Positions 1 through 64,000 of a DNA stretch of 64,000 bases are shown here, one piece after another (the stretch's first letter is position 1; every line of letters starts with the position of its first letter). The DNA is from Nocardia sp. BMG51109. GTDB taxonomy: Bacteria; Actinomycetota; Actinomycetes; Mycobacteriales; Mycobacteriaceae. A program made the translations under genes and the position numbers. Location of the stretch: positions 4,836,001 to 4,900,000 of the forward strand of contig NZ_JAFQ01000004.1 in the NCBI RefSeq assembly GCF_000526215.1, written 5' to 3'. The notes beneath the pieces are model-generated. The model saw only the letters and a list, made by a program, of their open reading frames with translations, was not told the DNA's origin and searched no databases.

Positions 1-800
1 TAGTAGTCCACGCCCACATAGTCGAGCCGGTCCGCGATGCGGTCGGCGAAGGCGCCGTTGACCCGGTCCTCCGAGCCGGCGACATAGCCGACGTTGGCGG
101 TCACCTGGGCGCCGGGCTGCACTCGATGGATGTGGTCGTAGATGGCGTTGTGCGCCTGCACGAGACGCTCCTGCATCGCGGTGCCGTCGGCGGCGCCCTT
201 GCGGATCTCGTGCTGAATGTAGGCGGCCGGCTCGTTCACGGTGATCCACAACGGATCTCGTGCGGCGTAGCGGTCTACGACCGCGCGCATGTTCGTCAGC
301 CAGTCGTCGACCATTCCGTCCCCGCGCCATCCGCCGCGGTCCGCCGCCCAACCGGGGTAGACCCAGTGGTCGAGGGTGATCATCGGTCGCATCCCGGACC
401 GCACGATGGTGTCGACGACCGAATCGTAGAAACGAAACGCGTTGTCGTCCCATACCCCCGGCGCGGGTTGCAGCCTGGCCCATTCGATTCCGACCCGGAA
501 CACCCGCACGCCCATGTCGGCGGCCAGGCGAATATCCGACGCGTAACGGTCGGTGAAGTCGGCCGAATCACCCGGCTGGTCGTATCCGGGGCTCCCGGCG
601 ATATAGCGCGTCCAGTTGCTGTCGGGCGCATGGCCTTCGGATTGAAATCCGGAACTCGCGACGCCCCACAGGAATCCGGCGTCCAGCGCCGAGCCGGTCG
701 GCCGCAGCGGCGGCTCGGCCGCGGAGTGCACGCCGACCGGCAAGGTCGACGCGACGACGACGAACGCGGCCAGGAAGCACCGCCGAATCCGGGAGCGCAT
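1..800 (-). CDS. Secreted GH1-type beta-glycosidase, 3' end outside window
   Basis: Reading leftward from an ATG at 798-800, the frame stays open to base 1, so about 266 residues are seen and the C-terminus is missing. The N-terminus (MRSRIRRCFLAAFVVVAS) is a signal peptide. The body has family 1 glycoside hydrolase landmarks: FLWGVASSGFQSEG near residue 45, FRVGIEWARLQP near residue 95, and WITVNEP near residue 190, whose Glu is the general acid/base. The nucleophile Glu motif lies beyond the window. Family knowledge: GH1 enzymes retain configuration and cleave beta-linked sugars. Secretion is inferred from the leader; the substrate cannot be told. Confidence 0.8.
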   Translation of the reverse strand, partial: MRSRIRRCFLAAFVVVASTLPVGVHSAAEPPLRPTGSALDAGFLWGVASSGFQSEGHAPDSNWTRYIAGSPGYDQPGDSADFTDRYASDIRLAADMGVRVFRVGIEWARLQPAPGVWDDNAFRFYDSVVDTIVRSGMRPMITLDHWVYPGWAADRGGWRGDGMVDDWLTNMRAVVDRYAARDPLWITVNEPAAYIQHEIRKGAADGTAMQERLVQAHNAIYDHIHRVQPGAQVTANVGYVAGSEDRVNGAFADRIADRLDYVGVDY

Positions 801-1010
801 CGGCTCAGGGTAACCGGAGCCCTTCGGTCGCCGTGGGCGATTCGCATCGGTGGGTGGTTCCGGTGTCGGTCCGTCCCGACAACCGCCCGGCCGCTCATGG
901 TTACCCGGTGTGACGATGCTCCGGATCTCGGAGAACTGTTGGGCCGTAGCGAGTTCCGAGCGGCGCCGCACCGGCCCGATCCGGCCGCATTCCGGCACAT
1001 GCTCGCCGGG

Positions 1011-2324
1011 CTACCGTACTCGCAGCTCGGGGGCCGTCGGCTCCGGGTTCTCGCGTGGGACGAACGCGATGCCGTGCCGCGAGACCCGCAGGCGCAGATT
1101 GCCGGTGCGGGCGAGGATCATGCCCACCACGACCGCGGCGGCCGTCGAGACCGCGCCGCAGGTGAACAGGCCGATCCGAGGGCCGAACTCCTCGGTGAGC
1201 CAGCCGACGACGGGTCCGCCGATCGGGGTGCCGCCGGTGAACACCATCATGTACAGCGACATCACCCGGCCCCGCATGGCCGGGTCGGTCGCCAGTTGCA
1301 CCATCGCGTTGCCCGAGGTGTTGAAGGTCAGCCCGAGCAGGCCCACCACGGTGAGCATCGCGGTGAACAGCCAGTACTCCGGGGCGAACGCGGTGACCGC
1401 CTCCAGCACGCCGAAACCGGCTGCGGTGCCCACCAGTACGCGCATCCGCACTCGGCCCCGGCGGCTCGCGAGCAGCGCGCCCGTCAGCGAGCCCAGCGCC
1501 AGCGCGGTATTGAGCAGTCCGTACTTGCCGGCGTCGACGTGGAAGACGTGATAGGCGAAGCCCGACAGCACCGTCGGGAAGTTGTAGCCGAAGGTTCCGA
1601 TGAAGCCCACCAGCACGATCGGCCAGATCAGCTGCGGACGCGCACTCACGTAGCGCAAGCCCTCGCGCAGCTGGCCTTTCTGCCGCGGCAGGCGCGGTCC
1701 CGGGGTCAACTGCGCCGGGCGCATCATCAGCAGGCCGCCGATGACGGCTGCGAAGGAGCAGGCGTTGATCGCGAACGCCCAGCCGGTGCCGACCGCGGCG
1801 ATCACGATCCCGGCGACCGCCGGCCCGATCAGGCGCGCTGCCTGGAAGTTCGCGGAGTTGAGGCTGACGGCGTTGCGCAGTTGCTCCCGGCCGACCATCT
1901 CCGGGACGAACGACTGGCGGGTCGGGTTGTCCACCACCGTCACCATGCCCAGCAGCAATGCCAGCAGGTAGACGTGCCAGACCTGGACCGCGCCGGTGAG
2001 GGTCAGGACGGCGAGCACGCCGGCGAGCAGGCCCATCGTGGCCTGGGTGAGGATCAGCAGCCGCCGCTTGCGGAAGCGGTCGGCGAGGACGCCCCCGTAG
2101 AGCCCGAACAGCAGCATCGGCAGGAACTGCAGGGCGGTGGTGATGCCGACGGCGAAGGAACTGCCGGTGAGGCCGAGAACCAGCCAGTCCTGGGCGATGC
2201 GCTGCATCCAGGTGCCGGTGTTGGAAACCACTTGGCCCGCAAAGTAATAGCGGTAGTTGGGGACGGCGAAGGAGGCGAACATGCCGCCCTTGCGCCGGGG
2301 CCGTTCGGGTGTCGGCTCGCTCAC
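1011..2324 (-). CDS. MFS exporter (enterobactin-exporter-like MFS_3)
   Basis: A 437-residue integral membrane protein with about twelve hydrophobic segments. The N-terminal pattern (FAVPNYRYYFAGQVVSNTGT followed by MQRIAQDWLVL) and the loop ADRFRKRRLLI are typical of the MFS_3/EntS group of drug and siderophore exporters. The GTG start at 2322-2324 overlaps the stop of the upstream MarR gene (GTGA), so the two are translationally coupled; a longer in-frame extension upstream would lie inside the MarR gene. A MarR/MFS pair suggests a ligand-induced efflux unit. The exported compound is unknown. Confidence 0.85.
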   Translation of the reverse strand: MSEPTPERPRRKGGMFASFAVPNYRYYFAGQVVSNTGTWMQRIAQDWLVLGLTGSSFAVGITTALQFLPMLLFGLYGGVLADRFRKRRLLILTQATMGLLAGVLAVLTLTGAVQVWHVYLLALLLGMVTVVDNPTRQSFVPEMVGREQLRNAVSLNSANFQAARLIGPAVAGIVIAAVGTGWAFAINACSFAAVIGGLLMMRPAQLTPGPRLPRQKGQLREGLRYVSARPQLIWPIVLVGFIGTFGYNFPTVLSGFAYHVFHVDAGKYGLLNTALALGSLTGALLASRRGRVRMRVLVGTAAGFGVLEAVTAFAPEYWLFTAMLTVVGLLGLTFNTSGNAMVQLATDPAMRGRVMSLYMMVFTGGTPIGGPVVGWLTEEFGPRIGLFTCGAVSTAAAVVVGMILARTGNLRLRVSRHGIAFVPRENPEPTAPELRVR

Positions 2325-2758
2325 AGATCTGCCAGGCGTTCCAGCACCGGCGCGGCGGAGCGCACGCACGCCCACTCCTCCTCGGTGAGTCCGGCGGCCA
2401 GCTCCGTCAGGAAGGCGTCGCGTCGGCGGCGGCTCTCGGCCAGGATCTCCGCCGCCGTCTCGGTGGCGGTCATCACCACCTGCCGCCCGTCCTGCGGGTG
2501 CGGCTCGCGCCGGACCAGGTTCTTGTCCTCCAGCATCGCGAGGATCCGGGTCATCGACGGCGGCCGCACGTGTTCGGTGCGGGCGAGTTCGCTGGGTGTG
2601 GCGGGGCCGTGCCGGGCGAGCGTGCCGAGCACGGCCATCTCGGTCGGGCTGAGGGAGTGCTCGACCTGCTGGTGGCGCAGGCGGCGGGAGAGCCGCATGA
2701 TCGCGCCGCGCAGCGTCGTCACGGCGGCGAGGTCGTTCTCGGAGGTCAGTTCCCGCAC
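2321..2758 (-). CDS. MarR-family transcriptional regulator
   Basis: A 145-residue winged-helix protein. The recognition region (SLSPTEMAVLGTLARHGPAT followed by PSELARTEHVRPPSMTRIL) and the wing (REPHPQDGRQVVMTATE) match MarR repressors. It is the first gene of a two-gene unit with the overlapping MFS exporter, so it probably represses both genes until a small ligand binds. An AT-rich stretch just upstream of its start carries inverted half-sites that could be its operator. Confidence 0.88.
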   Translation of the reverse strand: MRELTSENDLAAVTTLRGAIMRLSRRLRHQQVEHSLSPTEMAVLGTLARHGPATPSELARTEHVRPPSMTRILAMLEDKNLVRREPHPQDGRQVVMTATETAAEILAESRRRRDAFLTELAAGLTEEEWACVRSAAPVLERLADL

Positions 2759-2762
2759 TCTG

Positions 2763-2790
2763 TTTAGGCTACCTTATTAGCGTGTCTAAA
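2763..2790. promoter_or_regulatory. Putative operator upstream of the MarR-MFS unit
   Basis: TTTAG at 2763-2767 and CTAAA at 2786-2790 form inverted arms in an unusually AT-rich stretch five bases before the MarR ATG. On the gene strand the segment TAAGGTAGCCTAA also loosely resembles an iron box (TWAGG...CCTWA). Whether MarR or a DtxR/IdeR-type regulator binds is inference. Confidence 0.35.
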
Positions 2791-2898
2791 TAAAAGGGTT
2801 CGGGGTGTCGCTGGGCGCCCGCGACAGACGCGGGTCCGGTGCTACGACGAGCACCGGACCTGCGGGCGCGCGAATTTTCGGTGGTTGTCTGCGCGGAT

Positions 2899-3435
2899 CT
2901 ACTTCTTGCCGACGGTCACCATGGTGAACTCGGTCGCTCCGCCGGCATGCGAGACGGCGCGGAGCGCCATCTGGTCGTCGGCCCCGGCCACGGCCCAGTA
3001 ACCGGGTTCCTTGCTATCACTGACCACGGTGCCGTCGGATTGCTGCTTCCACGAACGGTTCTCGGGATACGGGTCCTTGGAGCAGGGGCCCACCCGTTCC
3101 TTCTCGGCTTTCTCATTGATGCACAGCCCGGCCGCGCCGAAGACCATGCCGTAGCCGTCGCCGTCGACCTCTTGCTGGAACCAGTGCTGGTTCGTGCTGC
3201 TGCTGTCGCATGCTTGGAACCTGATGAACTGGTCGCTGTCCGATTGGGTCGCGCAGCGGGTGCCGTCGGCGGTCTCGGCCTGGATCAAGAAGACGCTCTC
3301 CGGCGGGAATCCGCCCGTTGCCGCGTATGCCGTTCCGGCTCCGGCCCACAGCGGCAATAGTGCCGCGGCGGCGCCGGCCACTGCACACAGGCTGCGGCCG
3401 GAAGCCGGTTTCGCCGGTGATTTCGTGCTCTTCAC
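2899..3435 (-). CDS. Small secreted protein, single ricin-B/beta-trefoil-like module
   Basis: 178 residues with a clear signal peptide: Lys/Arg-rich start, a hydrophobic stretch (AVAGAAAALLPLWAG) and an AYA|AT cleavage site near residue 38. The mature part is rich in paired cysteines and contains RFQACDSSSTNQHW, resembling the QxW repeat of ricin-type carbohydrate-binding trefoils, but the whole is too short for three repeats. It is probably exported and disulphide-bonded. No catalytic motif is visible. It is monocistronic, with about 140 bases before the next gene. The lectin assignment is tentative. Confidence 0.6.
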   Translation of the reverse strand: MKSTKSPAKPASGRSLCAVAGAAAALLPLWAGAGTAYAATGGFPPESVFLIQAETADGTRCATQSDSDQFIRFQACDSSSTNQHWFQQEVDGDGYGMVFGAAGLCINEKAEKERVGPCSKDPYPENRSWKQQSDGTVVSDSKEPGYWAVAGADDQMALRAVSHAGGATEFTMVTVGKK

Positions 3436-3635
3436 GTGTCCTCCCGGTGGTTCGTCGAACCTTCATGACCGTGCGTCGTGCAAGGGCGTACGAGCAGTTG
3501 CCGAGATGGTGACAGACATCCGTTCGGGCACAGATTAGCCGCCGCCCGGCCTGTGTCCGGGTATCAGAGCGTCGGACACTCGTGTCGGAACGAGAACGCC
3601 CGGTGCGGAGGACCAGAGGGAGTTGTCGCGGCCGG
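3436..3635. other. Gap between terpenoid operon end and secreted-protein gene
   Basis: About 200 bases holding the presumed promoter of the secreted protein gene and the 3' end of the terpenoid operon. A weak GACAC/GTGTC inverted repeat near 3571-3582 is the only structure seen. No convincing gene. Confidence 0.4.
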
Positions 3636-4196
3636 TCACCGGGCCTCGGCCCGGGTTCGCCAAGCCGTTGCCAATACATCACCGGAGGGGTCGATCTCGA
3701 GATCGATGGAATTGATGACGGCGGCGAACATTCGGATGAAACCGGCCACGTACAGCGCCTCGAGGGCTCGGCGGACGCCCAGTTTGTCGGTCAGATCCGC
3801 CATTGTCTCGGCGTCGCAACCGTTTCCGCGGACGCAGGCGCGGCCCGCTCGGAAGACCGTTTCGTCGACCGGGTCCGGCCATGCCGATGGGTTGGTGGCG
3901 GACAGCCGTTCCAGGTCGGTGTCGTCGAGCCCGGCGGAACGGGCCTGTGGGACGTGTTGGACCCATTCGTATTCGCAGTCCAGTTCGTGGGCTGCGACGA
4001 GCACGAGCATCTCGCGATGGCGGGGTGAGAGTTCGAGCGTCGACATGACGCGTTCCGCCAATTCCAGCAGCGGGCCGGCCAACGACGTCGCATGCGGGAT
4101 CATGCGAACGATGTTGATCGTGACCGGGAATCGTTCGACGGCAGCGGCGCTCTCGGCGTCGAGGGTGGCTGCCGACGGATAAGGGATGCGGGCCAT
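3636..4196 (-). CDS. Carboxymuconolactone decarboxylase-like (AhpD-fold) protein
   Basis: 186 residues from the ATG at 4194-4196 (MARIPYPS); the longer reading overlaps the P450 and is less likely. The central segment (LSPRHREMLVLVAAHELDCE then YEWVQHVPQA) matches the CMD/AhpD helical signature. The AhpD redox pair CxxC is absent: only the Cys before EYEW and the His of the EYEWxxH pattern are kept, as in non-peroxidase members. It is the last gene of the terpenoid operon, 31 bases after the P450. Such proteins occur in several actinomycete biosynthetic clusters; isomerase, lyase or detoxification roles are all possible. Confidence 0.72.
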   Translation of the reverse strand: MARIPYPSAATLDAESAAAVERFPVTINIVRMIPHATSLAGPLLELAERVMSTLELSPRHREMLVLVAAHELDCEYEWVQHVPQARSAGLDDTDLERLSATNPSAWPDPVDETVFRAGRACVRGNGCDAETMADLTDKLGVRRALEALYVAGFIRMFAAVINSIDLEIDPSGDVLATAWRTRAEAR

Positions 4197-4227
4197 GAGA
4201 AACCAATCTTTCGTTGCGGGTTCGGAT

Positions 4228-5442
4228 TTACCATTCGACGGGAAGAGCGGCGAGACCGAAGACGGTCGCGAACGGGCGGAAGACGAGGTCTTCGACATCC
4301 ACGGTGAGCCGAAGCCCCGGAAAGGCTCGCGCCAATGCCGGGAGCGCGACGCACATCTCGGTTCTGGCCAGCGGAGCGCCGAGACAGCGGTGGGTTCCGT
4401 GCCCGAATGCGACGTGATCGTCGATTCGCCGGGTGATATCGAAGGTGTCGGGATCGGGGAAGATCTGGTGATCTCGGTTGGCGGTGCAGAGGGACAGCAT
4501 CACCAGGTCCCCTTCGGCGATGTGCTGCCCGCCCAATTCGGTGTCCTCGGTCGCGGTCCGGATCAGACCCGTTTGCGCGACGGAGAGGTAGCGGAGGATC
4601 TCCTCGACCGCTCCGTCGATGCTGTCGGGGTCCTCGCGGATCGTCGCCAGTGCGTCCGGACGTTGTATGAGCAGCAGGGCACCCAGCGCGAGCGTGTTGG
4701 CCGTGGTGTCGTGGCCGGCCGCGAGGAGCAGGTTGGTGATGCCGGTGACTTCCGGATCGGTGAGTTCCGCGCCGTGGGTGCGGACCAGGCCCCCCAGGAT
4801 GGTGTCGTCGGGGTGCCGGCGCTGCCGGGCGACCAGATCGGTCAGGTACTCCCACACCGGGGCGAAGGTGTCGATGAGCGCCTCGCGGTCCAGGGTTTGG
4901 TCGAACATGCGCTGTGCGCGGCAACGGAATTCGGGGCGATCGGATTGCGGCACACCGATCATCTCGCAGATGATCTCCGACGGTATGGGCAGTGTGAAGG
5001 ACTGCACCAGATCCGCGGGCGGGCCGGACGCCGTCAGCGATTCGATGCGGTCGGCGACGATCTCCTCGATCCTGATTTGCAGCGTCCGCATTCGCCGTGG
5101 GGTGAAGGCGGACGACACCATCCGGCGCAGCCGGGTGTGTTCCGGGGGATCGGCACCGAGAAAACTGCCGGGCTGCCTGGCCGGGCTCGCCACGAAGGCT
5201 CGTCCGGTGGCTTTGGGCCGCAGGACGGTGTTGGGAACCTTCGAGACGCTGAAGCTGCGGTCGGCCAGCACCCGGCGGACCTGTGCGTACCGGGTCACCA
5301 GCCACACCGGATCCCCGTTCGGCGCGGTCTGGCGGGTCGGCGCCTCCTCGTCGCGCAACCGCAACAGCTCCGGACTCGGCTCGTACGGCTGGTGCCCGCC
5401 ACGCCGATAGGCCAAGGGCACCGAGCCGACGCTCCCGCTCAT
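4228..5442 (-). CDS. Cytochrome P450 of the terpenoid operon
   Basis: 404 residues, a soluble bacterial class I P450. Landmarks in order: PPEHTRLRRMVSSAFTPRRM (C-helix), AAGHDTTANTL (I-helix with intact Asp-Thr), EEILRY (ExxR) and FGHGTHRCLG (haem Cys loop). The ATG at 5440-5442 overlaps the stop of the cyclase gene (ATGA), so the two are coupled. The expected role is hydroxylation or further oxidation of the cyclised terpene; regiochemistry cannot be read. Ferredoxin and reductase are not encoded nearby and must come from elsewhere in the genome. Confidence 0.92.
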   Translation of the reverse strand: MSGSVGSVPLAYRRGGHQPYEPSPELLRLRDEEAPTRQTAPNGDPVWLVTRYAQVRRVLADRSFSVSKVPNTVLRPKATGRAFVASPARQPGSFLGADPPEHTRLRRMVSSAFTPRRMRTLQIRIEEIVADRIESLTASGPPADLVQSFTLPIPSEIICEMIGVPQSDRPEFRCRAQRMFDQTLDREALIDTFAPVWEYLTDLVARQRRHPDDTILGGLVRTHGAELTDPEVTGITNLLLAAGHDTTANTLALGALLLIQRPDALATIREDPDSIDGAVEEILRYLSVAQTGLIRTATEDTELGGQHIAEGDLVMLSLCTANRDHQIFPDPDTFDITRRIDDHVAFGHGTHRCLGAPLARTEMCVALPALARAFPGLRLTVDVEDLVFRPFATVFGLAALPVEW

Positions 5443-7070
5443 CCTCGACCGCCCGTATAGGCCAGGGCCAGCAGGGCGAATCCGTCGGCGAGTACCGGCA
5501 GGTCGTGCGGGAAGGGCCGCGGCCCTGCCGAATCCGGGCGGGAGCTGAATCCGCCGTCCCGATGTTGCTGTGCGACAAGCCAGTCCGTGCCCTTGCGGAC
5601 GACCGCCGGGTCCGTGTCGCAGCAGGTGAGCGCGAGCAGCGAGTAGGAGGTGCTGAGCACATCGCTGCGATCGCCCGGCCGTTGGCCCCAGCCGCCGTCG
5701 GGGTTCTGCGTCCGGCGGAAGTAGCGGAGTGCCGCTCCGGCAGCGCTTTCCACGGATTCCCGCAATTCGTCCGGCGGCCCGGACCGATAGTGCCGGAAGG
5801 CGAACAGGGCCCGGAACATCGCGTTCGCCTCGCTGGCGCTCCAGCCGCGTTCGAAGGTGCCGTCGGTCTGCTGCTTGTGCAGCAGGTACCGCACGGCACC
5901 GTCGAGAATTGCGGCGTGGTCTCGTCCGTTGCCGCTCGTTGCGTCGTTGTGCCGCAACGGTTCCAGCGCGCTGACCGCGCTGCCGGTGACGCCGACCTCC
6001 GAATCGTCGCCATACCGGTAGGTGCCGAATCCGCCGTCGGAGTTCACCAATTCGAGCAGATAGCGCTCGGTCGCCCGGATCGCGGTGTCGAAGCGCTCGT
6101 CGTTCGTGGCGCGGAGCAACTCCAGACAGTAAGGGGTGCAGTCGGCGTCGCTCTGCCGCACTCTGGGGGCGAACGCCCACCCGCCGTCGTCGCTCCGGGT
6201 GCGCACGAGGTATTCGGCCATACTCGTGACGACGGCGGGGTCGGCGCCGGAATGAGCCAGGGCGAGACCACAGACCGCGGTGCCGAACGGCTCCCAGCCG
6301 GCGATGAAAGGGAACCCGCCGTCCGGATTCTGGCAGCGCAGAAGTGCTTCCAGGCCGGACCGGATCATCGGTGACGCCGGATCGATCCGGCGCAGACCCA
6401 GCAGGCCGACCGCGTGGGCGAAGATATCGGCCTCGAAGACGCTGCGGTCGGAACCGGTGGCGAGATGGTGCAGCAGGTAGGTGCGGTCGGCGTCGGTGAC
6501 GGCGCCGGGTTCGCCCTGCTGATGTGCCCGCATGATCTTCAGTGCGCACATCTCCAGATTCACCCATGTCGCGTAGCTGTCGTAGCGCACGGCGGCGAGG
6601 TCGAAGGGCACGTCGCTGTCGGCAACCGACAGCTCGGTGAACAGGGTGTGGAACATGAATCGTTTCCGCGGCGAGGTGAAGTGCCGGTAGCGGTCGATGG
6701 CCTCCAACGGGACCCGGCTCGCGCCGGACTCGCCGAGCAGTGCCGATACGAGGGTCTGCTCCACGGCCGCGACCTCCGGATCGTACGCACCCGATTCGGG
6801 TGGGTCCGCTCGGTGTGTTTCCAGATATTCGACGATTCCGCGTTGCGTGTCCTCGAAAATTCCCTCGGCGCGCAGCAGATACAGCAGCAGGCAGGATTCG
6901 AGCACGCGACTACCGCAGCGGTCCCGCACCGCCCCGTCGTCGCCCACGTGGCCGATCACGTGGGCACGCAGGCGCGCGAGAGGCTCCCATTCCGCGGGGG
7001 CGGCCGCGGTATCGACCGGTTCGGGAGCGGTGCCGGTGACCGGCGGAACATACAGGGAGGATGCCAACAT
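5439..7070 (-). CDS. Class II terpene cyclase, QW-repeat type, DADC motif
   Basis: 543 residues of squalene/hopene-cyclase and prenyltransferase alpha-barrel repeats. QW-like repeats: QNPDGGF near 247, RSDDGGW near 292, NSDGGF near 343, then QQTDGTF, QNPDGGW and QHRDGGF toward the C-terminus. The proton-donor motif is D308-A-D310-C311-T, replacing the DxDD of most class II cyclases; the middle Asp is present. No class I DDxxD metal motif was seen. Length fits bacterial diterpene class II cyclases rather than squalene-hopene cyclases (about 630 residues). Its position after a GGPP-type synthase and before a P450 points to protonation-initiated cyclisation of a C20 prenyl substrate. A 66-base gap precedes it, the largest in the operon. 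The product is unknown. Confidence 0.87.
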   Translation of the reverse strand: MLASSLYVPPVTGTAPEPVDTAAAPAEWEPLARLRAHVIGHVGDDGAVRDRCGSRVLESCLLLYLLRAEGIFEDTQRGIVEYLETHRADPPESGAYDPEVAAVEQTLVSALLGESGASRVPLEAIDRYRHFTSPRKRFMFHTLFTELSVADSDVPFDLAAVRYDSYATWVNLEMCALKIMRAHQQGEPGAVTDADRTYLLHHLATGSDRSVFEADIFAHAVGLLGLRRIDPASPMIRSGLEALLRCQNPDGGFPFIAGWEPFGTAVCGLALAHSGADPAVVTSMAEYLVRTRSDDGGWAFAPRVRQSDADCTPYCLELLRATNDERFDTAIRATERYLLELVNSDGGFGTYRYGDDSEVGVTGSAVSALEPLRHNDATSGNGRDHAAILDGAVRYLLHKQQTDGTFERGWSASEANAMFRALFAFRHYRSGPPDELRESVESAAGAALRYFRRTQNPDGGWGQRPGDRSDVLSTSYSLLALTCCDTDPAVVRKGTDWLVAQQHRDGGFSSRPDSAGPRPFPHDLPVLADGFALLALAYTGGRG

Positions 7071-7136
7071 GCCGATACCTCACAACGGATTCGGGGGTGA
7101 TTTTTTTCGGTGTCGAGATATTCTTGGACCGGTTCC

Positions 7137-8159
7137 TCAGAGACGCCGGTGTGCGATGAAATTCGTCAGCGCGACGAGGTCCGCCGTCCCGGCGCTGTCG
7201 GGAAGAGCCGCCAGCGCCGCCGCGACCCTGCGGTCGGCGAACTGCTGGGCTCGCCGTCTGCCGCCCGCATCCGCGATCAGCTTCGCGGCGTGGGCCGCCT
7301 GGGCCGGCGTGATGGGGTCGGCCGACCGGTACAGCTGAGCGAGTTCGGCGCCGGCCGCGGTGGCCGATTCGAGCGCCGCGACGACCGGGAACGAGCGTTT
7401 TCGGCGAATCACGTCGTTGCCCACCGGTTTTCCGGTCCGGTCCGGATCTCCCCAGATGCCGAGTATGTCGTCGGTGACCTGAAAGGCGATGCCGAGTTCG
7501 TGGCCGAACGTGCCGAACGCGTCGATGGTGGCGGCATCGGCCGCGGCACACGAGGCGCCCAGCGCGCAGGCGCAGCCGATCAGGGCGGCCGTCTTCCCGG
7601 CCGCCATGGCCACGTACTGGTCGACGGTGACCGCGGGACGAGTTTCGAACGAACAGTCCTCGCACTGTCCCCGGCACAGTTGTGCCGCCGCGTCTTCCAG
7701 CCGAGTGACGGCATCCACGGCCGGCACGGCCGGTAGCGCGCCGACCAGTATCCGGATCGCCTCGGCATGCAGCGTGTCCCCCAGGCAGAGCGCGGCGGGT
7801 ACGCCCCACACCGCCCACGCCGTGGCGCGGCCGCGCCGCAGCCGGTCGCCGTCCATGATGTCGTCGTGGACCAGGCTGAAGTTGTGGACGAGCTCCACCG
7901 CGGCCGCACCCGGCAGGGCCGCGCGCGGGTCGGCGCCGCAGGCCGCGGCCGCCGCGAGAACCAGCCCCGCGCGCAGCCCTTTACCCCATCCCGCCTGCGT
8001 GGGATTGCCGGACGGATCGCGCCAGCCGAAGTGGTACGCCGCCATCCGGTCCAGCGGCTCGGGCATGGCGAAGATCGTGTCTCGCAGCGTCGGCTCGCAG
8101 AGTTTCCGGGCCTGTTCGAGCAGGGCGGCGGGCCGGTGGGAGCTGGTTGTTCGGGTCAT
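7137..8159 (-). CDS. Polyprenyl diphosphate synthase, probably GGPP synthase
   Basis: 340 residues from the ATG that overlaps the decarboxylase stop (8156-8159). The first Asp-rich motif is LVHDDIMDGDRLRRG and the second is QVTDDILGIWGDP, both as in bacterial trans-prenyltransferases. Phe five residues before DDxxD fits short-chain (C20) products. It condenses DMAPP with IPP made by the preceding mevalonate enzymes and feeds the cyclase gene downstream. The alternative of FPP or longer chains cannot be excluded. Confidence 0.9.
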   Translation of the reverse strand: MTRTTSSHRPAALLEQARKLCEPTLRDTIFAMPEPLDRMAAYHFGWRDPSGNPTQAGWGKGLRAGLVLAAAAACGADPRAALPGAAAVELVHNFSLVHDDIMDGDRLRRGRATAWAVWGVPAALCLGDTLHAEAIRILVGALPAVPAVDAVTRLEDAAAQLCRGQCEDCSFETRPAVTVDQYVAMAAGKTAALIGCACALGASCAAADAATIDAFGTFGHELGIAFQVTDDILGIWGDPDRTGKPVGNDVIRRKRSFPVVAALESATAAGAELAQLYRSADPITPAQAAHAAKLIADAGGRRRAQQFADRRVAAALAALPDSAGTADLVALTNFIAHRRL

Positions 8160-9175
8160 TCTTCCTGCCTCGAGTCGGGGAGATCGACGAGGTGGGAACC
8201 GGTGCCGGGCAACGTGGTCCGGGTCGTGACCCGGTCCAGTTCCCGGATCGCCGTCTCCACCCGCGGTGCCTCCGTGCGGGCGCACAGCACCTTCACATTC
8301 GGGCCGGCGTCGATGGTGGCGTAGGCCGCGATGCCGTGCCGGCGCAGCTCGACCACGCGGTCGAGAACCGACAGTGACCGCGGTGTCAGATATCTGATCG
8401 CCGGCCGCGCGGCCAGCATGGTGGCGTGCATACCCAGCGCGTTGGCTTCGGCGATTTCCCCGACGCGTGCCAGATCACCCTTCGCGATGGCGGCGGTCAT
8501 CTCGACGAGGTCGGCCGAGCCGGCTTCCGCCCAGCAGCGGTAGAGCGGTGACGTGGCCATGGTCGAGCGCATCGCGTCGCCGGTCGAGACGGCCTTCCGG
8601 CCGGGGTCGACGATCGCGAGCACCATCGCCGGGTCGAGTGCGCCGGTGTCGACCGGCTCGGCGTAGGAACTGCGGTCGCCGTCCGGTCCGGTGCCGGTTC
8701 CGGCACGCCACAGGACGAACGAGCCGAAGATCGATCGGCAGGCCGATCCGGACCCCCGGCGTGCCAGGCGGGACAGGTCCCGGCGGTCCAGCGAGATGCC
8801 GTAGGCGGCCGTGGCGGCCGTCGCCAGCGCCGCGAAACCTGCTGCGGAGGAGGCCAATCCGGCGGCGGTGGGAACCGTGTTGACGGTCTCCACCGCGGCG
8901 CGTTCGGTGCTGTTCGCGAGCTCGCGCACGATGTCCAGGAAACGCGTGACCCGGCGGCGGAACTCGCCGTCGGTCTCGTTGCCGTTCGCGACGACGGTGT
9001 CGTGGCGGGAACCGGTGACGGGCCGGACGGTCGTCGTCGTCGGGTAGCTGTCGAGCGTCATCGAGAGGCTGCCGGTGACGGGCAGGACCATGACATCGTC
9101 CCGCTTGCCCCAATACTTGATGAGCGCGATGTTCGGGTACGCGACGGCGGCCGCCGGCCGGGGCGCGACAGTCAT
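8156..9175 (-). CDS. mvaD: Diphosphomevalonate decarboxylase
   Basis: 339 residues of the GHMP kinase superfamily. Signatures: YPNIALIKYWGKRD at the N-terminus, the phosphate loop PTAAGLASSAAGFAAL near residue 107, RRGSGSACRSIFGSFVLW near 140, and DAGPNVK near 292. The enzyme converts mevalonate diphosphate to IPP with ATP and loss of CO2, the last mevalonate step. Both ends overlap neighbours by four bases (ATGA with the ACP gene before and the prenyl synthase gene after). Confidence 0.95.
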   Translation of the reverse strand: MTVAPRPAAAVAYPNIALIKYWGKRDDVMVLPVTGSLSMTLDSYPTTTTVRPVTGSRHDTVVANGNETDGEFRRRVTRFLDIVRELANSTERAAVETVNTVPTAAGLASSAAGFAALATAATAAYGISLDRRDLSRLARRGSGSACRSIFGSFVLWRAGTGTGPDGDRSSYAEPVDTGALDPAMVLAIVDPGRKAVSTGDAMRSTMATSPLYRCWAEAGSADLVEMTAAIAKGDLARVGEIAEANALGMHATMLAARPAIRYLTPRSLSVLDRVVELRRHGIAAYATIDAGPNVKVLCARTEAPRVETAIRELDRVTTRTTLPGTGSHLVDLPDSRQEE

Positions 9176-9420
9176 GCCCGGTGCGGAGAGTCGTTCTGTT
9201 CCACCGAGTTCACGTAGTCGACGAGCTGGTCGAGGGTCTGGAGTTCGTCGGCGACGGTGGCGGGGATGGCGACGCTGTAGGTGCGCTCGATGCGGACGAG
9301 CAGCGTGGTCATATCCATGGAGTCGATGCCCTGGTCTTCGAGCGGGACGTCGGGCCGGAGGTCGTCGCCGGTGGCGTCGAGACCGGTCATGAGGTCGGTG
9401 ATCTCGTGCGTGGTGATCAT
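9172..9420 (-). CDS. Free-standing acyl carrier protein
   Basis: 82 residues. The phosphopantetheine attachment motif GIDSMD is present with the serine in helix II context (DQGIDSMDMTTLLVRIE), and the protein is acidic as expected. It is encoded between the KASIII-like gene and the decarboxylase gene, overlapping both by four bases. Family knowledge: such carriers hold thioester intermediates for a condensing enzyme. It is probably the partner of the adjacent KASIII-like enzyme, supplying malonyl groups or accepting acetoacetyl. An ACP inside a mevalonate operon is unusual. Confidence 0.9.
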   Translation of the reverse strand: MITTHEITDLMTGLDATGDDLRPDVPLEDQGIDSMDMTTLLVRIERTYSVAIPATVADELQTLDQLVDYVNSVEQNDSPHRA

Positions 9421-10397
9421 GTGTTGCTCCCGGTGTGATCGGTATCCGCGGAATATCGGAGGAGGCAGGTGCCCCAGGAGAAGCCGACCCCGAAGCCGGC
9501 CAGAAGCGTGGTGAGCGGCGGGTTCTCGCGCAGTCGCGGGGCGAGCGCGAGCGGTATCGAGGAGGAGACGGTATTGCCGTAGTCGGCGATCTCGAACGGC
9601 AGCAGCTTCTCGTCGACGGCCAATTCCTCGCGGAGGGTCTCGATGATTCGCCGGGAGCCGGGATGCGCCAGGATCAGATCGATATCGCCCAGGCCGAGTG
9701 CGTTGCGGCCGAGCACGCGCCGGAGGCTGCCGGGAACCGTGCGGGCGGCGTTGAGCAGGACGCCGCGGCCGTCCATCGCGAGATATCCGGTGTCGCAGGA
9801 CAATACGTTCGTGGTGCCGGGTGCGGTGCCGAAGTCGGCATCGAGGACCCGGTAGCCGTCCGCGCCGGTGGCGAGGTAGGACACCGTGGCGGCGTCGCCG
9901 AACAACAGGGCGGTGTTGCGGTCGCCCGGGTCGACGATGGGCGTGTAGGGGTCGCAGGTGAACAGCAGCGCGTGGCCGAAACCCAGCCGGTCGGCCAAGG
10001 CGGTGGTGACGGTCAGGCCGTGGGCGTATCCGGCGCAGCCCTGGGAGAGGTCGAAGGTCATGCAGTGCTCGGCGAGGCCGAGCTTGTCGTGCACTATCGC
10101 GGCGGTGTGCGGGATGCGCTGGTCCGGGTTCTGGGTGATCACGCACAGCAACCGGACGGCGTCCAGGTCGACCGGTGTGTGCCGGATCAGATCGTCGAAT
10201 GCCTCGAGGCACAGGTCGCTGGTGCGTTGCTCGGGTTCCTTGACCGCGCGGGCGCCGATGCCGATCCTGGTGTCCAGGAACTCCCGGGAGACGTTCAGCC
10301 CGGCCGCGAGCGGCCTGTTCGACACCCGCCGAGCGGGCAGATGGGTACCGATTGCGGTGAGCGCCACGGTGTCACGATCGCGGTCGGGTGCCGACAT
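9417..10397 (-). CDS. KASIII-like condensing enzyme, putative acetoacetyl synthase
   Basis: 326 residues of the thiolase-fold ketosynthase III family. The catalytic triad is visible: Cys121 in SQGCAGYAHG, His245 in LAHPGSRR and Asn275 in YGNTVSSS. The His motif is HPGS, not the HQAN of FabH. It sits directly after HMG-CoA synthase and overlaps its own ACP gene. Known parallel: NphT7 of Streptomyces CL190, a KASIII homologue in a mevalonate cluster, condenses acetyl-CoA with malonyl-CoA to acetoacetyl-CoA. The operon has no thiolase, so the same supply role is inferred here. A role in priming another acyl chain is possible. Confidence 0.85.
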   Translation of the reverse strand: MSAPDRDRDTVALTAIGTHLPARRVSNRPLAAGLNVSREFLDTRIGIGARAVKEPEQRTSDLCLEAFDDLIRHTPVDLDAVRLLCVITQNPDQRIPHTAAIVHDKLGLAEHCMTFDLSQGCAGYAHGLTVTTALADRLGFGHALLFTCDPYTPIVDPGDRNTALLFGDAATVSYLATGADGYRVLDADFGTAPGTTNVLSCDTGYLAMDGRGVLLNAARTVPGSLRRVLGRNALGLGDIDLILAHPGSRRIIETLREELAVDEKLLPFEIADYGNTVSSSIPLALAPRLRENPPLTTLLAGFGVGFSWGTCLLRYSADTDHTGSNT

Positions 10398-10403
10398 CGC
10401 CGA

Positions 10404-11621
10404 TCACTCTCCGCGGCTGCCGGAGTTCACGGAATACGTTGCCACTCGCCGGTTTTCGGTGGCCTCGTAGGTTCGGATGTCGTTGGTGACGGCGGCGAGC
10501 CGGTACGGGCCGGCGGTCTCCGCGTCGGGCACGTATCTCCCGGTGGGCGGCGGCGTCTCGTGCAGTGTGCGGTACCGGTCGTAGCCGATGGGTTTGCGGG
10601 CGTCGACGGCGTCGCGGTTGGCGTCGGTGCGCAGGTGCTCGCGGTATCCGGGTACCGGTGTGGCCGAGAAGAATTCGGCGACACATCCGGATCCGTAGCT
10701 GAGCAGGGCGATGGGCGTGCCGGTGAGGTCGTCCGGTTGATCCAGCAGGGCGGCCAGGGCGAGGTAGAGCGAGGCGGTGTAGCTGTTGCCGATCACCCGG
10801 TTGTAGCGCGTGGTGGCCGCGACCGCGGCATCGATGTCGTGGTCTTCGGGAGGGGCCCCTGCGGATTCGAGCAGATGCCGGTGTGCCTTGTGAGCCATCC
10901 TGGTGAACGGCTGGTGGTAGCAGAACGCGCCGAACTCGGCGAGGTCGTGCCCGCCGCGGCGGCGGTAGTCCGCATAGGCGTGCCGGACGGCGTCCAGGTA
11001 GGCGGTGATGGACAGCTTGCCGTCGACGATGGGCGTCGCGCGGTGGTTCGGACGCCAGAAGTCCATCACGTCGGCGGAGTACACGCCGGTGACCGGCCCC
11101 AGCTCGGCGACGGCGGGGTCGGCGGAGACGAGAATCGCTGCGGCACCGGCGCCTTGGGTGGCCTCGGCCGGGGTGTCGAGATCGTAGCGGGCGATATCGC
11201 TGGCGATCACCAGGACCTGCTGGGCGGGATCGCGGGTGATGAGTCCGACGGCGAATTGCAGTGCGGCGGTGGCGGCGTAGCAGGCCTGCTTGAGTTCGAC
11301 GACGCGGGTCGTCGGGGGGAGATCGAGCAGGGGATGCAGCGGGAGTCCGGCGGCCTTGGACTGGTCGATGCCGGTCTCGGTGGCCAGGATGAGCGTGCGC
11401 AGCCGTTCGGTGCCGTGTCGTCGCAGGACCGGTGCGGCGGCGGTGGCGGCCAGCGTGACCACGTCCTCGTCGTCGGCGGCGATGCTCATCGCCTCCTGAC
11501 CGAGCCCGCGGTGGTATTTCTCGACCGGTACGCCCTGCTGGCGGGCAAGGGTGGCGTGGTCGAGTACGTAATGCGTGGTGGCGAGCGAGATATCGTGAAT
11601 TCCACAGCGGGGCAGGATCAT
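10404..11621 (-). CDS. mvaS: Hydroxymethylglutaryl-CoA synthase
   Basis: 405 residues. Catalytic residues by family pattern: Glu82 in ATETGID, Cys114 in ELKQACYAAT and His236 in CYHQPF. The enzyme condenses acetyl-CoA with acetoacetyl-CoA to HMG-CoA. It lies 33 bases after the reductase gene and six bases before the KASIII-like gene whose product probably provides its acetoacetyl substrate. Confidence 0.95.
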   Translation of the reverse strand: MILPRCGIHDISLATTHYVLDHATLARQQGVPVEKYHRGLGQEAMSIAADDEDVVTLAATAAAPVLRRHGTERLRTLILATETGIDQSKAAGLPLHPLLDLPPTTRVVELKQACYAATAALQFAVGLITRDPAQQVLVIASDIARYDLDTPAEATQGAGAAAILVSADPAVAELGPVTGVYSADVMDFWRPNHRATPIVDGKLSITAYLDAVRHAYADYRRRGGHDLAEFGAFCYHQPFTRMAHKAHRHLLESAGAPPEDHDIDAAVAATTRYNRVIGNSYTASLYLALAALLDQPDDLTGTPIALLSYGSGCVAEFFSATPVPGYREHLRTDANRDAVDARKPIGYDRYRTLHETPPPTGRYVPDAETAGPYRLAAVTNDIRTYEATENRRVATYSVNSGSRGE

Positions 11622-11654
11622 CGGAATACTCGATTCTGTCGGGCTCGATCCGGG

Positions 11655-12695
11655 TCACCGGGTGGTGCGCTCGAGGCGGGTGTGGGCGCGCATCAGCTCG
11701 CCCGGATTCGTTTGCGCGGCAAGCAGGGACAGCTCGCCGCACAGGACGGTGGCGGCGGCGATCGCGGCGAGGCGGCGGGAATTCTCGCCGGGAGGCCGTT
11801 CGTCACGGCAGCCGAGGCGCGACAGCGCCGATTCGACGTGCGGGTGTTGTTTGCCGTTGCCGATGGTTCCGATGACGAGATTCGGTAGCGTGCACGAGAA
11901 GTACAGGTCGCCGTCGCGGTTCTCGGCGTAGGTGATGCCCTGGGAGCCCTCGACGATATTGGCGCCGTCCTGCCCGGTGGCCAGGTAGAAGCCGAGCAGC
12001 ATGTTGGCGTAATGGGCGTTCGCCGTGCCGATTCCGCCCGCGAGCACGGTGCCCAGCAGGTTTTTGCGGGTGTTCAGGGTGGCGATTCGGTCGGCCGTCG
12101 TGTGCAGCCGCTGTTCGACGGCCTCGCGCCCGACGGTGATCTCGGTGACGACATTCTTGCCGCGCCCGAGGATTCCGTTCACGGCGCTGGTCTTCTTGTC
12201 GGTGCAGTAGTTCGCGGAGACCGACCCGTAACGCAGGCCCGGGATCCGGGCGAGGATCCAGGCGGTGAGCTGATCGGCGGCCTGGGTGGTCATATTGTGC
12301 CCGGCGGCGTCACCGGTGGTGCACTCGAACCGCAGGTACAACAGGTTCCCGGTGATCCGATGGTGCATATCGATCAGGTGGGCGTGGCGGCTGCCCGCGG
12401 TCACCACGTCGCGGAGTTCGTCGAAACGGTCGCGGAGCCGGCCGACCGCGGCGAGCGCCGTCGCGGCGTCGTCCGCTTCGAGCAGGATCGATCGGGTCAT
12501 GCGGTCGTCGACGACGGTGGCGGCGATGCCGCGTTCGGTCAGCGTCGACAGGCGGGCTCCGCGCCGGACCGAATGCCACAGCGGCGTCTCGAATGTGGCC
12601 AGGGGGACGTCGAATTCGCCGGTTACCGTGCCGCCGGTGAGGCGAATCGGTCCCACCCAGGCCAAGGGGACGGCCGCGTACTCGTCTTCGATCAT
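11655..12695 (-). CDS. Hydroxymethylglutaryl-CoA reductase
   Basis: 346 residues from the ATG at 12693-12695 (MIEDEYAAVP), chosen because it overlaps the isomerase stop by four bases; an upstream GTG would add five residues. Motifs: TGDAAGHNM, GRGKNVVTEI, GSQGITYAEN and GTIGNGK. The enzyme reduces HMG-CoA to mevalonate in two NAD(P)H-dependent steps, usually the committed step. No membrane segment is present, as in bacterial enzymes. Confidence 0.93.
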   Translation of the reverse strand: MIEDEYAAVPLAWVGPIRLTGGTVTGEFDVPLATFETPLWHSVRRGARLSTLTERGIAATVVDDRMTRSILLEADDAATALAAVGRLRDRFDELRDVVTAGSRHAHLIDMHHRITGNLLYLRFECTTGDAAGHNMTTQAADQLTAWILARIPGLRYGSVSANYCTDKKTSAVNGILGRGKNVVTEITVGREAVEQRLHTTADRIATLNTRKNLLGTVLAGGIGTANAHYANMLLGFYLATGQDGANIVEGSQGITYAENRDGDLYFSCTLPNLVIGTIGNGKQHPHVESALSRLGCRDERPPGENSRRLAAIAAATVLCGELSLLAAQTNPGELMRAHTRLERTTR

Positions 12696-13876
12696 GTCGG
12701 ATCCCACCACTTTCTGGTCGCTGGGCCGGGCTGCGGGGCAGCGTGTTCGGCCGCCGAGCGGGTCGATCGGGCGCTCGGCGCCGGGGGAGAGTCGTCGACG
12801 GACGGTGTCCGGCCGCGACGGAAGAATGTTCTCGCGTCGATACCGTAAGCGCGGCAGTAGTTTTCGACCTCGCCGGTGAGGAGTAGATCGCAGCGCTCGA
12901 GTGCGCGGGGAGTCTCGGCGCCCAGCACCGTCATGATCAGCGACAGCTGGTCCAGCCAGGACTTGATGGTGTCGATCAGGGCGTCGACGCCGTTGTCGAC
13001 GAGAACGGTCAGGAAGCTGCCGGCGACGCCGGTGGCGCGGGCGCCCAGGGCGAGCGCGCGGGCGGCGTCGAGGGGTGAGCGGATGCCGCCGGAGGCCACG
13101 ACGTCGATACCGGGCATTCGCGTGGCGCCGAGCAGGCAGCAGACCGTCGACTGACCCCAGTGCTGCATGATCGAGAAATCGTCACCGGATCTGCGGCTGT
13201 TCTCGATCCGCGCGAAGTCGGTGCCGCCGCGGCCGCCCACGTCGGCGATCGTGACGCCCAGATCCCGCAGCAGGGCAACGGTTTCGGGGCTCAGCCCGAA
13301 TCCGACCTCCTTCACGATCACCGGCACCGGGACGGCGCCGACGATGTCCCCGATCCGCCGCGGCCAGTGCGTGAAATCGCGATCGCCTTCGGGCATGACG
13401 ATCTCCTGGATCGCGTTGATGTGGATCTGCAGGACGTCGGCCTCGAGCAGGTCCACCGCGCGCTGAGCCTGCGCCGGGGTGGTGTTGGCGTTGATATTGG
13501 CCATCACGAACCCGCGCGGGTTCTCGGTGCGCAGCACGCGGTAGGTGCCCGCGACCGAGGCGTCGCGCAGGAACGCGCTCATGGAGCCGGAGGCGATCGG
13601 CAGCCCCGTCTCGGCCGCCGCGATGGCCAGCTGCCGGTTGATGGCGCCGGTGCGTGCGCTGCCGCCGGTCATGCCGTTGATGTAGAGCGGTGTCGCCCAT
13701 GTGCTTTCGCCGACGGTGGTGCTCAGGTCGACTCGGGCGCGGTCGATGCCGGCCAGGGCGTGATGCACGAAGGTGACGGAGTCGAAGTCGTTTCCGCCGA
13801 CCGCGCCGTGGTGCTGGTCGACGGCGTGCCGCACGTGGTCGTCCTTGCGGTTGCCGATGACGGTCGCATCGGTCAT
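12692..13876 (-). CDS. fni: Type 2 isopentenyl-diphosphate isomerase
   Basis: 394 residues from the ATG at 13874-13876 (MTDATVIGNRKDDHVRHA), overlapping the phosphomevalonate kinase stop. FMN-dependent TIM-barrel features: NRKDDHVR at the N-terminus, PLYINGMTGGS, QIHINAIQE, VIVKEVGFG, DVGGRGGTDFA, and VVASGGIRS in the phosphate-binding loop. It interconverts IPP and DMAPP. The last 40 or so residues are a poorly conserved, low-complexity tail. Confidence 0.95.
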   Translation of the reverse strand: MTDATVIGNRKDDHVRHAVDQHHGAVGGNDFDSVTFVHHALAGIDRARVDLSTTVGESTWATPLYINGMTGGSARTGAINRQLAIAAAETGLPIASGSMSAFLRDASVAGTYRVLRTENPRGFVMANINANTTPAQAQRAVDLLEADVLQIHINAIQEIVMPEGDRDFTHWPRRIGDIVGAVPVPVIVKEVGFGLSPETVALLRDLGVTIADVGGRGGTDFARIENSRRSGDDFSIMQHWGQSTVCCLLGATRMPGIDVVASGGIRSPLDAARALALGARATGVAGSFLTVLVDNGVDALIDTIKSWLDQLSLIMTVLGAETPRALERCDLLLTGEVENYCRAYGIDARTFFRRGRTPSVDDSPPAPSARSTRSAAEHAAPQPGPATRKWWDPT

Positions 13877-14976
13877 GCGGCGTCTCCTTCGGGCGGGTGG
13901 GTGTGCAGCTCCAGCGGGCGGATGCCGGCCCGGGCCCACTGTCTGGCCAGTTCGGCGGTCTGGGCAGGTCGGTAGCGGTCGACGACGGCGATGCCGCAGT
14001 CGCCGCCGCCCGCACCCGAGGGCTTGGCCGCCGCGCCGACCGGCTCGGCCGCCTCGCACAACGCCCGCAGTCGCGGGGTGTAGATGCCGAGTCCTGTCGC
14101 CTGGTCGAATTCATCGAGAAGCTTTGCGGCCTGGTGGATTTCGTGCTGCACCGCCGTCACGTCGTCGGCCGTGAGCGCGGCGGTCAACTGAGTGACACAG
14201 GTCCTGCTCTCGGTGAGGAATCTGCCGTGGGCCGGGGTTCTCAACTCCCCGGGACCGATTCGCGTGACACGGGCGCGGGTCGAGGCGGGCTGCCCGGTCC
14301 AACCGACCAGCAGTCGTGCCTGCCGCGGTGTCGGCAGCGGCCGCACCGACAGACCCGGCCATGGTGCGCGGAGCGCGCCGGCGATACCGCGCTCGGCGGC
14401 GAGGCCGGCCAGCTGTCCGCGATCGGGAGAGTGGTAGGTGAGCCAGCCGCCCCACGTCGCGGCCGCCACGTCGCCCCCGGAACAGTGCGGGTTCACCGTG
14501 ATGGTGGCGAGGATCGCCAGCCGGAACCGGTCGGCCGTGGTCAGCCGGAGCCGATAGAACGCACCGAGCGCATCGACCGCCGCCACGGTGACCGCGGCGC
14601 TGGACCCCAGCCCCAGCTTGTTGCCCGATCCGTCGGTGAGATCGGCGGTGGCGGAGTGCAATTCGAACGGCCTCGGGGCGCGGCCCTGCTCGGTCAGCAG
14701 TCGTTCCACGACCGCGGCGGCCGCCAGCACGTAAGCGGGCTCCTCCGAGACCTCGTCGATCGGCGACAGCCGCGAATGCGCATCCCGCGCACATCGCACC
14801 GGGGCGCCCTCACCGAGATCGGAGGTGAGCGTGGTGCTCCGGCCCGTGTCGGCGACCGTGACGGCGGCGTAGCGGTCGACGGCGACGAGTACGGAGGGAT
14901 ATTCGGGCTCGAGGGCGGCATACTCCCCGGCGATGTACAGCTTCCCGGGCGCGCGGCGGGTGATCACCACCGTCAC
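13873..14976 (-). CDS. Phosphomevalonate kinase
   Basis: 367 residues from a GTG at 14974-14976, which overlaps the mevalonate kinase stop (GTGA); the much longer open reading into that gene is a shadow. GHMP motifs: RRAPGKLYIAGEYA at the N-terminus, NKLGLGSSAAVTVAAV in the ATP loop and KPSGAGGGDCGIA near the C-terminus. It phosphorylates 5-phosphomevalonate to mevalonate diphosphate. Confidence 0.93.
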   Translation of the reverse strand: MTVVITRRAPGKLYIAGEYAALEPEYPSVLVAVDRYAAVTVADTGRSTTLTSDLGEGAPVRCARDAHSRLSPIDEVSEEPAYVLAAAAVVERLLTEQGRAPRPFELHSATADLTDGSGNKLGLGSSAAVTVAAVDALGAFYRLRLTTADRFRLAILATITVNPHCSGGDVAAATWGGWLTYHSPDRGQLAGLAAERGIAGALRAPWPGLSVRPLPTPRQARLLVGWTGQPASTRARVTRIGPGELRTPAHGRFLTESRTCVTQLTAALTADDVTAVQHEIHQAAKLLDEFDQATGLGIYTPRLRALCEAAEPVGAAAKPSGAGGGDCGIAVVDRYRPAQTAELARQWARAGIRPLELHTHPPEGDAA

Positions 14977-15965
14977 CACCCCCACATCGGCACGGTCCAG
15001 GTCCGGCAGGCGCCCGCGGCCCGCAGTTCCCGGCAGACCGCCGGGGCGGCATCCGGTTCGGTGAGCGCCACCATGCATCCGCCGAATCCGCCGCCGGTGA
15101 GCTTCGCTCCGTGCGCGCCGGCTCGCAGCGCGGTCGCGATCAATCGGTCGAGACTGCTTGTGCTGACCCCCAGTTCGCGTAGCAACGCCTGGAATTCGAT
15201 CAGCCGCATCCCCAGTGCCGCTGTCCGCCCGGCCGTCAGGTCCACCGTGGCGGCGTCGATGATTTCGCCGGCGCGCGCCAGCAGCCGCTGGGCATTGGCA
15301 CGCTCGCGGTGCAGCGTCGTCCACACCGAGTCGACCGCCTGCCGGGTGTCGCCCGGTTCCCCGGAATCGGCGACTACCAGGGTGGCGGCGGTGCCGGTGA
15401 TCAGCGGCCGGACGTCCCCGGCGTGGAAGAGGATGGGTCCGGTGGTCGCCACCGCGGCCGCGTCGACGCCGCTGGCTCGCCCGTGCACCAGGCGCTCGCC
15501 GCACTGCGCCAGCTCGTGCAGGGTGGCGTGATCCAGCGATCGCGCGTGGAGATCGGCCACGGCACGTACCGCCGCCACCGCGCACGCGGCGCTCGATCCC
15601 AGCCCTCTGGCCGGTGGAATCGCGCTCCGCACGGTCACCTCGACATCGGCCGAGCCGGACCCCCAGCGCCGCAGCGCCGCCCGCACCGCAGCGGCCGCAC
15701 CGGAATCGGCTTCGGCCGCCGCGCCGGGGCGGTAGGTGAACCGCACGGTGGTGGCATCGCCGTGGGCATCACCCTGCTGTGCCGGGTCGTCGACGATAGG
15801 TCGGGTGTTCGGCGAACAGGCCGTCGCCGTGACCGGCAGGTCCGGTAGCGGCACCGCGATCGCCGGTAGACCGTAGACGACGGTGTGCTCACCGAGCAGA
15901 ATGGCCTTACCGCAGGAACGGCCGGTCCCGACCGCGGATGCCGGTGGCGTCTCGGTGAAAGTCAT
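14973..15965 (-). CDS. mvk: Mevalonate kinase, first gene of the terpenoid operon
   Basis: 330 residues from the ATG at 15963-15965 (MTFTETPPAS); an upstream in-frame ATG would add 35 residues unlike the family. Motifs: GKAILLGEHTVVYGLPA, PPARGLGSSAACAVA and KLTGGGFGGCMVAL. It phosphorylates mevalonate with ATP. As first gene it presumably follows the operon promoter in the 15966-16477 gap. Confidence 0.95.
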   Translation of the reverse strand: MTFTETPPASAVGTGRSCGKAILLGEHTVVYGLPAIAVPLPDLPVTATACSPNTRPIVDDPAQQGDAHGDATTVRFTYRPGAAAEADSGAAAAVRAALRRWGSGSADVEVTVRSAIPPARGLGSSAACAVAAVRAVADLHARSLDHATLHELAQCGERLVHGRASGVDAAAVATTGPILFHAGDVRPLITGTAATLVVADSGEPGDTRQAVDSVWTTLHRERANAQRLLARAGEIIDAATVDLTAGRTAALGMRLIEFQALLRELGVSTSSLDRLIATALRAGAHGAKLTGGGFGGCMVALTEPDAAPAVCRELRAAGACRTWTVPMWGW

Positions 15966-16477
15966 GGTGTGGCAATCCGTTTCCGTTGCGGCCTGTGGAT
16001 ATCGGGGAGACCGCCGGTCCGGTCGTGTCGGCGCGGTCTCGGCGAATCTGTTACCAGCCTCTCGCCACATGTGGACGGCGTGAATGAGACCGATCGCATG
16101 AAAGCCATTCGCTCAGTGCATAAATCCGTCGACGGTAGTGGTCATGGACCGGTGACCGGCAGCAACGATCGTCCGGGAGAACGACACGGGTGTCTCGGGC
16201 AGTCGCGAACGCATAATGCCGATGCATGTCATGGTGCCCATGCCGGACCGTTCTCGTGCCAGCCTGAACGGTGAGGCGTGACGTTGCCGCGTGGGATCGC
16301 CGGCAGGCGAAACAACCACGGCGGCTGTGGTTCACGAGGTCGCGCACGACGGTGTGCCAGGCCCGACCTACCCGTCGGTTCGATAGTGTCGCCCTCGTTA
16401 CTATGCATTCGGTGGGCACCGCGTGGCTCGGAGTTCGTGCGGCGACGGTGAGTCCGTATTCTCGAGGAGTAGTTCCG
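15966..16477. promoter_or_regulatory. Divergent intergenic region, terpenoid operon / creatininase gene
   Basis: About 510 bases without a convincing gene on either strand. It must hold the leftward promoter of the mevalonate operon and the rightward promoter of the creatininase-family gene. The part around 16090-16230 is less GC-rich than its surroundings. No strong inverted repeat or classical promoter pair stands out. Confidence 0.5.
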
Positions 16478-17188
16478 ATGTTTTCTCTTCTCACCACCGC
16501 GACCTCGGCCGACGCGGCGGCCGGCCGCGCTCGGGCCGCCGTGCTGCCGATCGGGAGCTTCGAGCAGCACGGGAGCCATCTGCCGCTGGTGACCGACACC
16601 GCCATCGCATGCCTGATCGCCGAGCGCATCGCGAGTCTCTACGACCTGTTTCTGCTACCGCCGATCACCGTGTCGTGTTCGCACGAACATGCCGGGTTTC
16701 CGGGCACGGTGTCCATCCGGGCTACCACGCTGGTGGCCGTGGTGGACGACATCGTCGAGTCCCTGGCTCGTTCGGGCATTTCCACCATCGTCATCGTCAA
16801 CGGGCACGGCGGAAACTATGTGCTCTCCAATGTGGTGTGCCAGTACAACGAGGAGGGCCGGCACGCGGTCTTGTTCCCGGGTAAAGAGGATTGGAGCGCG
16901 GCGCGTTCGTGCGCCGGCATGCTCACCTCGCTGCACGACGATATGCACGGCGGTGAATTCGAGACCTCGATTCTGATGTACGCGTTCCCCGAGCTTGTGG
17001 GGGAGACGTACGCCTGTGCCGATCACGACGTCGTCGATCGGCCGCATTTCCTGATCACCGGCATGGCCGGGTACGCGCCCGGCGGCATCATCGGCAGGCC
17101 CTCGCTTGCGAGTGCGGAGAAGGGCAGGGCGGCCCTCGACAGTCTCACGAAGACCTTCGGCGGCCATCTCGAGGCATTGACGATGTAG
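16478..17188 (+). CDS. Creatininase-family amidohydrolase
   Basis: 236 residues from ATG 16478, chosen because a purine-rich GAGGAG lies about ten bases upstream and the family match begins here (MFSLLTTATSADA). Metal-binding signatures: PIGSFEQHGSHLPLVTDT, SCSHEHAGFPGT, NGHGGNYVLSN and DDMHGGEFETS. Members include creatinine amidohydrolase, formamide hydrolases and the mycofactocin peptidase MftE. No mycofactocin precursor gene was seen nearby, so substrate is open. It is transcribed away from the terpenoid operon and could be part of the same cluster. Confidence 0.85.
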   Translation: MFSLLTTATSADAAAGRARAAVLPIGSFEQHGSHLPLVTDTAIACLIAERIASLYDLFLLPPITVSCSHEHAGFPGTVSIRATTLVAVVDDIVESLARSGISTIVIVNGHGGNYVLSNVVCQYNEEGRHAVLFPGKEDWSAARSCAGMLTSLHDDMHGGEFETSILMYAFPELVGETYACADHDVVDRPHFLITGMAGYAPGGIIGRPSLASAEKGRAALDSLTKTFGGHLEALTM

Positions 17189-17517
17189 GTGCTTCGGACC
17201 ATCGGTGCGAGCCGGTGTCGCCGGGCCGGACTCGATGGAGTACCAACCGGTCTCGCGTGTGCGTTCGGTGGCGCCGACGCCTATGAGGCGTGCGCATACA
17301 AATCATGTCATTACATCGTAAACCTCTGCCGCTGTTGATATTCCGGCTACTATTGGTCCATCGACCATTATTCGCATGGTTGTGTGCTCCAGATTGCGTG
17401 CCGTGCTGAATCCATGCCGCAGGAGGCCGGAATGGCTGGCAGGACTGTTTCGTGGATACGACATCGCCGGGTGGGGCGCGTCCGCCGGGGCGTGGTTTCG
17501 CGCATGGATCGGACGCG
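17189..17517. promoter_or_regulatory. AT-richer gap before the XRE regulator
   Basis: About 330 bases. The stretch 17290-17370 is clearly lower in GC than its surroundings and is a plausible promoter for the regulator. Small open frames here look like chance. Confidence 0.45.
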
Positions 17518-18858
17518 ATGATGACCAGGCCGATTCGTACGTGTACCCGGTGCGGCAGCAGGCTGGCGCGCGACAACGGCGGCGTGCTCTGTGCCCCCTG
17601 CGGCCATCTCCAGGACCGCCCGCCCAGGTTGTCACTCGATGCGTGGCGCAGCGATTCCATGCGAGAAGTGCTGCGCAGCAGGGATATCGGAGCGGTTCTT
17701 CGAACATGGCGGCATCATCCGGCGCACGGCTCCCGGCCCATCTCGCAGACCGAACTCGCACCGTGGCTCGGTATCACGCAGGGCCAGCTCAGCCGGATCG
17801 AGAACGGCCGCAACCGAGTTCGTGATCTGGACAAGCTCATGCAGTACGCCCGGGTGCTGGGTGTGCCGGCGGAACTGCTGTGGTTCGAGGTCGAGGACGA
17901 GGAACCGCCGCGACCGCCGGCCACCCGAACCCTGCGACTGAGTACCGGCACGGTGCCCGCCACCGTGTCGACGCCGGGACCGATGCTCGCCGATTCGCTG
18001 CTGACCACGCTGGACGAGTACGTGCTCACCGACAACCTCGCCGGACCGCATTCGCTGCTTCCGATCGTCACCCAGCAGGTGCAGTTCATCGAGCGCCTCG
18101 AGGAGACCAGCCGCGGCCGCACCCGCACGAGACTCCGGGCGGCGCGCGCCCGGTTCGCCGAATTCCTGGGCTGGCTGCACCAGGACGCCGGACATCTCGA
18201 TGCGGCCGTCGAGTGGACGGCGCACGCCGTCGGCCTCGCCCGGGAGCTGCGGGACGACCGGTTGCTGGCCTACATCCGGATGCGGCAGGGCAACTTGGCC
18301 TTCGACGCTGACAATCCGCAGGCCACCATCGACCTCGCCGAGGCGGCGCTGCGTACCTCCGCCGATCTCACGGCCCGGCAACGGGCCACGACATTGCGCC
18401 AGCTGGCGCACGGTCACGCCCGGCTCGGTAACGGCGACGCGTGTGCGCGGGCCCTCGGCCAGGCATGGGAGAACGCGGCCCGCCCCGGAAATGCCGACGA
18501 CGACCTGGCCGGCTACTGCACACCCGAATATCTGGCGATGGAGGCCGCGCAGTGCCAGATCGCGCTCGGCCGTCCCGACCAGGCCATCAACGTCCTGGAG
18601 CCCCGCCTTCCTCGATGGCATCCCGAGAATCGTCGCGACCTCGGCCGTGGCCTCACCCTCTTCGCGGTGGCGCTGGCCCGGACCAGGCAGCCCGACAAGG
18701 CCTTGGACGTTGCCGGGCACGCGCTGGCCGTCACCGCCGAAACGCGTTCCACCAGAACCGAACTCCAGCTCTATCGGGTCGTCCGCGAACTACATGTCAA
18801 CGATGCGCACGACCATGCCGCCGAACTCCGTATCGCGTTGCACAGGATGTTGCGATAG
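17518..18858 (+). CDS. XRE-family regulator with TPR-like C-terminus
   Basis: 446 residues from ATG 17518; the second ATG at 17521 is equally possible, and the longer frame lacks a better start. A Cys4 mini-ribbon opens the protein (CTRCG...CAPCG). The helix-turn-helix follows (SQTELAPWLGITQGQLSRIE then NGRNRVRDLDKL), and the remaining 300 residues are helical repeats typical of large actinomycete regulators that sense small molecules or peptides. It is convergent with no gene and near the terpenoid operon, so it may control the cluster; that link is inferred only from position. Confidence 0.85.
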   Translation: MMTRPIRTCTRCGSRLARDNGGVLCAPCGHLQDRPPRLSLDAWRSDSMREVLRSRDIGAVLRTWRHHPAHGSRPISQTELAPWLGITQGQLSRIENGRNRVRDLDKLMQYARVLGVPAELLWFEVEDEEPPRPPATRTLRLSTGTVPATVSTPGPMLADSLLTTLDEYVLTDNLAGPHSLLPIVTQQVQFIERLEETSRGRTRTRLRAARARFAEFLGWLHQDAGHLDAAVEWTAHAVGLARELRDDRLLAYIRMRQGNLAFDADNPQATIDLAEAALRTSADLTARQRATTLRQLAHGHARLGNGDACARALGQAWENAARPGNADDDLAGYCTPEYLAMEAAQCQIALGRPDQAINVLEPRLPRWHPENRRDLGRGLTLFAVALARTRQPDKALDVAGHALAVTAETRSTRTELQLYRVVRELHVNDAHDHAAELRIALHRMLR

Positions 18859-19112
18859 GCAGCCGGTAGTAATTCGCCCGTCCAGATCCGTTCCACCGAT
18901 TGCCGCCGTGCCGCGGTCGGATGTGCGGGACGCGAGCCGTCTCTCCGGGTGCCTACCGATGCCTGCCCGAAGTTCGCCAAGAAGTTGCTGATTCGTTGTG
19001 GTTCGACCGAGTGTGTCTCCGAAATTGGCTGATTCTCGCCAATAGGCTGGCCGCCGCCGGTTGGCGATTCCGTTCGGACAGCAGTGGTCGTTGCGACGAA
19101 GAGGGGATTGTG

Positions 19113-21053
19113 GTGGACGGGACGATGGCTGAATCTCTGCGAATTTCGATAGAGACGATGTTCTTCGGCTGTGCGCTCGCCTTGGCCGTGTGCTCGGTGG
19201 CGGTCGTCGTGCGTCAGTTTTCGATGCGCATGCGGCGGCTGGATCCACTGGTGCCGACCGCCGCCTCGATCTGTTCACTGGCCGCTTGCTGGCCCTTCGT
19301 AGGGGCGAGCGCGGCGATGGTGGGGGCGTACGTCGCGGTGGCGTTGGTGCGGTACCGGTGCCGATATCTGCATCCGGGCGGTGCCGCCGTGGTGGTGTAC
19401 GGCGCGTCGGCCACCGTGATGTCGACGATCTGGATCGGCTGTTATGCGTTCGCCCCCGGCTTCAGCGGGCCGACCCGGGTGCTCCTGCTGGGATTGGTGC
19501 TCGTGCTCGTGGCGTGCGCGCCGACCAGCCTGCTGCAGAGTTTCCTCGCCCTCGAATTCCTGTACCGGGATCACTGGTCGACCGTGCCTCGGCCGATCGT
19601 CCCGCCGCCCGGCGATTACCGGCCGCGCGTGTCGGTTCATCTGCCCTGTCACCGTGAGCCGCCCGACGTCGTGATAGCCACGCTCGACAGTCTCGCGCGA
19701 CAGGACTACGACAATTTCGAGGTCGTGGTCATCGATAACAACACGAGCGATCCCGCGCTCTGGCGACCGGTCGAGGCGCACTGCCGCACCCTGGGCCCGC
19801 AGTTTCGTTTCTTTCACGTCGAAGGACTCACCGGAGCGAAGTCGGGTGCGCTGAACTACGCGCTGGAGCGCACCGACCCCGACGCCGAGTTGATCGGACT
19901 CGTCGACGCCGACTATCAGGCCACACCTGCTTTCCTGTCGGATCTGGTCGGTCACTTCCGGGACCCGCAGGTGGGATATGTCCAGTCGCGCTACGACTTT
20001 CGCGACTGGACCCACCGGCTGTTCCATCGCATGTGCTTCTGGGAGTACCGATTCGCGTTTCCGACGGTGATGCGCAGCCTGTACGAGCGGCAAGCCGGAT
20101 TCCCGATGGGGACGATGGGAATTCTGCGCAAGTCGGCGCTGGTCGAGGTCGGGGGATGGGCCTGCTGGTCGCTGACGGAGGATTCCGAACTCGGCCTGCG
20201 CCTGCATGCCGCCGGATATCGGGCGGTCCTCGCACAGGAAAGCTACGGATACGGCCTGATTCCGGAACGGTTCTCCGACTATGCCAAGCAACGGTTCCGC
20301 TGGACCTACGGACCGGTCCAGACACTGAAACACCATTGGCGACTACTGGTGCCGAATCCGTGGGGACCACCCTCGTCGCTGTCGGCAAGCCAGCGCGTGC
20401 TCCAACTGCACTGGTCGACGGCGCATATATCGACGATGATCGGCGTCATGGTCGGCGGGCCGCTGACGGTGGGATTGGTGGCGTCGATCATATCGCACGG
20501 TGAGTCGTGGCCGGTCGGTGCGAATACCCTGCTGGCGGTCGGGCTCGCGGTCGCATTGCAGCCGTTGCTCCGATGGACCGCTGTCCACCGGGTCACGGGT
20601 GCGCACTGGTCGCAGATCGTTGCGGGTGCGTTCGCCTCGTCGTCGATCACCTACACCATCGCGATGTCCAATCTCAGCGCCTTGTTCACCAGCAACACCG
20701 CGTGGCGGCGGACCGATAAATTCCGCGCCCACCGTCGCGGATCGAGCTGGCGCGCAATCAGGTCCGCGCGAGCCGAGTTCATTTTCGGCGGGTGCCTCGC
20801 CGTTCTCGCGGTGATCGCGTTCGTGGTGGACCACCGCAGCGGGTTGGTGATTCTGGAAGCGATGATCGCGCTGCGGGCGTTCCGGCTGTTGACCGCGCCG
20901 ATGGCGGCGGTGATCGCGGATGTCGCCATCGACCGGGACCTGCCCCGGGATGTCGCCGCCGATCGGCGACCGGCCGCCGAAGCAGCCGATCGGCGGCCCG
21001 CCGGCGACCTATCGGATGCGGCGGCCCTCGAGATCGGAGGGCGGTCGGTGTGA
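19113..21053 (+). CDS. Membrane GT2 glycosyltransferase (cellulose-synthase-like)
   Basis: About 646 residues from a GTG at 19113 preceded by GAAGAGGGGA. Four hydrophobic segments lie in the first 150 residues. The GT2 domain follows: VSVHLPCHREPPDVV, VVIDNNTSD, the DxD-type metal site GLVDADYQ, the acceptor-side TEDSELGLRLHAAGY, and KQRFRWTYGPVQ, equivalent to Q/RxxRW. More membrane spans close the protein. It is expected to polymerise or transfer a sugar from a nucleotide donor across the membrane. The stop overlaps the xylanase start (GTGA). GTG 19110 or ATG 19125 are alternative starts. Confidence 0.87.
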   Translation: MDGTMAESLRISIETMFFGCALALAVCSVAVVVRQFSMRMRRLDPLVPTAASICSLAACWPFVGASAAMVGAYVAVALVRYRCRYLHPGGAAVVVYGASATVMSTIWIGCYAFAPGFSGPTRVLLLGLVLVLVACAPTSLLQSFLALEFLYRDHWSTVPRPIVPPPGDYRPRVSVHLPCHREPPDVVIATLDSLARQDYDNFEVVVIDNNTSDPALWRPVEAHCRTLGPQFRFFHVEGLTGAKSGALNYALERTDPDAELIGLVDADYQATPAFLSDLVGHFRDPQVGYVQSRYDFRDWTHRLFHRMCFWEYRFAFPTVMRSLYERQAGFPMGTMGILRKSALVEVGGWACWSLTEDSELGLRLHAAGYRAVLAQESYGYGLIPERFSDYAKQRFRWTYGPVQTLKHHWRLLVPNPWGPPSSLSASQRVLQLHWSTAHISTMIGVMVGGPLTVGLVASIISHGESWPVGANTLLAVGLAVALQPLLRWTAVHRVTGAHWSQIVAGAFASSSITYTIAMSNLSALFTSNTAWRRTDKFRAHRRGSSWRAIRSARAEFIFGGCLAVLAVIAFVVDHRSGLVILEAMIALRAFRLLTAPMAAVIADVAIDRDLPRDVAADRRPAAEAADRRPAGDLSDAAALEIGGRSV

Positions 21054-22225
21054 CCGCGCTCGTTCGGCCGGCGCGGCCGCCCGGCCGCCGCATCCGGGAC
21101 AGCCTGTCGGGACGCATGATCGCGCTACTGGCCTCGGGCGCCGCGTTCCTGATGACGGCGTCGATCGGCACGCCCGCCGTCGCGAGCGGTACGCCCGGGC
21201 AGTCGCGCGACGAGTTGCCGGTGACCCGGTCCGAGCAGACCTCGCCGCCGAATCTCGAGGAGTCCGAGTCGACTCGTTCGCTGGCCGATCGGGCGGGTGT
21301 CACCCTCGGAGCCGCCGTCGACGCGGAATATCTCGGCGAACCGGAGTACGCGCGAACCCTGCGGTCGACGTTCAACAGCGTGACCCCCGAGAACGAGCTG
21401 AAATGGAGTTCGATACATCCCCGGCGCGACGTCTGGGATTTCGCGCGGATGGATCGCATCGTCGAGTTCGCCACGGCGAACGGTCTCGCGGTGAAGGGCC
21501 ACACCCTGCTCTGGGATCAGGCGAAAGGCGGTCATCTGCCGCAGTGGGTCCGCGAGATCACCGACCGCGACGAACTACTCGGCGTGGTGCGCGACCATAT
21601 GCGGACGCTGTTCGAGCGTTATCGGGGCCGGGTCGACCGGTGGGATGTGGTGAACGAGCCGCTGGAAACGCACGGGACCGAGACGTACGCGAACCACTTC
21701 TACCGGGTCATCGGGCCCGATTACGTTGCCGAGGCATTCCGGATCGCACGCGAGCTCGACGGCGGCGCAAGGCTTTTCCTGAACGAGGGCGCCATCGAAT
21801 ACGATCCGGCGAAAATCGAAGCTCTCGAGCGGGTGGTCCGGAAGTTGAAGCGGGAGGGCGTCCCCGTCGACGGTGTGGGCCTGCAATCCCATCTCGTGCA
21901 CGGCGCCGTGCCGGACGGCTATGCGGCGATGCTGGCCGACCTGCGTTCGGCCGGGGTCGACGTCGCGGTCACCGAGCTGGACATTCCCGTCCGGGACCAC
22001 ACGTCCGACCCGCTCCGTACCCAAGCCGAGGCGTACCGGAAGGTGTTCGAGGCATGCCTCGCCGTGGAGTGTCACGACATCACGACATGGGGGTTCACCG
22101 ACAAGTACACCTGGATCGACGACTTTCTCGGTGCGGGGTGTGCGCCGCTGCCGTTCGATGCCCGATACCGGCCCAAACCGGCGCTGTTCGCTATTCGAGA
22201 GGCCCTGAACGAAACCGGCGGGTAG
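21050..22225 (+). CDS. Secreted GH10 endo-beta-1,4-xylanase-like hydrolase
   Basis: 391 residues from GTG 21050 overlapping the glycosyltransferase stop. The signal peptide has arginines, then ALLASGAAFLMTASIG, and probably cleaves after AVA. A single GH10 barrel follows: FNSVTPENELKW, VKGHTLLWD, the acid/base Glu in WDVVNEPLE, GVGLQSHL, and the nucleophile Glu in VTELDIP. There is no carbohydrate-binding module. Coupling to a polysaccharide synthase-like GT2 suggests that it trims or releases the polymer made by that enzyme rather than scavenging plant xylan. This is inference. Confidence 0.92.
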   Translation: MTALVRPARPPGRRIRDSLSGRMIALLASGAAFLMTASIGTPAVASGTPGQSRDELPVTRSEQTSPPNLEESESTRSLADRAGVTLGAAVDAEYLGEPEYARTLRSTFNSVTPENELKWSSIHPRRDVWDFARMDRIVEFATANGLAVKGHTLLWDQAKGGHLPQWVREITDRDELLGVVRDHMRTLFERYRGRVDRWDVVNEPLETHGTETYANHFYRVIGPDYVAEAFRIARELDGGARLFLNEGAIEYDPAKIEALERVVRKLKREGVPVDGVGLQSHLVHGAVPDGYAAMLADLRSAGVDVAVTELDIPVRDHTSDPLRTQAEAYRKVFEACLAVECHDITTWGFTDKYTWIDDFLGAGCAPLPFDARYRPKPALFAIREALNETGG

Positions 22226-22226
22226 G

Positions 22227-22817
22227 TCAGGCGCCGGTCGGTACGGGCGGGTTGGCCGCCGTTATCTCGATGCCGTACGCACGCAATTGCCGGATCTTGT
22301 CGCGATTGCCGGTGAGCAACTCGATCCGCGGCATGCCCAGGGCGAAAAGCATTTGTGCCGCCACCCGATAGTCCCGCTCGTCGGCATCGTGCCCGAGTAT
22401 GCGGTTGGCCTCGTAGGTGTCGTATCCGGCGTCCTGAACCAGGTAGGCGTCGAGTTTGTTGTACAAACCGATGCCACGGCCCTCCTGGCGCAGGTACAGC
22501 AGCGCGCCGCCGCGCTGCGCGATTCGAATCAGCGAATGCCGCAGCTCCGGCCCGCATCGGCAACGGTCGCAACCGAATACATCGCCGGTCAGGCATTCGC
22601 TGTGCACCCGGACCAGCGGGACATCCCGATGCGGCCGGGCGGGGCGGGCGGGAACTATCGCCAGATGCTCGCGCCCGTCGACGAGATGGTCGAACGTGAC
22701 GAGTTCGGCGTCGGCTCGGACGCCGCGCGACAGCACGGCGGGAATTCGCGCGCGTATTCTCGCCCGGGGTATTCCGGAACTCGGTGATCTGGGCGGGACG
22801 ATCGGTGTGAGCGTCAT
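22227..22817 (-). CDS. ribA: GTP cyclohydrolase II, stand-alone
   Basis: 196 residues from the ATG at 22815-22817. Zinc ligands are visible as Cys75, Cys86 and Cys88 in HSECLTGDVFGCDRCRCG; the substrate loop is LRQEGRGIGLYNKLDAY. It opens GTP to 2,5-diamino-6-ribosylamino-pyrimidinone phosphate, the first riboflavin step. The DHBP-synthase half usually fused in actinomycete RibBA is absent and no other rib gene is near. Its stop is one base from the xylanase stop (convergent genes). It is probably a paralogue serving flavin supply or a specialised pathway. Confidence 0.92.
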   Translation of the reverse strand: MTLTPIVPPRSPSSGIPRARIRARIPAVLSRGVRADAELVTFDHLVDGREHLAIVPARPARPHRDVPLVRVHSECLTGDVFGCDRCRCGPELRHSLIRIAQRGGALLYLRQEGRGIGLYNKLDAYLVQDAGYDTYEANRILGHDADERDYRVAAQMLFALGMPRIELLTGNRDKIRQLRAYGIEITAANPPVPTGA

Positions 22818-23092
22818 CGTGACAGCATTCCGATACACCTCACGGGTTTCGTGACAGCGCCGCCACCGTGTTCGGAGCGAGAGGTGGCCGACGGAATCGA
22901 ATCGGATGGGCATCAACACGGTCGGTGGACGACAGATTCGGCAACGCCGGGATCGTGCCTTCGATATGCGTCTCACGCATCTCGGCCATACACGAGATGC
23001 CGGTGCCCACCGCCGACGGCGGTAAGACACTGGGATCGTACCTGCCTCATCGCAGGTGACCGACTCGGACACACCGAAATCGGAAGGGAAAC
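22818..23092. promoter_or_regulatory. Divergent gap between GTP cyclohydrolase II and P450 genes
   Basis: 275 bases that should hold both promoters. A purine-rich GGAAGGGAAAC sits just before the P450 ATG at 23093 and acts as its ribosome site. No clear operator was recognised. Confidence 0.4.
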
Positions 23093-24508
23093 ATGGCGTC
23101 CGCATCTACGATTCCACGAGCCCCCGGCCGTGTGCCCGTGCTCGGGCACGCCGTCCCGCTGTTGACCGCCCCGCTCGACTTCCTCGAGTCGCTACCCGAG
23201 CACGGCGATCTCGTCGAAGTCCGCATCGGCCCCGCGACCGCGATCGTGGTCTGCGACCCGGCATCGACGCGCCGGGTGCTGCGCGACGATCGCACGTTCG
23301 ACAAGGGCGGACCGCTGTTCGATCGGGCGCGGGAGGTCCTGGGCAACGGGCTGGCCAGCTGCCCGTACGACATGCACAGGCGGCAGCGGCGCCTGGTCCA
23401 GCCCGCGTTCCGCCCCGCCCGGCTGGCGCGGTATGCGGACGCCATGACGGCCCGCATCGCGGAGCTGACCGAATCCTGGTGTGGTGGACAGACAGTCGAT
23501 GTCGTCCCGGAGATGCAGGCCCTCACCGCTCGTGTCACGGTCGAGACGATGTTCGCCGACTCCCTGGAGCCCGCCGAACTGCGGGCGGCGCTGGACGACC
23601 TGACCACGATCGCCACCGGCTGGTACCGCCGCATGTTCCAGCCGTCCGCCCTGCGGCGGCTGCCCAGCCGCGGCAGCCGCCGCTATCGGCGAGCGAACGC
23701 ACGCCTGCGCGGCCTCGTCGACCGGCTCGTCGCGGATCGCCGCGCCGCCGGTGTCGACAGCGGAGGTCTCGAGAGCGGAGGTCTCGAGAGCGGGGATCTG
23801 TTGTCGGCGTTGCTGTCCGCCCGCGATCCCGAGGGCGACGGCGGTGGCCTGACCGATGCCGAGATCGCCGATCAGATCATGACGTTCTTCATCGGCGGGA
23901 CCGAGACCACGGCGAACGTGTTGGCGTGGGCGCTGTATGCCCTCGGCCGGCATCCGGACATCGCGGACCGGGTAGCGGACGAGGCGGACGCCGTCCTCGC
24001 CGGCCGGCCGGCGCGCCACCCCGATCTGCCTCGGCTCCCGGTGACCGGCCGGGTGATCACGGAGACCATGCGGCTGTGGCCGCCCGCATGGATGATCACC
24101 CGGACGACCCGCACTCGCACACAGCTCGGCGGATACCCGATCGAGCCCGGTACCACCGTGGTCTTCAGCCCTTACCTGCTGCATCGCCGGCCCGGTGCCT
24201 ACCCGGATCCCGAGCGGTTCGATCCCGATCGCTGGTCACCCGATCGACCGTCCTCCGTTCCGCGCGAGGCATTCATTCCTTTCGGCGACGGTGCCCGCAG
24301 ATGCCTGGGCGACAATTTCGGCAAGACCGAGGCCGCGCTCACGCTGGCGACCATCGCCGGTCGGTGGCGGCTCGAGCCGATATCCGGAACGCATGTCCGG
24401 CCCGCCATCGGCACGTTCATGAGCCCGCGGGGTTTGCGGATGCGCGCGGTGGCTCGGCACGGGTGCCGGGGTGCCGGCCTGATTCGGAAAATCGATGGAG
24501 CACGGTAG
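23093..24508 (+). CDS. Cytochrome P450 paired with class I terpene synthase
   Basis: 471 residues. Motifs: MHRRQRRLVQPAFRPARL (C-helix), FFIGGTETTANVLAWALY (I-helix with Glu-Thr), ETMRLWPPAW (ExxR) and FGDGARRCLGDNFG (haem loop). The long form with ETMRLWPP and RRPGAYPDPERFDPDRW resembles the sesquiterpene oxidases of actinomycetes (CYP170/CYP183-like). A 15-base direct repeat encodes GGLES twice near residue 223, an expanded surface loop. It ends 15 bases before the terpene synthase start, so the two are co-transcribed, and the P450 probably oxidises that synthase's product. Confidence 0.9.
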   Translation: MASASTIPRAPGRVPVLGHAVPLLTAPLDFLESLPEHGDLVEVRIGPATAIVVCDPASTRRVLRDDRTFDKGGPLFDRAREVLGNGLASCPYDMHRRQRRLVQPAFRPARLARYADAMTARIAELTESWCGGQTVDVVPEMQALTARVTVETMFADSLEPAELRAALDDLTTIATGWYRRMFQPSALRRLPSRGSRRYRRANARLRGLVDRLVADRRAAGVDSGGLESGGLESGDLLSALLSARDPEGDGGGLTDAEIADQIMTFFIGGTETTANVLAWALYALGRHPDIADRVADEADAVLAGRPARHPDLPRLPVTGRVITETMRLWPPAWMITRTTRTRTQLGGYPIEPGTTVVFSPYLLHRRPGAYPDPERFDPDRWSPDRPSSVPREAFIPFGDGARRCLGDNFGKTEAALTLATIAGRWRLEPISGTHVRPAIGTFMSPRGLRMRAVARHGCRGAGLIRKIDGAR

Positions 24509-24523
24509 CTGTCTGGAGGCCGG

Positions 24524-25555
24524 ATGCAACAGTTCTACGACCACCTCGAAATCTCGCCGATCGAGCTGCCGTTTCCAGTGGCGAGGAGAAATCCGCGTGC
24601 CGGCCGTGCCGATGTCGAGACCAGGAGGTGGCTCTACGACAAGGGGCTGCTGCGGAGTCCCGCGGCCAGGCGTCGTTGCGTGCACCAGAATTACGGTTCC
24701 CTGATGGCGTACGCGTATCCCCGGGCAACCCGGGAAAGTCTTGCGTTGTGCCAGAAATGGCTCACCATCGGGTTCTTCTTCGACGATATCTGCACCGAAG
24801 GTGATCCGTCGCCCGGGGAGATGCACTCGGCGGTGGCGCGCATCGCGGAGACGTTGGAGTCGGGCTCGGTGGTGGGCGGCCGGTCCGATGGGCCGTGTCT
24901 GCGGGCGCTGGCCGAGCTGCGGCAGGTGACCCTGGCCGGGCGGTCGCCCGCCTGGTGCGACCGGTTCCTGCGGAATGCCCTCGACTTCTACGAGGGATTT
25001 CTCGAAGAGTTCCGAAACCAGACCGCGGGGAGCGCCGGGAGCATCGGAGACTACATCGCCTTGCGGCGCAAGACGGTCGGCATGACGCATGCCTTCGACT
25101 TGATGGAGATCGCCGAACGGACCGAGCTACCGGAAAGGCTCTACGACTGCCCGGAATGGGCGGGGCTCCGGGATGCCACCATCGATGTTATCGCTTACAT
25201 CAACGACATTCTCGGTTTGCAGAAGGAACTGATCCACGGCGAGGTGAACAACCTCGTCCTGGTCATCGAGAATTCCGCCGCGGTGGACCGTGCCGAGGCC
25301 GTGGCCCGTGCCCGGGCACTGCTCGAATCCCGCCTCGCGGACTACCTGCGGCTGGAGCAGTCGTTGCCCGAGGCGTTCGCCCGGCTCGAACTCGGCGGCA
25401 CCGTCGAAGCCGGCGCCCGGCGGTGCGTGGCCGGTTACCGCGACTGGATGGCGGGTTACCTGCATTGGCACCTGTCGGAAACCTCGCGATACGAGGGTGC
25501 GGGAAAGGCGTCGAGCCAGGAACTCAGCTGTCTGGAAAACATGATGGGAGCCTGA
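24524..25555 (+). CDS. Class I terpene synthase
   Basis: 343 residues of the bacterial terpene cyclase fold. The Asp-rich motif is F-F-D87-D88-I-C-T-E92, a DDxxxE variant. The pyrophosphate sensor is R181-R-K-T-V-G. The NSE triad is N227-D-I-L-G231-L-Q-K-E235, with Gly where Ser or Thr usually stands. The C-terminal RY pair is in SETSRYEG. It ionises a prenyl diphosphate (FPP or GGPP) to a cyclic hydrocarbon or alcohol. The preceding P450 gene is in the same unit. It could use GGPP made by the 7137-8159 synthase or even the product of the class II cyclase. Confidence 0.88.
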   Translation: MQQFYDHLEISPIELPFPVARRNPRAGRADVETRRWLYDKGLLRSPAARRRCVHQNYGSLMAYAYPRATRESLALCQKWLTIGFFFDDICTEGDPSPGEMHSAVARIAETLESGSVVGGRSDGPCLRALAELRQVTLAGRSPAWCDRFLRNALDFYEGFLEEFRNQTAGSAGSIGDYIALRRKTVGMTHAFDLMEIAERTELPERLYDCPEWAGLRDATIDVIAYINDILGLQKELIHGEVNNLVLVIENSAAVDRAEAVARARALLESRLADYLRLEQSLPEAFARLELGGTVEAGARRCVAGYRDWMAGYLHWHLSETSRYEGAGKASSQELSCLENMMGA

Positions 25556-25597
25556 CCGAACTTGCCGCCGGCGACACGGCCGATCAGCTGATCGTCG

Positions 25598-26413
25598 TCA
25601 CGGCTTGCGGCCGACGGCTCCGTACATCGCGATATCGGCATCGTCGATACTGCCGATGTCGATCGGGTCGGGGCGCCACTTGTGCATCTGCACCAGGCCG
25701 GGCTCCTCGAGTTCGAGACCCTCGAAGAAACGCTCGGCCTGTTCCTTCGGGCGCCATCGCAGGGTCTCGCCGTGTGCGTGGTACTCCTCGCGGACCTTGG
25801 CGAGGGGTTCGGGGGCGAAATCGTCGGTGGCGATGGTCGCGGCGAAATAGCTTCCCGGCGGCAGGACGTCGATCACGTGCCGGGCGACGCGCAGCGCCTC
25901 GTCGTCGTCCTCGATGAAGTGCAGCATGGCGATCAGCATCAGCCCGATGGGCTGGTCGAGGTCGAGGGTGTCGCGCAGCTGCGGGGCGGCGAGTATCTTT
26001 TCCGGCTCGCGCATGTCGGCGTCGATGTACGCCGTCTTCCCGTGGCCGTTCCCGGTCATCAGCGCCCGGGCGTGGGCGAGCACGATCGGGTCGTTGTCGG
26101 CGTACACGACGCACGCGTCGGGCACGACCGCCTGCACGACCTCGTGCAGGTTGGGCTGGGTGGGGATGCCGGTCCCGATATCCAGGAACTGGCGGACGCC
26201 GCGCTCGGCGGCCAGGAACCGGCCCGCCCGGTGCATGAACGCCCGGTTGGCCCGCATATGGGTGCGCAGCGCCGGCCACACGCGCAGGGACGCCTCGGCG
26301 GCCTCGCGATCGGCCTCGAAGTTGTCCTTGCCGCCCAGGATGTAGTCGTAGATGCGGGCGCCGTGCGCCCGATCGAGTCCTAGGTCGATCCCCGCGTCGC
26401 CTGGCTCGTTCAT
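25598..26413 (-). CDS. SAM-dependent methyltransferase, PF04672 (DUF574) type
   Basis: 271 residues. The family N-terminus (DRAHGARIYDYILGGKDNF) is distinctive, followed by motif I QFLDIGTGIPTQPNLHEV, the acidic VVYADNDPIVL, and LMLIAMLHFIEDDDEAL. These proteins are very numerous in Streptomyces and Nocardia; most have no known substrate. Convergent with the terpene synthase, ending 42 bases from it. Confidence 0.92.
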   Translation of the reverse strand: MNEPGDAGIDLGLDRAHGARIYDYILGGKDNFEADREAAEASLRVWPALRTHMRANRAFMHRAGRFLAAERGVRQFLDIGTGIPTQPNLHEVVQAVVPDACVVYADNDPIVLAHARALMTGNGHGKTAYIDADMREPEKILAAPQLRDTLDLDQPIGLMLIAMLHFIEDDDEALRVARHVIDVLPPGSYFAATIATDDFAPEPLAKVREEYHAHGETLRWRPKEQAERFFEGLELEEPGLVQMHKWRPDPIDIGSIDDADIAMYGAVGRKP

Positions 26414-26538
26414 GATTCTCGCTCCGTTCCGTTGCCGACCATGATCGTCTTCTCGATCCTATGGTCTCCGCGCAACCGTTCGGTCACGGGACGAACACCG
26501 TGCCGCACAAGCGGTTCTGTCGTCGGTTGTCGAGGTCG

Positions 26539-27156
26539 TCAGTTGTCGAGGTAGGCGACCAGGGCGCCGATCAGGCCGTCGAGGGCGTCGTCCAGGTCGC
26601 CGTAGGTCCCGAGGGTGCGTTCGGAGGTGATGCCGCGCATGGCCGCGGGGATCAGGGCGGCCACCCGGCGGATCTTGGCCGGGTCGGGGTTCAGGTCGGC
26701 GAAGGCTCGTTCACAGGCCTTGTCCCAGTTGGGTTTCCAGGAGGCCAGTTCGGCGGCGGTGAGGGGGTAGTCGCGTTCCAGCTCCGCGTGGTCGCGGGGG
26801 AGCGCGGCGCGCAGGGTCTCGATGGCCAGGGACTCCGGCCTGCGCAGGCCGGTCGCCATCGCCTTGATCAGGGCCGACACCCGTTCGTGCAGGGTGCCGT
26901 CCGGTTTGATGCCGGCCGGGAGGTCGCCGCGCTTGTCGGCCGTGTGACGCAGCACCGCCGCCCACAGACCGTCGATATCGCCGAACTGGTACTTGATCAC
27001 GCCCCAGGTCGCGCCGATATCGCGGGCGATCCGGTTGCCCGACACGGCCGCGGGATCGCCCGTCGCCAGCGAGGTGATCGCCGCCTCGAGCATGCTCTCC
27101 CGGGAGGCGATGCCGCGCTTGTTCGCGCGTCGCCCGGTGGTGGCCGTATCCGTCAC
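26539..27156 (-). CDS. TetR-family transcriptional regulator
   Basis: 205 residues. The N-terminal helix-turn-helix (SRESMLEAAITSLATGDPAA and RIARDIGATWGVIKYQFGD) is TetR type; the rest is the ligand-binding helical domain. It is divergent from the KshA-like oxygenase gene with 124 bases between, containing two palindromes, so autoregulation and control of the oxygenase/oxidoreductase pair are likely. The ligand may be a steroid-like substrate, by analogy with KstR regulators. Confidence 0.88.
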   Translation of the reverse strand: MTDTATTGRRANKRGIASRESMLEAAITSLATGDPAAVSGNRIARDIGATWGVIKYQFGDIDGLWAAVLRHTADKRGDLPAGIKPDGTLHERVSALIKAMATGLRRPESLAIETLRAALPRDHAELERDYPLTAAELASWKPNWDKACERAFADLNPDPAKIRRVAALIPAAMRGITSERTLGTYGDLDDALDGLIGALVAYLDN

Positions 27157-27175
27157 GACCGCCGATTCTACTGGT

Positions 27176-27185
27176 CCTGATCAGG
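27176..27185. promoter_or_regulatory. Palindromic putative TetR operator
   Basis: CCTGATCAGG is a perfect 10-base palindrome 20 bases upstream of the TetR ATG and about 95 bases from the oxygenase start. Confidence 0.45.
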
Positions 27186-27213
27186 GCGCTTCGGTTCCGC
27201 AGAGGTCTCTTGC

Positions 27214-27228
27214 CTTCTTTCAAAGAGG
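27214..27228. promoter_or_regulatory. Second palindrome in the TetR/oxygenase gap
   Basis: TCTTT-C-AAAGA at 27216-27226, with flanks extending the symmetry, lies upstream of a TATTCT -10-like hexamer at 27232-27237. It could be the operator over the oxygenase promoter. Confidence 0.4.
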
Positions 27229-27280
27229 GTTCTATTCTTGTGCCGGAGCAAGCGGCCCCTCGAGCGCCTGGAGGATCGGG

Positions 27281-28339
27281 ATGGCAAAACCGCCCCTGTC
27301 GATGGAGCCGACGGGCTGGTTTCAGGTGGCGTGGAGCGCCGAGATCGAGGTCGGCGCCGTGCACAAGATGAAGTACTTCGGGCGCGAAATGGTCGCCTGG
27401 CGTTCGGCTTCCGGCCGGATCGCGGTATTCGACGCCTACTGCGAACATCTCGGCGCGCACCTCGGATACGGCGGGCACGTCGAGGGCGAAAGTCTCGTCT
27501 GCCCGTTCCACGGGTGGGAATGGAATCGCGAGGGGCGCAACGTGTGCATCCCGTACGAGAACCACCCGAACAAGGTGCGGCGGATCCGCAGCTACCCCGT
27601 GGCCGAGCGGAACGAGGCGGTGTGGATCTGGTACGACATCGACGGCCGCGCACCGTATTTCGAGGTGCCGGACATCTTCGAGGCATTCGGCGACGGCAGG
27701 ACCGCCGCCGACTACTACCCGCCCGTGCCCGCGGCCACGCTGTTGCGGCAGGGGCTGGAGCTGCATCCGCAGTACATCATGGAGAACGGCGTCGACTTCG
27801 CGCACTTCAAGTTCGTGCACAAGACGCCGTTCGTCCCGGAGTTCACCCGGCACGACTTCTCCGGCCCGGTCTCCTACGTCGACTTCACCATCGCCTTCGA
27901 CGAGGGCGTGGCCGAGGACCAGGTCAACAGCGGAGTCGAGTCGATCAACGCCGGGTTGGGCTGTTCGATCACCAAGAGCTGGGGCATGGTCGACAACCGC
28001 ACCATGCCCGCGGTGACACCCGTGGACGAGCACACCTCGGACGTGCGCTTCACCGTGTGGATCGGGCGCAGGCCCGGCGACGACGCCGCCGAGATCGGCC
28101 GGTACGGAAAGACCATGGCGGACTTCGTGATCGAGCAGTTCGAGGCGGATATCCACATCTGGGCGCACCAGCGGTACTCCGACCCGCCCGCGTTGTCGCC
28201 CAAGGAGTACAAGGGGTTCAAGGCACTGCGCGAATGGGCGACGCAGTTCTACCCCGGCGGCGCCCCGACCGGTACGCCGCGCGGGCCGGAGAGCGGCGCC
28301 GTCGAATCCTCCCCGGGCCCGGCGGCGACTCGGGCCTGA
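27281..28339 (+). CDS. Rieske non-haem iron oxygenase, KshA-like
   Basis: 352 residues from ATG 27281 after GGAGGATCGGG. Rieske ligands Cys54-x-His56 and Cys74-x2-His77 are visible (CEHLGAH...CPFHGW). The mononuclear iron site is Asp172, His175, His180 in ENGVDFAHFKFVH. Length and the ILHPQ/NGVDFAHFKFVH-like context match the oxygenase of 3-ketosteroid 9-alpha-hydroxylase in Nocardia and Mycobacterium relatives. It needs a KshB-type reductase, not encoded here. It is followed after 64 bases by an NAD(P)-binding oxidoreductase. Steroid or another cyclic terpenoid may be the substrate. Confidence 0.88.
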   Translation: MAKPPLSMEPTGWFQVAWSAEIEVGAVHKMKYFGREMVAWRSASGRIAVFDAYCEHLGAHLGYGGHVEGESLVCPFHGWEWNREGRNVCIPYENHPNKVRRIRSYPVAERNEAVWIWYDIDGRAPYFEVPDIFEAFGDGRTAADYYPPVPAATLLRQGLELHPQYIMENGVDFAHFKFVHKTPFVPEFTRHDFSGPVSYVDFTIAFDEGVAEDQVNSGVESINAGLGCSITKSWGMVDNRTMPAVTPVDEHTSDVRFTVWIGRRPGDDAAEIGRYGKTMADFVIEQFEADIHIWAHQRYSDPPALSPKEYKGFKALREWATQFYPGGAPTGTPRGPESGAVESSPGPAATRA

Positions 28340-28403
28340 TCCGCGAGACCTGTTCCGGCGGCAGGTGATCGGCCGCCCGTAGACGAGCGAAAGGCAGCAC
28401 AGC

Positions 28404-29492
28404 ATGAGTGTCACCGCGGACAAGGTCCGGGTGTTCCAGGTCGCGACCGGCAACCTCGGCACCGAGACGATCGGCCGCATCCGCAATCATCCGGATCTGG
28501 AACTCGTTGGGCTGCACTGCTATTCACCGGACAAGATCGGGCGCGACGCGGGCGAGATCGCCGGCATCGGGCCGATCGGGGTGATCGCCACCGGCTCGGT
28601 CGAGGAGATTCTCGCCGCCCGCCCCGACGTGCTCACCTTCCACGGCGTGTTCCCGGACGAGGATCTCTACGAGAAGGTGCTCGAGGCGGGCATCAACGTG
28701 GTGACCACCGCGGACTGGATCACCGGCTTCCACCGCGACACCAACCACCCGCATCCCTCGGGCAGGAGGGTCAGCGAGGTGATCCAGGCCGCGTGCGAGC
28801 GCGGCAGCGCGACCTTCTACGGCACCGGCATGAATCCCGGCCTGGCGCAGATCCTCGGAATCGTCCACACCGCAGACGTTTCCGAGATCGAGAACGTCAC
28901 CGTCACCGAATCGGTCGACGTCTCCTGCCATCATTCCGTCGACACCTGGAAGGCCGTCGGCTACGGCCGGCCGGTCGACGACCCGACCATCCCGGACTCT
29001 CTCTACAAGTACACCGCGGTCTTCGCCGACGCGGTCTACCTGATGGCCGACGCCTTCGACCTGGAACTCGACGAGGTGACATTCGGCTACGAGCTCGGCG
29101 CCTGCACCAAGGACATCGACCTCGGCTGGTACCGGCTGCCCAAGGGTTCCCTGGGCGCCAACTACATCAGGTACCGGGGCCTGGTCGACGGCGTCCCGCG
29201 GGTGGAAACCCACCTCGAGTGGCAGATGACCCCGCACACCGACCCGGCATGGAACATCAAGGGCTGCTACATCACCCAGGTGACCGGCGACCCGAACATC
29301 TACAGCAAACACATGATCTTCCCCCGCGAGGGCATGGACCTCTCGAACCCGGAGAACTTCGCCTCGATCGGCATGACGGTCACCGGCATGCCCGCCCTCA
29401 ACGCGATCAGGGCGGTCGTAGCCGCCCGCCCGGGCATCATCACCAGCGCAGACCTACCCTTGCGCGGCTTCGCCGGCCGCTTCGCACTCTGA
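28404..29492 (+). CDS. Dihydrodipicolinate-reductase-like NAD(P)-binding oxidoreductase
   Basis: 362 residues. The N-terminal Rossmann segment (VRVFQVATGNLGTETIGRI) and LVGLHCYSPDKIGRDAG resemble the DapB-like family that includes 2,4-diaminopentanoate dehydrogenase and many mycobacterial paralogues. The mid-region (YGTGMNPGLAQILG, ESVDVSCHHSVDTW) is family-specific. Genuine DapB is shorter and has other substrate residues, so lysine biosynthesis is unlikely. Its place after the Rieske oxygenase gene suggests a role in the same catabolic or modification step. Confidence 0.8.
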   Translation: MSVTADKVRVFQVATGNLGTETIGRIRNHPDLELVGLHCYSPDKIGRDAGEIAGIGPIGVIATGSVEEILAARPDVLTFHGVFPDEDLYEKVLEAGINVVTTADWITGFHRDTNHPHPSGRRVSEVIQAACERGSATFYGTGMNPGLAQILGIVHTADVSEIENVTVTESVDVSCHHSVDTWKAVGYGRPVDDPTIPDSLYKYTAVFADAVYLMADAFDLELDEVTFGYELGACTKDIDLGWYRLPKGSLGANYIRYRGLVDGVPRVETHLEWQMTPHTDPAWNIKGCYITQVTGDPNIYSKHMIFPREGMDLSNPENFASIGMTVTGMPALNAIRAVVAARPGIITSADLPLRGFAGRFAL

Positions 29493-29847
29493 CCCTGCCG
29501 TATTCCAGTCGCAGCAAACATGGTCGCTCGGTTTGCCGGCGGGGAGTAACCAACCGGTGAGTGTCCGATCGTGTGGTCGGTGGTTCATGATCACGATGCG
29601 AGTCGCGCCTGGCAGACAACCGAATGCCGGCGCCGGCTCGCTAGCCTTCGGTTCGCGGAACGATGGGCACGAACTCGCCGACAGCTACACGCAAGCAACA
29701 AGTTACCGTGCTGGTTTCCGCTAAAGACGTTGCACTGCAACAATTTCCGGTAAGGTCCCGGAACGTGCTCACACCACAACAAATGCCAGGCCGTCCCGCA
29801 GCAGGCAGAAAGGGACACAACGCGGCACCGAGCGCGAGGGTCACGCG
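29493..29847. promoter_or_regulatory. Gap before the CYP157-like P450, two inverted repeats
   Basis: 355 bases. GTTGCA-C-TGCAAC (29729-29741) and TTCCGG/CCGGAA arms (about 29745-29763) are adjacent palindromes in a lower-GC stretch. A 62-codon frame (29663-29851) overlaps the P450 start with TTGA but has no recognised homology and is not called as a gene. Confidence 0.4.
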
Positions 29848-31095
29848 TTGAGCAATACAGATCCGGGTTTGCCGGGCGGACCCCCGATCGCGTACAGGTC
29901 CCCGGTATCCGCCGACTCGCATGTTCGGCTGGATGCCCCCTCGTTCGCGGCCGATCCGCACCGCGCTTACGCAGGCATGCGACGTCACGGCCCGTTGGTG
30001 CCGATCGAGCTTTCGCCGGGGGTGCCGGCGACGCTCGTGATCGGGTACCAGGTGGCCGTGCAAATCCTCAACGACGAGCACCATTTCCCCGCCGACTCCC
30101 GCCGCTGGGAGAAGAACGCCGCCTCGGACTGCCCGCTGGTGCCGATGCTGGGCTATCGCCAGAATGCGCTGCGAACCGCGGGTGCGGAACACGAGCGGTA
30201 CCGGCGCACCATCATCGCGGCGTTGGAAACCGTCGACCTGCACAAGGTGCACGACGCGGTCGCGCGGGCCGCCGAGGCGCTGATCAATACCTTCTGCGAG
30301 CACGGTACCGCCGACCTGCGGATGGACTACGCGTTTCCGCTGACCTTCCGGGTCCTGAGTGAGCTGATGGGTTTTCCCGAAGACGCCGCGGCCGCGGCCT
30401 ACCAGGGGATGGCCGCGATGCTGGAGGGAGTGGGCGCCGAGGAGGGGCAGCAGCGTTTCGTCGAGGCTCTGATCGGAGTTGTCCAGCACAAGCAGGCCGA
30501 GCCGGGCGACGATCTGACCTCGGAGCTGCTGAGGCATCCCGACGGGCTCGATCTCATGGAGATGGTGAATCAGGCGGCGCTGCTGTTCTCGATGGGTACG
30601 GAGCCGACCTGCAATCTCATCCTCAACGCGCTGCTGCTGTTGATGACCGACGAGCAATACGGCGGTGAGGTCCTCAGCGGCGCCATGGCTACCCGGGACG
30701 CCATCGATGCCGTGCTGTTCGAGGACCCGCCGCTGGCGAACTGGTGCGTGAGCTACCCCAGACAGCCACAACTCGTCGGCGATGCGTGGCTACCGGCTGA
30801 TCAACCGGTGGTCATCAGCTTGGCCGCGTGCAACAACGATCCCGCCGTCGCGGGCGGTGACCGCAGGGGCAACCGGTCGCACCTGGCATGGGGAGGCGGT
30901 CCGCACGCCTGCCCGGCCCAGTCCCTCGCCCGGACGATCACCTCGCAGGGCATCGACCTGCTGCTAGACGCCCTGCCGGACATCCGCTCGCAAGTACCTG
31001 CGCAGCAACTGGATTGGCGGCCGGGGCAGTTCCACCGTGCGTTGGCGGCGCTACCGGTTCGGTTTCCGGCGTGCCCGCCGATGCGTCTCGCCTGA
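29848..31095 (+). CDS. CYP157-like cytochrome P450 lacking the ExxR motif
   Basis: About 415 residues from a TTG at 29848; no upstream ATG or GTG fits, so the start is uncertain. The haem loop WGGGPHACPAQSLAR is typical of the CYP157 group linked to Streptomyces conservons. The I-helix is LLFSMGTEPTCNL. Where the K-helix ExxR should be, the sequence is DAVLFEDPPLANW, so the usual Glu-Arg pair is absent, as reported for CYP157C1 of Streptomyces coelicolor. Conservon partners (sensor kinase, roadblock protein, DUF742, GTPase) are not next to it. Function unknown. Confidence 0.83.
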   Translation: MSNTDPGLPGGPPIAYRSPVSADSHVRLDAPSFAADPHRAYAGMRRHGPLVPIELSPGVPATLVIGYQVAVQILNDEHHFPADSRRWEKNAASDCPLVPMLGYRQNALRTAGAEHERYRRTIIAALETVDLHKVHDAVARAAEALINTFCEHGTADLRMDYAFPLTFRVLSELMGFPEDAAAAAYQGMAAMLEGVGAEEGQQRFVEALIGVVQHKQAEPGDDLTSELLRHPDGLDLMEMVNQAALLFSMGTEPTCNLILNALLLLMTDEQYGGEVLSGAMATRDAIDAVLFEDPPLANWCVSYPRQPQLVGDAWLPADQPVVISLAACNNDPAVAGGDRRGNRSHLAWGGGPHACPAQSLARTITSQGIDLLLDALPDIRSQVPAQQLDWRPGQFHRALAALPVRFPACPPMRLA

Positions 31096-31225
31096 CGGAC
31101 GAGGATCCGACCACCACATCACGCCCAGCTCTTCCCTCGGCCAGGCAACTGCCGGTTCGGCACGTAGTCGAGCCGAACCGCTGTCCGGGCGTCCCACGGC
31201 GACTCATTGAAAGGCAGGTCCCACG

Positions 31226-32869
31226 ATGACAACGACCTCGGAGCACTCCGCATTCGCGACCGGGCAAGAGGCTCGCGAGATCGACGCAGTCGTCGTCGGA
31301 GCCGGATTCGCCGGGCTCCACATGCTGTACAAGTTGCGCGAACTCGGACTCTCGGTGCAGGTGTACGAAGCGGGTGACGGACTCGGCGGCACGTGGTACT
31401 GGAACCGCTATCCGGGCGCACGCGTCGACGTGAAGAGCGTGTACTACAACTACTCCTTCGACCCGGAGCTCGAGCAGGAGTGGGAGTGGACGGAGAAGTA
31501 TCCGCCGCAGCCGGAGTTGCTCCGCTACATCAACCACGTCGCGGATCGTTTCGATCTGCGCAAGGACGTGCGGTTGCGGACCCGGGTCACCGCTGCGGTC
31601 TACGACGAGTCCGCCGCGCGGTGGCGGATCACGACCGATCAGGGCGAGGTCCTCTCGGCGCGGTTCGCGGTCATGGCGACAGGCTGTCTGTCGGTGGCGA
31701 AGATGGTGGAAGTTCCGGGCATCGAGACGTTCCGGGGCCGCAGCTTCCACACCGGCGACTGGCCCGAGCAGGAGGTGGACTTCACCGGCCGGCGGGTCGC
31801 GGTGATCGGCACCGGTTCCTCCGGGGTGCAGGTTATTCCGCTCGTCGCCGAAACGGCCGAGAAGCTCACCGTGTTCCAGCGAACCGCGAACTATGTTCTT
31901 CCCGCTCGCAATCACCCGATCGATCCCGAATTCCAGCGCGGGATCAAGTCTCGCTACCGCGATGTGCGCAAGGCCAACCGGGAATCGTCGTTCGGCATCG
32001 CGCAACCCGAGGCCACCAAGGGGGCGCTCGAGGTGAGCGAAGAGGAGCGCAATGCCTTCTACCGCAAGGTATGGGCGGACAAAGACAGCGAACTGGTCAG
32101 CATGATGGTCGGATTCACCGACACACTCTCCGACGAAGCCTCCAACGAGACCGCCGCCCAGTTCATCCGCGACCGAATCGCCGAGATCGTGACGGATCCG
32201 GCTGTCGCCCGGCTACTGCAGCCCGTCGGCTTCTTCGGCGTCAAGCGCCCGGTCCTGGGGACGGACTACTACGAGACCTTCAATCGTCCCAATGTCCGGC
32301 TCGTGGACGTTCGCGCGACCCCGCTCACCGAGGTCACCGAATCCGGACTTGCGACGACGGAGGAGAATTTCGAGTTCGACGACATCATCTACGCCACCGG
32401 ATACGACGCGATGACCGGCGCGCTGGATGCGATCGACATTCGCGGCCGGGGTGGTGCGTCGCTGCGGGAGAAGTGGGCCGCCGGGCCCGTCACCTACCTC
32501 GGTCTCGCCGTGGCGGGCTTCCCGAACCTCTTCACGCTTACCGGCCCGGGTAGCCCCTCGGTCCTGTCGAACATGATGGTGTCCATCGAGCAGCACGTCG
32601 ACTGGGTGGCGGACGCGATCGATACGATGCGGTCCAACGGCGTCACGACCATGGAGGCCGAGGTCGACGCGGAGCAGGAATGGACCCGACACGTCGGCGA
32701 AGCCGGCGATATGACGCTCTATCCGAAGGTGGACTCCTGGTACGTCGGGTCGAACGTGCCCGGCAAGCCGAGGGTGATGTACGCGTACATCGGCGGCGTC
32801 GGAGCATATCGCGAAAAATGCGACCAGGTCGCCGCCGACGACTACGACGGTTTCACTCTGACGCAGTAA
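31226..32869 (+). CDS. Flavin-binding Baeyer-Villiger monooxygenase
   Basis: 547 residues. FAD site GAGFAGLH near residue 30, GLGGTWYWNRYPGARVD, the BVMO fingerprint FRGRSFHTGDWP near residue 168, and the NADPH site VIGTGSSGVQV near 193. The protein fits the cyclohexanone/phenylacetone monooxygenase group, which inserts oxygen next to a ketone. A purine-rich AAAGGCAG precedes the ATG. With the KshA-like oxygenase and P450s nearby it could act on cyclic ketones of steroid or terpenoid origin. Confidence 0.92.
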   Translation: MTTTSEHSAFATGQEAREIDAVVVGAGFAGLHMLYKLRELGLSVQVYEAGDGLGGTWYWNRYPGARVDVKSVYYNYSFDPELEQEWEWTEKYPPQPELLRYINHVADRFDLRKDVRLRTRVTAAVYDESAARWRITTDQGEVLSARFAVMATGCLSVAKMVEVPGIETFRGRSFHTGDWPEQEVDFTGRRVAVIGTGSSGVQVIPLVAETAEKLTVFQRTANYVLPARNHPIDPEFQRGIKSRYRDVRKANRESSFGIAQPEATKGALEVSEEERNAFYRKVWADKDSELVSMMVGFTDTLSDEASNETAAQFIRDRIAEIVTDPAVARLLQPVGFFGVKRPVLGTDYYETFNRPNVRLVDVRATPLTEVTESGLATTEENFEFDDIIYATGYDAMTGALDAIDIRGRGGASLREKWAAGPVTYLGLAVAGFPNLFTLTGPGSPSVLSNMMVSIEQHVDWVADAIDTMRSNGVTTMEAEVDAEQEWTRHVGEAGDMTLYPKVDSWYVGSNVPGKPRVMYAYIGGVGAYREKCDQVAADDYDGFTLTQ

Positions 32870-32873
32870 CCAA

Positions 32874-32888
32874 GGCACTGCCGGTGCC
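32874..32888 (+). terminator. Short hairpin after the BVMO gene
   Basis: GGCAC-TGCCG-GTGCC forms a 5-base stem four bases past the BVMO stop, between convergent genes. There is no U-tract, so terminator function is only plausible. Confidence 0.35.
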
Positions 32889-32960
32889 CTGCGTGTCAGA
32901 CTGAGTTGAGTCCACTGGTCCACAGCAAATCGGCCCGACACGCACGGCCAGGGCCAGCTG

Positions 32961-33707
32961 CTATGCGTCGACTGCTGTGGTGCGGAACTGTTCCGGGAGG
33001 ACTCGGCCGTGTTGTTTTACCTCCTGGGTGGCTGCGATGACGTCTTTCACGGTGTCGATGCCGCGCCAGTATCCGGCGAGCCGGTAGCCGATGAGTTGGC
33101 CGCCTTCGGCCAGCTTGGGGAAGGTGGTGTCTTCGTGGTCGCCGATGTCGGGCAGTTCGTCCACCACGTCGGGGTCGAAGACATAGATTCCGGCGTTGAT
33201 CCAGTATGGCAGTTCCGGCGACTGGACGAAGCCGCGGATTTTGTCTCCGTCCAATTCGGCGACGCCCCAGTTCGATCGGTAGGGCGACAATGCGATGGTG
33301 ACCGCGCCGTCGTGGGCATGGTGGAACTGCGCGAGGTCGGCGAGTGAGAACGTGGTGATCACGTCACCGTTCAGCACGAAAAACGGTGCATCCGGGTTGG
33401 CCAAATGTGTTGCGGCGTATTTCAATCCACCGCCCCGGCCGAGAGGCTCGTCCTCGATGGCGTAGTCGACGCGCAGGCCGAAGCGAGAACCGTCGCCCAC
33501 GTAGTCGGTGATCATCTCGTGTTTGTAGCCACCGGAGATGGTGACCGCGTCCACGCCGTGTTCGGCCAGCCAGGCCAGTTGATAGCCGACGATCGGTGCG
33601 CCCGCGACGGGGACCATCGCTTTCGGGGCGTCGTCGGTGTAGGGCCTCATGCGGGTGGCTTGGCCGCCCGCCAGAATGAGGGCTTGGGTGACCGGTTGTG
33701 CGGGCAA
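32961..33707 (-). CDS. Sugar-1-phosphate nucleotidyltransferase
   Basis: 248 residues. NTP-binding signature LILAGGQATRMRPYTDDAPKA at the N-terminus (G-G-x-x-T-R-x-R...K), VNGDV-type metal loop as FVLNGDVITTF near residue 108, and EDEPLGRGGGLKYA. It joins a sugar-1-phosphate to an NTP to make an activated sugar. No sugar-modifying genes follow it, so the product and pathway are unknown. Confidence 0.88.
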   Translation of the reverse strand: MPAQPVTQALILAGGQATRMRPYTDDAPKAMVPVAGAPIVGYQLAWLAEHGVDAVTISGGYKHEMITDYVGDGSRFGLRVDYAIEDEPLGRGGGLKYAATHLANPDAPFFVLNGDVITTFSLADLAQFHHAHDGAVTIALSPYRSNWGVAELDGDKIRGFVQSPELPYWINAGIYVFDPDVVDELPDIGDHEDTTFPKLAEGGQLIGYRLAGYWRGIDTVKDVIAATQEVKQHGRVLPEQFRTTAVDA

Positions 33708-33739
33708 TGCGCCTCCTATCTAGTTGGGTGCGAGGTGAA

Positions 33740-34063
33740 CCGAATGCGGGCCATCCTAACGACGGCAGGCAGCCACTGTTCCTGTTCCTCAACATCGCCG
33801 CCACTCACACCCCCACTCACGGCTATCTCCCCGGCGCGGAAACAGACAGCTGGACACTGGCCTCAGCTTGCCTGTATGCCGGCGACTACGACGGCGCGGC
33901 GCGGTACGGCCGCGAGACGGTCGACATCCTGTCTACGGTGTCGTCGCAACGTTGCCGCACGCGGCTGCAAGATCTCGATTCCCTTGCATCCCGCTACGAC
34001 CGCAATCCCGTCGTCGCCGAGATGCGAGAAGAGGTCCGTCCGGTAATCTCAACTGCCTGTTGA
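33740..34063 (+). pseudogene. Chimeric gene remnant: hydrolase-like head, TPR-regulator-like tail
   Basis: An open frame of about 100 codons with no convincing start signal. The first part (RQPLFLFLNIAATHTPTHGY) looks like the strand-loop of a sulfatase/alkaline-phosphatase-type enzyme. After LPGAETDSW it switches to text (LASACLYAGDYDGAARYGRE, then RTRLQDLDSLASRYDRNP) typical of the last helical repeats of XRE/TPR regulators. Both parts are far shorter than their families. It probably arose by deletion joining two genes. The family guesses are from pattern memory and are tentative. Confidence 0.5.
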
Positions 34064-34478
34064 GCTACCTATTTGGGGTCCAGGTCGATCGACGTAATCC
34101 GCGTTTCCTCTATCGGCGGAATAACACCCAGATTGCCTCTGAGGCCCGTTGTGCACGGCACAAAGCAATAGCCCGATTCGCACTCGTGTCGGTTCTTGAT
34201 GGCATGTAAACATGCGCCTGTGGTCGGTTCCACCTAGCAAGGATGTCCGCATCAGATCGGGCAGAGTCTGTGCCAACCAGGCGGCGCGCTCGAGCCGACG
34301 GTACAAAAGGTGAGGCTGTTCGCCCGGACGGGTGGGGCGTTGGCACTGACACGTTACCGAACAGTTGCAGCGAGATGGAGCTTCGGTGGATCGGCTTCTA
34401 TTGGACCGAAAATCGGTTCTGCGCCAGGGCTTTTGATGGATACTGTGTGCACAGTCGACATTGCGGAGGCATTGGCCC
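34064..34478. other. Lower-GC gap before the PhyH gene
   Basis: About 415 bases of visibly lower GC than flanking genes. A palindrome GCATGT-AA-ACATGC occupies 34202-34215. Short frames on both strands look random. A ribosome site GCGGAGGC at 34463-34470 belongs to the next gene. Confidence 0.45.
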
Positions 34479-35378
34479 ATGCACACGTTGTCCCCGGCAG
34501 ATACGGTGCTGTTGCCGTCTGGTCGTGACGTCGCGTTCTTCGCCGAGCACGGCTGGTTCCTGTCTCGAAAGCTGCTCGCCGACACCGAGATCGATGCGCT
34601 GGTGGCGGCCACCGAAGGGTTCTACGCCGGTGAGCGGAGTCGGTGCCTGCCCGTTCGACCGCCACAGTTGAAGTACTGGAAACCCGAGCACGGCGCGGTG
34701 AAACGGGAGAACGACTATGTCCACTACGAAAGTGACGCCATCGCCGAACTGTGCCTCAAACCGCTGATCGGCGCGGCGGCCGCTCGCCTGTTACAGGTCC
34801 GCGAGATTCGAGTCCTGCAAGCCACACTCATCTACAAACCGCCGGTCGTGGACGAGCCGACCAATATCGTGCCTCTGCACTCCGACCGGCATTACTGGGC
34901 GACCTCGGCATCGGACAACATCGTTACCGCCTTCATTCCGCTGCACGACTGTGGCGAGGAGAACGGGACGATCGCCATGGTCGACGGCAGCCATCGATGG
35001 CCGGAATCGGGCGTCGACGAACGTGTCGCCGCAGGGCAGTTCGCCGCCGGCGCTCCCGCCACATGGGAGGCTTTGGTCGCAGCGCACGCCGCGCGCAACG
35101 GTAGCACCCTCGATCCCATTCCCATGGTTATCCCGAAGGGGCACATGAGCTTTCACCACAGTCGCACCTACCACGGCAGTGGCGCCAACCGTACCGGCCG
35201 TCCTCGCAGAGCCATCTCGCTGCACCTGCAAGACACCGCGAATACCTACCGGGAGATCACCCTGGCGGACGGCACGCTCGCCACCTACAACCATGATTGG
35301 CTGGTCCGGCGCACCCCCGGCGGGCACCCGGACTACGCGGACCCTGAGTACTGCCCGCTGCTGTGGTCCACGCCGTGA
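34479..35378 (+). CDS. Phytanoyl-CoA dioxygenase (PhyH)-family Fe(II)/2-oxoglutarate oxygenase
   Basis: 299 residues from ATG 34479, nine bases after GGAGGC; the frame is open a little further upstream without a better start. The iron ligands are His and Asp in PLHSDRHYW and the distal His in SRTYHGSGANRT; the 2-oxoglutarate Arg is probably in GRPRRAISLH. Members hydroxylate small molecules, including natural products. No partner gene is obvious; the substrate is unknown. Confidence 0.87.
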   Translation: MHTLSPADTVLLPSGRDVAFFAEHGWFLSRKLLADTEIDALVAATEGFYAGERSRCLPVRPPQLKYWKPEHGAVKRENDYVHYESDAIAELCLKPLIGAAAARLLQVREIRVLQATLIYKPPVVDEPTNIVPLHSDRHYWATSASDNIVTAFIPLHDCGEENGTIAMVDGSHRWPESGVDERVAAGQFAAGAPATWEALVAAHAARNGSTLDPIPMVIPKGHMSFHHSRTYHGSGANRTGRPRRAISLHLQDTANTYREITLADGTLATYNHDWLVRRTPGGHPDYADPEYCPLLWSTP

Positions 35379-35657
35379 ACCCGCTCGCTACCCCGGATTC
35401 GCGTGCACAGGGTGCGCCAGCCGCAGCGGCACACCGTCGATCAACCGGGTTGCGCCGACCTGCCCAACTACCTTCCGCCAGGTGAACAGTCGGAATCAGT
35501 TGCGGGAGAGCTCAACTCAGCTCCGCTGACAAGCTCGTTCCGTGAACATCGAAGCCGCCTGGCCCTGCACAGTCGGCCTGTGCCCGAGGCGGATCTGAGC
35601 TGTTGTGGGCTGCCGCCGAGGGTGTCTGAAATCGGCTGGGCGGGCCGAAATACCCAT

Positions 35658-36068
35658 TCAGCCCCGGTGCCTCAAACGCAACTCGTAGACGGCCCTGCTA
35701 CGGCCTGGTCCTTTGAAGTCGGTGATGACCGAAATCCCGTCGACTTCGTGGTCGCCGGAAACGTTGTCGAAGCCGAGCGTGGTCCAACTGGCGTGCGCCG
35801 CATGGTTTTCGGGCTCGGATGTCAGGTACAAGCGTTCGCAGTTCCACTTCTCGGCTTGTGACCGCACGTTGTGCAGCAGCGCGCGGGTGATTCCGCGCTG
35901 CCGGTGCTTCGGGTGAGTCATGACGTCCTGGACGTACACGTCCGAGGGCCGGTCCTGGCTGCGGAATGCGATCACTACCCCGGTGATGGTGGTGTCGTCG
36001 TCGATCGCGACGGGGCAGGTCGAGGAGAACAGTTCGGCGTAGAGCCAGTAGTCGGATGTCCGGATCAG
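35658..36068 (-). pseudogene. GNAT acetyltransferase lacking a start (5'-truncated)
   Basis: The frame ends at a TGA at 35658-35660. The acetyl-CoA loop VMTHPKHRQRGITRALL and the tail LYLTSEPENHAAHASWTTLG are good GNAT features. Family-like sequence extends upstream to about LIRTSDYWLYAELF (near 36068), but the frame then runs on through unrelated text with no ATG, GTG or TTG before a stop. The internal GTG at 35973-35975 would drop the first strands. The 5' end has probably been lost by recombination, or translation starts at an unusual codon. Confidence 0.6.
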
Positions 36069-36125
36069 AGCTCTGCTGAGAAAGAGTGTCGATGCTGTGG
36101 TCCAATGAGGAGGTGATGATCTTCG

Positions 36126-36249
36126 CTCAGCTTTGGTGGCCGCTGTCCTAGCGGCCTGAGACTGTGCGTCGTGGCCGCCTTGCCTGCGGCCATTGTCCCG
36201 TCGCGAGACGAAAGCTCATTCCGGCCGTGTGCGAGGTGGCCTCGGAATG
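36126..36249 (+). promoter_or_regulatory. Hairpin-rich leader of the methyltransferase gene
   Basis: Three hairpins in a row: GGCCGCT/AGCGGCC (36138-36156, 5-base loop, extended by CTCAG/CTGAG), TGGCCGC/GCGGCCA (36172-36192, 7-base loop), and an imperfect CATTCCGGCC/GGCC-TC-GGAATG (about 36217-36249) ending just before the ribosome site. Structure this regular is unusual for a plain 5' region. It may be an attenuator or an RNA element; no known riboswitch consensus was recognised. Confidence 0.45.
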
Positions 36250-36267
36250 GAGAAAGGACCACCACCT

Positions 36268-36996
36268 GTGACCCACCCTGACGAGCACACGGCTGCCGAA
36301 AGCTTCGGCAGAATCCTGATCAGCTCCCGTTCACTCGCCGAGTACCGCGCCATGTTCGCGCTCACCGACGACGATCTAGTCCGCCGCATCCTCGATTGCC
36401 CCAGTGGCGCAGCGGAATTCACTGCCGAGGTATGCCGTCTCGGAGGCGATGTCACCGCGTGTGATATCGCGTACGCGGACGATGGCATCGACGAGGTCGC
36501 CGCGACCGCGGTGGCAGAGGCCGAGCGCGGCAACCAATACGTGCGTGCTCACGAGGATCTGTACAAGTGGAGCTTTTTCGCCGATCCTGACGAGCACCAG
36601 CGTCAGCGTCAGGCTGCTGCGGTACGTTTTGCTGCCCACACTCGGCACGACCGCAGCCGCTATGTTGCCGGGCAGCTTCCCGCGCTTCCCTTCCCCGACA
36701 ACGATTTCGAGCTCGTGCTCAGCTCGCATCTGTTGTTCAGCTACGCCCGCGATCTCGACTACGAGTTCCATCTGCGCGCGGTGCTCGAGCTGATGCGCCT
36801 CACACGAGGCGAGTTGCGGGTGTTCCCGCTCGTGCCGATCGGCGCGAGTACCCGTTACCCGCTTCTGGACACATTGCTCGCCGAGCTACGCACCCACGAT
36901 ATCGACGGTCGCATCGTGGATGTCGACTACGAATTCCAGGTGGGCGGCAACGAAATGCTGGCATGTCGCCATCTCGGCGACGTACCGGCATCCTGA
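36268..36996 (+). CDS. Class I SAM-dependent methyltransferase-like protein
   Basis: 242 residues from GTG 36268, nine bases after AGAAAGGA; an in-frame ATG at 36247 is an alternative. Motif I appears as ILDCPSGAAEFTAEVCRLG followed by VTACDIAYA, and the motif IV region is FELVLSSHLLFSYA. The long helical insert after YKWSFFADPDEHQRQRQ is not typical of small-molecule methyltransferases. Substrate unknown. A hairpin-rich leader precedes it. Confidence 0.75.
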   Translation: MTHPDEHTAAESFGRILISSRSLAEYRAMFALTDDDLVRRILDCPSGAAEFTAEVCRLGGDVTACDIAYADDGIDEVAATAVAEAERGNQYVRAHEDLYKWSFFADPDEHQRQRQAAAVRFAAHTRHDRSRYVAGQLPALPFPDNDFELVLSSHLLFSYARDLDYEFHLRAVLELMRLTRGELRVFPLVPIGASTRYPLLDTLLAELRTHDIDGRIVDVDYEFQVGGNEMLACRHLGDVPAS

Positions 36997-37020
36997 ACCG
37001 ACGTGCCCTCGTTGGGTCGC

Positions 37021-37083
37021 TCTCACCCGGATGAGAACTCCAGCCGACTTCGTGATGGGTGACGCTGCTGGTCAGCGGGCTGG
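37021..37083 (+). terminator. Hairpins after the methyltransferase gene
   Basis: TCTCA-CCCGGA-TGAGA at 37021-37036 and long-range CCAGCC (37040-37045)/GGCTGG (37078-37083) arms with an inner GCTG/CAGC. They may terminate the methyltransferase transcript or structure the leader of the next gene. Confidence 0.35.
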
Positions 37084-37161
37084 ACGTGGAGCGGCCACCG
37101 CGTGATCATGTCGTGTTTGTTGGTGACACAACGCCGGGACGAGTAGCGAGCGAGGTGGCCG

Positions 37162-37458
37162 GTGACTCACGCGCGAGAACCGTTGACGCCCAACAAGCGC
37201 CGCATCCTCGAGGCCATGAGCGACGGCGAACGGCATTGGGCCGAACAGCTGTACCAGCGGCTCGGGATGCCGCGTCGCAACGGTGTGACCATGGCACTCA
37301 ACTGGTTTCTCAAATACGGCTACATCGCTCGTGTTCAGGGTGACGACGGGCATGTCGTCATCGGAAAGGACAGCACCGACGAGGTGTTCGTGATCACCGA
37401 CAGGGGCCGCCGAGCCGCCGCGAACCTCGATGCGGGTTACGACCTCCTCAGCCCTTGA
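37162..37458 (+). CDS. Small winged-helix DNA-binding-like protein
   Basis: 98 residues from GTG 37162 after GCGAGGTGG. The sequence KRRILEAMSDGERHWAEQLY followed by LGMPRRNGVTMALNWFLKYG reads as a compact helix-turn-helix, with a wing at VFVITDRGRRAAANL. It matches no family by memory beyond this fold. Probably a transcriptional regulator of nearby genes. Convergent with the mce-associated gene. Confidence 0.65.
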   Translation: MTHAREPLTPNKRRILEAMSDGERHWAEQLYQRLGMPRRNGVTMALNWFLKYGYIARVQGDDGHVVIGKDSTDEVFVITDRGRRAAANLDAGYDLLSP

Positions 37459-37476
37459 CCGGCCGAGACAGGTTCC

Positions 37477-37486
37477 GTTCCGGAAC
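37477..37486. terminator. Palindrome between convergent genes
   Basis: GTTCCGGAAC is a perfect 10-base palindrome in the 59-base gap between the winged-helix gene and the mce-associated gene; a second GTTCCGAAC-like copy follows. It may be a two-way terminator. Confidence 0.3.
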
Positions 37487-37517
37487 ACCGGGCGTTCCGA
37501 ACCCGTACCGGCCCAGC

Positions 37518-38117
37518 CTATTTCACCGGCAGGGCGTTCTGTAGCCCCCCGACGTCGGTGATCTTCCAGTCGGCGTTGCGGTCGATGGTGAGGGAGTAGG
37601 TGACGGTGGTTTGGGCGCCGTCGGGGGTTTGGGCGCTGGTCGAGTTCACGTTGAGGTAGGCGTTGACCTTGTAGATGCCGCCGGATTCGGAGGTGACCTG
37701 TGCCGAGAGCGGGGTTGCCTTCGAGGTCCATTGCAGGGGGAGGAGGATCTGCTCCAGTTGTGGTGCGGTGGCGTCGAATTTGGCGGAGAGCTGGGGTGTG
37801 GTGCCGGCCTGCAGGCGGGTGATCCAGCCCTTGACGTCGTGGAAGTCGATGGTGGAGGCGCCGACGGCGTAGTCCGAGGCGATCTTTTCCGCGTGCCGGT
37901 CGTCCGCGGCGCGGCTGTCGCGGTCGGCGATCGTCGAGCGCGCGGACCAGTAGAGCGACGCGAAAACCAGTGTGGCGATGAGGAGTCCGGCGATGACGAC
38001 CGTGGACAGTACGGTCGACAGTCGGATCGACAGGGTGCGCGGGGTCTTGCCGCCGGCCGGTTCGGTCGCGGATGCGGTGTCGGTTCGGGTGGTGTCTTCG
38101 TCCGTTGCTGTCGTCAT
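37518..38117 (-). CDS. Mce-associated membrane protein (Mas)
   Basis: 199 residues. A charged cytoplasmic N-terminus is followed by one membrane span (LSTVVIAGLLIATLVFASLY) and a periplasmic domain ending TIDRNADWKITDVGGLQNAL, as in Mas/Rv0199-type proteins. It is the last gene of the mce operon, 36 bases after the sixth mce gene. Such proteins support the assembly or stability of the Mce lipid transporter. Confidence 0.85.
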   Translation of the reverse strand: MTTATDEDTTRTDTASATEPAGGKTPRTLSIRLSTVLSTVVIAGLLIATLVFASLYWSARSTIADRDSRAADDRHAEKIASDYAVGASTIDFHDVKGWITRLQAGTTPQLSAKFDATAPQLEQILLPLQWTSKATPLSAQVTSESGGIYKVNAYLNVNSTSAQTPDGAQTTVTYSLTIDRNADWKITDVGGLQNALPVK

Positions 38118-38153
38118 GCTGTGTTCCTTTGCCGGGCCGAGGGTGTCGGTGGG

Positions 38154-39110
38154 CTATTTGACGCCGATTCGGAAATGCAGCGTCCCGTCGGTATCGACAC
38201 TGCCCAGCGCTTGGTCGATCAGCGCGCTGATGTCGATGTTCGGTGTGCGGTGGACCGCGTCGGCGACTGCGGGCCGCAACACCGGCGCGAGTGGCGCGAT
38301 GCTGGGGCCGATCTTGTTCAGCAGGTTCGTCGTGTTGTCCAGGAAGGGGACCACCCCGTCGCCGGTGAAGTAGTCCGACGTCGGGCGGGCCTCGACCAGT
38401 CCCTGTCCCTGTTCGACGATCCTGTTGAGGAAGTTGCCGAACTCGCCGAGCTCCGGGCCCGCGGCGGCGAGGGACGGCCCGAGCCAGTCGATGTCGCCGC
38501 CCATCGACTGGATGTCGCTGAACAGCTGCCGGACGGCGGCGGTGCGGCTGAGCAGGGTGGTGGCCAGCAGGGTGGTCGATCGCTGCAGGGTCTGCATCGT
38601 CGCGTCGGTACCGGCGAGCGCCTGGTCGAAGGTGTCGACCAGGCGGGCCATGACTTCCGGACGAAACTGGTTCAGCAGCTCGACCAACCGGGACGACAGC
38701 GCCGTGATCGTCATCGGCGTGCGAATCCTGTCGGTGGGAACGACCTGGCCGTTCGCGAGGTACGGTCCGCTGCCGTCGGGCGGCTCGAATTCGATGTAGG
38801 GCTCGCCGAGCGCCGACAGCTGTTCGATGATGACGTTGCTGGACAAGGGAATTCGGTAACGGGTGTCGATCTCGAGCCGGACGAGCACACCCTGTGCCTG
38901 TTTGCGGACCTCCTGGGCGCGCCCGACCTGCACGCCCCGCAGCAGCACCGGGGCATTCGGCCCGAGCCCGCCGGAGTCGGCGAGCCGCAGATCCGCGGTG
39001 ATGTGGGATCGCCGCGGATCCAGATGCAGCACACCGACTGTCATGTAGGTGATGCCGAGAACCAGCACCGTGGCGATCGCGGTGAGGGACACGGCCGCAC
39101 GCGCATTCAT
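38154..39110 (-). CDS. mceF: Mce family protein, F position
   Basis: 318 residues. An N-terminal span (AAVSLTAIATVLVLGITYM) anchors the MCE domain (DSGGLGPNAPVLLRGVQVGR), followed by a long helical region. It is one of six substrate-binding subunits forming the periplasmic tunnel of an Mce lipid importer. The ATG overlaps the mceE stop by four bases. Confidence 0.9.
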   Translation of the reverse strand: MNARAAVSLTAIATVLVLGITYMTVGVLHLDPRRSHITADLRLADSGGLGPNAPVLLRGVQVGRAQEVRKQAQGVLVRLEIDTRYRIPLSSNVIIEQLSALGEPYIEFEPPDGSGPYLANGQVVPTDRIRTPMTITALSSRLVELLNQFRPEVMARLVDTFDQALAGTDATMQTLQRSTTLLATTLLSRTAAVRQLFSDIQSMGGDIDWLGPSLAAAGPELGEFGNFLNRIVEQGQGLVEARPTSDYFTGDGVVPFLDNTTNLLNKIGPSIAPLAPVLRPAVADAVHRTPNIDISALIDQALGSVDTDGTLHFRIGVK

Positions 39111-40273
39111 CGGACCACCCCGATCATGCGGAGGGAGTCGACGATTCGACCGGTCTGCTCCTCGGGCGGCATCGACGCGGCCGGAGCCGGTGCTGCCATG
39201 GTGGCCTGGACCAGGTTGACCTTCGGTCCCCGGTCGGCGAATGGAATGATCTTGTTGTTGATCAGCTCGACCAGCTTCTTCATATTCGACGGCGACCCGG
39301 TGTCCAGGGGGTAGCTGCCGAACAGCATGGGCACCACGGCCCGGACGGTGCCGTCGAGCGAGTGCAGCATCGGGCCCAGCCAGGCGGCGGCCGGCCCGAG
39401 CGGGCCGAGCGCGGTCAGCACGAGGATGACCCCGATCTGCGCGTTCACGGAATCGGTGGTGTGCTGCACGCCGTAGGGGGTGAGGAGCTCGTCGAGGAAC
39501 GGCGTGTTCTTCAGCACCCCGTCGTCCACGGTGGTGTGCAGGCCGTCGAGCACGGCGTCGACCGAGTCCAGGCGGCCGCCGAGATCGGTGAGGTCGGCGC
39601 CCAGCGTGCCGGCGAGGCGGGCGGTGTCGCGCGGGTCCTCGGGAAGGATCCCGTTCATCTTGCGGACGATGTCCTGGACGTCGGTCACGGCGCCGCTGCC
39701 GACGAAGGTGGACAGCCCGGCGAGGATGTCCTCGATGGGCGGTGACTGGGTGGTGTTCGACAGCGGAATCGTCGCGCCCGGTTCGAGTCGGCCCGCGGAC
39801 TGCGTCGCCGGCTCGGTCAGCGCGATGTGCACGTCGCCGAGCGGGGTTTCCTGTCTCAGCTCCGCGGTGGTGCCGATCGGCAGTCGCACCGCGTCGCGGA
39901 TGTCGACGTCGGCGATGACGTACCCCTCGGTACCGCTCGGATTCGGCGGTCCGCTCGGGTTCGGCTCTCCGGTCGGATTCGGTACTGCCGTATCCGGATT
40001 CACGGTGTCCGGATTCACGGTGTCCGGATCAACGACGGTGACCCCGCTCAACTGACCCACGCGGACCCCGTTGGCGATGACCTTGGCGCCCTGCGGCAGA
40101 TTGAGCACAGTGGCGAACTCGATGCGCAGGCGATAGGTCGGGCCGTCGACACCCGTCCCGGGCACCGGGACGTCGGCGGGCTGGAAGCCACATCCGGTGA
40201 GGGACACCAGGACTGCCAGGGCGAGCATCGCGTGGACACCGAAACGCCGTGCCGCGCGGGCGAATCGCGTCAT
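39107..40273 (-). CDS. mceE: Mce family lipoprotein, E position, with Pro/Asn-rich insert
   Basis: 388 residues. The lipobox LVSLTGC at about residue 28 marks a lipoprotein, as usual for the E subunit (LprK/LprN type). The MCE domain (NLPQGAKVIANGVRVGQLSG) is interrupted by a stretch of repeated D-T-V-N-P, N-P-T-G-E and N-P-S-G units before it resumes at TEGYVIADVDIRDAVRLPIG. It overlaps mceD and mceF by four bases on each side. Confidence 0.9.
   Translation of the reverse strand: MTRFARAARRFGVHAMLALAVLVSLTGCGFQPADVPVPGTGVDGPTYRLRIEFATVLNLPQGAKVIANGVRVGQLSGVTVVDPDTVNPDTVNPDTAVPNPTGEPNPSGPPNPSGTEGYVIADVDIRDAVRLPIGTTAELRQETPLGDVHIALTEPATQSAGRLEPGATIPLSNTTQSPPIEDILAGLSTFVGSGAVTDVQDIVRKMNGILPEDPRDTARLAGTLGADLTDLGGRLDSVDAVLDGLHTTVDDGVLKNTPFLDELLTPYGVQHTTDSVNAQIGVILVLTALGPLGPAAAWLGPMLHSLDGTVRAVVPMLFGSYPLDTGSPSNMKKLVELINNKIIPFADRGPKVNLVQATMAAPAPAASMPPEEQTGRIVDSLRMIGVVR
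39945..40035. repeat. Short tandem repeats inside mceE
   Basis: Two exact 15-base units GGATTCACGGTGTCC (39996-40025) with a partial third, next to degenerate units encoding Asn-Pro-x-Gly. They expand one loop of the MCE domain and keep the frame. Confidence 0.75.
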
Positions 40274-41373
40274 CGGGCGCTCACCCCCGCGAGCAGGGCG
40301 GGCAGGGCAGGCAGGGTCACCGAGCCGTCGTCCGGCGGGGCGCACGGCTGCCCGGTGACGGCCTGCACCGCGGCGCACACCCGATCCGCATCCGGCTGGG
40401 GGAGCGCGAGTTTCGGTGGCGCGTAGCCGATCGTCAGCCGCCCGCTGGCCGGGTCGATCGAGTTCGTGAAGCCCGTGGCGATGGCCGGCGCCATCCGGAT
40501 GACATCGGTGAGCGAACCGACCCCGGCCGAAAGCAGCTGTGGCAGATCGGGAATGGCGTCGACAGCTCGTATCGCCGGCGTCCCGAACATCATGAACACG
40601 TCGTTGAGCTGTGGCAGCACCTCGGCGAGCGAGGCGACGATCTCCACGACCGGAGGGAAAGCGAGGGTGTTGATCTCGTGGAAGGCCCGGGGCAGCTGGA
40701 TGATCGTCTCCTTCAGCTGTGCCCAGCCACCGTGTGCGCGGTGCGCGAGTTCGGCGAGGGCGTCGAGCAGTTGCCCGATGTGGCCGATGGCCGCGTCCGG
40801 CGCGGCGAGTGCCTTGCCGAGCTGCTGGATGAGGTCGTTGAGCTGGTCGCCGGTTCCGGCGGTGGCGCGGTCGGCCGCATCGAGCCCGGCGCCGAACGCA
40901 CCCTGCTGGGCGGGATCCTGTGCGCCGTTGAGCTTGTCGGCGAGCCCGGCGAGTGCGTCGAACGTCTCCGAAAGGCTCTTGGGGGTCAGGGTTTTGGTGA
41001 TGCAGGCGGCGGGATTCCAGCCCGGGCCGGAGGGTTCGGCGCCGATGAGTGCCAGGTTGCGGTCGGCGATCAGGTTCTCGCTCACCGTCACGGCCCCGAC
41101 ATCGGGCGGCAGCGTGCGGTCCTCCCGGACGGTGAAACGGACGCGGGCCTTGGCGCCGTCGGGCCGGATGTCGGTGACCTTGCCGACCTGCACGCCCATG
41201 ACGGTGACCGCGCTGCCCTCGTACAGCCCGATGCTGTCGGGCATCTCCGCGCAGTAGCCGCGCTCGCCGGGGCCCGATCGGCTCAGCTGCAGGCCCACCG
41301 CGGCCGCCGCGACGAGGACGACGACCACCGCCGCGGACATCAGCCCGCGCGAGCCCAGGATCTTCGCGAGCAT
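40270..41373 (-). CDS. mceD: Mce family protein, D position
   Basis: 367 residues from the ATG at 41371-41373, which overlaps the mceC stop by one base (TGATG). One N-terminal span (GLMSAAVVVVLVAAAAVGLQ), an MCE domain (LYEGSAVTVMGVQVGKVTDI) and a long helical tail with a Cys pair. The longer reading into mceC is less likely. Confidence 0.9.
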   Translation of the reverse strand: MLAKILGSRGLMSAAVVVVLVAAAAVGLQLSRSGPGERGYCAEMPDSIGLYEGSAVTVMGVQVGKVTDIRPDGAKARVRFTVREDRTLPPDVGAVTVSENLIADRNLALIGAEPSGPGWNPAACITKTLTPKSLSETFDALAGLADKLNGAQDPAQQGAFGAGLDAADRATAGTGDQLNDLIQQLGKALAAPDAAIGHIGQLLDALAELAHRAHGGWAQLKETIIQLPRAFHEINTLAFPPVVEIVASLAEVLPQLNDVFMMFGTPAIRAVDAIPDLPQLLSAGVGSLTDVIRMAPAIATGFTNSIDPASGRLTIGYAPPKLALPQPDADRVCAAVQAVTGQPCAPPDDGSVTLPALPALLAGVSAR

Positions 41374-42422
41374 CAGCACCCTCCTCCCGGCACCGGAACG
41401 CACACGCCGGGCAGCCGGACCGTCGCGCCCGACTGATCGACCTGCACGCCGCTTCCGTCCGGCATCAGGGGCAGCAGGCGCTGTTCGAGGCCGCGGATGG
41501 CATCGAGGAGCGTGCCCATGCGGGTACCCAGTTCTCGCAGTTGCGGAATCGCCTGATCGGCGAGCGGGCGGGCACGCTCCTTCAGCGTCTCGTCCCAGGC
41601 GCGTCCGAACGGCGTGAGCTTGTGCAGGACCACCGCCAGATCGTCCAGCGCCTCCGAGATCTCCGTCCGGTAGTTGTTGATGACCGACTCCATGCCGCCC
41701 AGCGCGGTGACCAGCCGCACCAGCACATCCGAATTCAGTTTCATCGCCGTCAGATATTCGTCGGCCATCGCGAGAGTGCGGGATATGTCGGCGTTCTGCC
41801 GGTCCATGACCCCGGTCAGGTCGCCGACCGCGCCGACGGCGGCGCGGAAGGATTCCGGGCTGCCGTCGATGGAGGTGGCCAGGGTCGAAAGGTTCTGGCG
41901 CAGAACATCTCCGTCGATCTCCCGGACCGGCTGGATGGCGTCCTGGAAGACCTGGGTGAGGTTGTAGGGCAAGGTGACTCGCTCCTGCGGGACGACCGCC
42001 GAGCCGAGCGGCTGTGTTCCGGCCGGCTGCACGGCCAGGTAGTAGCCGCCGACGACGGTCAGCATGCGGATGTCGAGCGCGGTCTGATTCCCGACGAACA
42101 CCTTGTCCTCGACGGTGAACGTCATCCGGACCCGATCCGGCAGGAGCGTCAGCGATGTCACCTTGCCGACCGGGATCCCCGCGACCCGGACGTCGTCACC
42201 GGTCCGGATCGTGCCGGCCTGGGCCAGGTCCGCGGAGTACTCCTGCTCCGCCGTGGTGCCGGTGACGTAGACCGCGCCGATCGCGATGATCAGGAGCACG
42301 ACGGCGCACAGCCCGGCGATCCCCCAGCGCAGTTCGGCGGTGCGCGAATCGGTGGATCTCCGTGTCCGGCCGAAGAATTCGCGCAGGGCCGCGAATCGCC
42401 CTCGGCCCCTTACCTGTTGCAT
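41373..42422 (-). CDS. mceC: Mce family protein, C position
   Basis: 349 residues. N-terminal span WGIAGLCAVVLLIIAIGAVY, MCE domain (GTIRTGDDVRVAGIPVGKVT), helical region, and a Gly/Pro/Cys-rich end. It overlaps the mceB stop by 13 bases. Confidence 0.9.
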   Translation of the reverse strand: MQQVRGRGRFAALREFFGRTRRSTDSRTAELRWGIAGLCAVVLLIIAIGAVYVTGTTAEQEYSADLAQAGTIRTGDDVRVAGIPVGKVTSLTLLPDRVRMTFTVEDKVFVGNQTALDIRMLTVVGGYYLAVQPAGTQPLGSAVVPQERVTLPYNLTQVFQDAIQPVREIDGDVLRQNLSTLATSIDGSPESFRAAVGAVGDLTGVMDRQNADISRTLAMADEYLTAMKLNSDVLVRLVTALGGMESVINNYRTEISEALDDLAVVLHKLTPFGRAWDETLKERARPLADQAIPQLRELGTRMGTLLDAIRGLEQRLLPLMPDGSGVQVDQSGATVRLPGVCVPVPGGGC

Positions 42423-43414
42423 AGCGTGATCCTCTGTCCGGAGATGAGCAGCTGCAGGGGCTCAGGCGCCGCCGCGGTGCCGCGCGAACAGGTCATCGCG
42501 GCGTCGGGCCCGGTCGGCGGGACGGCCGCCGTCATCGACTGGATCAGGCCGGGCATCCGCCCGAACACCACCGCGGCCTCGTGCGGATCGGGAAAGGCGT
42601 TCTGCAGCAAGGCATCCAGATCCCTGTCTCGATCACCGCTCACGCCGAGGGTGGTCAGGGTGCTTCGCAGCGGTTTCAGAATCGGCGGAATGGTGACGGC
42701 GAACTGGACGAGTCCCGGGAGCTTGTCGGTGATGTTGACGAACAGGTTGGTCAGGTTGGTCATGAGCAGGATCGTGTTCCCCGACTTGCCACCGAGATGG
42801 TCGGAGATCTGCGCCAGGTTCCCCACCAGCGTCGACACCACGGCCTGCCGGTCCGAGACGTGGCGGCTCAGCTTGTCGACGGCATCCAGCGCCGGGCCGA
42901 TGCCCGTCCCGTCACCCTGGATGACCGCGAGCATGCTGGTCGCGAACTGGTTGATATCGGCGGGGGACAGCTGCGCCAGCACCGGTTGCAGCCCCTTGAA
43001 CAGCGTGGTGATGTCGAAGGCCGGAATCGTGTCGGCGGTCTCGAAGACGGTCTCCGGATCGCGGGGGCGCTCGGGCCGGTCGGGCTGCTGGATGTCCAGA
43101 TAGCGGAAGCCGGTGAGGTTCTGATAGCGGACGGCGATCTTGCCGCCCTCGAACAGGGGATGCCCCCGGGTGACCGTGAAGTGCACGCGCGCGAGCGCGC
43201 CGTCCAGTTCGACGTCGCGGACCTTGCCGACCTGCACCCCGTAGAGGCGCACGTCGTCGCCGGCCCGCAGCCCGTTCGCGTCGGTGAACATCGCCGTGTA
43301 GGTCTGGGTATCGCCCTGGACCGGCCGTTCGATCACCCGGAACACCCCGAACAGGACGACGACCGTGAGCAGCGCGGCCACGGCGAGGCGGATCGCCAGC
43401 GATCGGGTCGTCAT
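42410..43414 (-). CDS. mceB: Mce family protein, B position
   Basis: 334 residues. Span at IRLAVAALLTVVVLFGVFRV, MCE domain (ANGLRAGDDVRLYGVQVGKV), then coiled helices. The ATG overlaps the mceA stop by four bases. Confidence 0.9.
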   Translation of the reverse strand: MTTRSLAIRLAVAALLTVVVLFGVFRVIERPVQGDTQTYTAMFTDANGLRAGDDVRLYGVQVGKVRDVELDGALARVHFTVTRGHPLFEGGKIAVRYQNLTGFRYLDIQQPDRPERPRDPETVFETADTIPAFDITTLFKGLQPVLAQLSPADINQFATSMLAVIQGDGTGIGPALDAVDKLSRHVSDRQAVVSTLVGNLAQISDHLGGKSGNTILLMTNLTNLFVNITDKLPGLVQFAVTIPPILKPLRSTLTTLGVSGDRDRDLDALLQNAFPDPHEAAVVFGRMPGLIQSMTAAVPPTGPDAAMTCSRGTAAAPEPLQLLISGQRITLCNR

Positions 43415-44541
43415 GGATGCCCCCCGCCGGCCCGGTCGCCGAGCATGGCCGCCAGCGGCGCGGCGAGCCCGGGTACGGTACTCAGATCAACGCCCGGATC
43501 GGTGCCTGGAACAGCGCCGGCAACGTTCCCCGGAGCAATACCCGCGGGGGTGTTCAGCTCGACGCCGACGTTGAGGACCGGGCCGGTCGGCGAATCGTGA
43601 AATGCCTTGTCCAGCCGGTCGAGCAGCTCGCTCAGCTGCCCCGCGGAACGCTCCGGCGTGCCGACCGAGGACGACAGCCGGTCGAGGATCATCGAGGCGA
43701 CGGGCATCATCCCGCCGAAGTGTTGTTCGGCGGTGCCGAGTGTCCGGGTGGCCGAGGGGAGCAACTTGTTCTGGACCTCGGTCCAGAAATCGCCGTATCG
43801 GGCGAGGCGCCCCGGATCCGCGAGGTACGCGTTCGTCAGGTCCCCGTACAACACCGAGATGGCACCGCTGAGCATGGGCGGCAGGCCGGCCAGCACCGAG
43901 CCGTACCGGTCGAACAGCAGCGACGGCGGGAGCTGCTGTGTCTCCGCGAACGAGCGGGCCGTCGTGCCGATCGCCTGCAGCAGCGGCGTGAACGCGCTGA
44001 GGTCCTGCGACGTCTTCCGCAGCAGCTCGGCCAGTTTCGGGGTCAGCACGTCGTTGGTGAGCAGGCCGGTCGAGCGCAGCAGCGAGGAGAGCGTGGCGTC
44101 CTGGATCCGGCCGGCGTTGCGGCCGGTCAGGTCGACCGTGGACCCGTTGCCGAGCGCCGTGCCGCCGCTGTTCGAATGCAGTTGCAGCGCACTGATTCCG
44201 AACAGGTTGCCCGGCGCGTAGTCGACGCTCAGCGCATCGGTCAGGCCGAACAGCTGGGAGCGTCGCAGGCCGAGGTCGACGCGCTGCCGGCCCGGCGCGG
44301 CGTTGTCGATTCCGGTGATCGATCCGATGCGCACGCCGTCGAGCCGGACGTCGGTGCCCGGCTCGATGCCCTCGCCGACGTGGCCGGTGATCAGCGCGAC
44401 GCGGATCTCGTCCGCGGAGCGGCGCTCGGGCGCGAGCCGCCAGCCGATGACGAGTGCGACGACGAGCAGGACCGCGCAGAGGCCGAGGATGCGGGCGCGG
44501 CGCGGGCCGACGTCGGTTCCGGGGAGAGCGTAGGCGGGCAT
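43411..44541 (-). CDS. mceA: Mce family protein, A position
   Basis: 376 residues. Span at ILGLCAVLLVVALVIGW; the MCE domain reads GIEPGTDVRLDGVRIGSITG. It starts four bases after the second YrbE gene. By family knowledge, these six proteins with two YrbE permeases and an MceG ATPase encoded elsewhere import sterols, fatty acids or other lipids; the substrate of this copy is unknown. Confidence 0.9.
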   Translation of the reverse strand: MPAYALPGTDVGPRRARILGLCAVLLVVALVIGWRLAPERRSADEIRVALITGHVGEGIEPGTDVRLDGVRIGSITGIDNAAPGRQRVDLGLRRSQLFGLTDALSVDYAPGNLFGISALQLHSNSGGTALGNGSTVDLTGRNAGRIQDATLSSLLRSTGLLTNDVLTPKLAELLRKTSQDLSAFTPLLQAIGTTARSFAETQQLPPSLLFDRYGSVLAGLPPMLSGAISVLYGDLTNAYLADPGRLARYGDFWTEVQNKLLPSATRTLGTAEQHFGGMMPVASMILDRLSSSVGTPERSAGQLSELLDRLDKAFHDSPTGPVLNVGVELNTPAGIAPGNVAGAVPGTDPGVDLSTVPGLAAPLAAMLGDRAGGGHP

Positions 44542-44545
44542 GCGG

Positions 44546-45409
44546 TCACCCCGTGAACGTGATGGGGGACTGGAAGCCCCACAGGACGATGGTCGCGAAC
44601 ATGTCCAGCGCGATGATCGACACCAGGCTGGCGCGGATGGCGCGGCCGGAGCCGATGCCCACCCCCTCGGGGCCGCCGGTGGCGAAATAGCCCTGGTAGC
44701 AATGGATCAGCACGACGGCGATCGCGAAGACCATCACCTTGATCGTCGCCGCGATCACGTCCCAGCCGAGCACGAACTGATCGAAGTAGTGGTCGTAGGT
44801 GCCCGACGGGGTGCCGTGGACGGTCGTCACGATCAGCTCGCAGGACAGGTAGCTGAGGATCAGCGCCACCACGAAAGCCGGTGCCACCGCGACGATTCCG
44901 GCGATCACCCGGGTCGTCACGACGAACGGCACCGAGCGGATGCCCAGCGACTCCATCGCGTCGATCTCCTCGGAGATGCGCATCGAACCGATCTCGGCCG
45001 TCATCCGGCAGCCGGCCTGCGCCGCGAACCCGACGCCGGCCGCGATCGGGGCCAGCTCGCGGGTGACGCCGAACGCCGAGATGAGCCCGCTGAGCTGGCC
45101 CAGCGACAGGAGATTCAGCGCGCTGTAGGCCTCGATGCCGATGGACGCGCCCATCGAGGCGCCCAGTAGCAGCATCAGCGGAACCACCCCGCCGCCGATG
45201 ATCACCGAGCCGCGGCCCCAGGTCATATCGGTGATCACGGTGATCGTCTGCCGCCGGTATTTCAGCAGCGTGTAGGGGACCGACGAGAACACCTGCCAGC
45301 AGAAGCCGATCACGAAACCGATCGCGTCGATCGGGCCCAGCGGGTGTATCCGGTGACGCATCCGGTTCGCCCAGCGCAGCCCGGCCGGCAGGTACGGGGT
45401 CGCCGTCAT
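44546..45409 (-). CDS. yrbEB: YrbE/MlaE-type permease, B subunit
   Basis: 287 residues from the ATG at 45407-45409, overlapping the yrbEA stop by one base (TGATG). MlaE-type features: RELAPIAAGVGFAAQAGCRM then TAEIGSMRISEEIDAMESLG, and about six hydrophobic segments. The longer open reading through yrbEA is a shadow. Confidence 0.92.
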   Translation of the reverse strand: MTATPYLPAGLRWANRMRHRIHPLGPIDAIGFVIGFCWQVFSSVPYTLLKYRRQTITVITDMTWGRGSVIIGGGVVPLMLLLGASMGASIGIEAYSALNLLSLGQLSGLISAFGVTRELAPIAAGVGFAAQAGCRMTAEIGSMRISEEIDAMESLGIRSVPFVVTTRVIAGIVAVAPAFVVALILSYLSCELIVTTVHGTPSGTYDHYFDQFVLGWDVIAATIKVMVFAIAVVLIHCYQGYFATGGPEGVGIGSGRAIRASLVSIIALDMFATIVLWGFQSPITFTG

Positions 45410-46260
45410 CACGCCATCCTCACCGGGATGAACATCGTAACCACTTGGGTGACAGCGGTATTGAGGACGGTGACGGCGGCGATCGACATGACGACGGCGG
45501 CGTTCACCCCGTCGGCGACGCCGCGCGGGCCGCCCTTCGCCTCCAGCCCCCGCTGACACGCGATGACCACGACCAGGAAGCCGAACAGGAACGACTTGAG
45601 CACCGCCACCCAGACGTCGACGGAGGTGGTGAACGAGCCGAACGAATCCCAGTAACTGCCGGGCGTGACGTCCAGGGCCGACACCGCGACCACGAATCCG
45701 GACGCGATGCCGACGACGACGATCAGCGTGGTGAGCATCGGCGCCACCAGCATCATCGCGGTGATGCGCGGGACGACCAGCCGCTGCACCGGATCGACGC
45801 CCATGACGCGCATGGCGTCGACCTCCTCGCGGATGGTCCGGGCGCCGAGGTCGGCCGCGATGGCCGCCGAACCCGCGCCGCCCAGCAGCATCGCGGCGGC
45901 CATGGGCGCACCCTGCTTGATCACGCCGAGCCCGCCGGCCGCGCCGATCATCGAATCGGCGCCGAGCTGCGAGACGATGTTGCCGACCTGGGCCGAGACG
46001 ATGACCCCGAACGGGATCGCCATCAGGATGCTGGGCACCGCGGTCACCTTGATGAGAAACCATGCCTGCGTGAGGGTTTCGTGCACCTGGAAGCGCAGCC
46101 GGATCAGGTCCACGACGGCGACGCGGATCGCCTGTGCGCCCATCCGCAGGGCTCGCCCGAGGGTGGCGAGACTGGACAGCACCGTCTCGGAGAAATTTCG
46201 GCGCAGGGCTGTCGCCGCGTCACCGCCGGACGGGCGGACGGCCGGATTCGTCGTCGACAC
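45409..46260 (-). CDS. yrbEA: YrbE/MlaE-type permease, A subunit
   Basis: 283 residues. The family segment GAPMAAAMLLGGAGSAAIAA followed by DLGARTIREEVDAMRVMGVD is clear, with TM segments either side. It is the first gene of the operon and pairs with YrbEB as the membrane channel of the Mce transporter. The promoter must lie in the 306-base gap shared with the divergent MarR gene. Confidence 0.92.
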   Translation of the reverse strand: MSTTNPAVRPSGGDAATALRRNFSETVLSSLATLGRALRMGAQAIRVAVVDLIRLRFQVHETLTQAWFLIKVTAVPSILMAIPFGVIVSAQVGNIVSQLGADSMIGAAGGLGVIKQGAPMAAAMLLGGAGSAAIAADLGARTIREEVDAMRVMGVDPVQRLVVPRITAMMLVAPMLTTLIVVVGIASGFVVAVSALDVTPGSYWDSFGSFTTSVDVWVAVLKSFLFGFLVVVIACQRGLEAKGGPRGVADGVNAAVVMSIAAVTVLNTAVTQVVTMFIPVRMA

Positions 46261-46566
46261 CGAACCTCCTTGTTCGACGAATGTGTCGCGCTCTGCGAGC
46301 CGATTTCAGAATTCGGCACCGCTCATTCGTCTGGCGAGATCGGGTGCACTCGTATTACTGATCCATCGGGCTGGTATCGGCACTGTGGGCTGCATGAGAA
46401 CCGACATTCTTTTCTTGCTTGGTATAAGCGACGTACATTGCTCGGGCGGCCGGTTCCGCGAATCGGGCGACACGCTTGTTAAGCAACTTAACAGGGAAGG
46501 TACACCCGGGGTTGTAGGCTGTCAACGACTTTCGTGAGTTCGGGCATTTGCCAGGAGAGGAGTGCT
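46261..46566. promoter_or_regulatory. Divergent mce/MarR control region
   Basis: 306 bases between divergent starts with lower GC than the genes. It must hold the leftward mce promoter and the rightward MarR promoter. AGGAGAGG at 46553-46560 is the MarR ribosome site. No gene seen. Confidence 0.6.
46477..46493. promoter_or_regulatory. Putative MarR operator between mce and its regulator
   Basis: TGTTAAG-CAA-CTTAACA is a perfect 7-base-arm inverted repeat, size and composition typical of MarR sites, 73 bases upstream of the MarR start. Confidence 0.55.
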
Positions 46567-47025
46567 GTGGCTGAATCCGATGCCGAGGTCGGCCGGCAGA
46601 TCGCGATGGGGCTGCTGCGCGTCGTCAACAAAATCAACCAGGGTCGGCGGACGCCGCGCAGTTACGGCGCCGGGCCGCCGATGACCATGCTGGAAGCCGA
46701 AATGTGCTTCCTGATCTCGCACCATTCCGGTGTCACCGGCAGTGAGCTTTCTCAGCAGCTCGGTGTCACTCGTTCGGCGATGTCGCAGACCATTGCGAAA
46801 TTGAAGCAGAAAGGTTTTGTCGTCGAGGTTCCGGATCCTTCCGATAGCAAGCGTAAGAAACTTTTCGTGACGCCGCTGGGGCGTCGGGCCGCGGATGTCG
46901 CCGATGACTATGCGCGGGCCATGGCGAGCGAACTCTTCGATACTTCCCGGGCGGAATTGGACAGTTATCTTCGGTTGGTCAGCAAATGGGAGGCCTTCCT
47001 CGATGCGGCGCGGGACAAGTGGTAG
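46567..47025 (+). CDS. MarR-family regulator divergent from the mce operon
   Basis: 152 residues from GTG 46567, six bases after AGGAGAGG. Winged-helix core: VTGSELSQQLGVTRSAMSQT followed by IAKLKQKGFVVEVPDPSDSK with wing residues RKKLFVTPLG. It probably controls itself and the mce operon through the palindrome upstream. Mce operons elsewhere are often run by FadR/GntR, TetR or MarR-like regulators. Confidence 0.88.
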   Translation: MAESDAEVGRQIAMGLLRVVNKINQGRRTPRSYGAGPPMTMLEAEMCFLISHHSGVTGSELSQQLGVTRSAMSQTIAKLKQKGFVVEVPDPSDSKRKKLFVTPLGRRAADVADDYARAMASELFDTSRAELDSYLRLVSKWEAFLDAARDKW

Positions 47026-47376
47026 CGATCCGGGCGCCGTCACCCGGCCTCGGTGTCCGATTGGTCCTGGTCGGCAGCGCCGGTGTGCCGCACGGGTGAT
47101 GCGGAGGTCTGGACATAGCACCGGACATGTGTCCGGATGTTATTTCAGTCGGGGGTCCGGGGCAAGCGTTTTCGGGGAGATGGCACCGGTGGATTCGTCC
47201 GCGATGCGGCGACGGTGGCGGGCCCGCGCCATCCGGCCAGGTCGGCCCCGAGATTGTCCTGCGCAGGGATGGCCGGTAGTGTATGGACACATGTCCGAAC
47301 ATTATTCCGAACAATGGTCGAGCGCTGCGGTGCGAGACGGCCGTCCGCGGCGACGGCGGGACCGCGCGAGCAGCTG
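47026..47376. promoter_or_regulatory. Twin-palindrome control region
   Basis: 351 bases. Two 12-base palindromes, GGACATGTGTCC at 47123-47134 (within 16-base CCGGACATGTGTCCGG) and its exact reverse complement at 47285-47296, are 162 bases apart. A promoter-like pair TTGTCC (47254-47259), 17-base spacer and TAGTGT (47277-47282) lies just before the second site. No gene is seen in it. Confidence 0.5.
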
Positions 47377-47628
47377 ATGGACAAGGAAGACCTGGAGATC
47401 ATCGACTTCGCGCTGCTGTGGCAGCCCTTCGGCGGCCCGCCGGCCGAGGAGATCCTCGTCAACTTCGGGATGAGTGAGCTGCGGTTCCGCTCCCGGGTCG
47501 TCGACATCCTCGCCGCCCGCGGGACCGGCGCGGACCGGCCGTTACGGCAGCATGCCCGCGCGGCCCTGCGCTCGTATCTCGACATCGCCCGATCGGCGGC
47601 GCTCGCCCGTGCTTCCGCGGGGCGCTGA
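47377..47628 (+). CDS. Small DUF3263-like actinobacterial protein
   Basis: 83 residues from ATG 47377. The phrase IDFALLWQPFGGPPAEEILV followed by NFGMSELRFRSRVVDIL resembles the DUF3263 family (single helical domain with an FGMS-type turn), possibly DNA-binding. Function unknown. It is preceded by twin palindromes and a promoter-like pair. Confidence 0.65.
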   Translation: MDKEDLEIIDFALLWQPFGGPPAEEILVNFGMSELRFRSRVVDILAARGTGADRPLRQHARAALRSYLDIARSAALARASAGR

Positions 47629-47785
47629 ATCCGCGGGTCGCCGAATCCACGGGGCGCTGAGGCAGGGGCGGGGGAAACCCGAAGCGCTTCAGGGTGTTCC
47701 GAGTGGGGCGTTTGGCTCGTTGCGGTCGGGCAATTACGGCTCATAGCACCGCAAACCGGTTCCCGGGAGAGAGGACGAGACGGTG

Positions 47786-48394
47786 ATGACACTGACCGCG
47801 CACGCGCTGGTGTGCACGCTGAAGGGATCGCCGCAGCAGTCCAGTAGCGATCTGATCACCTATCAGCTGCTCGACGAATTCCGAAACCAGGGAGTGGCCG
47901 TCGATTCGGCGCGCGTGGTGGATTACGACGTGCGTCCCGGCATCACGGCCGACGAAGGGAACGGTGACGAGTGGCCGATCCTGCGCCGCGCGGTACTCGA
48001 CGCCGATATCCTGCTGCTTGCCACGCCGACCTGGGTCGGGCACATGTCCTCGGTCGCGCAGCGGGTGTTGGAGCGACTGGATGCCGAACTGTCCGAGACC
48101 GACGGCGAGGGCCGCCCGGACATGGTGGGCAAGGTCGCCACCGCGGCGGTGGTCGGCAACGAGGACGGCGCGCACAAGGTGATCGCCGACCTGTTCCAGG
48201 GTCTCAACGACATCGGTTTCACCATTCCGGCCCAGGGTGCCACCTATTGGAATGGAGAAGCCATGAGCGGCACCGACTACCGTGATCTGAACGAGGTCCC
48301 GCCCCAGGTGAAATCCACCAACGGCGCCGTGGTCCGCAACGCGATCCACACGGCCCGGCTGCTGCGCTCCGACCCGTACCCGCCCTACTCCTGA
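47786..48394 (+). CDS. Flavodoxin-fold NAD(P)H-dependent oxidoreductase
   Basis: 202 residues from ATG 47786; GTG 47783 is also possible. The FMN phosphate loop is CTLKGSPQQSSSDLI near the N-terminus; the isoalloxazine side is LLLATPTWVGHMSSVAQRVL, and TAAVVGNEDGAHKV follows. It matches WrbA-/FMN-reductase-like proteins. It is 27 bases before the putative diiron enzyme gene and may supply electrons or reduced flavin to it. Confidence 0.87.
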   Translation: MTLTAHALVCTLKGSPQQSSSDLITYQLLDEFRNQGVAVDSARVVDYDVRPGITADEGNGDEWPILRRAVLDADILLLATPTWVGHMSSVAQRVLERLDAELSETDGEGRPDMVGKVATAAVVGNEDGAHKVIADLFQGLNDIGFTIPAQGATYWNGEAMSGTDYRDLNEVPPQVKSTNGAVVRNAIHTARLLRSDPYPPYS

Positions 48395-48421
48395 GGTTCC
48401 GCCCGGGGATGGGAGGCGACT

Positions 48422-49546
48422 GTGGACTCCAGCTCGAAATTGTTGCAGGCCGAGGCAAGTGGCCGGGTTAGCGGCCGACGCCCGGTCGGTGCTGCCGATC
48501 CGGCCGCGCCGCGACTGCCGGAACCCCGGGGGCCGTTGTCCGGTGCCGTAATCGATGTGCTGCGCGGCGATTCCCGTTGTGTGCGTTTCGATCCCGCCGG
48601 CGCCGACCCCTACGGGGACGATCTGCAGCTGGCGCTGCATCTCTGCTACGAATTGCATTACCACGGTTTCGAATCGGTGGATCCGGGCTGGGAATGGAAC
48701 CCCGCGCTGCTGCGGTTCCGGGCGCAGCTGGAGGAACGGTTCCTGGCCGCGCTGCGCCGCGATGTGGCCGGTGGCGACGATCTCGACGCCGAACTGGAAC
48801 AGCTGATCACCGAGCCGGTCGAGGCGACCGGCGTCGGGCAGTTCCTGTGCGACGAGGGGCGCTGGTGGCAGGTCCGCGAGTACTTCGCGCAGCGGTCGAT
48901 CTACCACCACAAGGAGGCCGACCCGTACGCCTGGGTGATCCCCCGGCTGCGCGGCCAGGCCAAGGCGGCGCTGGTCGCGGTCGAATTCGACGAGTTCGGC
49001 GCGGGGCGCGGCGAGCGCGTGCACGCCCGGCTGTTCGCCGACCTGCTCGACGGCGCCGGATTGAACTCCGGCTACCTGCACTACCTGACTGTCACACCGG
49101 CGCCGATGGTGGCGCTGGTCAACATGATGTCGCTGTTCGGGCTGCATCGCGAGTTCCGCGGTGCGCTCGTCGGGCACTTCGCAACCGTCGAGATCACCTC
49201 GCCCCCGGCGGCCCGGCGCATGGTCGAGACCCTGCGGCGGCTGGCGGCGGCCCCGGAGTGCGTGCGGTTCTACACCGAACACATCGAGGCGGACGCCGTG
49301 CACGAGCAGGTCATGCGCCGCGACGTGATCGGTGACCTGCTCACGCAGGAACCCGGTCTCCTCGGCTCGGTGGTGTTCGGCATCCAGGCCACGAATCTGC
49401 TCGAGGAACACCTCGAGCGGCATCTGCTCGACCACAGCTGGTACGCCGGGCGCAGTTCCCTGCGCGCCCCGCGGGCACCGGAAAATCCGGAGGCGCTGGA
49501 AAATCCTGAGGCGCTGTGCGATTCGGCACCGGTCGGAGCGGATTGA
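48422..49546 (+). CDS. Iron-containing redox enzyme, haem-oxygenase-like diiron oxidase fold
   Basis: 374 residues from a GTG. The helical bundle carries likely metal ligands in ALVAVEFDEFGAGRGERVHA and in FYTEHIEADAVHEQVM (E...H...E-x2-D-x2-H pattern), matching the 'iron-containing redox enzyme family' of haem-oxygenase-like proteins. Members of this superfamily oxidise or cleave amino- or fatty-acid-type substrates in natural product pathways. The neighbouring flavodoxin-like reductase, methyltransferase and CDGSH genes suggest a redox module. Substrate unknown. Confidence 0.85.
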   Translation: MDSSSKLLQAEASGRVSGRRPVGAADPAAPRLPEPRGPLSGAVIDVLRGDSRCVRFDPAGADPYGDDLQLALHLCYELHYHGFESVDPGWEWNPALLRFRAQLEERFLAALRRDVAGGDDLDAELEQLITEPVEATGVGQFLCDEGRWWQVREYFAQRSIYHHKEADPYAWVIPRLRGQAKAALVAVEFDEFGAGRGERVHARLFADLLDGAGLNSGYLHYLTVTPAPMVALVNMMSLFGLHREFRGALVGHFATVEITSPPAARRMVETLRRLAAAPECVRFYTEHIEADAVHEQVMRRDVIGDLLTQEPGLLGSVVFGIQATNLLEEHLERHLLDHSWYAGRSSLRAPRAPENPEALENPEALCDSAPVGAD

Positions 49547-49573
49547 ACGCGCCGAACCGGGTATCCGCCGAAT

Positions 49574-50221
49574 ATGATCTACCTTCGCAGTCCGGATGTG
49601 TATCGGCCGCAGGCGGATACGGCGTTGCTGATGCGGGCGATGGCCGCGGCCGCCGTGCCGTGCGGACATGTGCTGGACGTGTGCACGGGTACCGGGGCGA
49701 TCGCCCTGGATGCGCTCCGCAACGGCGCGAAACACGTGACGGCGGTGGACATTTCGCGTTCGGCACTGCTGTCGGCGTGGCTCAACAGCCGGCTGCACGG
49801 CGCCCGGATCGAACTGGTGCGCGGTGAGTTCACCCGCGTCCTGCGACATCGCCGATTCGACGCGGTGCTGGCGAACCCGCCGTACGTGCCCGGACCGGAG
49901 CCTACGGCTCGCGGCGGCCGCGCCCGGGCCTGGAACGCCGGACCGGCGGGCCGGGCGGTGCTCGACCCGCTGTGCCGAGTGCTGCCGAACCTGCTGAACC
50001 CGCACGGGATCGCGTTGATCGTGCAGTCGACGCTGAGCGCCCCGGACATCACGGTGCACCGGCTGCGGGCCGACGGTTTGAAGGCCGCGGTCGTGGCGCG
50101 GGAGACGACCGGCTTCGGTCCGGTCTTGCGCGAACGCGCCGCGTGGCTGGAACGGGCCGGACTGATCGAGCCCGGCCAACGAGACGAAGAGCTGGTGGTC
50201 ATCCGTGCCGACCGACCATGA
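49574..50221 (+). CDS. PrmC/HemK-like methyltransferase
   Basis: 215 residues. Motif I VLDVCTGTGAIALDAL, VTAVDISRSALLSA, and the NPPYVPGP motif of enzymes that methylate planar amide or amine nitrogen. It lacks the N-terminal helical domain of true PrmC, so it is probably a separate protein or small-molecule methyltransferase. It ends inside the CDGSH gene (17-base overlap). Confidence 0.85.
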   Translation: MIYLRSPDVYRPQADTALLMRAMAAAAVPCGHVLDVCTGTGAIALDALRNGAKHVTAVDISRSALLSAWLNSRLHGARIELVRGEFTRVLRHRRFDAVLANPPYVPGPEPTARGGRARAWNAGPAGRAVLDPLCRVLPNLLNPHGIALIVQSTLSAPDITVHRLRADGLKAAVVARETTGFGPVLRERAAWLERAGLIEPGQRDEELVVIRADRP

Positions 50222-50669
50222 TGGCCCGACCGACAAGCGAGCGGCGCCCGGACCGGGCGCGTCGGCCGAAGAGAGTGTGCCGCCCGAGCATGGTGTGCGG
50301 ACCGAGCGTGGTGTGCGGAGCGAGCCCGGTGTGCGGAGCGAGCCCGGTGTGCCGAGCGAGCCCGGTGTGCCGAGCGAGCGTGGTGCGCGGACCGAGCCCG
50401 GTATGCCGAGGGAGCGTGGTGCACGGAGCGAGCGTGCTGCGCCGACCGAGTGCGGCGCGCCGGACGAACACGCGGTCGACCGCCGCCGGGTCACTCTGAC
50501 CGCCGACGGCCCCGCATTGATCGAGGGCCCCGTCGAACTCGTCACCGCCGACGGCACCACGATCCGCTGCGACCGCTTCGTCGTCGCCGTCTGCACCTGC
50601 CGACGCTCGCGCAGCTATCCACTCTGCGACACCAGCCATCGGCGGCACCGCCGGGCCCCGCGCGGTTGA
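50205..50669 (+). CDS. CDGSH iron-sulfur protein with hexapeptide-repeat N-terminus
   Basis: 154 residues from a GTG overlapping the methyltransferase end. The first half is a run of G-V-R-S-E-P-like hexapeptides. The C-terminal 65 residues start at VTLTADGPALIEGPVELVTA and end in the cluster motif C-T-C-R-R-S-R-S-Y-P-L-C-D-T-S-H, the Cys3-His ligand set of a [2Fe-2S] CDGSH domain. The fusion to a repeat region is odd; typical bacterial members are about 70 residues. It overlaps the next gene start by one base (TGATG). Confidence 0.8.
   Translation: MPTDHDGPTDKRAAPGPGASAEESVPPEHGVRTERGVRSEPGVRSEPGVPSEPGVPSERGARTEPGMPRERGARSERAAPTECGAPDEHAVDRRRVTLTADGPALIEGPVELVTADGTTIRCDRFVVAVCTCRRSRSYPLCDTSHRRHRRAPRG
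50292..50471 (+). repeat. 18-base tandem repeat, about ten copies
   Basis: Consecutive 18-base units starting at 50292, each encoding G-[V/A]-[R/P]-[S/T]-E-[P/R]; the central copies are nearly identical (GGTGTGCGGAGCGAGCCC) and the edges decay. The array is in frame within the CDGSH gene. Confidence 0.85.
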
Positions 50670-51769
50670 TGTCCGCGGTGCGGGCAGCGCTGTCGTCCGC
50701 CGCGTCGACGGTCGCTCGGTGGGTGCCGCGCGGCCGGGAGCGGGAGGCGGTCCTGCAGGCGGCGAAGATGACCGGGGCCGCGGTGCTGGCGTGGGTGGCC
50801 GCGCGGCTGGTGACCTCCTCGCCGCAGTCGTTCGTCGCGCCCTACGCGGCGGTGTTCCTGATGACCGCCACGGTGTACCGCTCGCTGACCAACGCGGTGC
50901 AACAGGCGAGTGCGCTACTGGTCGGCCTGGTGGTCGCGTACGGGGTAGGCGTGCTGGTCCCGCAGCCGGTAGCGGCGCTCGGGATCGCGGTGTTCGTCGG
51001 GATGATGCTGGGGCAGTGGCATCGCTTCGGCGCCAACGGCATCTGGGTGGGCGTGACGGCGCTGCTGTCGATCACCTACGGCACCGCGGGAAATGTCGCT
51101 TATCTGGTGCAGTGGATGGGCCAGATGGTGTTCGGCTGCGTGATCGGGGTGGCGGTCAACATGCTCATCGTGCCCCCGGTATACCTGCGGCGCCCCCGCG
51201 ACGCGGTCTCGACACTGGTCGGGGAGGTCTGCGACCTGTTGCGGACGATGGCCGCCGAGCTGGGCGAGAAATGGGAACTGGATACGGCCGCGCGGTGGTT
51301 GCGGCGCGCGCGCCGGCTGGACTCCGCGGTGGACCGGGCCTACGCGGCCGTCGCCCACGGCCGGGAGAGCACGCGATGGAACATCCGCTGGCTGGTCCAT
51401 CGGCGGCGGGGTTACCGTCCGCCGTCGGAATTCGAAGCGCCCCTGCGGACCTTGGCCGAGGTGTCCGAGCAGGTGAAGCGAATCGCCGAGGCCATGACCA
51501 CGGCCGCCCACGACGAGAAGTTCGACTGGCGGTTCGCCGCCTATTACGCCCCGCTGCTCGACGCGCTGGCCGAGGCGGTGTCGTGTCTCGACAGCGCCGA
51601 GGAACGGTTCGACGACCTGCCGGATCGCCTCGCGACCGTCGCCGAACGACACCGGCGGTTGACTGTGCGGCCCGGCACGAGCACCCCGGCCGTGCGCGAA
51701 GCGGAGGACGGCACACTGCTGGCGTCGGCTCGTTCCCTGCACGTGTTGCGGCAGGTGAACACCCCGTGA
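50669..51769 (+). CDS. FUSC/aromatic-acid-exporter-type membrane protein
   Basis: 366 residues. The N-terminal half has about six membrane segments (FVAPYAAVFLMTATVYRSLT, ALLVGLVVAYGVGVLVPQPV) and the second half is a long cytoplasmic helical domain, as in FUSC/DUF939 family proteins related to aromatic acid exporters. The start overlaps the CDGSH stop. The compound moved is unknown. Confidence 0.82.
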   Translation: MSAVRAALSSAASTVARWVPRGREREAVLQAAKMTGAAVLAWVAARLVTSSPQSFVAPYAAVFLMTATVYRSLTNAVQQASALLVGLVVAYGVGVLVPQPVAALGIAVFVGMMLGQWHRFGANGIWVGVTALLSITYGTAGNVAYLVQWMGQMVFGCVIGVAVNMLIVPPVYLRRPRDAVSTLVGEVCDLLRTMAAELGEKWELDTAARWLRRARRLDSAVDRAYAAVAHGRESTRWNIRWLVHRRRGYRPPSEFEAPLRTLAEVSEQVKRIAEAMTTAAHDEKFDWRFAAYYAPLLDALAEAVSCLDSAEERFDDLPDRLATVAERHRRLTVRPGTSTPAVREAEDGTLLASARSLHVLRQVNTP

Positions 51770-52042
51770 CGTCGAATCGTCCGAGCGCCGCAACGGGAGG
51801 CGACGGTCCTCGTCGTCCGGGTGTGTTTCGGGCCCGATGGGCGTAGATGTGGTTGCGGTTTCGGGCTCGGATGCCGGTGGCCATGCCGCGTGGTCGGCGG
51901 CCGGTGCAGCCGCGGTAATGGGGTTGGTCGTCAGCGGGTTGCTGTGCACCGCGCGGTATCGGCCGACGGTGGTTCGAAACGGGAACGGCGGGTACGCGCG
52001 GAACGACAGGAGTGCGAACGGCGGCTGTCCCGGGAGGACGAT

Positions 52043-53401
52043 ATGAACGAAGGTCACCGGATCACCGGAGCAGGTGCGGCGGCGGTACTCGCCGACCTCG
52101 GGTTCGCGGCGGTCGCGTCGGGGGTCATCGCCCGGCGGCGGCCGGTGATGGGCCTGCTGGAGCGGACTCGGGCCGACCGGCGCGCGCTCGCCCGGATTCG
52201 GCAGTTGCGGCTCCGATTCGGCAGTGGCCCGGTCGAATTGGTGCTCCCGGGACGGCGGGTGGTGGTCGTTCTCGACCCCGACGATGTCGGCACGGTGTTG
52301 CGCGGAGCGCCCGCGCCGTTCCATCCCGCCAGCCGGGAGAAGGTCGCGGCGCTGCGGCAGTTCCAGCCGCACGGCGTGCTGATCTCCGACGGCCCGGTGC
52401 GCGCCCGGCGTCGTGCCGTGAACGAGGCGGTCCTGGACACCGATGCGCCGATGCATCGGCTGGCCGAACCGTTCGCCGAGACGATCGCCGAGGAGGCGGG
52501 CGGTTTCATCGATGCCGCCGTGCGGCGCGGGCAGGCCGGCGCGGGCGAGTTCATCACCGGCTGGTGGCAGGTGGTGCGGCGGCTGGTGCTCGGCTCGGCG
52601 GCGCGTGACGACGACGCGATCACCGATGAGCTGTGGCGGCTGCGTTCGGCCGCGAACTGGTCGTTCCTCGTCCCGCCGCGCCGCCGCCAGCGGGATCGGT
52701 TCACCGCCCGGCTGTACCGGTATGTCGAGGACGCGCCGCCCGACAGCCTGGCCGGGGCGCTGAAACAGGTCCCGGGCGAGGGCGCGGTCGACCCGGTCGG
52801 GCAGATCCCGCACTGGCTGTTCGCCTTCGACGCCGCCGGAATCGCGCTGACCAGGGCCGTAGCCTTGCTGGCGACCCACCCGCGGCAGCGTGCCCGGGCG
52901 ATGTCCGACGCGGCCGACCCGGCTCGCCCGGACCTGCGGCAGTACCTCCGGGCGTGCATGCTGGAGTCGGTGCGGCTGTGGCCCACGACCCCGATCATCC
53001 TGCGGGAACTCACCGACGACACGACCTGGCGCGACGGCGACGACTCCTTCGCCCTCGCACCGGATGCCACGGTGCTGATCACCGTTCCCGCATTCCACCG
53101 CGATCCGGATCTGGTCCCGTTCGCGAACGAATTCGTTCCCGAGGTCTGGCTGGACGGGCGCGCCGAGCGGTATCCGCAACTGGTGCCGTTCAGCGGAGGC
53201 CCGGCCGTCTGTCCGGGGCGAAACCTCGTCCTGTTCACCACCGGCACCCTGCTCGCGCACCTGCTGCACGCCTTGGAGTTCCGGCTGGTGTCGCAGCCAC
53301 GCCCGACACCTGACGAGCCACTTCCGTTGACCTTCAACAACTTCGGGCTGAGTTTCGCCGTTACTCGGGCCGTTCCCAGTATCGCTTCTCCGGGACGGTG
53401 A
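52043..53401 (+). CDS. Cytochrome P450 without the I-helix acid/alcohol pair
   Basis: 452 residues from ATG 52043 after GGGAGGACG. ExxR is in ESVRLWP and the haem loop is FSGGPAVCPGRN. The I-helix reads FAFDAAGIALTRA: where (A/G)GxxT gives the acid and Thr for O2 activation, it has Ala and Leu. This is reminiscent of CYP152-type peroxygenases, which also lack the pair, but the rest is a different subfamily. A 273-base gap precedes it. Confidence 0.85.
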   Translation: MNEGHRITGAGAAAVLADLGFAAVASGVIARRRPVMGLLERTRADRRALARIRQLRLRFGSGPVELVLPGRRVVVVLDPDDVGTVLRGAPAPFHPASREKVAALRQFQPHGVLISDGPVRARRRAVNEAVLDTDAPMHRLAEPFAETIAEEAGGFIDAAVRRGQAGAGEFITGWWQVVRRLVLGSAARDDDAITDELWRLRSAANWSFLVPPRRRQRDRFTARLYRYVEDAPPDSLAGALKQVPGEGAVDPVGQIPHWLFAFDAAGIALTRAVALLATHPRQRARAMSDAADPARPDLRQYLRACMLESVRLWPTTPIILRELTDDTTWRDGDDSFALAPDATVLITVPAFHRDPDLVPFANEFVPEVWLDGRAERYPQLVPFSGGPAVCPGRNLVLFTTGTLLAHLLHALEFRLVSQPRPTPDEPLPLTFNNFGLSFAVTRAVPSIASPGR

Positions 53402-53476
53402 GTCGTGCCGGGTTTCGGCCGTTTCGCGGCGGGTAGTGCGCACACGTAACCGGAAGCCGATCACAGGGAGGTAGCT

Positions 53477-54034
53477 GTGCCTGCACAACTCGAGGGTGCG
53501 CGCGTCCTGGTCGTCACCTCCAATGCCGGAGTCGAGCACGACGAACTGCTGGTGCCGCGGGACCGATTGCGGGAACGCGGGGCCTCGGTGCGGCACGCGG
53601 CGATGAAGGGTGAGGCGGTGCGCACCTATCGGCACGATCTGGACCCCGACGAGACGGTGCAGCCGGACGTGACGCTCGACGCCGTGGCCGCGGACGAGGT
53701 CGACGCCCTGGTCGTGCCCGGTGGCACGGTCAACGCCGATACGCTGCGCACCGACGACCGGGCCCGCGAGCTGGTGCGCGCGCTGAGCTCCGCCGGGAAG
53801 CCGATCGCCGCGATCTGCCACGGCCCGTGGCTGCTGGTCGATGCCGGGGTGCTGCCCGGCAAGACGCTGACGTCGTATCCGTCGCTGCGCACCGATATCG
53901 GCAATGCGGGCGGAACGTGGGTGGACCGGTCGGTGGTGCGGTGCCCGCAGAACGGGTGGACCCTGATCACCTCCCGCCGGCCGGACGATCTGCCCGATTT
54001 CGTCGATGCCCTCACCGACGAGCTGACGGGCTGA
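53477..54034 (+). CDS. DJ-1/PfpI-family protein
   Basis: 185 residues. The nucleophile elbow Cys is in PIAAICHGPWLLVDAG, with the Glu of GVEHDE near the N-terminus. PfpI/YhbO-type proteins act on glyoxal or damaged proteins, or have stress roles. AGGGAGGTAG lies just before the start. Monocistronic. Confidence 0.9.
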   Translation: MPAQLEGARVLVVTSNAGVEHDELLVPRDRLRERGASVRHAAMKGEAVRTYRHDLDPDETVQPDVTLDAVAADEVDALVVPGGTVNADTLRTDDRARELVRALSSAGKPIAAICHGPWLLVDAGVLPGKTLTSYPSLRTDIGNAGGTWVDRSVVRCPQNGWTLITSRRPDDLPDFVDALTDELTG

Positions 54035-54127
54035 GAAACCTCCGCGCCAACTCGGGAGCCTCGACTCTCTGTGCAGGCCAAGGCGGTCGGGGTGCGCGGG
54101 TGCGGTACGGGCACGCATACTCCTGGT

Positions 54128-55024
54128 ATGTCGGACTATGACGAATTCGGACTGTTCGCCGAGAACGCGGCCGAGGCGGGGCTGCCCTGGTCCGGTCCGC
54201 CGCGGGTGCGCCGGGTCTCGGCCGAGATCGGCGGCGGACTGCGGGTCAGCGGCCTGCGCTGGGGTGACGGGGAACCGGAGCTGGTGCTGCTGCACGGCGG
54301 CGCGCAGAACGCGCACACCTGGGACACCGTGGCGCTGGCGCTGGGCCGCCCCCTGATCGCGGTGGACCTGCCCGGCCACGGTCATTCCGACTGGTGGCCC
54401 GGTCATCTGTACACACCCGAACGCATGGCCGACGCGGTGGCCACCGCCCTGGACGAGCTGGCGCCGCGGGCCGCGGTCGTGGTCGGCATGTCCCTCGGCG
54501 GGCTGACCGCGCTCACGCTGAGCGCGCGCCGCCCCGAACTGGTGCGCCGGCTGGTCGTCGTGGACGTCACGCCGGGTACCGGGGACCGCCCCGAGAAGAC
54601 GGCGGCGATCGCCGCGTTCGTCAACGGCCCCACCGACTTCGAATCCTTCGAGGAGATCCTGGACCGCACCGTCGCACACAATCCCGGCAGGTCGGTGCAG
54701 TCGCTGCGCCGCGGCATCCTGCACAACGCCCGGCAGCGCGACGACGGCCGCTGGGTCTGGCGCTACGACCGCCTGCGCCCGACCGCCGACGGCTCGCACG
54801 ACTTCAGCGGCCTGTGGGAGGACGTGTCGGCCGTGCAGGCCCCGCTGCTACTCGTGCGCGGCGCCCGTTCCCCGGTCGTCGACGACGCCGATGTCGCGGA
54901 GCTGCTGCGCCGCCGCCCGCACGCGCGCGTCGAGGTGGTCGACGGCGCCGGGCATTCGGTGCAGGGCGACCGCCCGCTCGAATTGGCCGGGCTCATCGGC
55001 GAATTCGGCTTCGCCCGGGCGTAA
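54128..55024 (+). CDS. Alpha/beta hydrolase
   Basis: 298 residues from ATG 54128. Oxyanion segment LVLLHGGAQNAHTW, nucleophile elbow VVGMSLGGLTAL (Ser), acid in the RGARSPVVDDAD region and His in VVDGAGHSVQGDRP. Fits esterase/lactonase/C-C hydrolase families; substrate not predictable. Convergent with the kinase gene. Confidence 0.9.
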   Translation: MSDYDEFGLFAENAAEAGLPWSGPPRVRRVSAEIGGGLRVSGLRWGDGEPELVLLHGGAQNAHTWDTVALALGRPLIAVDLPGHGHSDWWPGHLYTPERMADAVATALDELAPRAAVVVGMSLGGLTALTLSARRPELVRRLVVVDVTPGTGDRPEKTAAIAAFVNGPTDFESFEEILDRTVAHNPGRSVQSLRRGILHNARQRDDGRWVWRYDRLRPTADGSHDFSGLWEDVSAVQAPLLLVRGARSPVVDDADVAELLRRRPHARVEVVDGAGHSVQGDRPLELAGLIGEFGFARA

Positions 55025-55040
55025 TATCCTGCCGGCGCCG

Positions 55041-56795
55041 TCAGCCGCCGCGATGCAGTATTCCGGTGAGATCGCCGCCGTCGAGGCCGAGCAGGTAGGT
55101 GGCCGAGCCGTCCCTGTTGAGCCGCAGGGTCGAGAATCGGCCGTCCTCTCGGCATCCCTTGCCGGTCGTCGCACCGGCGAGGGTCCGGGCGCGCAGCGTC
55201 ACGACGGAATCGCCGATATCGGTCAGCGTCTCGGCGCGCTTGCAGGTGCCTTGATCGCCGCGGCCGGTGTTGTTCGCGGTGCCGAGTTCGTCACCGGTCT
55301 TTCCGGCCTTCAGGGTGACGACGACGTCATAGGTGGCGGCCCCGTCGGTGGCAGTGCCCTTCCAGGTGCCGACGACCTTGCGGGGCAGTGCGCCGGACGA
55401 TGGTGTGTGGGAAGACGGTGCGTTGGACGGCGTTGCCTCGGTGGTGCCGGCGGGCTTCGGCCCCGGATTCCGGGTGGCCGCCGCGGGCACCCCGGCCGAA
55501 ATACCGGGGCGGGCCGCGGGTGTGTCGTCGCGGACGACGAGGCCGACGGCCACGCCGGCCGCGAGGATCACGGCGGCGGCCGCGCCGCCGAGGACGAGCG
55601 CGAGCCTGTTCCGGCGCGCGGGATTCCGTGCGCCGGCAAGGGAATCCGGTGCGGATCCCGTGGGCGGCGAACCACCCGGGCGGACAACGGTATCCACGAA
55701 TTCCTGTGGCCGCCAGCCGGTTCCGGACGGCGCGGGCCCGCTTCCGGACGCTCCCGGGATGGCGTTGTGCGGCAATCGGGTTGTCCCGCGCGGTGCCACA
55801 GCGGTCTCCGGCGGTGGTGGGGCGGTGCCGGGGGACGTGGTGGTTGTCCCGGACGGCGCCGGGAGGGTCCGGGGCGGCGGTGGGGTTGCGCGCGGGCGCG
55901 CGGGGGCGGTCTCGAGGTCGAGCAGGTCGGCTGCGCGGCGGTCGATGTCGTCGAGGATCGGGCGCGGCAGCCAGCCCGGGCCGCCGGGCGTGGCGAGCGC
56001 GGCGCAGCGGTGCGCGAGATCGGTTGCGGTGGGCCGAGATCGGGCGTCCTTGGACAGGCAGTGGGCCACCATCGGTCGCAGGCTGCCGGGGACGCCGTCG
56101 AGGCCGGGCTCCTCCTGGACCACTCGCCACAGCATGGACGCCGAATCCCCGGTACCGAACGGGGCCCGCCCGGTGGCCGCGTACACCAGCAGTCCGCCCA
56201 GGGAGAAGACGTCGCCGGCCGGGCCCATGGGCTCGCGGCCGGTGATCTGTTCGGGACACATGTAGCCCGGGGAACCGATGACCTTGCCCGTGGTGGTGAG
56301 CGCGGTGTCGTCGGCGGCGCGGGCGATGCCGAAGTCGATGACGCGCGGCCCGTCCGCGGCGAGCAGGACGTTCGAGGGCTTGAGGTCGCGATGCACCATT
56401 CCGGCGGCGTGCACGTCGACCAGCGCGCGGGCGAGACCGGCGGTGAGGGCGAGCAGCGATTGTTCCGGCAGCGGGCCGTGATTTTCGACGGCGTCGGTGA
56501 GCGACGGCCCCGGCACGTAGCCGGTGGCCAGCCACGGCCGCGCGACGTCCACCTCGGCGTCCAGCACGGGCACCGTGTAGCGTCCGCTGACGCGGCGGGC
56601 GGCGGCGACCTCACGCTGGAATCGCGTGCGAAAGGTGTTGTCACCGGCCAGATCCGGGCGCACCACCTTCACGGCGACGGTGCGCCCCTCGCCGGTCTGC
56701 CCGAGGTAGACGCGCCCCATGCCGCCGGAGCCGAGCACACCGAGCAGCCGGTAGCGGCCGATCGCCGCCGGATCCTCGGCTTCCAGTGGGCGCAT
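55041..56795 (-). CDS. Membrane Ser/Thr protein kinase with extracytoplasmic domain
   Basis: 584 residues. The kinase domain spans about 14-270: LGSGGMGRVYLG, VAVKVV, HRDLKPSN and DFGIA. A Pro/Thr-rich linker leads to one span (LALVLGGAAAAVILAAGVAV), then a Thr/Pro-rich stalk and a small domain of about 110 residues (VVGTWKGTATDGAATYDVVV) that may sense an external ligand. PknB-like architecture but without PASTA repeats. Confidence 0.92.
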   Translation of the reverse strand: MRPLEAEDPAAIGRYRLLGVLGSGGMGRVYLGQTGEGRTVAVKVVRPDLAGDNTFRTRFQREVAAARRVSGRYTVPVLDAEVDVARPWLATGYVPGPSLTDAVENHGPLPEQSLLALTAGLARALVDVHAAGMVHRDLKPSNVLLAADGPRVIDFGIARAADDTALTTTGKVIGSPGYMCPEQITGREPMGPAGDVFSLGGLLVYAATGRAPFGTGDSASMLWRVVQEEPGLDGVPGSLRPMVAHCLSKDARSRPTATDLAHRCAALATPGGPGWLPRPILDDIDRRAADLLDLETAPARPRATPPPPRTLPAPSGTTTTSPGTAPPPPETAVAPRGTTRLPHNAIPGASGSGPAPSGTGWRPQEFVDTVVRPGGSPPTGSAPDSLAGARNPARRNRLALVLGGAAAAVILAAGVAVGLVVRDDTPAARPGISAGVPAAATRNPGPKPAGTTEATPSNAPSSHTPSSGALPRKVVGTWKGTATDGAATYDVVVTLKAGKTGDELGTANNTGRGDQGTCKRAETLTDIGDSVVTLRARTLAGATTGKGCREDGRFSTLRLNRDGSATYLLGLDGGDLTGILHRGG

Positions 56796-56894
56796 CCGTC
56801 AACCGTGTCCTTCCACCAATGTGCCGCGCCGACCTCACGGCCGGCGTGCCCCGATCCCACACGAGAACCCCGCCGCCGCACAACTCGGCCCCGG

Positions 56895-58070
56895 CTACGT
56901 CACAGTCCGGACGCGCAGGCTCTGCATGCCGTGCAGGGCATTGCTCAGGACGGGTTCCGCGGCGAGGATCTCGAATCGGCGCACCCGGGACACCAGCGAC
57001 CGCAGCAGCGCCGTCATCTCCAGCCGGGCGAGCTGCATGCCGATGCAGACGTGTTCGCCGCGCCCGAAGGCGAGGTGGTCGGACGGCTTGCGGGTGACGT
57101 CGAAGCGTTCGGGGTCGGGGTATTTGCGCTCGTCACGGTTGGCCGATCCGTAGAGCACCAGCACCCGATCGCCGGCGTGCAGATCCACGCCCTCGAGGGT
57201 GTGGTCGGCGGTCACCACGCGGGTGAACTGCTGGACGGGGCTCTCGAGCCGGAGTGTTTCGTTGATCGCGTGCGGGATCAGCGTGGGGTCGGAGCGCACG
57301 AGGTCCCACTGCTCGGAATGCTCGGCGAACAGGCGCACCGCGTTGGAGACCGCGTAGATGGTGGTGTCGAGGCTCGGCGTGACGTAGTCGAGCATGAGGA
57401 ACGGGCATCGGTCGCGGGACACCTCGCCGGCGTCGGCCGCCTCGTAGAGTTGTGCGGCCCAGCCGTCGGGGTCGAGCTTGCCGGGGACCGCCTCGGTCAT
57501 GGCGAAGGAGATGAACTCCTCGACCACCGGCGCCGCGTCGGCCACCCGCTGGTTCGGCACGCCCTGCGACTCCCATGTGGCCGCGGCCCAGCGCAGCATG
57601 TTGGCCCGGCCGTGCTCACCCAGCCCGACCAGCTCGGAGACGATGGTCATCGGCAGATGTTCGGCCAGCTCGGTGGCGGCGTCGAACTCGCCGCGGTCGA
57701 CCAGCCGGCCGACGATCGCCTCGGCCTCGGCCTCGATGCGGGGTGCCAGCTCGCGGAGGCGTTCCGGCCGCAGCGGACGGCCGAGCACCCGGCGCACCGC
57801 GGTGTGCTCCGGCGGATCGAGGAACAGCGTGATCACGTTGGCGAGATCGGCATTCATGCCGGGGTTCATCGTCGTGCCCTGTGCCGACGAGTACATCTGC
57901 CAGTCGCCCAGCACATCCCGGATGGTCCGGTACCGGGTCAGGGCGTAGACGTCGTGGCGGGACAGGTAGACGACGGGGCCGAGTGCGCGCAGCTCGGCAT
58001 GCAGCGGATAGGGATGCAACCGGGCGTCGTCGGTGAACAGGTCGATATCGCTGACCGGAGTGGTCGACAT
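56895..58070 (-). CDS. Cytochrome P450
   Basis: 391 residues from the ATG at 58068-58070 (MSTTPVSD); a TTG four codons upstream is the alternative. Motifs: PPEHTAVRRVLGRPLRPERL, I-helix PSLDTTIYAV, ExxR NETLRL, haem loop FGRGEHVCIGMQLAR. A typical Nocardia-type monooxygenase with no ferredoxin gene beside it. Substrate unknown. Confidence 0.9.
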   Translation of the reverse strand: MSTTPVSDIDLFTDDARLHPYPLHAELRALGPVVYLSRHDVYALTRYRTIRDVLGDWQMYSSAQGTTMNPGMNADLANVITLFLDPPEHTAVRRVLGRPLRPERLRELAPRIEAEAEAIVGRLVDRGEFDAATELAEHLPMTIVSELVGLGEHGRANMLRWAAATWESQGVPNQRVADAAPVVEEFISFAMTEAVPGKLDPDGWAAQLYEAADAGEVSRDRCPFLMLDYVTPSLDTTIYAVSNAVRLFAEHSEQWDLVRSDPTLIPHAINETLRLESPVQQFTRVVTADHTLEGVDLHAGDRVLVLYGSANRDERKYPDPERFDVTRKPSDHLAFGRGEHVCIGMQLARLEMTALLRSLVSRVRRFEILAAEPVLSNALHGMQSLRVRTVT

Positions 58071-58700
58071 CGTCGGGTTCAAGAGCGGCGCCCCCGTATC
58101 CGGTTGTGAGCAATCATTGCTTCCTATCGGTAATGATTTGGGAAGCCTAACGATTGCCGTCCGGCGCGTGTCAAGGCCGCTGTGCCCACGGCCGGTTCCC
58201 CGGGAACCTTGCCGCGACAGTCGGCCGTCGGGTGGCTGTCATGTGTCCGATTTCGGCGAAAGTGGCGAAACCGGAGCGTATTTCGTGAGGGCGTTGCCGC
58301 CGGGCCACCTCCGCCGCCGGGAACTCCGGCCGCGTGGGTGCGGCCGGCGGTTCAGGGGCCGACCCAGGCGAGGACGGCGACGGTGAGGGCTCGGAGGCCG
58401 GTGTCGAGGGTCGGCTCGATCGGCCGCCCCTGACCCTGTCGCACCACCCTGCGGTCGGCACCCGGCCCGCCGCACCGACTGCTGGTCGGCGGCTTGTATG
58501 CGTCACACGAATATTATTGTACCCCAGCAATTTTGGCCGTCCGGCAACAGATCCGGGCGTATTGTCGGACCATAACGACGCGGCGCATACAGGCGTAATA
58601 CACGCGGATGGGTGAGCGGCCGGTTGCGGCGGGACCCACGCGACATTCCGGTCCGTTCCGCGAAGTTCATGGCCGCGGTCTCGAGGAAAGGGGCATCGTC
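58071..58700. promoter_or_regulatory. Divergent P450/O-methyltransferase control region
   Basis: About 630 bases without a convincing gene. AT-rich islands occur at 58105-58140 and 58505-58535. AATCATT (58112-58118) and AATGATT (58131-58137) are inverted arms about 40 bases upstream of the P450 start; GCAAT-C-ATTGC overlaps them. GAGGAAAGGGG at 58683-58693 is the methyltransferase ribosome site. Confidence 0.5.
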
Positions 58701-59726
58701 GTGAGTGACTCCGATCCGACCTCCGACCGAACGCTGATCTCCCTGCTGCTGGCGTATCTCGGCAGCGCCGCGGTCGGCGCCATCGCGCGGGTCGGCATTG
58801 CCGATCACCTCGCAGAACGGCCGCGGACCGCCGCGGAGCTGGCGCAGGTGGCCGAGGTCGACGAGGCGAATCTGCAACGGACACTGCGGCTTCTGGCCGG
58901 CGCGGGCATCTTCTACGAGGACGGCCGCGGCCGATTCCACCTCACACCGGCCGCCGCGCCACTGGTCACGACGGCCCCACGATCGCTGCGCGACGCGGCG
59001 ATCTTCCTGACCGAGCCGATGTTCTGGCAACCGGCCGGCCGGCTCGCCGACGCCGTGCGCCGCGGCAGCACGGTATTCGACGACACCTTCGGGATGTCGC
59101 TGTGGGAGTACTTCGCCGCGAACCCGGCCGTCGGCAGGGCGTTCGACACCGGCATGGCCGCTCTGTCCGGCCCGGAGGACGCGGCCATCGCCGACACCTA
59201 CGATCTGTCCGGTGTCCACAGCATCGTCGATGTCGGCGGCGGCCGCGGCGGCCTGCTGCGCATGCTCCTGCGGCACAACACACATCCGACGGGTATCCTG
59301 TTCGATCAGCCGCAGGCCCTCGACGGTCACGTGCTGGGCACCCCGGACCTGGCCGGCCGGTGGACGACCGTGGCCGGCGACTTCTTCGAAGCAGTCCCGG
59401 CGGGCGGCGACCTGTACCTCCTCAAACACGTCCTGCACGACTGGAACGACGACGAATGCGTTCGCATCCTGCGATGCTGCCGCCGGGCGATGCCCGCCCA
59501 CGCCCGGCTGCTGATTGCCGAAACCCTGACGCCCGAACCGAATACACCGCACTACGCGTGGACGGTCGATCTGCTCATCATGACCGTAACGGCCGGGCGT
59601 GAGCGCGCCCGGGAGCACTACGAGACGCTGCTCGCCGCCGCCGGGCTGGAACTCACCCGCATACTCCCGACCGCCACATTCAACGCGCTGTCGATCATCG
59701 AGGCCACCGCCCAGCCGGACGGGTGA
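58701..59726 (+). CDS. O-methyltransferase (AdoMet, plant-type dimerisation domain)
   Basis: 341 residues from GTG 58701 after GAGGAAAGGGG; the longer frame would begin in the control region. A dimerisation winged-helix opens it (VGIADHLAERPRTAAELAQV), followed by VDVGGGRGGLLRMLL (SAM loop), the acidic GDFFEAVPAGGDLYLLKHVL, and HDWNDDE with the catalytic His. Typical of aromatic polyketide and phenolic O-methyltransferases. Substrate unknown. Confidence 0.93.
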   Translation: MSDSDPTSDRTLISLLLAYLGSAAVGAIARVGIADHLAERPRTAAELAQVAEVDEANLQRTLRLLAGAGIFYEDGRGRFHLTPAAAPLVTTAPRSLRDAAIFLTEPMFWQPAGRLADAVRRGSTVFDDTFGMSLWEYFAANPAVGRAFDTGMAALSGPEDAAIADTYDLSGVHSIVDVGGGRGGLLRMLLRHNTHPTGILFDQPQALDGHVLGTPDLAGRWTTVAGDFFEAVPAGGDLYLLKHVLHDWNDDECVRILRCCRRAMPAHARLLIAETLTPEPNTPHYAWTVDLLIMTVTAGRERAREHYETLLAAAGLELTRILPTATFNALSIIEATAQPDG

Positions 59727-59746
59727 GCCCTCGATGCGGGCGCTGC

Positions 59747-60238
59747 TCAGCCGCCGCCGAGTTCCTCCGTCGATTGCCGCCCGGCCGCGCAGGTTCTGCG
59801 GAGGAAGTCGGCGATGATCTCGAGTTCGGCGGCGGTGTAGTGCCCGCACAGTTCGTCCATGCGGGTGTTCATGCCGGAAAACACTTGGTAGAGTTCGGCA
59901 TTGCGTTCCCGGACCGCCCGCAGGGTGACCGCGCGCCGGTCGGTCGCCTCGGAGTCGCGTTCTCGGACGATCCAGCCGCCCTTCTGTAGCCGGTCCAGGA
60001 TTCCCGTCATGGTGGCCGGGTGCAGCCCGGTCCGGCGTGCCAGTGCGGTGGGGGTCAGCGGGCCGTGGCGATTGATGAGGTCCAGGCAGGTGAGGTCGAT
60101 GTCCTTGAGTTCGACGCGGCCGCCGGAGCGCCGGTTGAGCAGCGACAGCTGAATGTTCAACTCGCGCAAGGCATCCTTGACGGCGACGGTCAGCCTGCGC
60201 CGATTCCGTCCCGTCGCCCGCTGTGCTACCGAACTCAT
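59747..60238 (-). CDS. MarR-family regulator
   Basis: 163 residues from the ATG at 60236-60238. The core LTPTALARRTGLHPATMTGI followed by LDRLQKGGWIVRERDSEATD and RRAVTL is MarR type. Convergent with the O-methyltransferase and divergent from the nitroreductase-like gene; it probably regulates the latter. Confidence 0.87.
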   Translation of the reverse strand: MSSVAQRATGRNRRRLTVAVKDALRELNIQLSLLNRRSGGRVELKDIDLTCLDLINRHGPLTPTALARRTGLHPATMTGILDRLQKGGWIVRERDSEATDRRAVTLRAVRERNAELYQVFSGMNTRMDELCGHYTAAELEIIADFLRRTCAAGRQSTEELGGG

Positions 60239-60411
60239 ACAGTGTCGCTTCCGAATCAGTTTGTACGACTTCCGTAGTGTACGGGCGCCCGTATCCGGGA
60301 TGTTCCAACGACCCACCGAGGCGGGCGCACCGTCCGCGAGGTGATGCGGCCCGGAAGTAATACGGGCAACATGTTATATCCAAACCATATTTTATGAATT
60401 AGACTGTGGAT

Positions 60412-60855
60412 ATGAGCGCAGACAGTTACCGTCGCAGGGTCAACACCATCAACAAGGTCATCGCCGGGTTGCAGCGGATCGGCATCGTGTTCGGGCCGAT
60501 GCAGATGCTCACGGTGCACGGGCGCCGCACCGGGCGGTTGCTCACCTTCCCGATAGCCGTGAACGAATTGGACGGCCGCCGCTACATCGTCCAGGCGTTT
60601 CCGAAGGCGGCGTGGGTGGCGAACGCGCGGGCGGCGGACACGGTGACGCTGACCCGCGGGCGGAAGGCGGCGACCGCGCGCCTGATCGAGGTTCCCGTGG
60701 ATGAGCGCCGACCGCTGTTGCGCGAGCTGGTCGCGATGAGTCCCGCGAGCGTCGGCAACCGCTTCGTCACCACCGGGCTGTCGGACTCGCCGACCCCGGA
60801 CGGCGTTGCGGCGGCAGCGGATCGAATCGCCCTGTTCCGCGTGGAGCCTGCCTGA
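60412..60855 (+). CDS. F420-dependent nitroreductase-like (DDN/DUF385) protein
   Basis: 147 residues; a GTG two codons upstream is an alternative start. The family core is MLTVHGRRTGRLLTFPIAVN followed by GRRYIVQAFPKAAWVANARA. Members bind cofactor F420 and reduce quinones, nitro drugs or other substrates; they are typical of Mycobacteriales. Confidence 0.88.
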   Translation: MSADSYRRRVNTINKVIAGLQRIGIVFGPMQMLTVHGRRTGRLLTFPIAVNELDGRRYIVQAFPKAAWVANARAADTVTLTRGRKAATARLIEVPVDERRPLLRELVAMSPASVGNRFVTTGLSDSPTPDGVAAAADRIALFRVEPA

Positions 60856-61012
60856 TCCCAGGCGTGCGGCCCGGCGAGGCGCCGTCGGGGGACGTGTGGA
60901 TGGCCCCGGCACCCCCGCGTCGACTCCGGCTGCCGGATGCGGTGGGCGACAAGCGAAAAGGGTGCCCGTACCGTCGGCACGGACACCCTCGGCGGAGGTC
61001 GGGCGGCAGGGA

Positions 61013-61675
61013 TCAGGTGGCTGCCAGGCGCTGCTCGGCTTGCCTGCCGCGGCGCAGCGTCCAGGTCAGCAGCCCGACGAGCATGATGGGCATGAGCGCC
61101 GCGGAGGCCGCCGCGGCGGCGTCGATCGGCAACAGGAAGATCAGCGGCACCCGCACCATCGCCTCGACGACGAAGGCGACCGCCCATACCGCCGTCAGCA
61201 TGCGGAACGTCCTGCGGAAGCCGGGCAGTTCGTGCCATTTCCGGTCCCACTCCTCGTGCTCCGTGCTGCCCGCGGCGCGAAACCGCTTGGCGGCGTGGAA
61301 GATGAACGGCTTGCCGACGAAACAGCTACCGAGGAAGAACAATCCGATGAGGGCCGTGGTGGCGGAATCCTTGAGCAGCAGGAACCGATCGCTACCGGTG
61401 ACCAGCGCCAGTACCGTGCCGATCAGGAATCCGACGCACATGAACCCCGCGAAGCCCTCGATCTTCCGCGCCCGCACCAGTCCGTAGACGAGCCGCAGAC
61501 CGGCGACGACCGCACCGCCGAGCAGTGCCCAGTACGGCTCGAATCCGGCCGTGCGCAGCCCGAAATAGGTGACGATCGCCAGTCCCGCGTCGAGGAAGAT
61601 GCCCCACAGGATGGTGAACATCCGGGGTGTCGCGGATCGTGGCGCCGTCGTGGACTGCGGTGGGGTCGTGGTCAT
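61013..61675 (-). CDS. VC0807-like small membrane protein
   Basis: 220 residues with five or six hydrophobic segments, for example MFTILWGIFLDAGLAIVTYF and TTALIGLFFLGSCFVGKPF, and a basic C-terminus. It resembles the VC0807/DUF3159-like group, function unknown. The ATG overlaps the carotenoid-oxygenase stop, so the two genes form an operon. Confidence 0.7.
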   Translation of the reverse strand: MTTTPPQSTTAPRSATPRMFTILWGIFLDAGLAIVTYFGLRTAGFEPYWALLGGAVVAGLRLVYGLVRARKIEGFAGFMCVGFLIGTVLALVTGSDRFLLLKDSATTALIGLFFLGSCFVGKPFIFHAAKRFRAAGSTEHEEWDRKWHELPGFRRTFRMLTAVWAVAFVVEAMVRVPLIFLLPIDAAAAASAALMPIMLVGLLTWTLRRGRQAEQRLAAT

Positions 61676-62979
61676 TTCTCCTCCTCGATCCAGGAGCCGT
61701 GGAATCCGGCGGGGACTCGCCGCGGCAGTCGCACCGCGGCAGTTTCGTGCAGGTCGGTGGCGTCGAGGACGAGCAGCCGGGATGCGGAGCCGTCGCCCGG
61801 CGTGCTGATGGTCAGCAGCCAGCCGTCGTCCTCGGCGGTGGCCCCCGCGGCCGGGACGAACACGGCCTCGCCGAGACGGTCGTCCGGCCCGGCGACGTAC
61901 TCGGCCGCCGCGCCGCTGTTCGAATCGTATTTGACCAGGCCCGGCCCGCCCATCGCGTAGAGGAACCGGTTCGGCCGGCCGACGAATTCGTCGGCGACGG
62001 TGGGGAATTCGACGGTGCGGTCGTCGAGTCGTTGTTCGCGCACGGTACCGGCGACCGGGTCGAGGGTCCACCGGTGCAGCGCTCCGCGCTCGGCCGTGGG
62101 TGCGTGCCGCGCCTCGGCGGCGGGCCGGTCGTCGCCGTGCCATGCCGCGAGGAAGGCGGGCGGGCTGTAGCGCACCGCGTCCAGCACGATCGAACCGCCC
62201 TCCTCGCGGGCGTTCCCGACGTGGAACACGTAGCAGGGATCGATCTCGAACCACCGGACGGTCCCGCCGGAGCGCGGCAGCACGCCGATCCGCGCACCGT
62301 AGTCGTCGTCCCAGCCGAACGGCATACCCGCGCGGCCCGGATCGAACACCGCCGGAAGATCGAGCCACAGCACGTAGTTCTCGGTGATCGCGAAGTCGTG
62401 CATCATCGTCGGACCCGGCACCTCGATCGGCTCGCTGTGCACGAGAGTGCCTGCGGCATCGGCGATGTGGAAGGCCACGTACGGCTCGGTCGTGGAGTAG
62501 CCGTAGAACAGCAGCTCCCCGGTGACCGGGTCGGTCTTCGGGTGCGCGGTCATCGCCGTGGTGAGCCGGCCGGCGAAATCGTACGGGCCGACGGTGTCCA
62601 GCCCGCCGGTCACCTCGTACGGAAAGCCGGCCTCGCACAGCGCGAGCAGATGTCCGCCGTGCTCGATGATGTGGGTGTTCGCCGAATGCACCGCGCGGTC
62701 GCCCCGGTTCGGCGGTTCGCACGACAACTTTTTCGTGCGCACCCAGCGATTGCGATACCACTCGGCCCGCCCGCCGCGCAGCCGGATGCCGTGCAGCATC
62801 CCGTGGCCGGTGAAGAGATGGCCGGGGGCTTCGCCGGGGAGCGGATTCGGCCCGTTGCGGAGGTAACGCCCGTCCAGCTCGGCCGGGAGCGTCCCGGTGA
62901 CGTCGAGGTCGTAGGCCTCCGTCTCGTCCGGGACCGGCGCCAGGTGGGCGGTGGTGAAGGTGGGCGCGGTGCGTGTCAT
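61672..62979 (-). CDS. Carotenoid cleavage oxygenase family protein
   Basis: 435 residues from the ATG at 62977-62979. The four iron-binding His are visible in MTAHPKTD, TMMHDFAI, CYVFHVGN and AGFHGSW. RYLRNGPNPLP and GHGMLHGIRL near the N-terminus are family hallmarks. It cleaves a C=C bond of a carotenoid, stilbene or lignostilbene with O2. Divergent from a PadR gene over a palindromic operator, so induction by a phenolic-like ligand is plausible. Confidence 0.92.
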   Translation of the reverse strand: MTRTAPTFTTAHLAPVPDETEAYDLDVTGTLPAELDGRYLRNGPNPLPGEAPGHLFTGHGMLHGIRLRGGRAEWYRNRWVRTKKLSCEPPNRGDRAVHSANTHIIEHGGHLLALCEAGFPYEVTGGLDTVGPYDFAGRLTTAMTAHPKTDPVTGELLFYGYSTTEPYVAFHIADAAGTLVHSEPIEVPGPTMMHDFAITENYVLWLDLPAVFDPGRAGMPFGWDDDYGARIGVLPRSGGTVRWFEIDPCYVFHVGNAREEGGSIVLDAVRYSPPAFLAAWHGDDRPAAEARHAPTAERGALHRWTLDPVAGTVREQRLDDRTVEFPTVADEFVGRPNRFLYAMGGPGLVKYDSNSGAAAEYVAGPDDRLGEAVFVPAAGATAEDDGWLLTISTPGDGSASRLLVLDATDLHETAAVRLPRRVPAGFHGSWIEEEK

Positions 62980-62989
62980 AGGTAGAAGA

Positions 62990-63013
62990 TGACATGTCGA
63001 AACTGACATGTCA
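62990..63013. promoter_or_regulatory. PadR-type operator, long palindrome
   Basis: TGACATGTC (62990-62998) and GACATGTCA (63005-63013) are perfect 9-base arms around GAAACT; each contains the 8-base palindrome GACATGTC. It lies 11 bases from the oxygenase start and 24 bases from the PadR ATG. Confidence 0.7.
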
Positions 63014-63036
63014 ATGTCGACTGGTACGATTCGGGC

Positions 63037-63570
63037 ATGTCGATTCGTTACGCACTCCTCGGGCTGCTGCGCGACCAACCCGCGACCGGATACGAGCTGA
63101 CCCAGCGTTTCGCGCAGGGCATCGGCCGGCACGCCTGGAGCGCCAAGCACAGCCAGATCTACCCGGAGCTGCGCAAACTGACCGACGAGGGATTGATCGA
63201 GGTCGTCGAGGAGGGCGCCCGCGGCAAGCGGGTCTACGGGGTGACCGAGCCGGGCCGGGCCGAGCTGCGCGAGTGGCTGCTGCGCGGACCCGACGAGGGC
63301 ACGGTGCGAAATCCGTTGCTGCTGTGGATGTTTCTGATCGGCGGTCTCGACCCGGACGATGCGCTCCGAGCGCTGCGGGCCGTCGAGGAACGCGCCACGG
63401 AGATGCTCGGGGAACTCACCGAAACCTACGATTTCCTCGCCGCCGAGGGTGGCGAGCTACCGGCGGGCGCGTACGCCGCCCAGTTCGGCATCCACACCTA
63501 CCGCGCCACCCGGGAGTGGGCCCGCTGGGCCATCGAGGAGCAGGCCGAGCGGAATCGCCGGGCGCGGTGA
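63037..63570 (+). CDS. PadR-family transcriptional regulator
   Basis: 177 residues. N-terminal winged helix (YALLGLLRDQPATGYELTQR, SQIYPELRKLTDEGLIEV, RGKRVYGVTEPGRAELR) and C-terminal helical domain (Vir-like). Divergent from the carotenoid oxygenase/membrane protein operon; the palindrome between them fits its operator. Confidence 0.93.
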   Translation: MSIRYALLGLLRDQPATGYELTQRFAQGIGRHAWSAKHSQIYPELRKLTDEGLIEVVEEGARGKRVYGVTEPGRAELREWLLRGPDEGTVRNPLLLWMFLIGGLDPDDALRALRAVEERATEMLGELTETYDFLAAEGGELPAGAYAAQFGIHTYRATREWARWAIEEQAERNRRAR

Positions 63571-63595
63571 GCCGATTGCCGGCCGTATCGCGGGG

Positions 63596-64000
63596 TTATC
63601 TGCGAGCCGGGTCGGGGGTGCAGGTGGTGAGGAAGGTCTTGCCGTTGCCGGTGGCGACTCCGGCGGTGTCGAGCCAGCCGACGTCCTGGAACAGGTAGGT
63701 GTCGTCCGGATGCCGGGCGGAGCCGTCGATGACGTCGGCGATGGTCGCGTACGATCCCCACGCCTCCGGTCCGTAGACGGAGATGCGCACCCATTGCGCT
63801 GTGCGCCAGTCGAATCCGGCCGGTAGCGGTGTGGCGACCGCGAATCCCGGACCTGTCTGCCCGAGCGTGAGATGCTCGGCCGTCGCCGGGTGCTCGGTGG
63901 GCGCGGTCAGGACCCACTCGGCGCGTTCGGGTCCGAAGGCGAGGGCCAGCCGGGTGACGTCGCGGCACGGGGAGCCGGTCCAGATCCGCAACTGCCCGTC
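63596..64000 (-). CDS. Unidentified protein, N-terminus outside window
   Basis: The frame runs from beyond base 64000 to a TAA at 63596-63598. The visible 134 residues hold WTGSPCRDVTRLALAFGP, YGPEAWGSYATIADVIDG, and a terminal TTCTPDPARR. No family was recognised. A cysteine pair suggests a secreted or disulphide-bonded protein. Confidence 0.65.
   Translation of the reverse strand, partial: DGQLRIWTGSPCRDVTRLALAFGPERAEWVLTAPTEHPATAEHLTLGQTGPGFAVATPLPAGFDWRTAQWVRISVYGPEAWGSYATIADVIDGSARHPDDTYLFQDVGWLDTAGVATGNGKTFLTTCTPDPARR

Follow-up and report, generated by a model that had tools for sequence, protein, structure and literature searches.

The mevalonate (MVA) operon considered here holds a KASIII-like condensing enzyme and a free-standing ACP at a place where related bacteria have another enzyme or none at all, and raises the question of how the four-carbon unit for its HMG-CoA synthase is supplied and whether a carrier protein takes part in this supply. 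One precedent is NphT7, which reportedly goes back to Okamura et al. 2010, and the arrangement at this locus is a real and recurrent one, a carrier-protein variant of the NphT7 idea with putative chemistry. No description of KASIII and ACP paired within an MVA operon was found in the open-access literature, which was covered mostly as titles and abstract openings.

The operon and its parts

The window, by which we mean the whole stretch of 64,000 nucleotides that was analyzed (C4:4836001-4900000 of an 8.79 Mb genome, the nearest named relatives of which at the protein level are Nocardia), contains on its minus strand a tightly packed operon in the order MVK-PMK-IDI2-HMGR-HMGS-KASIII-ACP-MVD-GGPPS-cyclase-P450, the parts of which are as follows.

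14973..15965, minus strand: mevalonate kinase (MVK); TIGR00549
13873..14979, minus strand: phosphomevalonate kinase (PMK); start at one of several GTGs; identified from its sequence and from its matches to MVA operons elsewhere
12692..13876, minus strand: type 2 IPP isomerase (IDI2); FMN_dh family match, name from sequence reading
11655..12695, minus strand: HMG-CoA reductase (HMGR); the ATG start gives a 4-base overlap with IDI2; alternative GTG at 12710
10404..11621, minus strand: HMG-CoA synthase (HMGS); TIGR01835, 464.6 bits (cut-off 360.35)
9417..10397, minus strand: KASIII-like condensing enzyme, 326 aa; ACP_syn_III and ACP_syn_III_C, both above Pfam cut-offs
9172..9420, minus strand: free-standing ACP, 82 aa; PP-binding above cut-off, serine in GIDSM
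8156..9175, minus strand: diphosphomevalonate decarboxylase (MVD); TIGR01240
7137..8159, minus strand: polyprenyl (GGPP-type) diphosphate synthase (GGPPS); overlaps MVD by 4 bases
5439..7070, minus strand: class-II-like terpene cyclase; SQHop_cyclase_C
4228..5442, minus strand: cytochrome P450

HMGS, KASIII and ACP stand in a row and, as the original prediction had stated, no thiolase is found among the operon genes. The 4-base overlaps that it gave to the pair hold for the ACP, the start of which overlaps the end of the KASIII and the end of which overlaps the start of MVD, but not for the KASIII and HMGS, which are separated by a 6-base gap. The operon genes further include no ketoreductase, acyltransferase or ECH, and HMGR is present. 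The GC content of the pair is 0.679, versus 0.682 for the window.

Sequence features of the KASIII and the ACP

The window KASIII has both ACP_syn_III domains and a Cys-His-Asn triad (Cys121, His245 within HPGSRRI, and Asn275), as is characteristic of a FabH-like KASIII, and the ACP matches PF00550 at 49 bits (cut-off 20.8), its GIDSM motif carrying the putative phosphopantetheine serine. The enzyme differs from FabH of type II fatty acid synthesis in having HPGS for HQAN and a dedicated ACP, and in scoring below the curated cut-off of the NCBIfam fabH model (TIGR00747; 166.2 vs 292.1 bits). Among the best 120 of 2218 homologues, the Cys, His and Asn are kept in all 120, and the His motif is HPGS in 105, HQGS in 13, HQAS in one and HPAS in one. 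The replacement of HQAN by HPGS, to which attention had been drawn originally, is therefore confirmed as a motif but carries no weight as an argument, since it is common across the family; judged from these homologues, HPGS is the motif of the window's KASIII family and no sign of altered chemistry.

Conservation within the genus and beyond

Within the window's genus, this KASIII was found at E < 1e-60 in four of 150 genomes, the window's own included, and the carriers of the HPGS-type block include N. wallacei (L021) and N. grenadensis (L022). The order HMGR-HMGS-KASIII-ACP, and with it the KASIII together with its own free ACP, is kept at all four HPGS-type MVA loci, while MVK, PMK, IDI2 and MVD are reordered or not found in the stretch; that the block persists despite the shuffling of the other genes argues that the arrangement is not due to chance. 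The terpene genes of two HPGS-type loci were compared and differ: at L021 the genes that follow the ACP encode a terpene synthase of class I and a protein resembling a cyclase, while the operon of the window holds a cyclase and a P450. An order-wide search for the KASIII was positive in one of 397 genomes, namely the window's own; the KASIII homologues nevertheless include a 57% relative in Mycolicibacterium boenickei, and others come from Sorangium and Haliangium. A search for HMGS across the phylum, with few candidates scored per genome, was positive in 2 of 396 genomes.

Census of mevalonate loci

Eighty-seven actinobacterial MVA loci were typed, of which 62 have no KASIII, 17 have an NphT7-type KASIII and eight combine a KASIII with an ACP downstream of it; here "no KASIII" refers to the stretch that was fetched, and some stretches stop at contig ends (e.g., L158, L166, L183 and L192). 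The loci derive from the window's genus (HMGS by TIGR01835 in 50 of 148 genomes, at 62 places, all fetched), from the genus of G309 (HMGS in 22 of 295 genomes, at 25 places, with 21 typed and three second copies and one broken HMGS, L260, left out) and from a class-wide HMGS search (11 of 394 genomes, 12 places, of which three were already counted, four were new and typed, and five were HCS-type without an HMGR match). The ACP-type loci are L101-L104, L193, L238, L239 and L252, the last three from the genus of G309, which also supplies most of the NphT7-type loci. L193, from the window's genus, has the order KASIII-ACP-HMGR-HMGS, and L238, L239 and L252 have the order KASIII-ACP-MVK-MVD-PMK-IDI2-HMGR-HMGS. 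No ACP adjoins the KASIII in any of the 16 NphT7-type loci in which the downstream side is visible; at the seventeenth, L236, the contig ends exactly where an ACP would stand. The census used a wider ACP profile, the training set of which contains the ACPs of seven of the eight ACP-type loci; a first profile had missed the ACP of L239, and the ACP of L252, which lies outside the training set, was found by the wider profile at 44 bits. With this profile, the NphT7-type locus L230 shows one ACP-like ORF without a DS motif, ~4.6 kb from the KASIII, at 22 bits. In the window's own genome, seven of 13 other KASIII-type places have no ACP within ~1.5 kb by the wider profile, which is unchecked against housekeeping ACPs.

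The genome search proposed with the original prediction therefore recovers KASIII-ACP pairs within MVA operons at 8 of 87 loci, in about three KASIII lineages. Homologous operons that keep a thiolase, which had been named as evidence against ACP-dependent entry, were not encountered: with two of the genome's own thiolases as queries, the 87 fetched stretches gave one weak match (29 bits, at L175) and no clear thiolase. However, the missing thiolase loses its force as an argument for the same reason, as thiolase-free operons are normal, 62 of the 87 also lack a KASIII, and thiolases are encoded elsewhere, the window's own genome having thiolases at 15 places with scores of at least 131 bits. 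The 62 loci without any KASIII also mark the pair as optional. Two of the four HPGS-type genomes carry a second HMGS locus without the pair (L137 in G018 and L182 in G146), and relatives of the same HMGS clade likewise lack it at L174, L176, L179 and L181. At L174, where the MVA operon is closely related to that of the window, HMGS is followed by an AMP-ligase-like gene, an ACP and a P450 (9192-12323), with no KASIII-ACP pair; this trio is perhaps an ACP-bound hydroxylation step, and it shows that an ACP can follow HMGS for another purpose. At L238 and L239, with neighbors named by eye apart from phmmer matches, a terpene synthase-like gene and GGPPS lie nearby, and L238 also has a flavin monooxygenase and a weak P450 match; that these two loci are carbazole clusters was considered and set aside, the neighbors there being the terpene synthase-like gene and GGPPS.

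KASIII lineages and the Arg marker

The KASIII tree separates the HPGS type, L193, L238/L239 and the NphT7 type from one another, the window KASIII lying outside the NphT7 clade on a separate long branch with support 100/100. The eight ACP-type enzymes thus appear to represent about three lineages, namely the HPGS type (four loci), L193, and L238/L239/L252, where L193 is a long branch of unsure placement and L252, absent from the tree, is assigned from its motif, HQANLRI, and its gene layout. The CoA motif [AG]GGSR is present in all 16 readable NphT7-type enzymes and in none of the eight ACP-type enzymes; L193 has GGGAR at this site, and AGGSR is absent from the window KASIII. Conversely, the residue five after the catalytic His, which we take to be R249 in the numbering of E. 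coli KASIII and which is Arg250 in the window enzyme, is Arg in all eight ACP-type KASIIIs and in one of the 16 NphT7-type enzymes (L237), the other 15 having V, I, A or T (Fisher p = 1.2e-5, uncorrected for kinship).

The accessible part of one source describes NphT7 as lacking an Arg needed for ACP binding, as having no KASIII activity, and as carrying an AGGSR motif suggested for CoA recognition (PMC5432608). An excerpt of another describes R249 as lying close to the entrance of the E. coli enzyme, and also reports that the A. baumannii KASIII binds ACP yet has Asn at this position (PMC8036411). Within the window's KASIII family the Arg is present in 65 of the best 120 homologues, including the 15 closest (the window's own protein among these), and is replaced by Tyr, Ala or Val in 10 of 10 aligned relatives that adjoin an ACP outside MVA operons. 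By this alignment the presence of the Arg does not go along with ACP pairing within the family, and the residue thus fits ACP binding without proving it. The window enzyme resembles NphT7 of Streptomyces sp. CL190 in its KASIII fold, its Cys-His-Asn triad and its position beside HMGS in an MVA operon and, presumably, in a decarboxylative route to acetoacetate that replaces thiolase. NphT7 makes acetoacetyl-CoA without ACP, and NphT7-type enzymes have AGGSR, mostly no Arg and no adjoining ACP where visible, whereas the window KASIII belongs to another lineage and has its own ACP.

The HMG-CoA synthase

HMGS homologues of HCS beta-branching cassettes offer a second comparison, as there too an HMGS relative, an ACP and a ketosynthase are grouped; the window differs in lacking the ECH pair, in having HMGR and a full MVA pathway, and in the CoA type of its HMGS. 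In CurD, Arg33 is a phosphopantetheine-binding residue according to the excerpted text of PMC10006238; by our own mapping, which subtracts the tag length, the window HMGS has Lys35 at this site. At position 241, where five of five HCS-type sequences have Gly, it has Arg, so that neither HCS residue is present. The HMGS of the ACP-type operons accordingly looks canonical in sequence, without features of ACP-acceptor HMG synthases. In a scan of 91 aligned HMGS/HCS sequences (L194 dropped), post hoc and uncorrected for kinship, the 78 HMGS other than the ACP-type ones gave 214 columns with a conservation of at least 80%; at two of these columns, 145 and 241, the conserved residue is Lys, and none of the eight ACP-type enzymes has it. 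Position 241, which follows the catalytic His motif, is non-Lys in all eight ACP-type enzymes, in one of 17 NphT7-type (L237) and in 9 of 61 others. Replacement at 241 may mark carrier recognition, but only as a lead, as the scan was post hoc and uncorrected for kinship, the changes are mostly from Lys to Arg, and no literature source was found for a role of this Lys. A comparison of HMGR residues gave no clear pattern.

The same pair outside mevalonate operons

Outside MVA operons, 21 of the 24 loci L023-L046 have an ACP directly 3' of a same-family KASIII by the wider profile, and 18 of 24 have one by the first scan. Inspected by eye, the pair lies between NRPS/PKS genes with a dehydrogenase at L023, beside such a dehydrogenase and PKS/NRPS genes at L027-L030, and beside a dehydrogenase with no PKS in view at L025. 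At L032-L034, L042-L044 and L046 (around 7500-13500), also by eye, it stands in glycan loci, partly of nonulosonate/flagellin type, from Helicobacter kin, Shewanella, Marinomonas, Marinobacter and Alteromonas, which suggests a supply of C4-acyl groups for sugars. A small protein with FKG.R.Y[IL]H.TD is encoded near the KASIII at L042, L043, L044 and L046. As it occurs in MVA, NRPS/PKS and glycan loci, the pair looks like a portable module, presumably for a short beta-keto acyl-ACP.

A model for acetoacetyl supply

The observed gene order and coupling, together with catalytic residues that are intact, the recurrence of the pair in other operons and its separation from NphT7, allow a model to be proposed, the individual chemical steps of which we infer, including the formation of acetoacetyl-ACP and its use by HMGS. 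With a probability that we place slightly above even, the pair is dedicated to supplying HMGS with its four-carbon unit as acetoacetyl-ACP, which it makes from acetyl-CoA and malonyl-ACP. A housekeeping PPTase and FabD would convert the ACP to malonyl-ACP; the KASIII would load acetyl from acetyl-CoA onto Cys121 and condense it onto malonyl-ACP with loss of CO2, and this decarboxylation would make the condensation effectively irreversible, unlike that of a thiolase. As the operon has no ketoreductase, it is proposed that the acetoacetyl unit goes to the neighboring HMGS, either still bound to the carrier or once it has been moved to CoA, and that HMGR and the remaining enzymes would then provide IPP/DMAPP for GGPPS and the cyclase. 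Since the HMGS looks canonical, it may either take acetoacetyl-ACP without visible remodeling, or the acetoacetyl group may pass to CoA first. In a further version, which can be entertained only tentatively, the start of the pathway is carrier-bound throughout, the KASIII giving acetoacetyl-ACP, HMGS giving HMG-ACP and HMGR releasing mevalonate, with at least two further KASIII lineages independently recruited; terpene supply would then draw on malonyl-ACP.

ACP-dependent entry, as the original prediction had it, thus stands as the best reading although its arguments from the absent thiolase and from HPGS do not, and recurrence at 8 of 87 loci in about three lineages makes it better supported than it was from the window alone. 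A precedent is provided by NzsF and NzsE (CqsB5/CqsB6) of carbazole biosynthesis, also a dedicated KASIII and free-standing ACP, which form acetoacetyl-NzsE, NzsF accepting only its own ACP (PMC7466098, in the part available); that pair feeds the carbazole scaffold after reduction, whereas the window pair lies inside an MVA operon. For animal FASN, too, it has been proposed that acetoacetate carried on the ACP feeds sterol synthesis, with a release step that is likewise unexplained (PMC5900750, as excerpted). If ACP-dependent entry is correct, it would stand beside thiolase and NphT7 as a further way into the MVA pathway, tie terpene supply to fatty-acid precursors, raise the question of whether HMGS and HMGR work on carrier-bound substrates, and offer metabolic engineers another irreversible source of acetoacetyl units. 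The KASIII-ACP pairing could also serve as a genome-mining mark for terpene clusters.

Alternative explanations

The pair may instead make a short acyl-ACP (acetoacetyl, or 3-hydroxybutyryl after the action of housekeeping FabG) that decorates the terpenoid product, in which case its place in an MVA operon would reflect a single biosynthetic gene cluster that comprises all of these genes. KASIII relatives with an ACP in glycan loci (by eye) and beside PKS/NRPS genes are consistent with this, as are NzsE/NzsF, which in the available text feed a scaffold and not the MVA pathway, and the ACP, AMP-ligase-like gene and P450 that follow HMGS at L174. However, the pair is common to the window and L021 although their terpene genes differ, the operon genes include no ketoreductase or acyltransferase, and about three KASIII lineages occur with an ACP inside MVA operons, so that acyl tailoring seems doubtful. 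It stays the main rival given that most loci lack the pair, as do L137 and L182, the four HMGS relatives and, with its different trio, L174.

It is less probable, and in our view unlikely, that the KASIII is an NphT7-like acetoacetyl-CoA synthase acting on malonyl-CoA, with the ACP auxiliary or otherwise employed. Its position after HMGS is that of most NphT7-type genes and it has a KASIII-type fold and triad, but it belongs to another lineage on a long branch, lacks the AGGSR loop, and has an ACP directly downstream, as in 8 of 8 ACP-type loci against an adjoining ACP in 0 of 16 visible NphT7-type loci. The ACP could also be an acetyl donor, the KASIII decarboxylating malonyl-ACP and HMGS using the resulting acetyl-ACP with acetoacetyl-CoA from a housekeeping thiolase. 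Such a role would recall the grouping of HMGS, ACP and ketosynthase in beta-branching cassettes, in which a donor ACP provides the acetyl unit that the HMGS homologue uses (PMC10006238, in excerpt), and thiolases are plentiful in the genome; with a full Cys-His-Asn triad in the KASIII, no ECH among the operon genes, HMGR present and an HMGS without HCS residues, it is nonetheless highly improbable.

Further observations on the neighborhood

In the window cyclase (5439-7070), DADC stands where DxDD is usual. A GTP cyclohydrolase II (RibA-like) gene lies beside MVA/terpene genes at L021:14615-15226, by Pfam match, and at L022:3288-3962, where it was assigned by eye and appears as two pieces. Three species share a similar long HTH regulator near the MVA operon (window 17452-18858 and L021:1684-3087, both by Pfam match, and L022:1-1386, by eye), and it is possible that it regulates the pathway.
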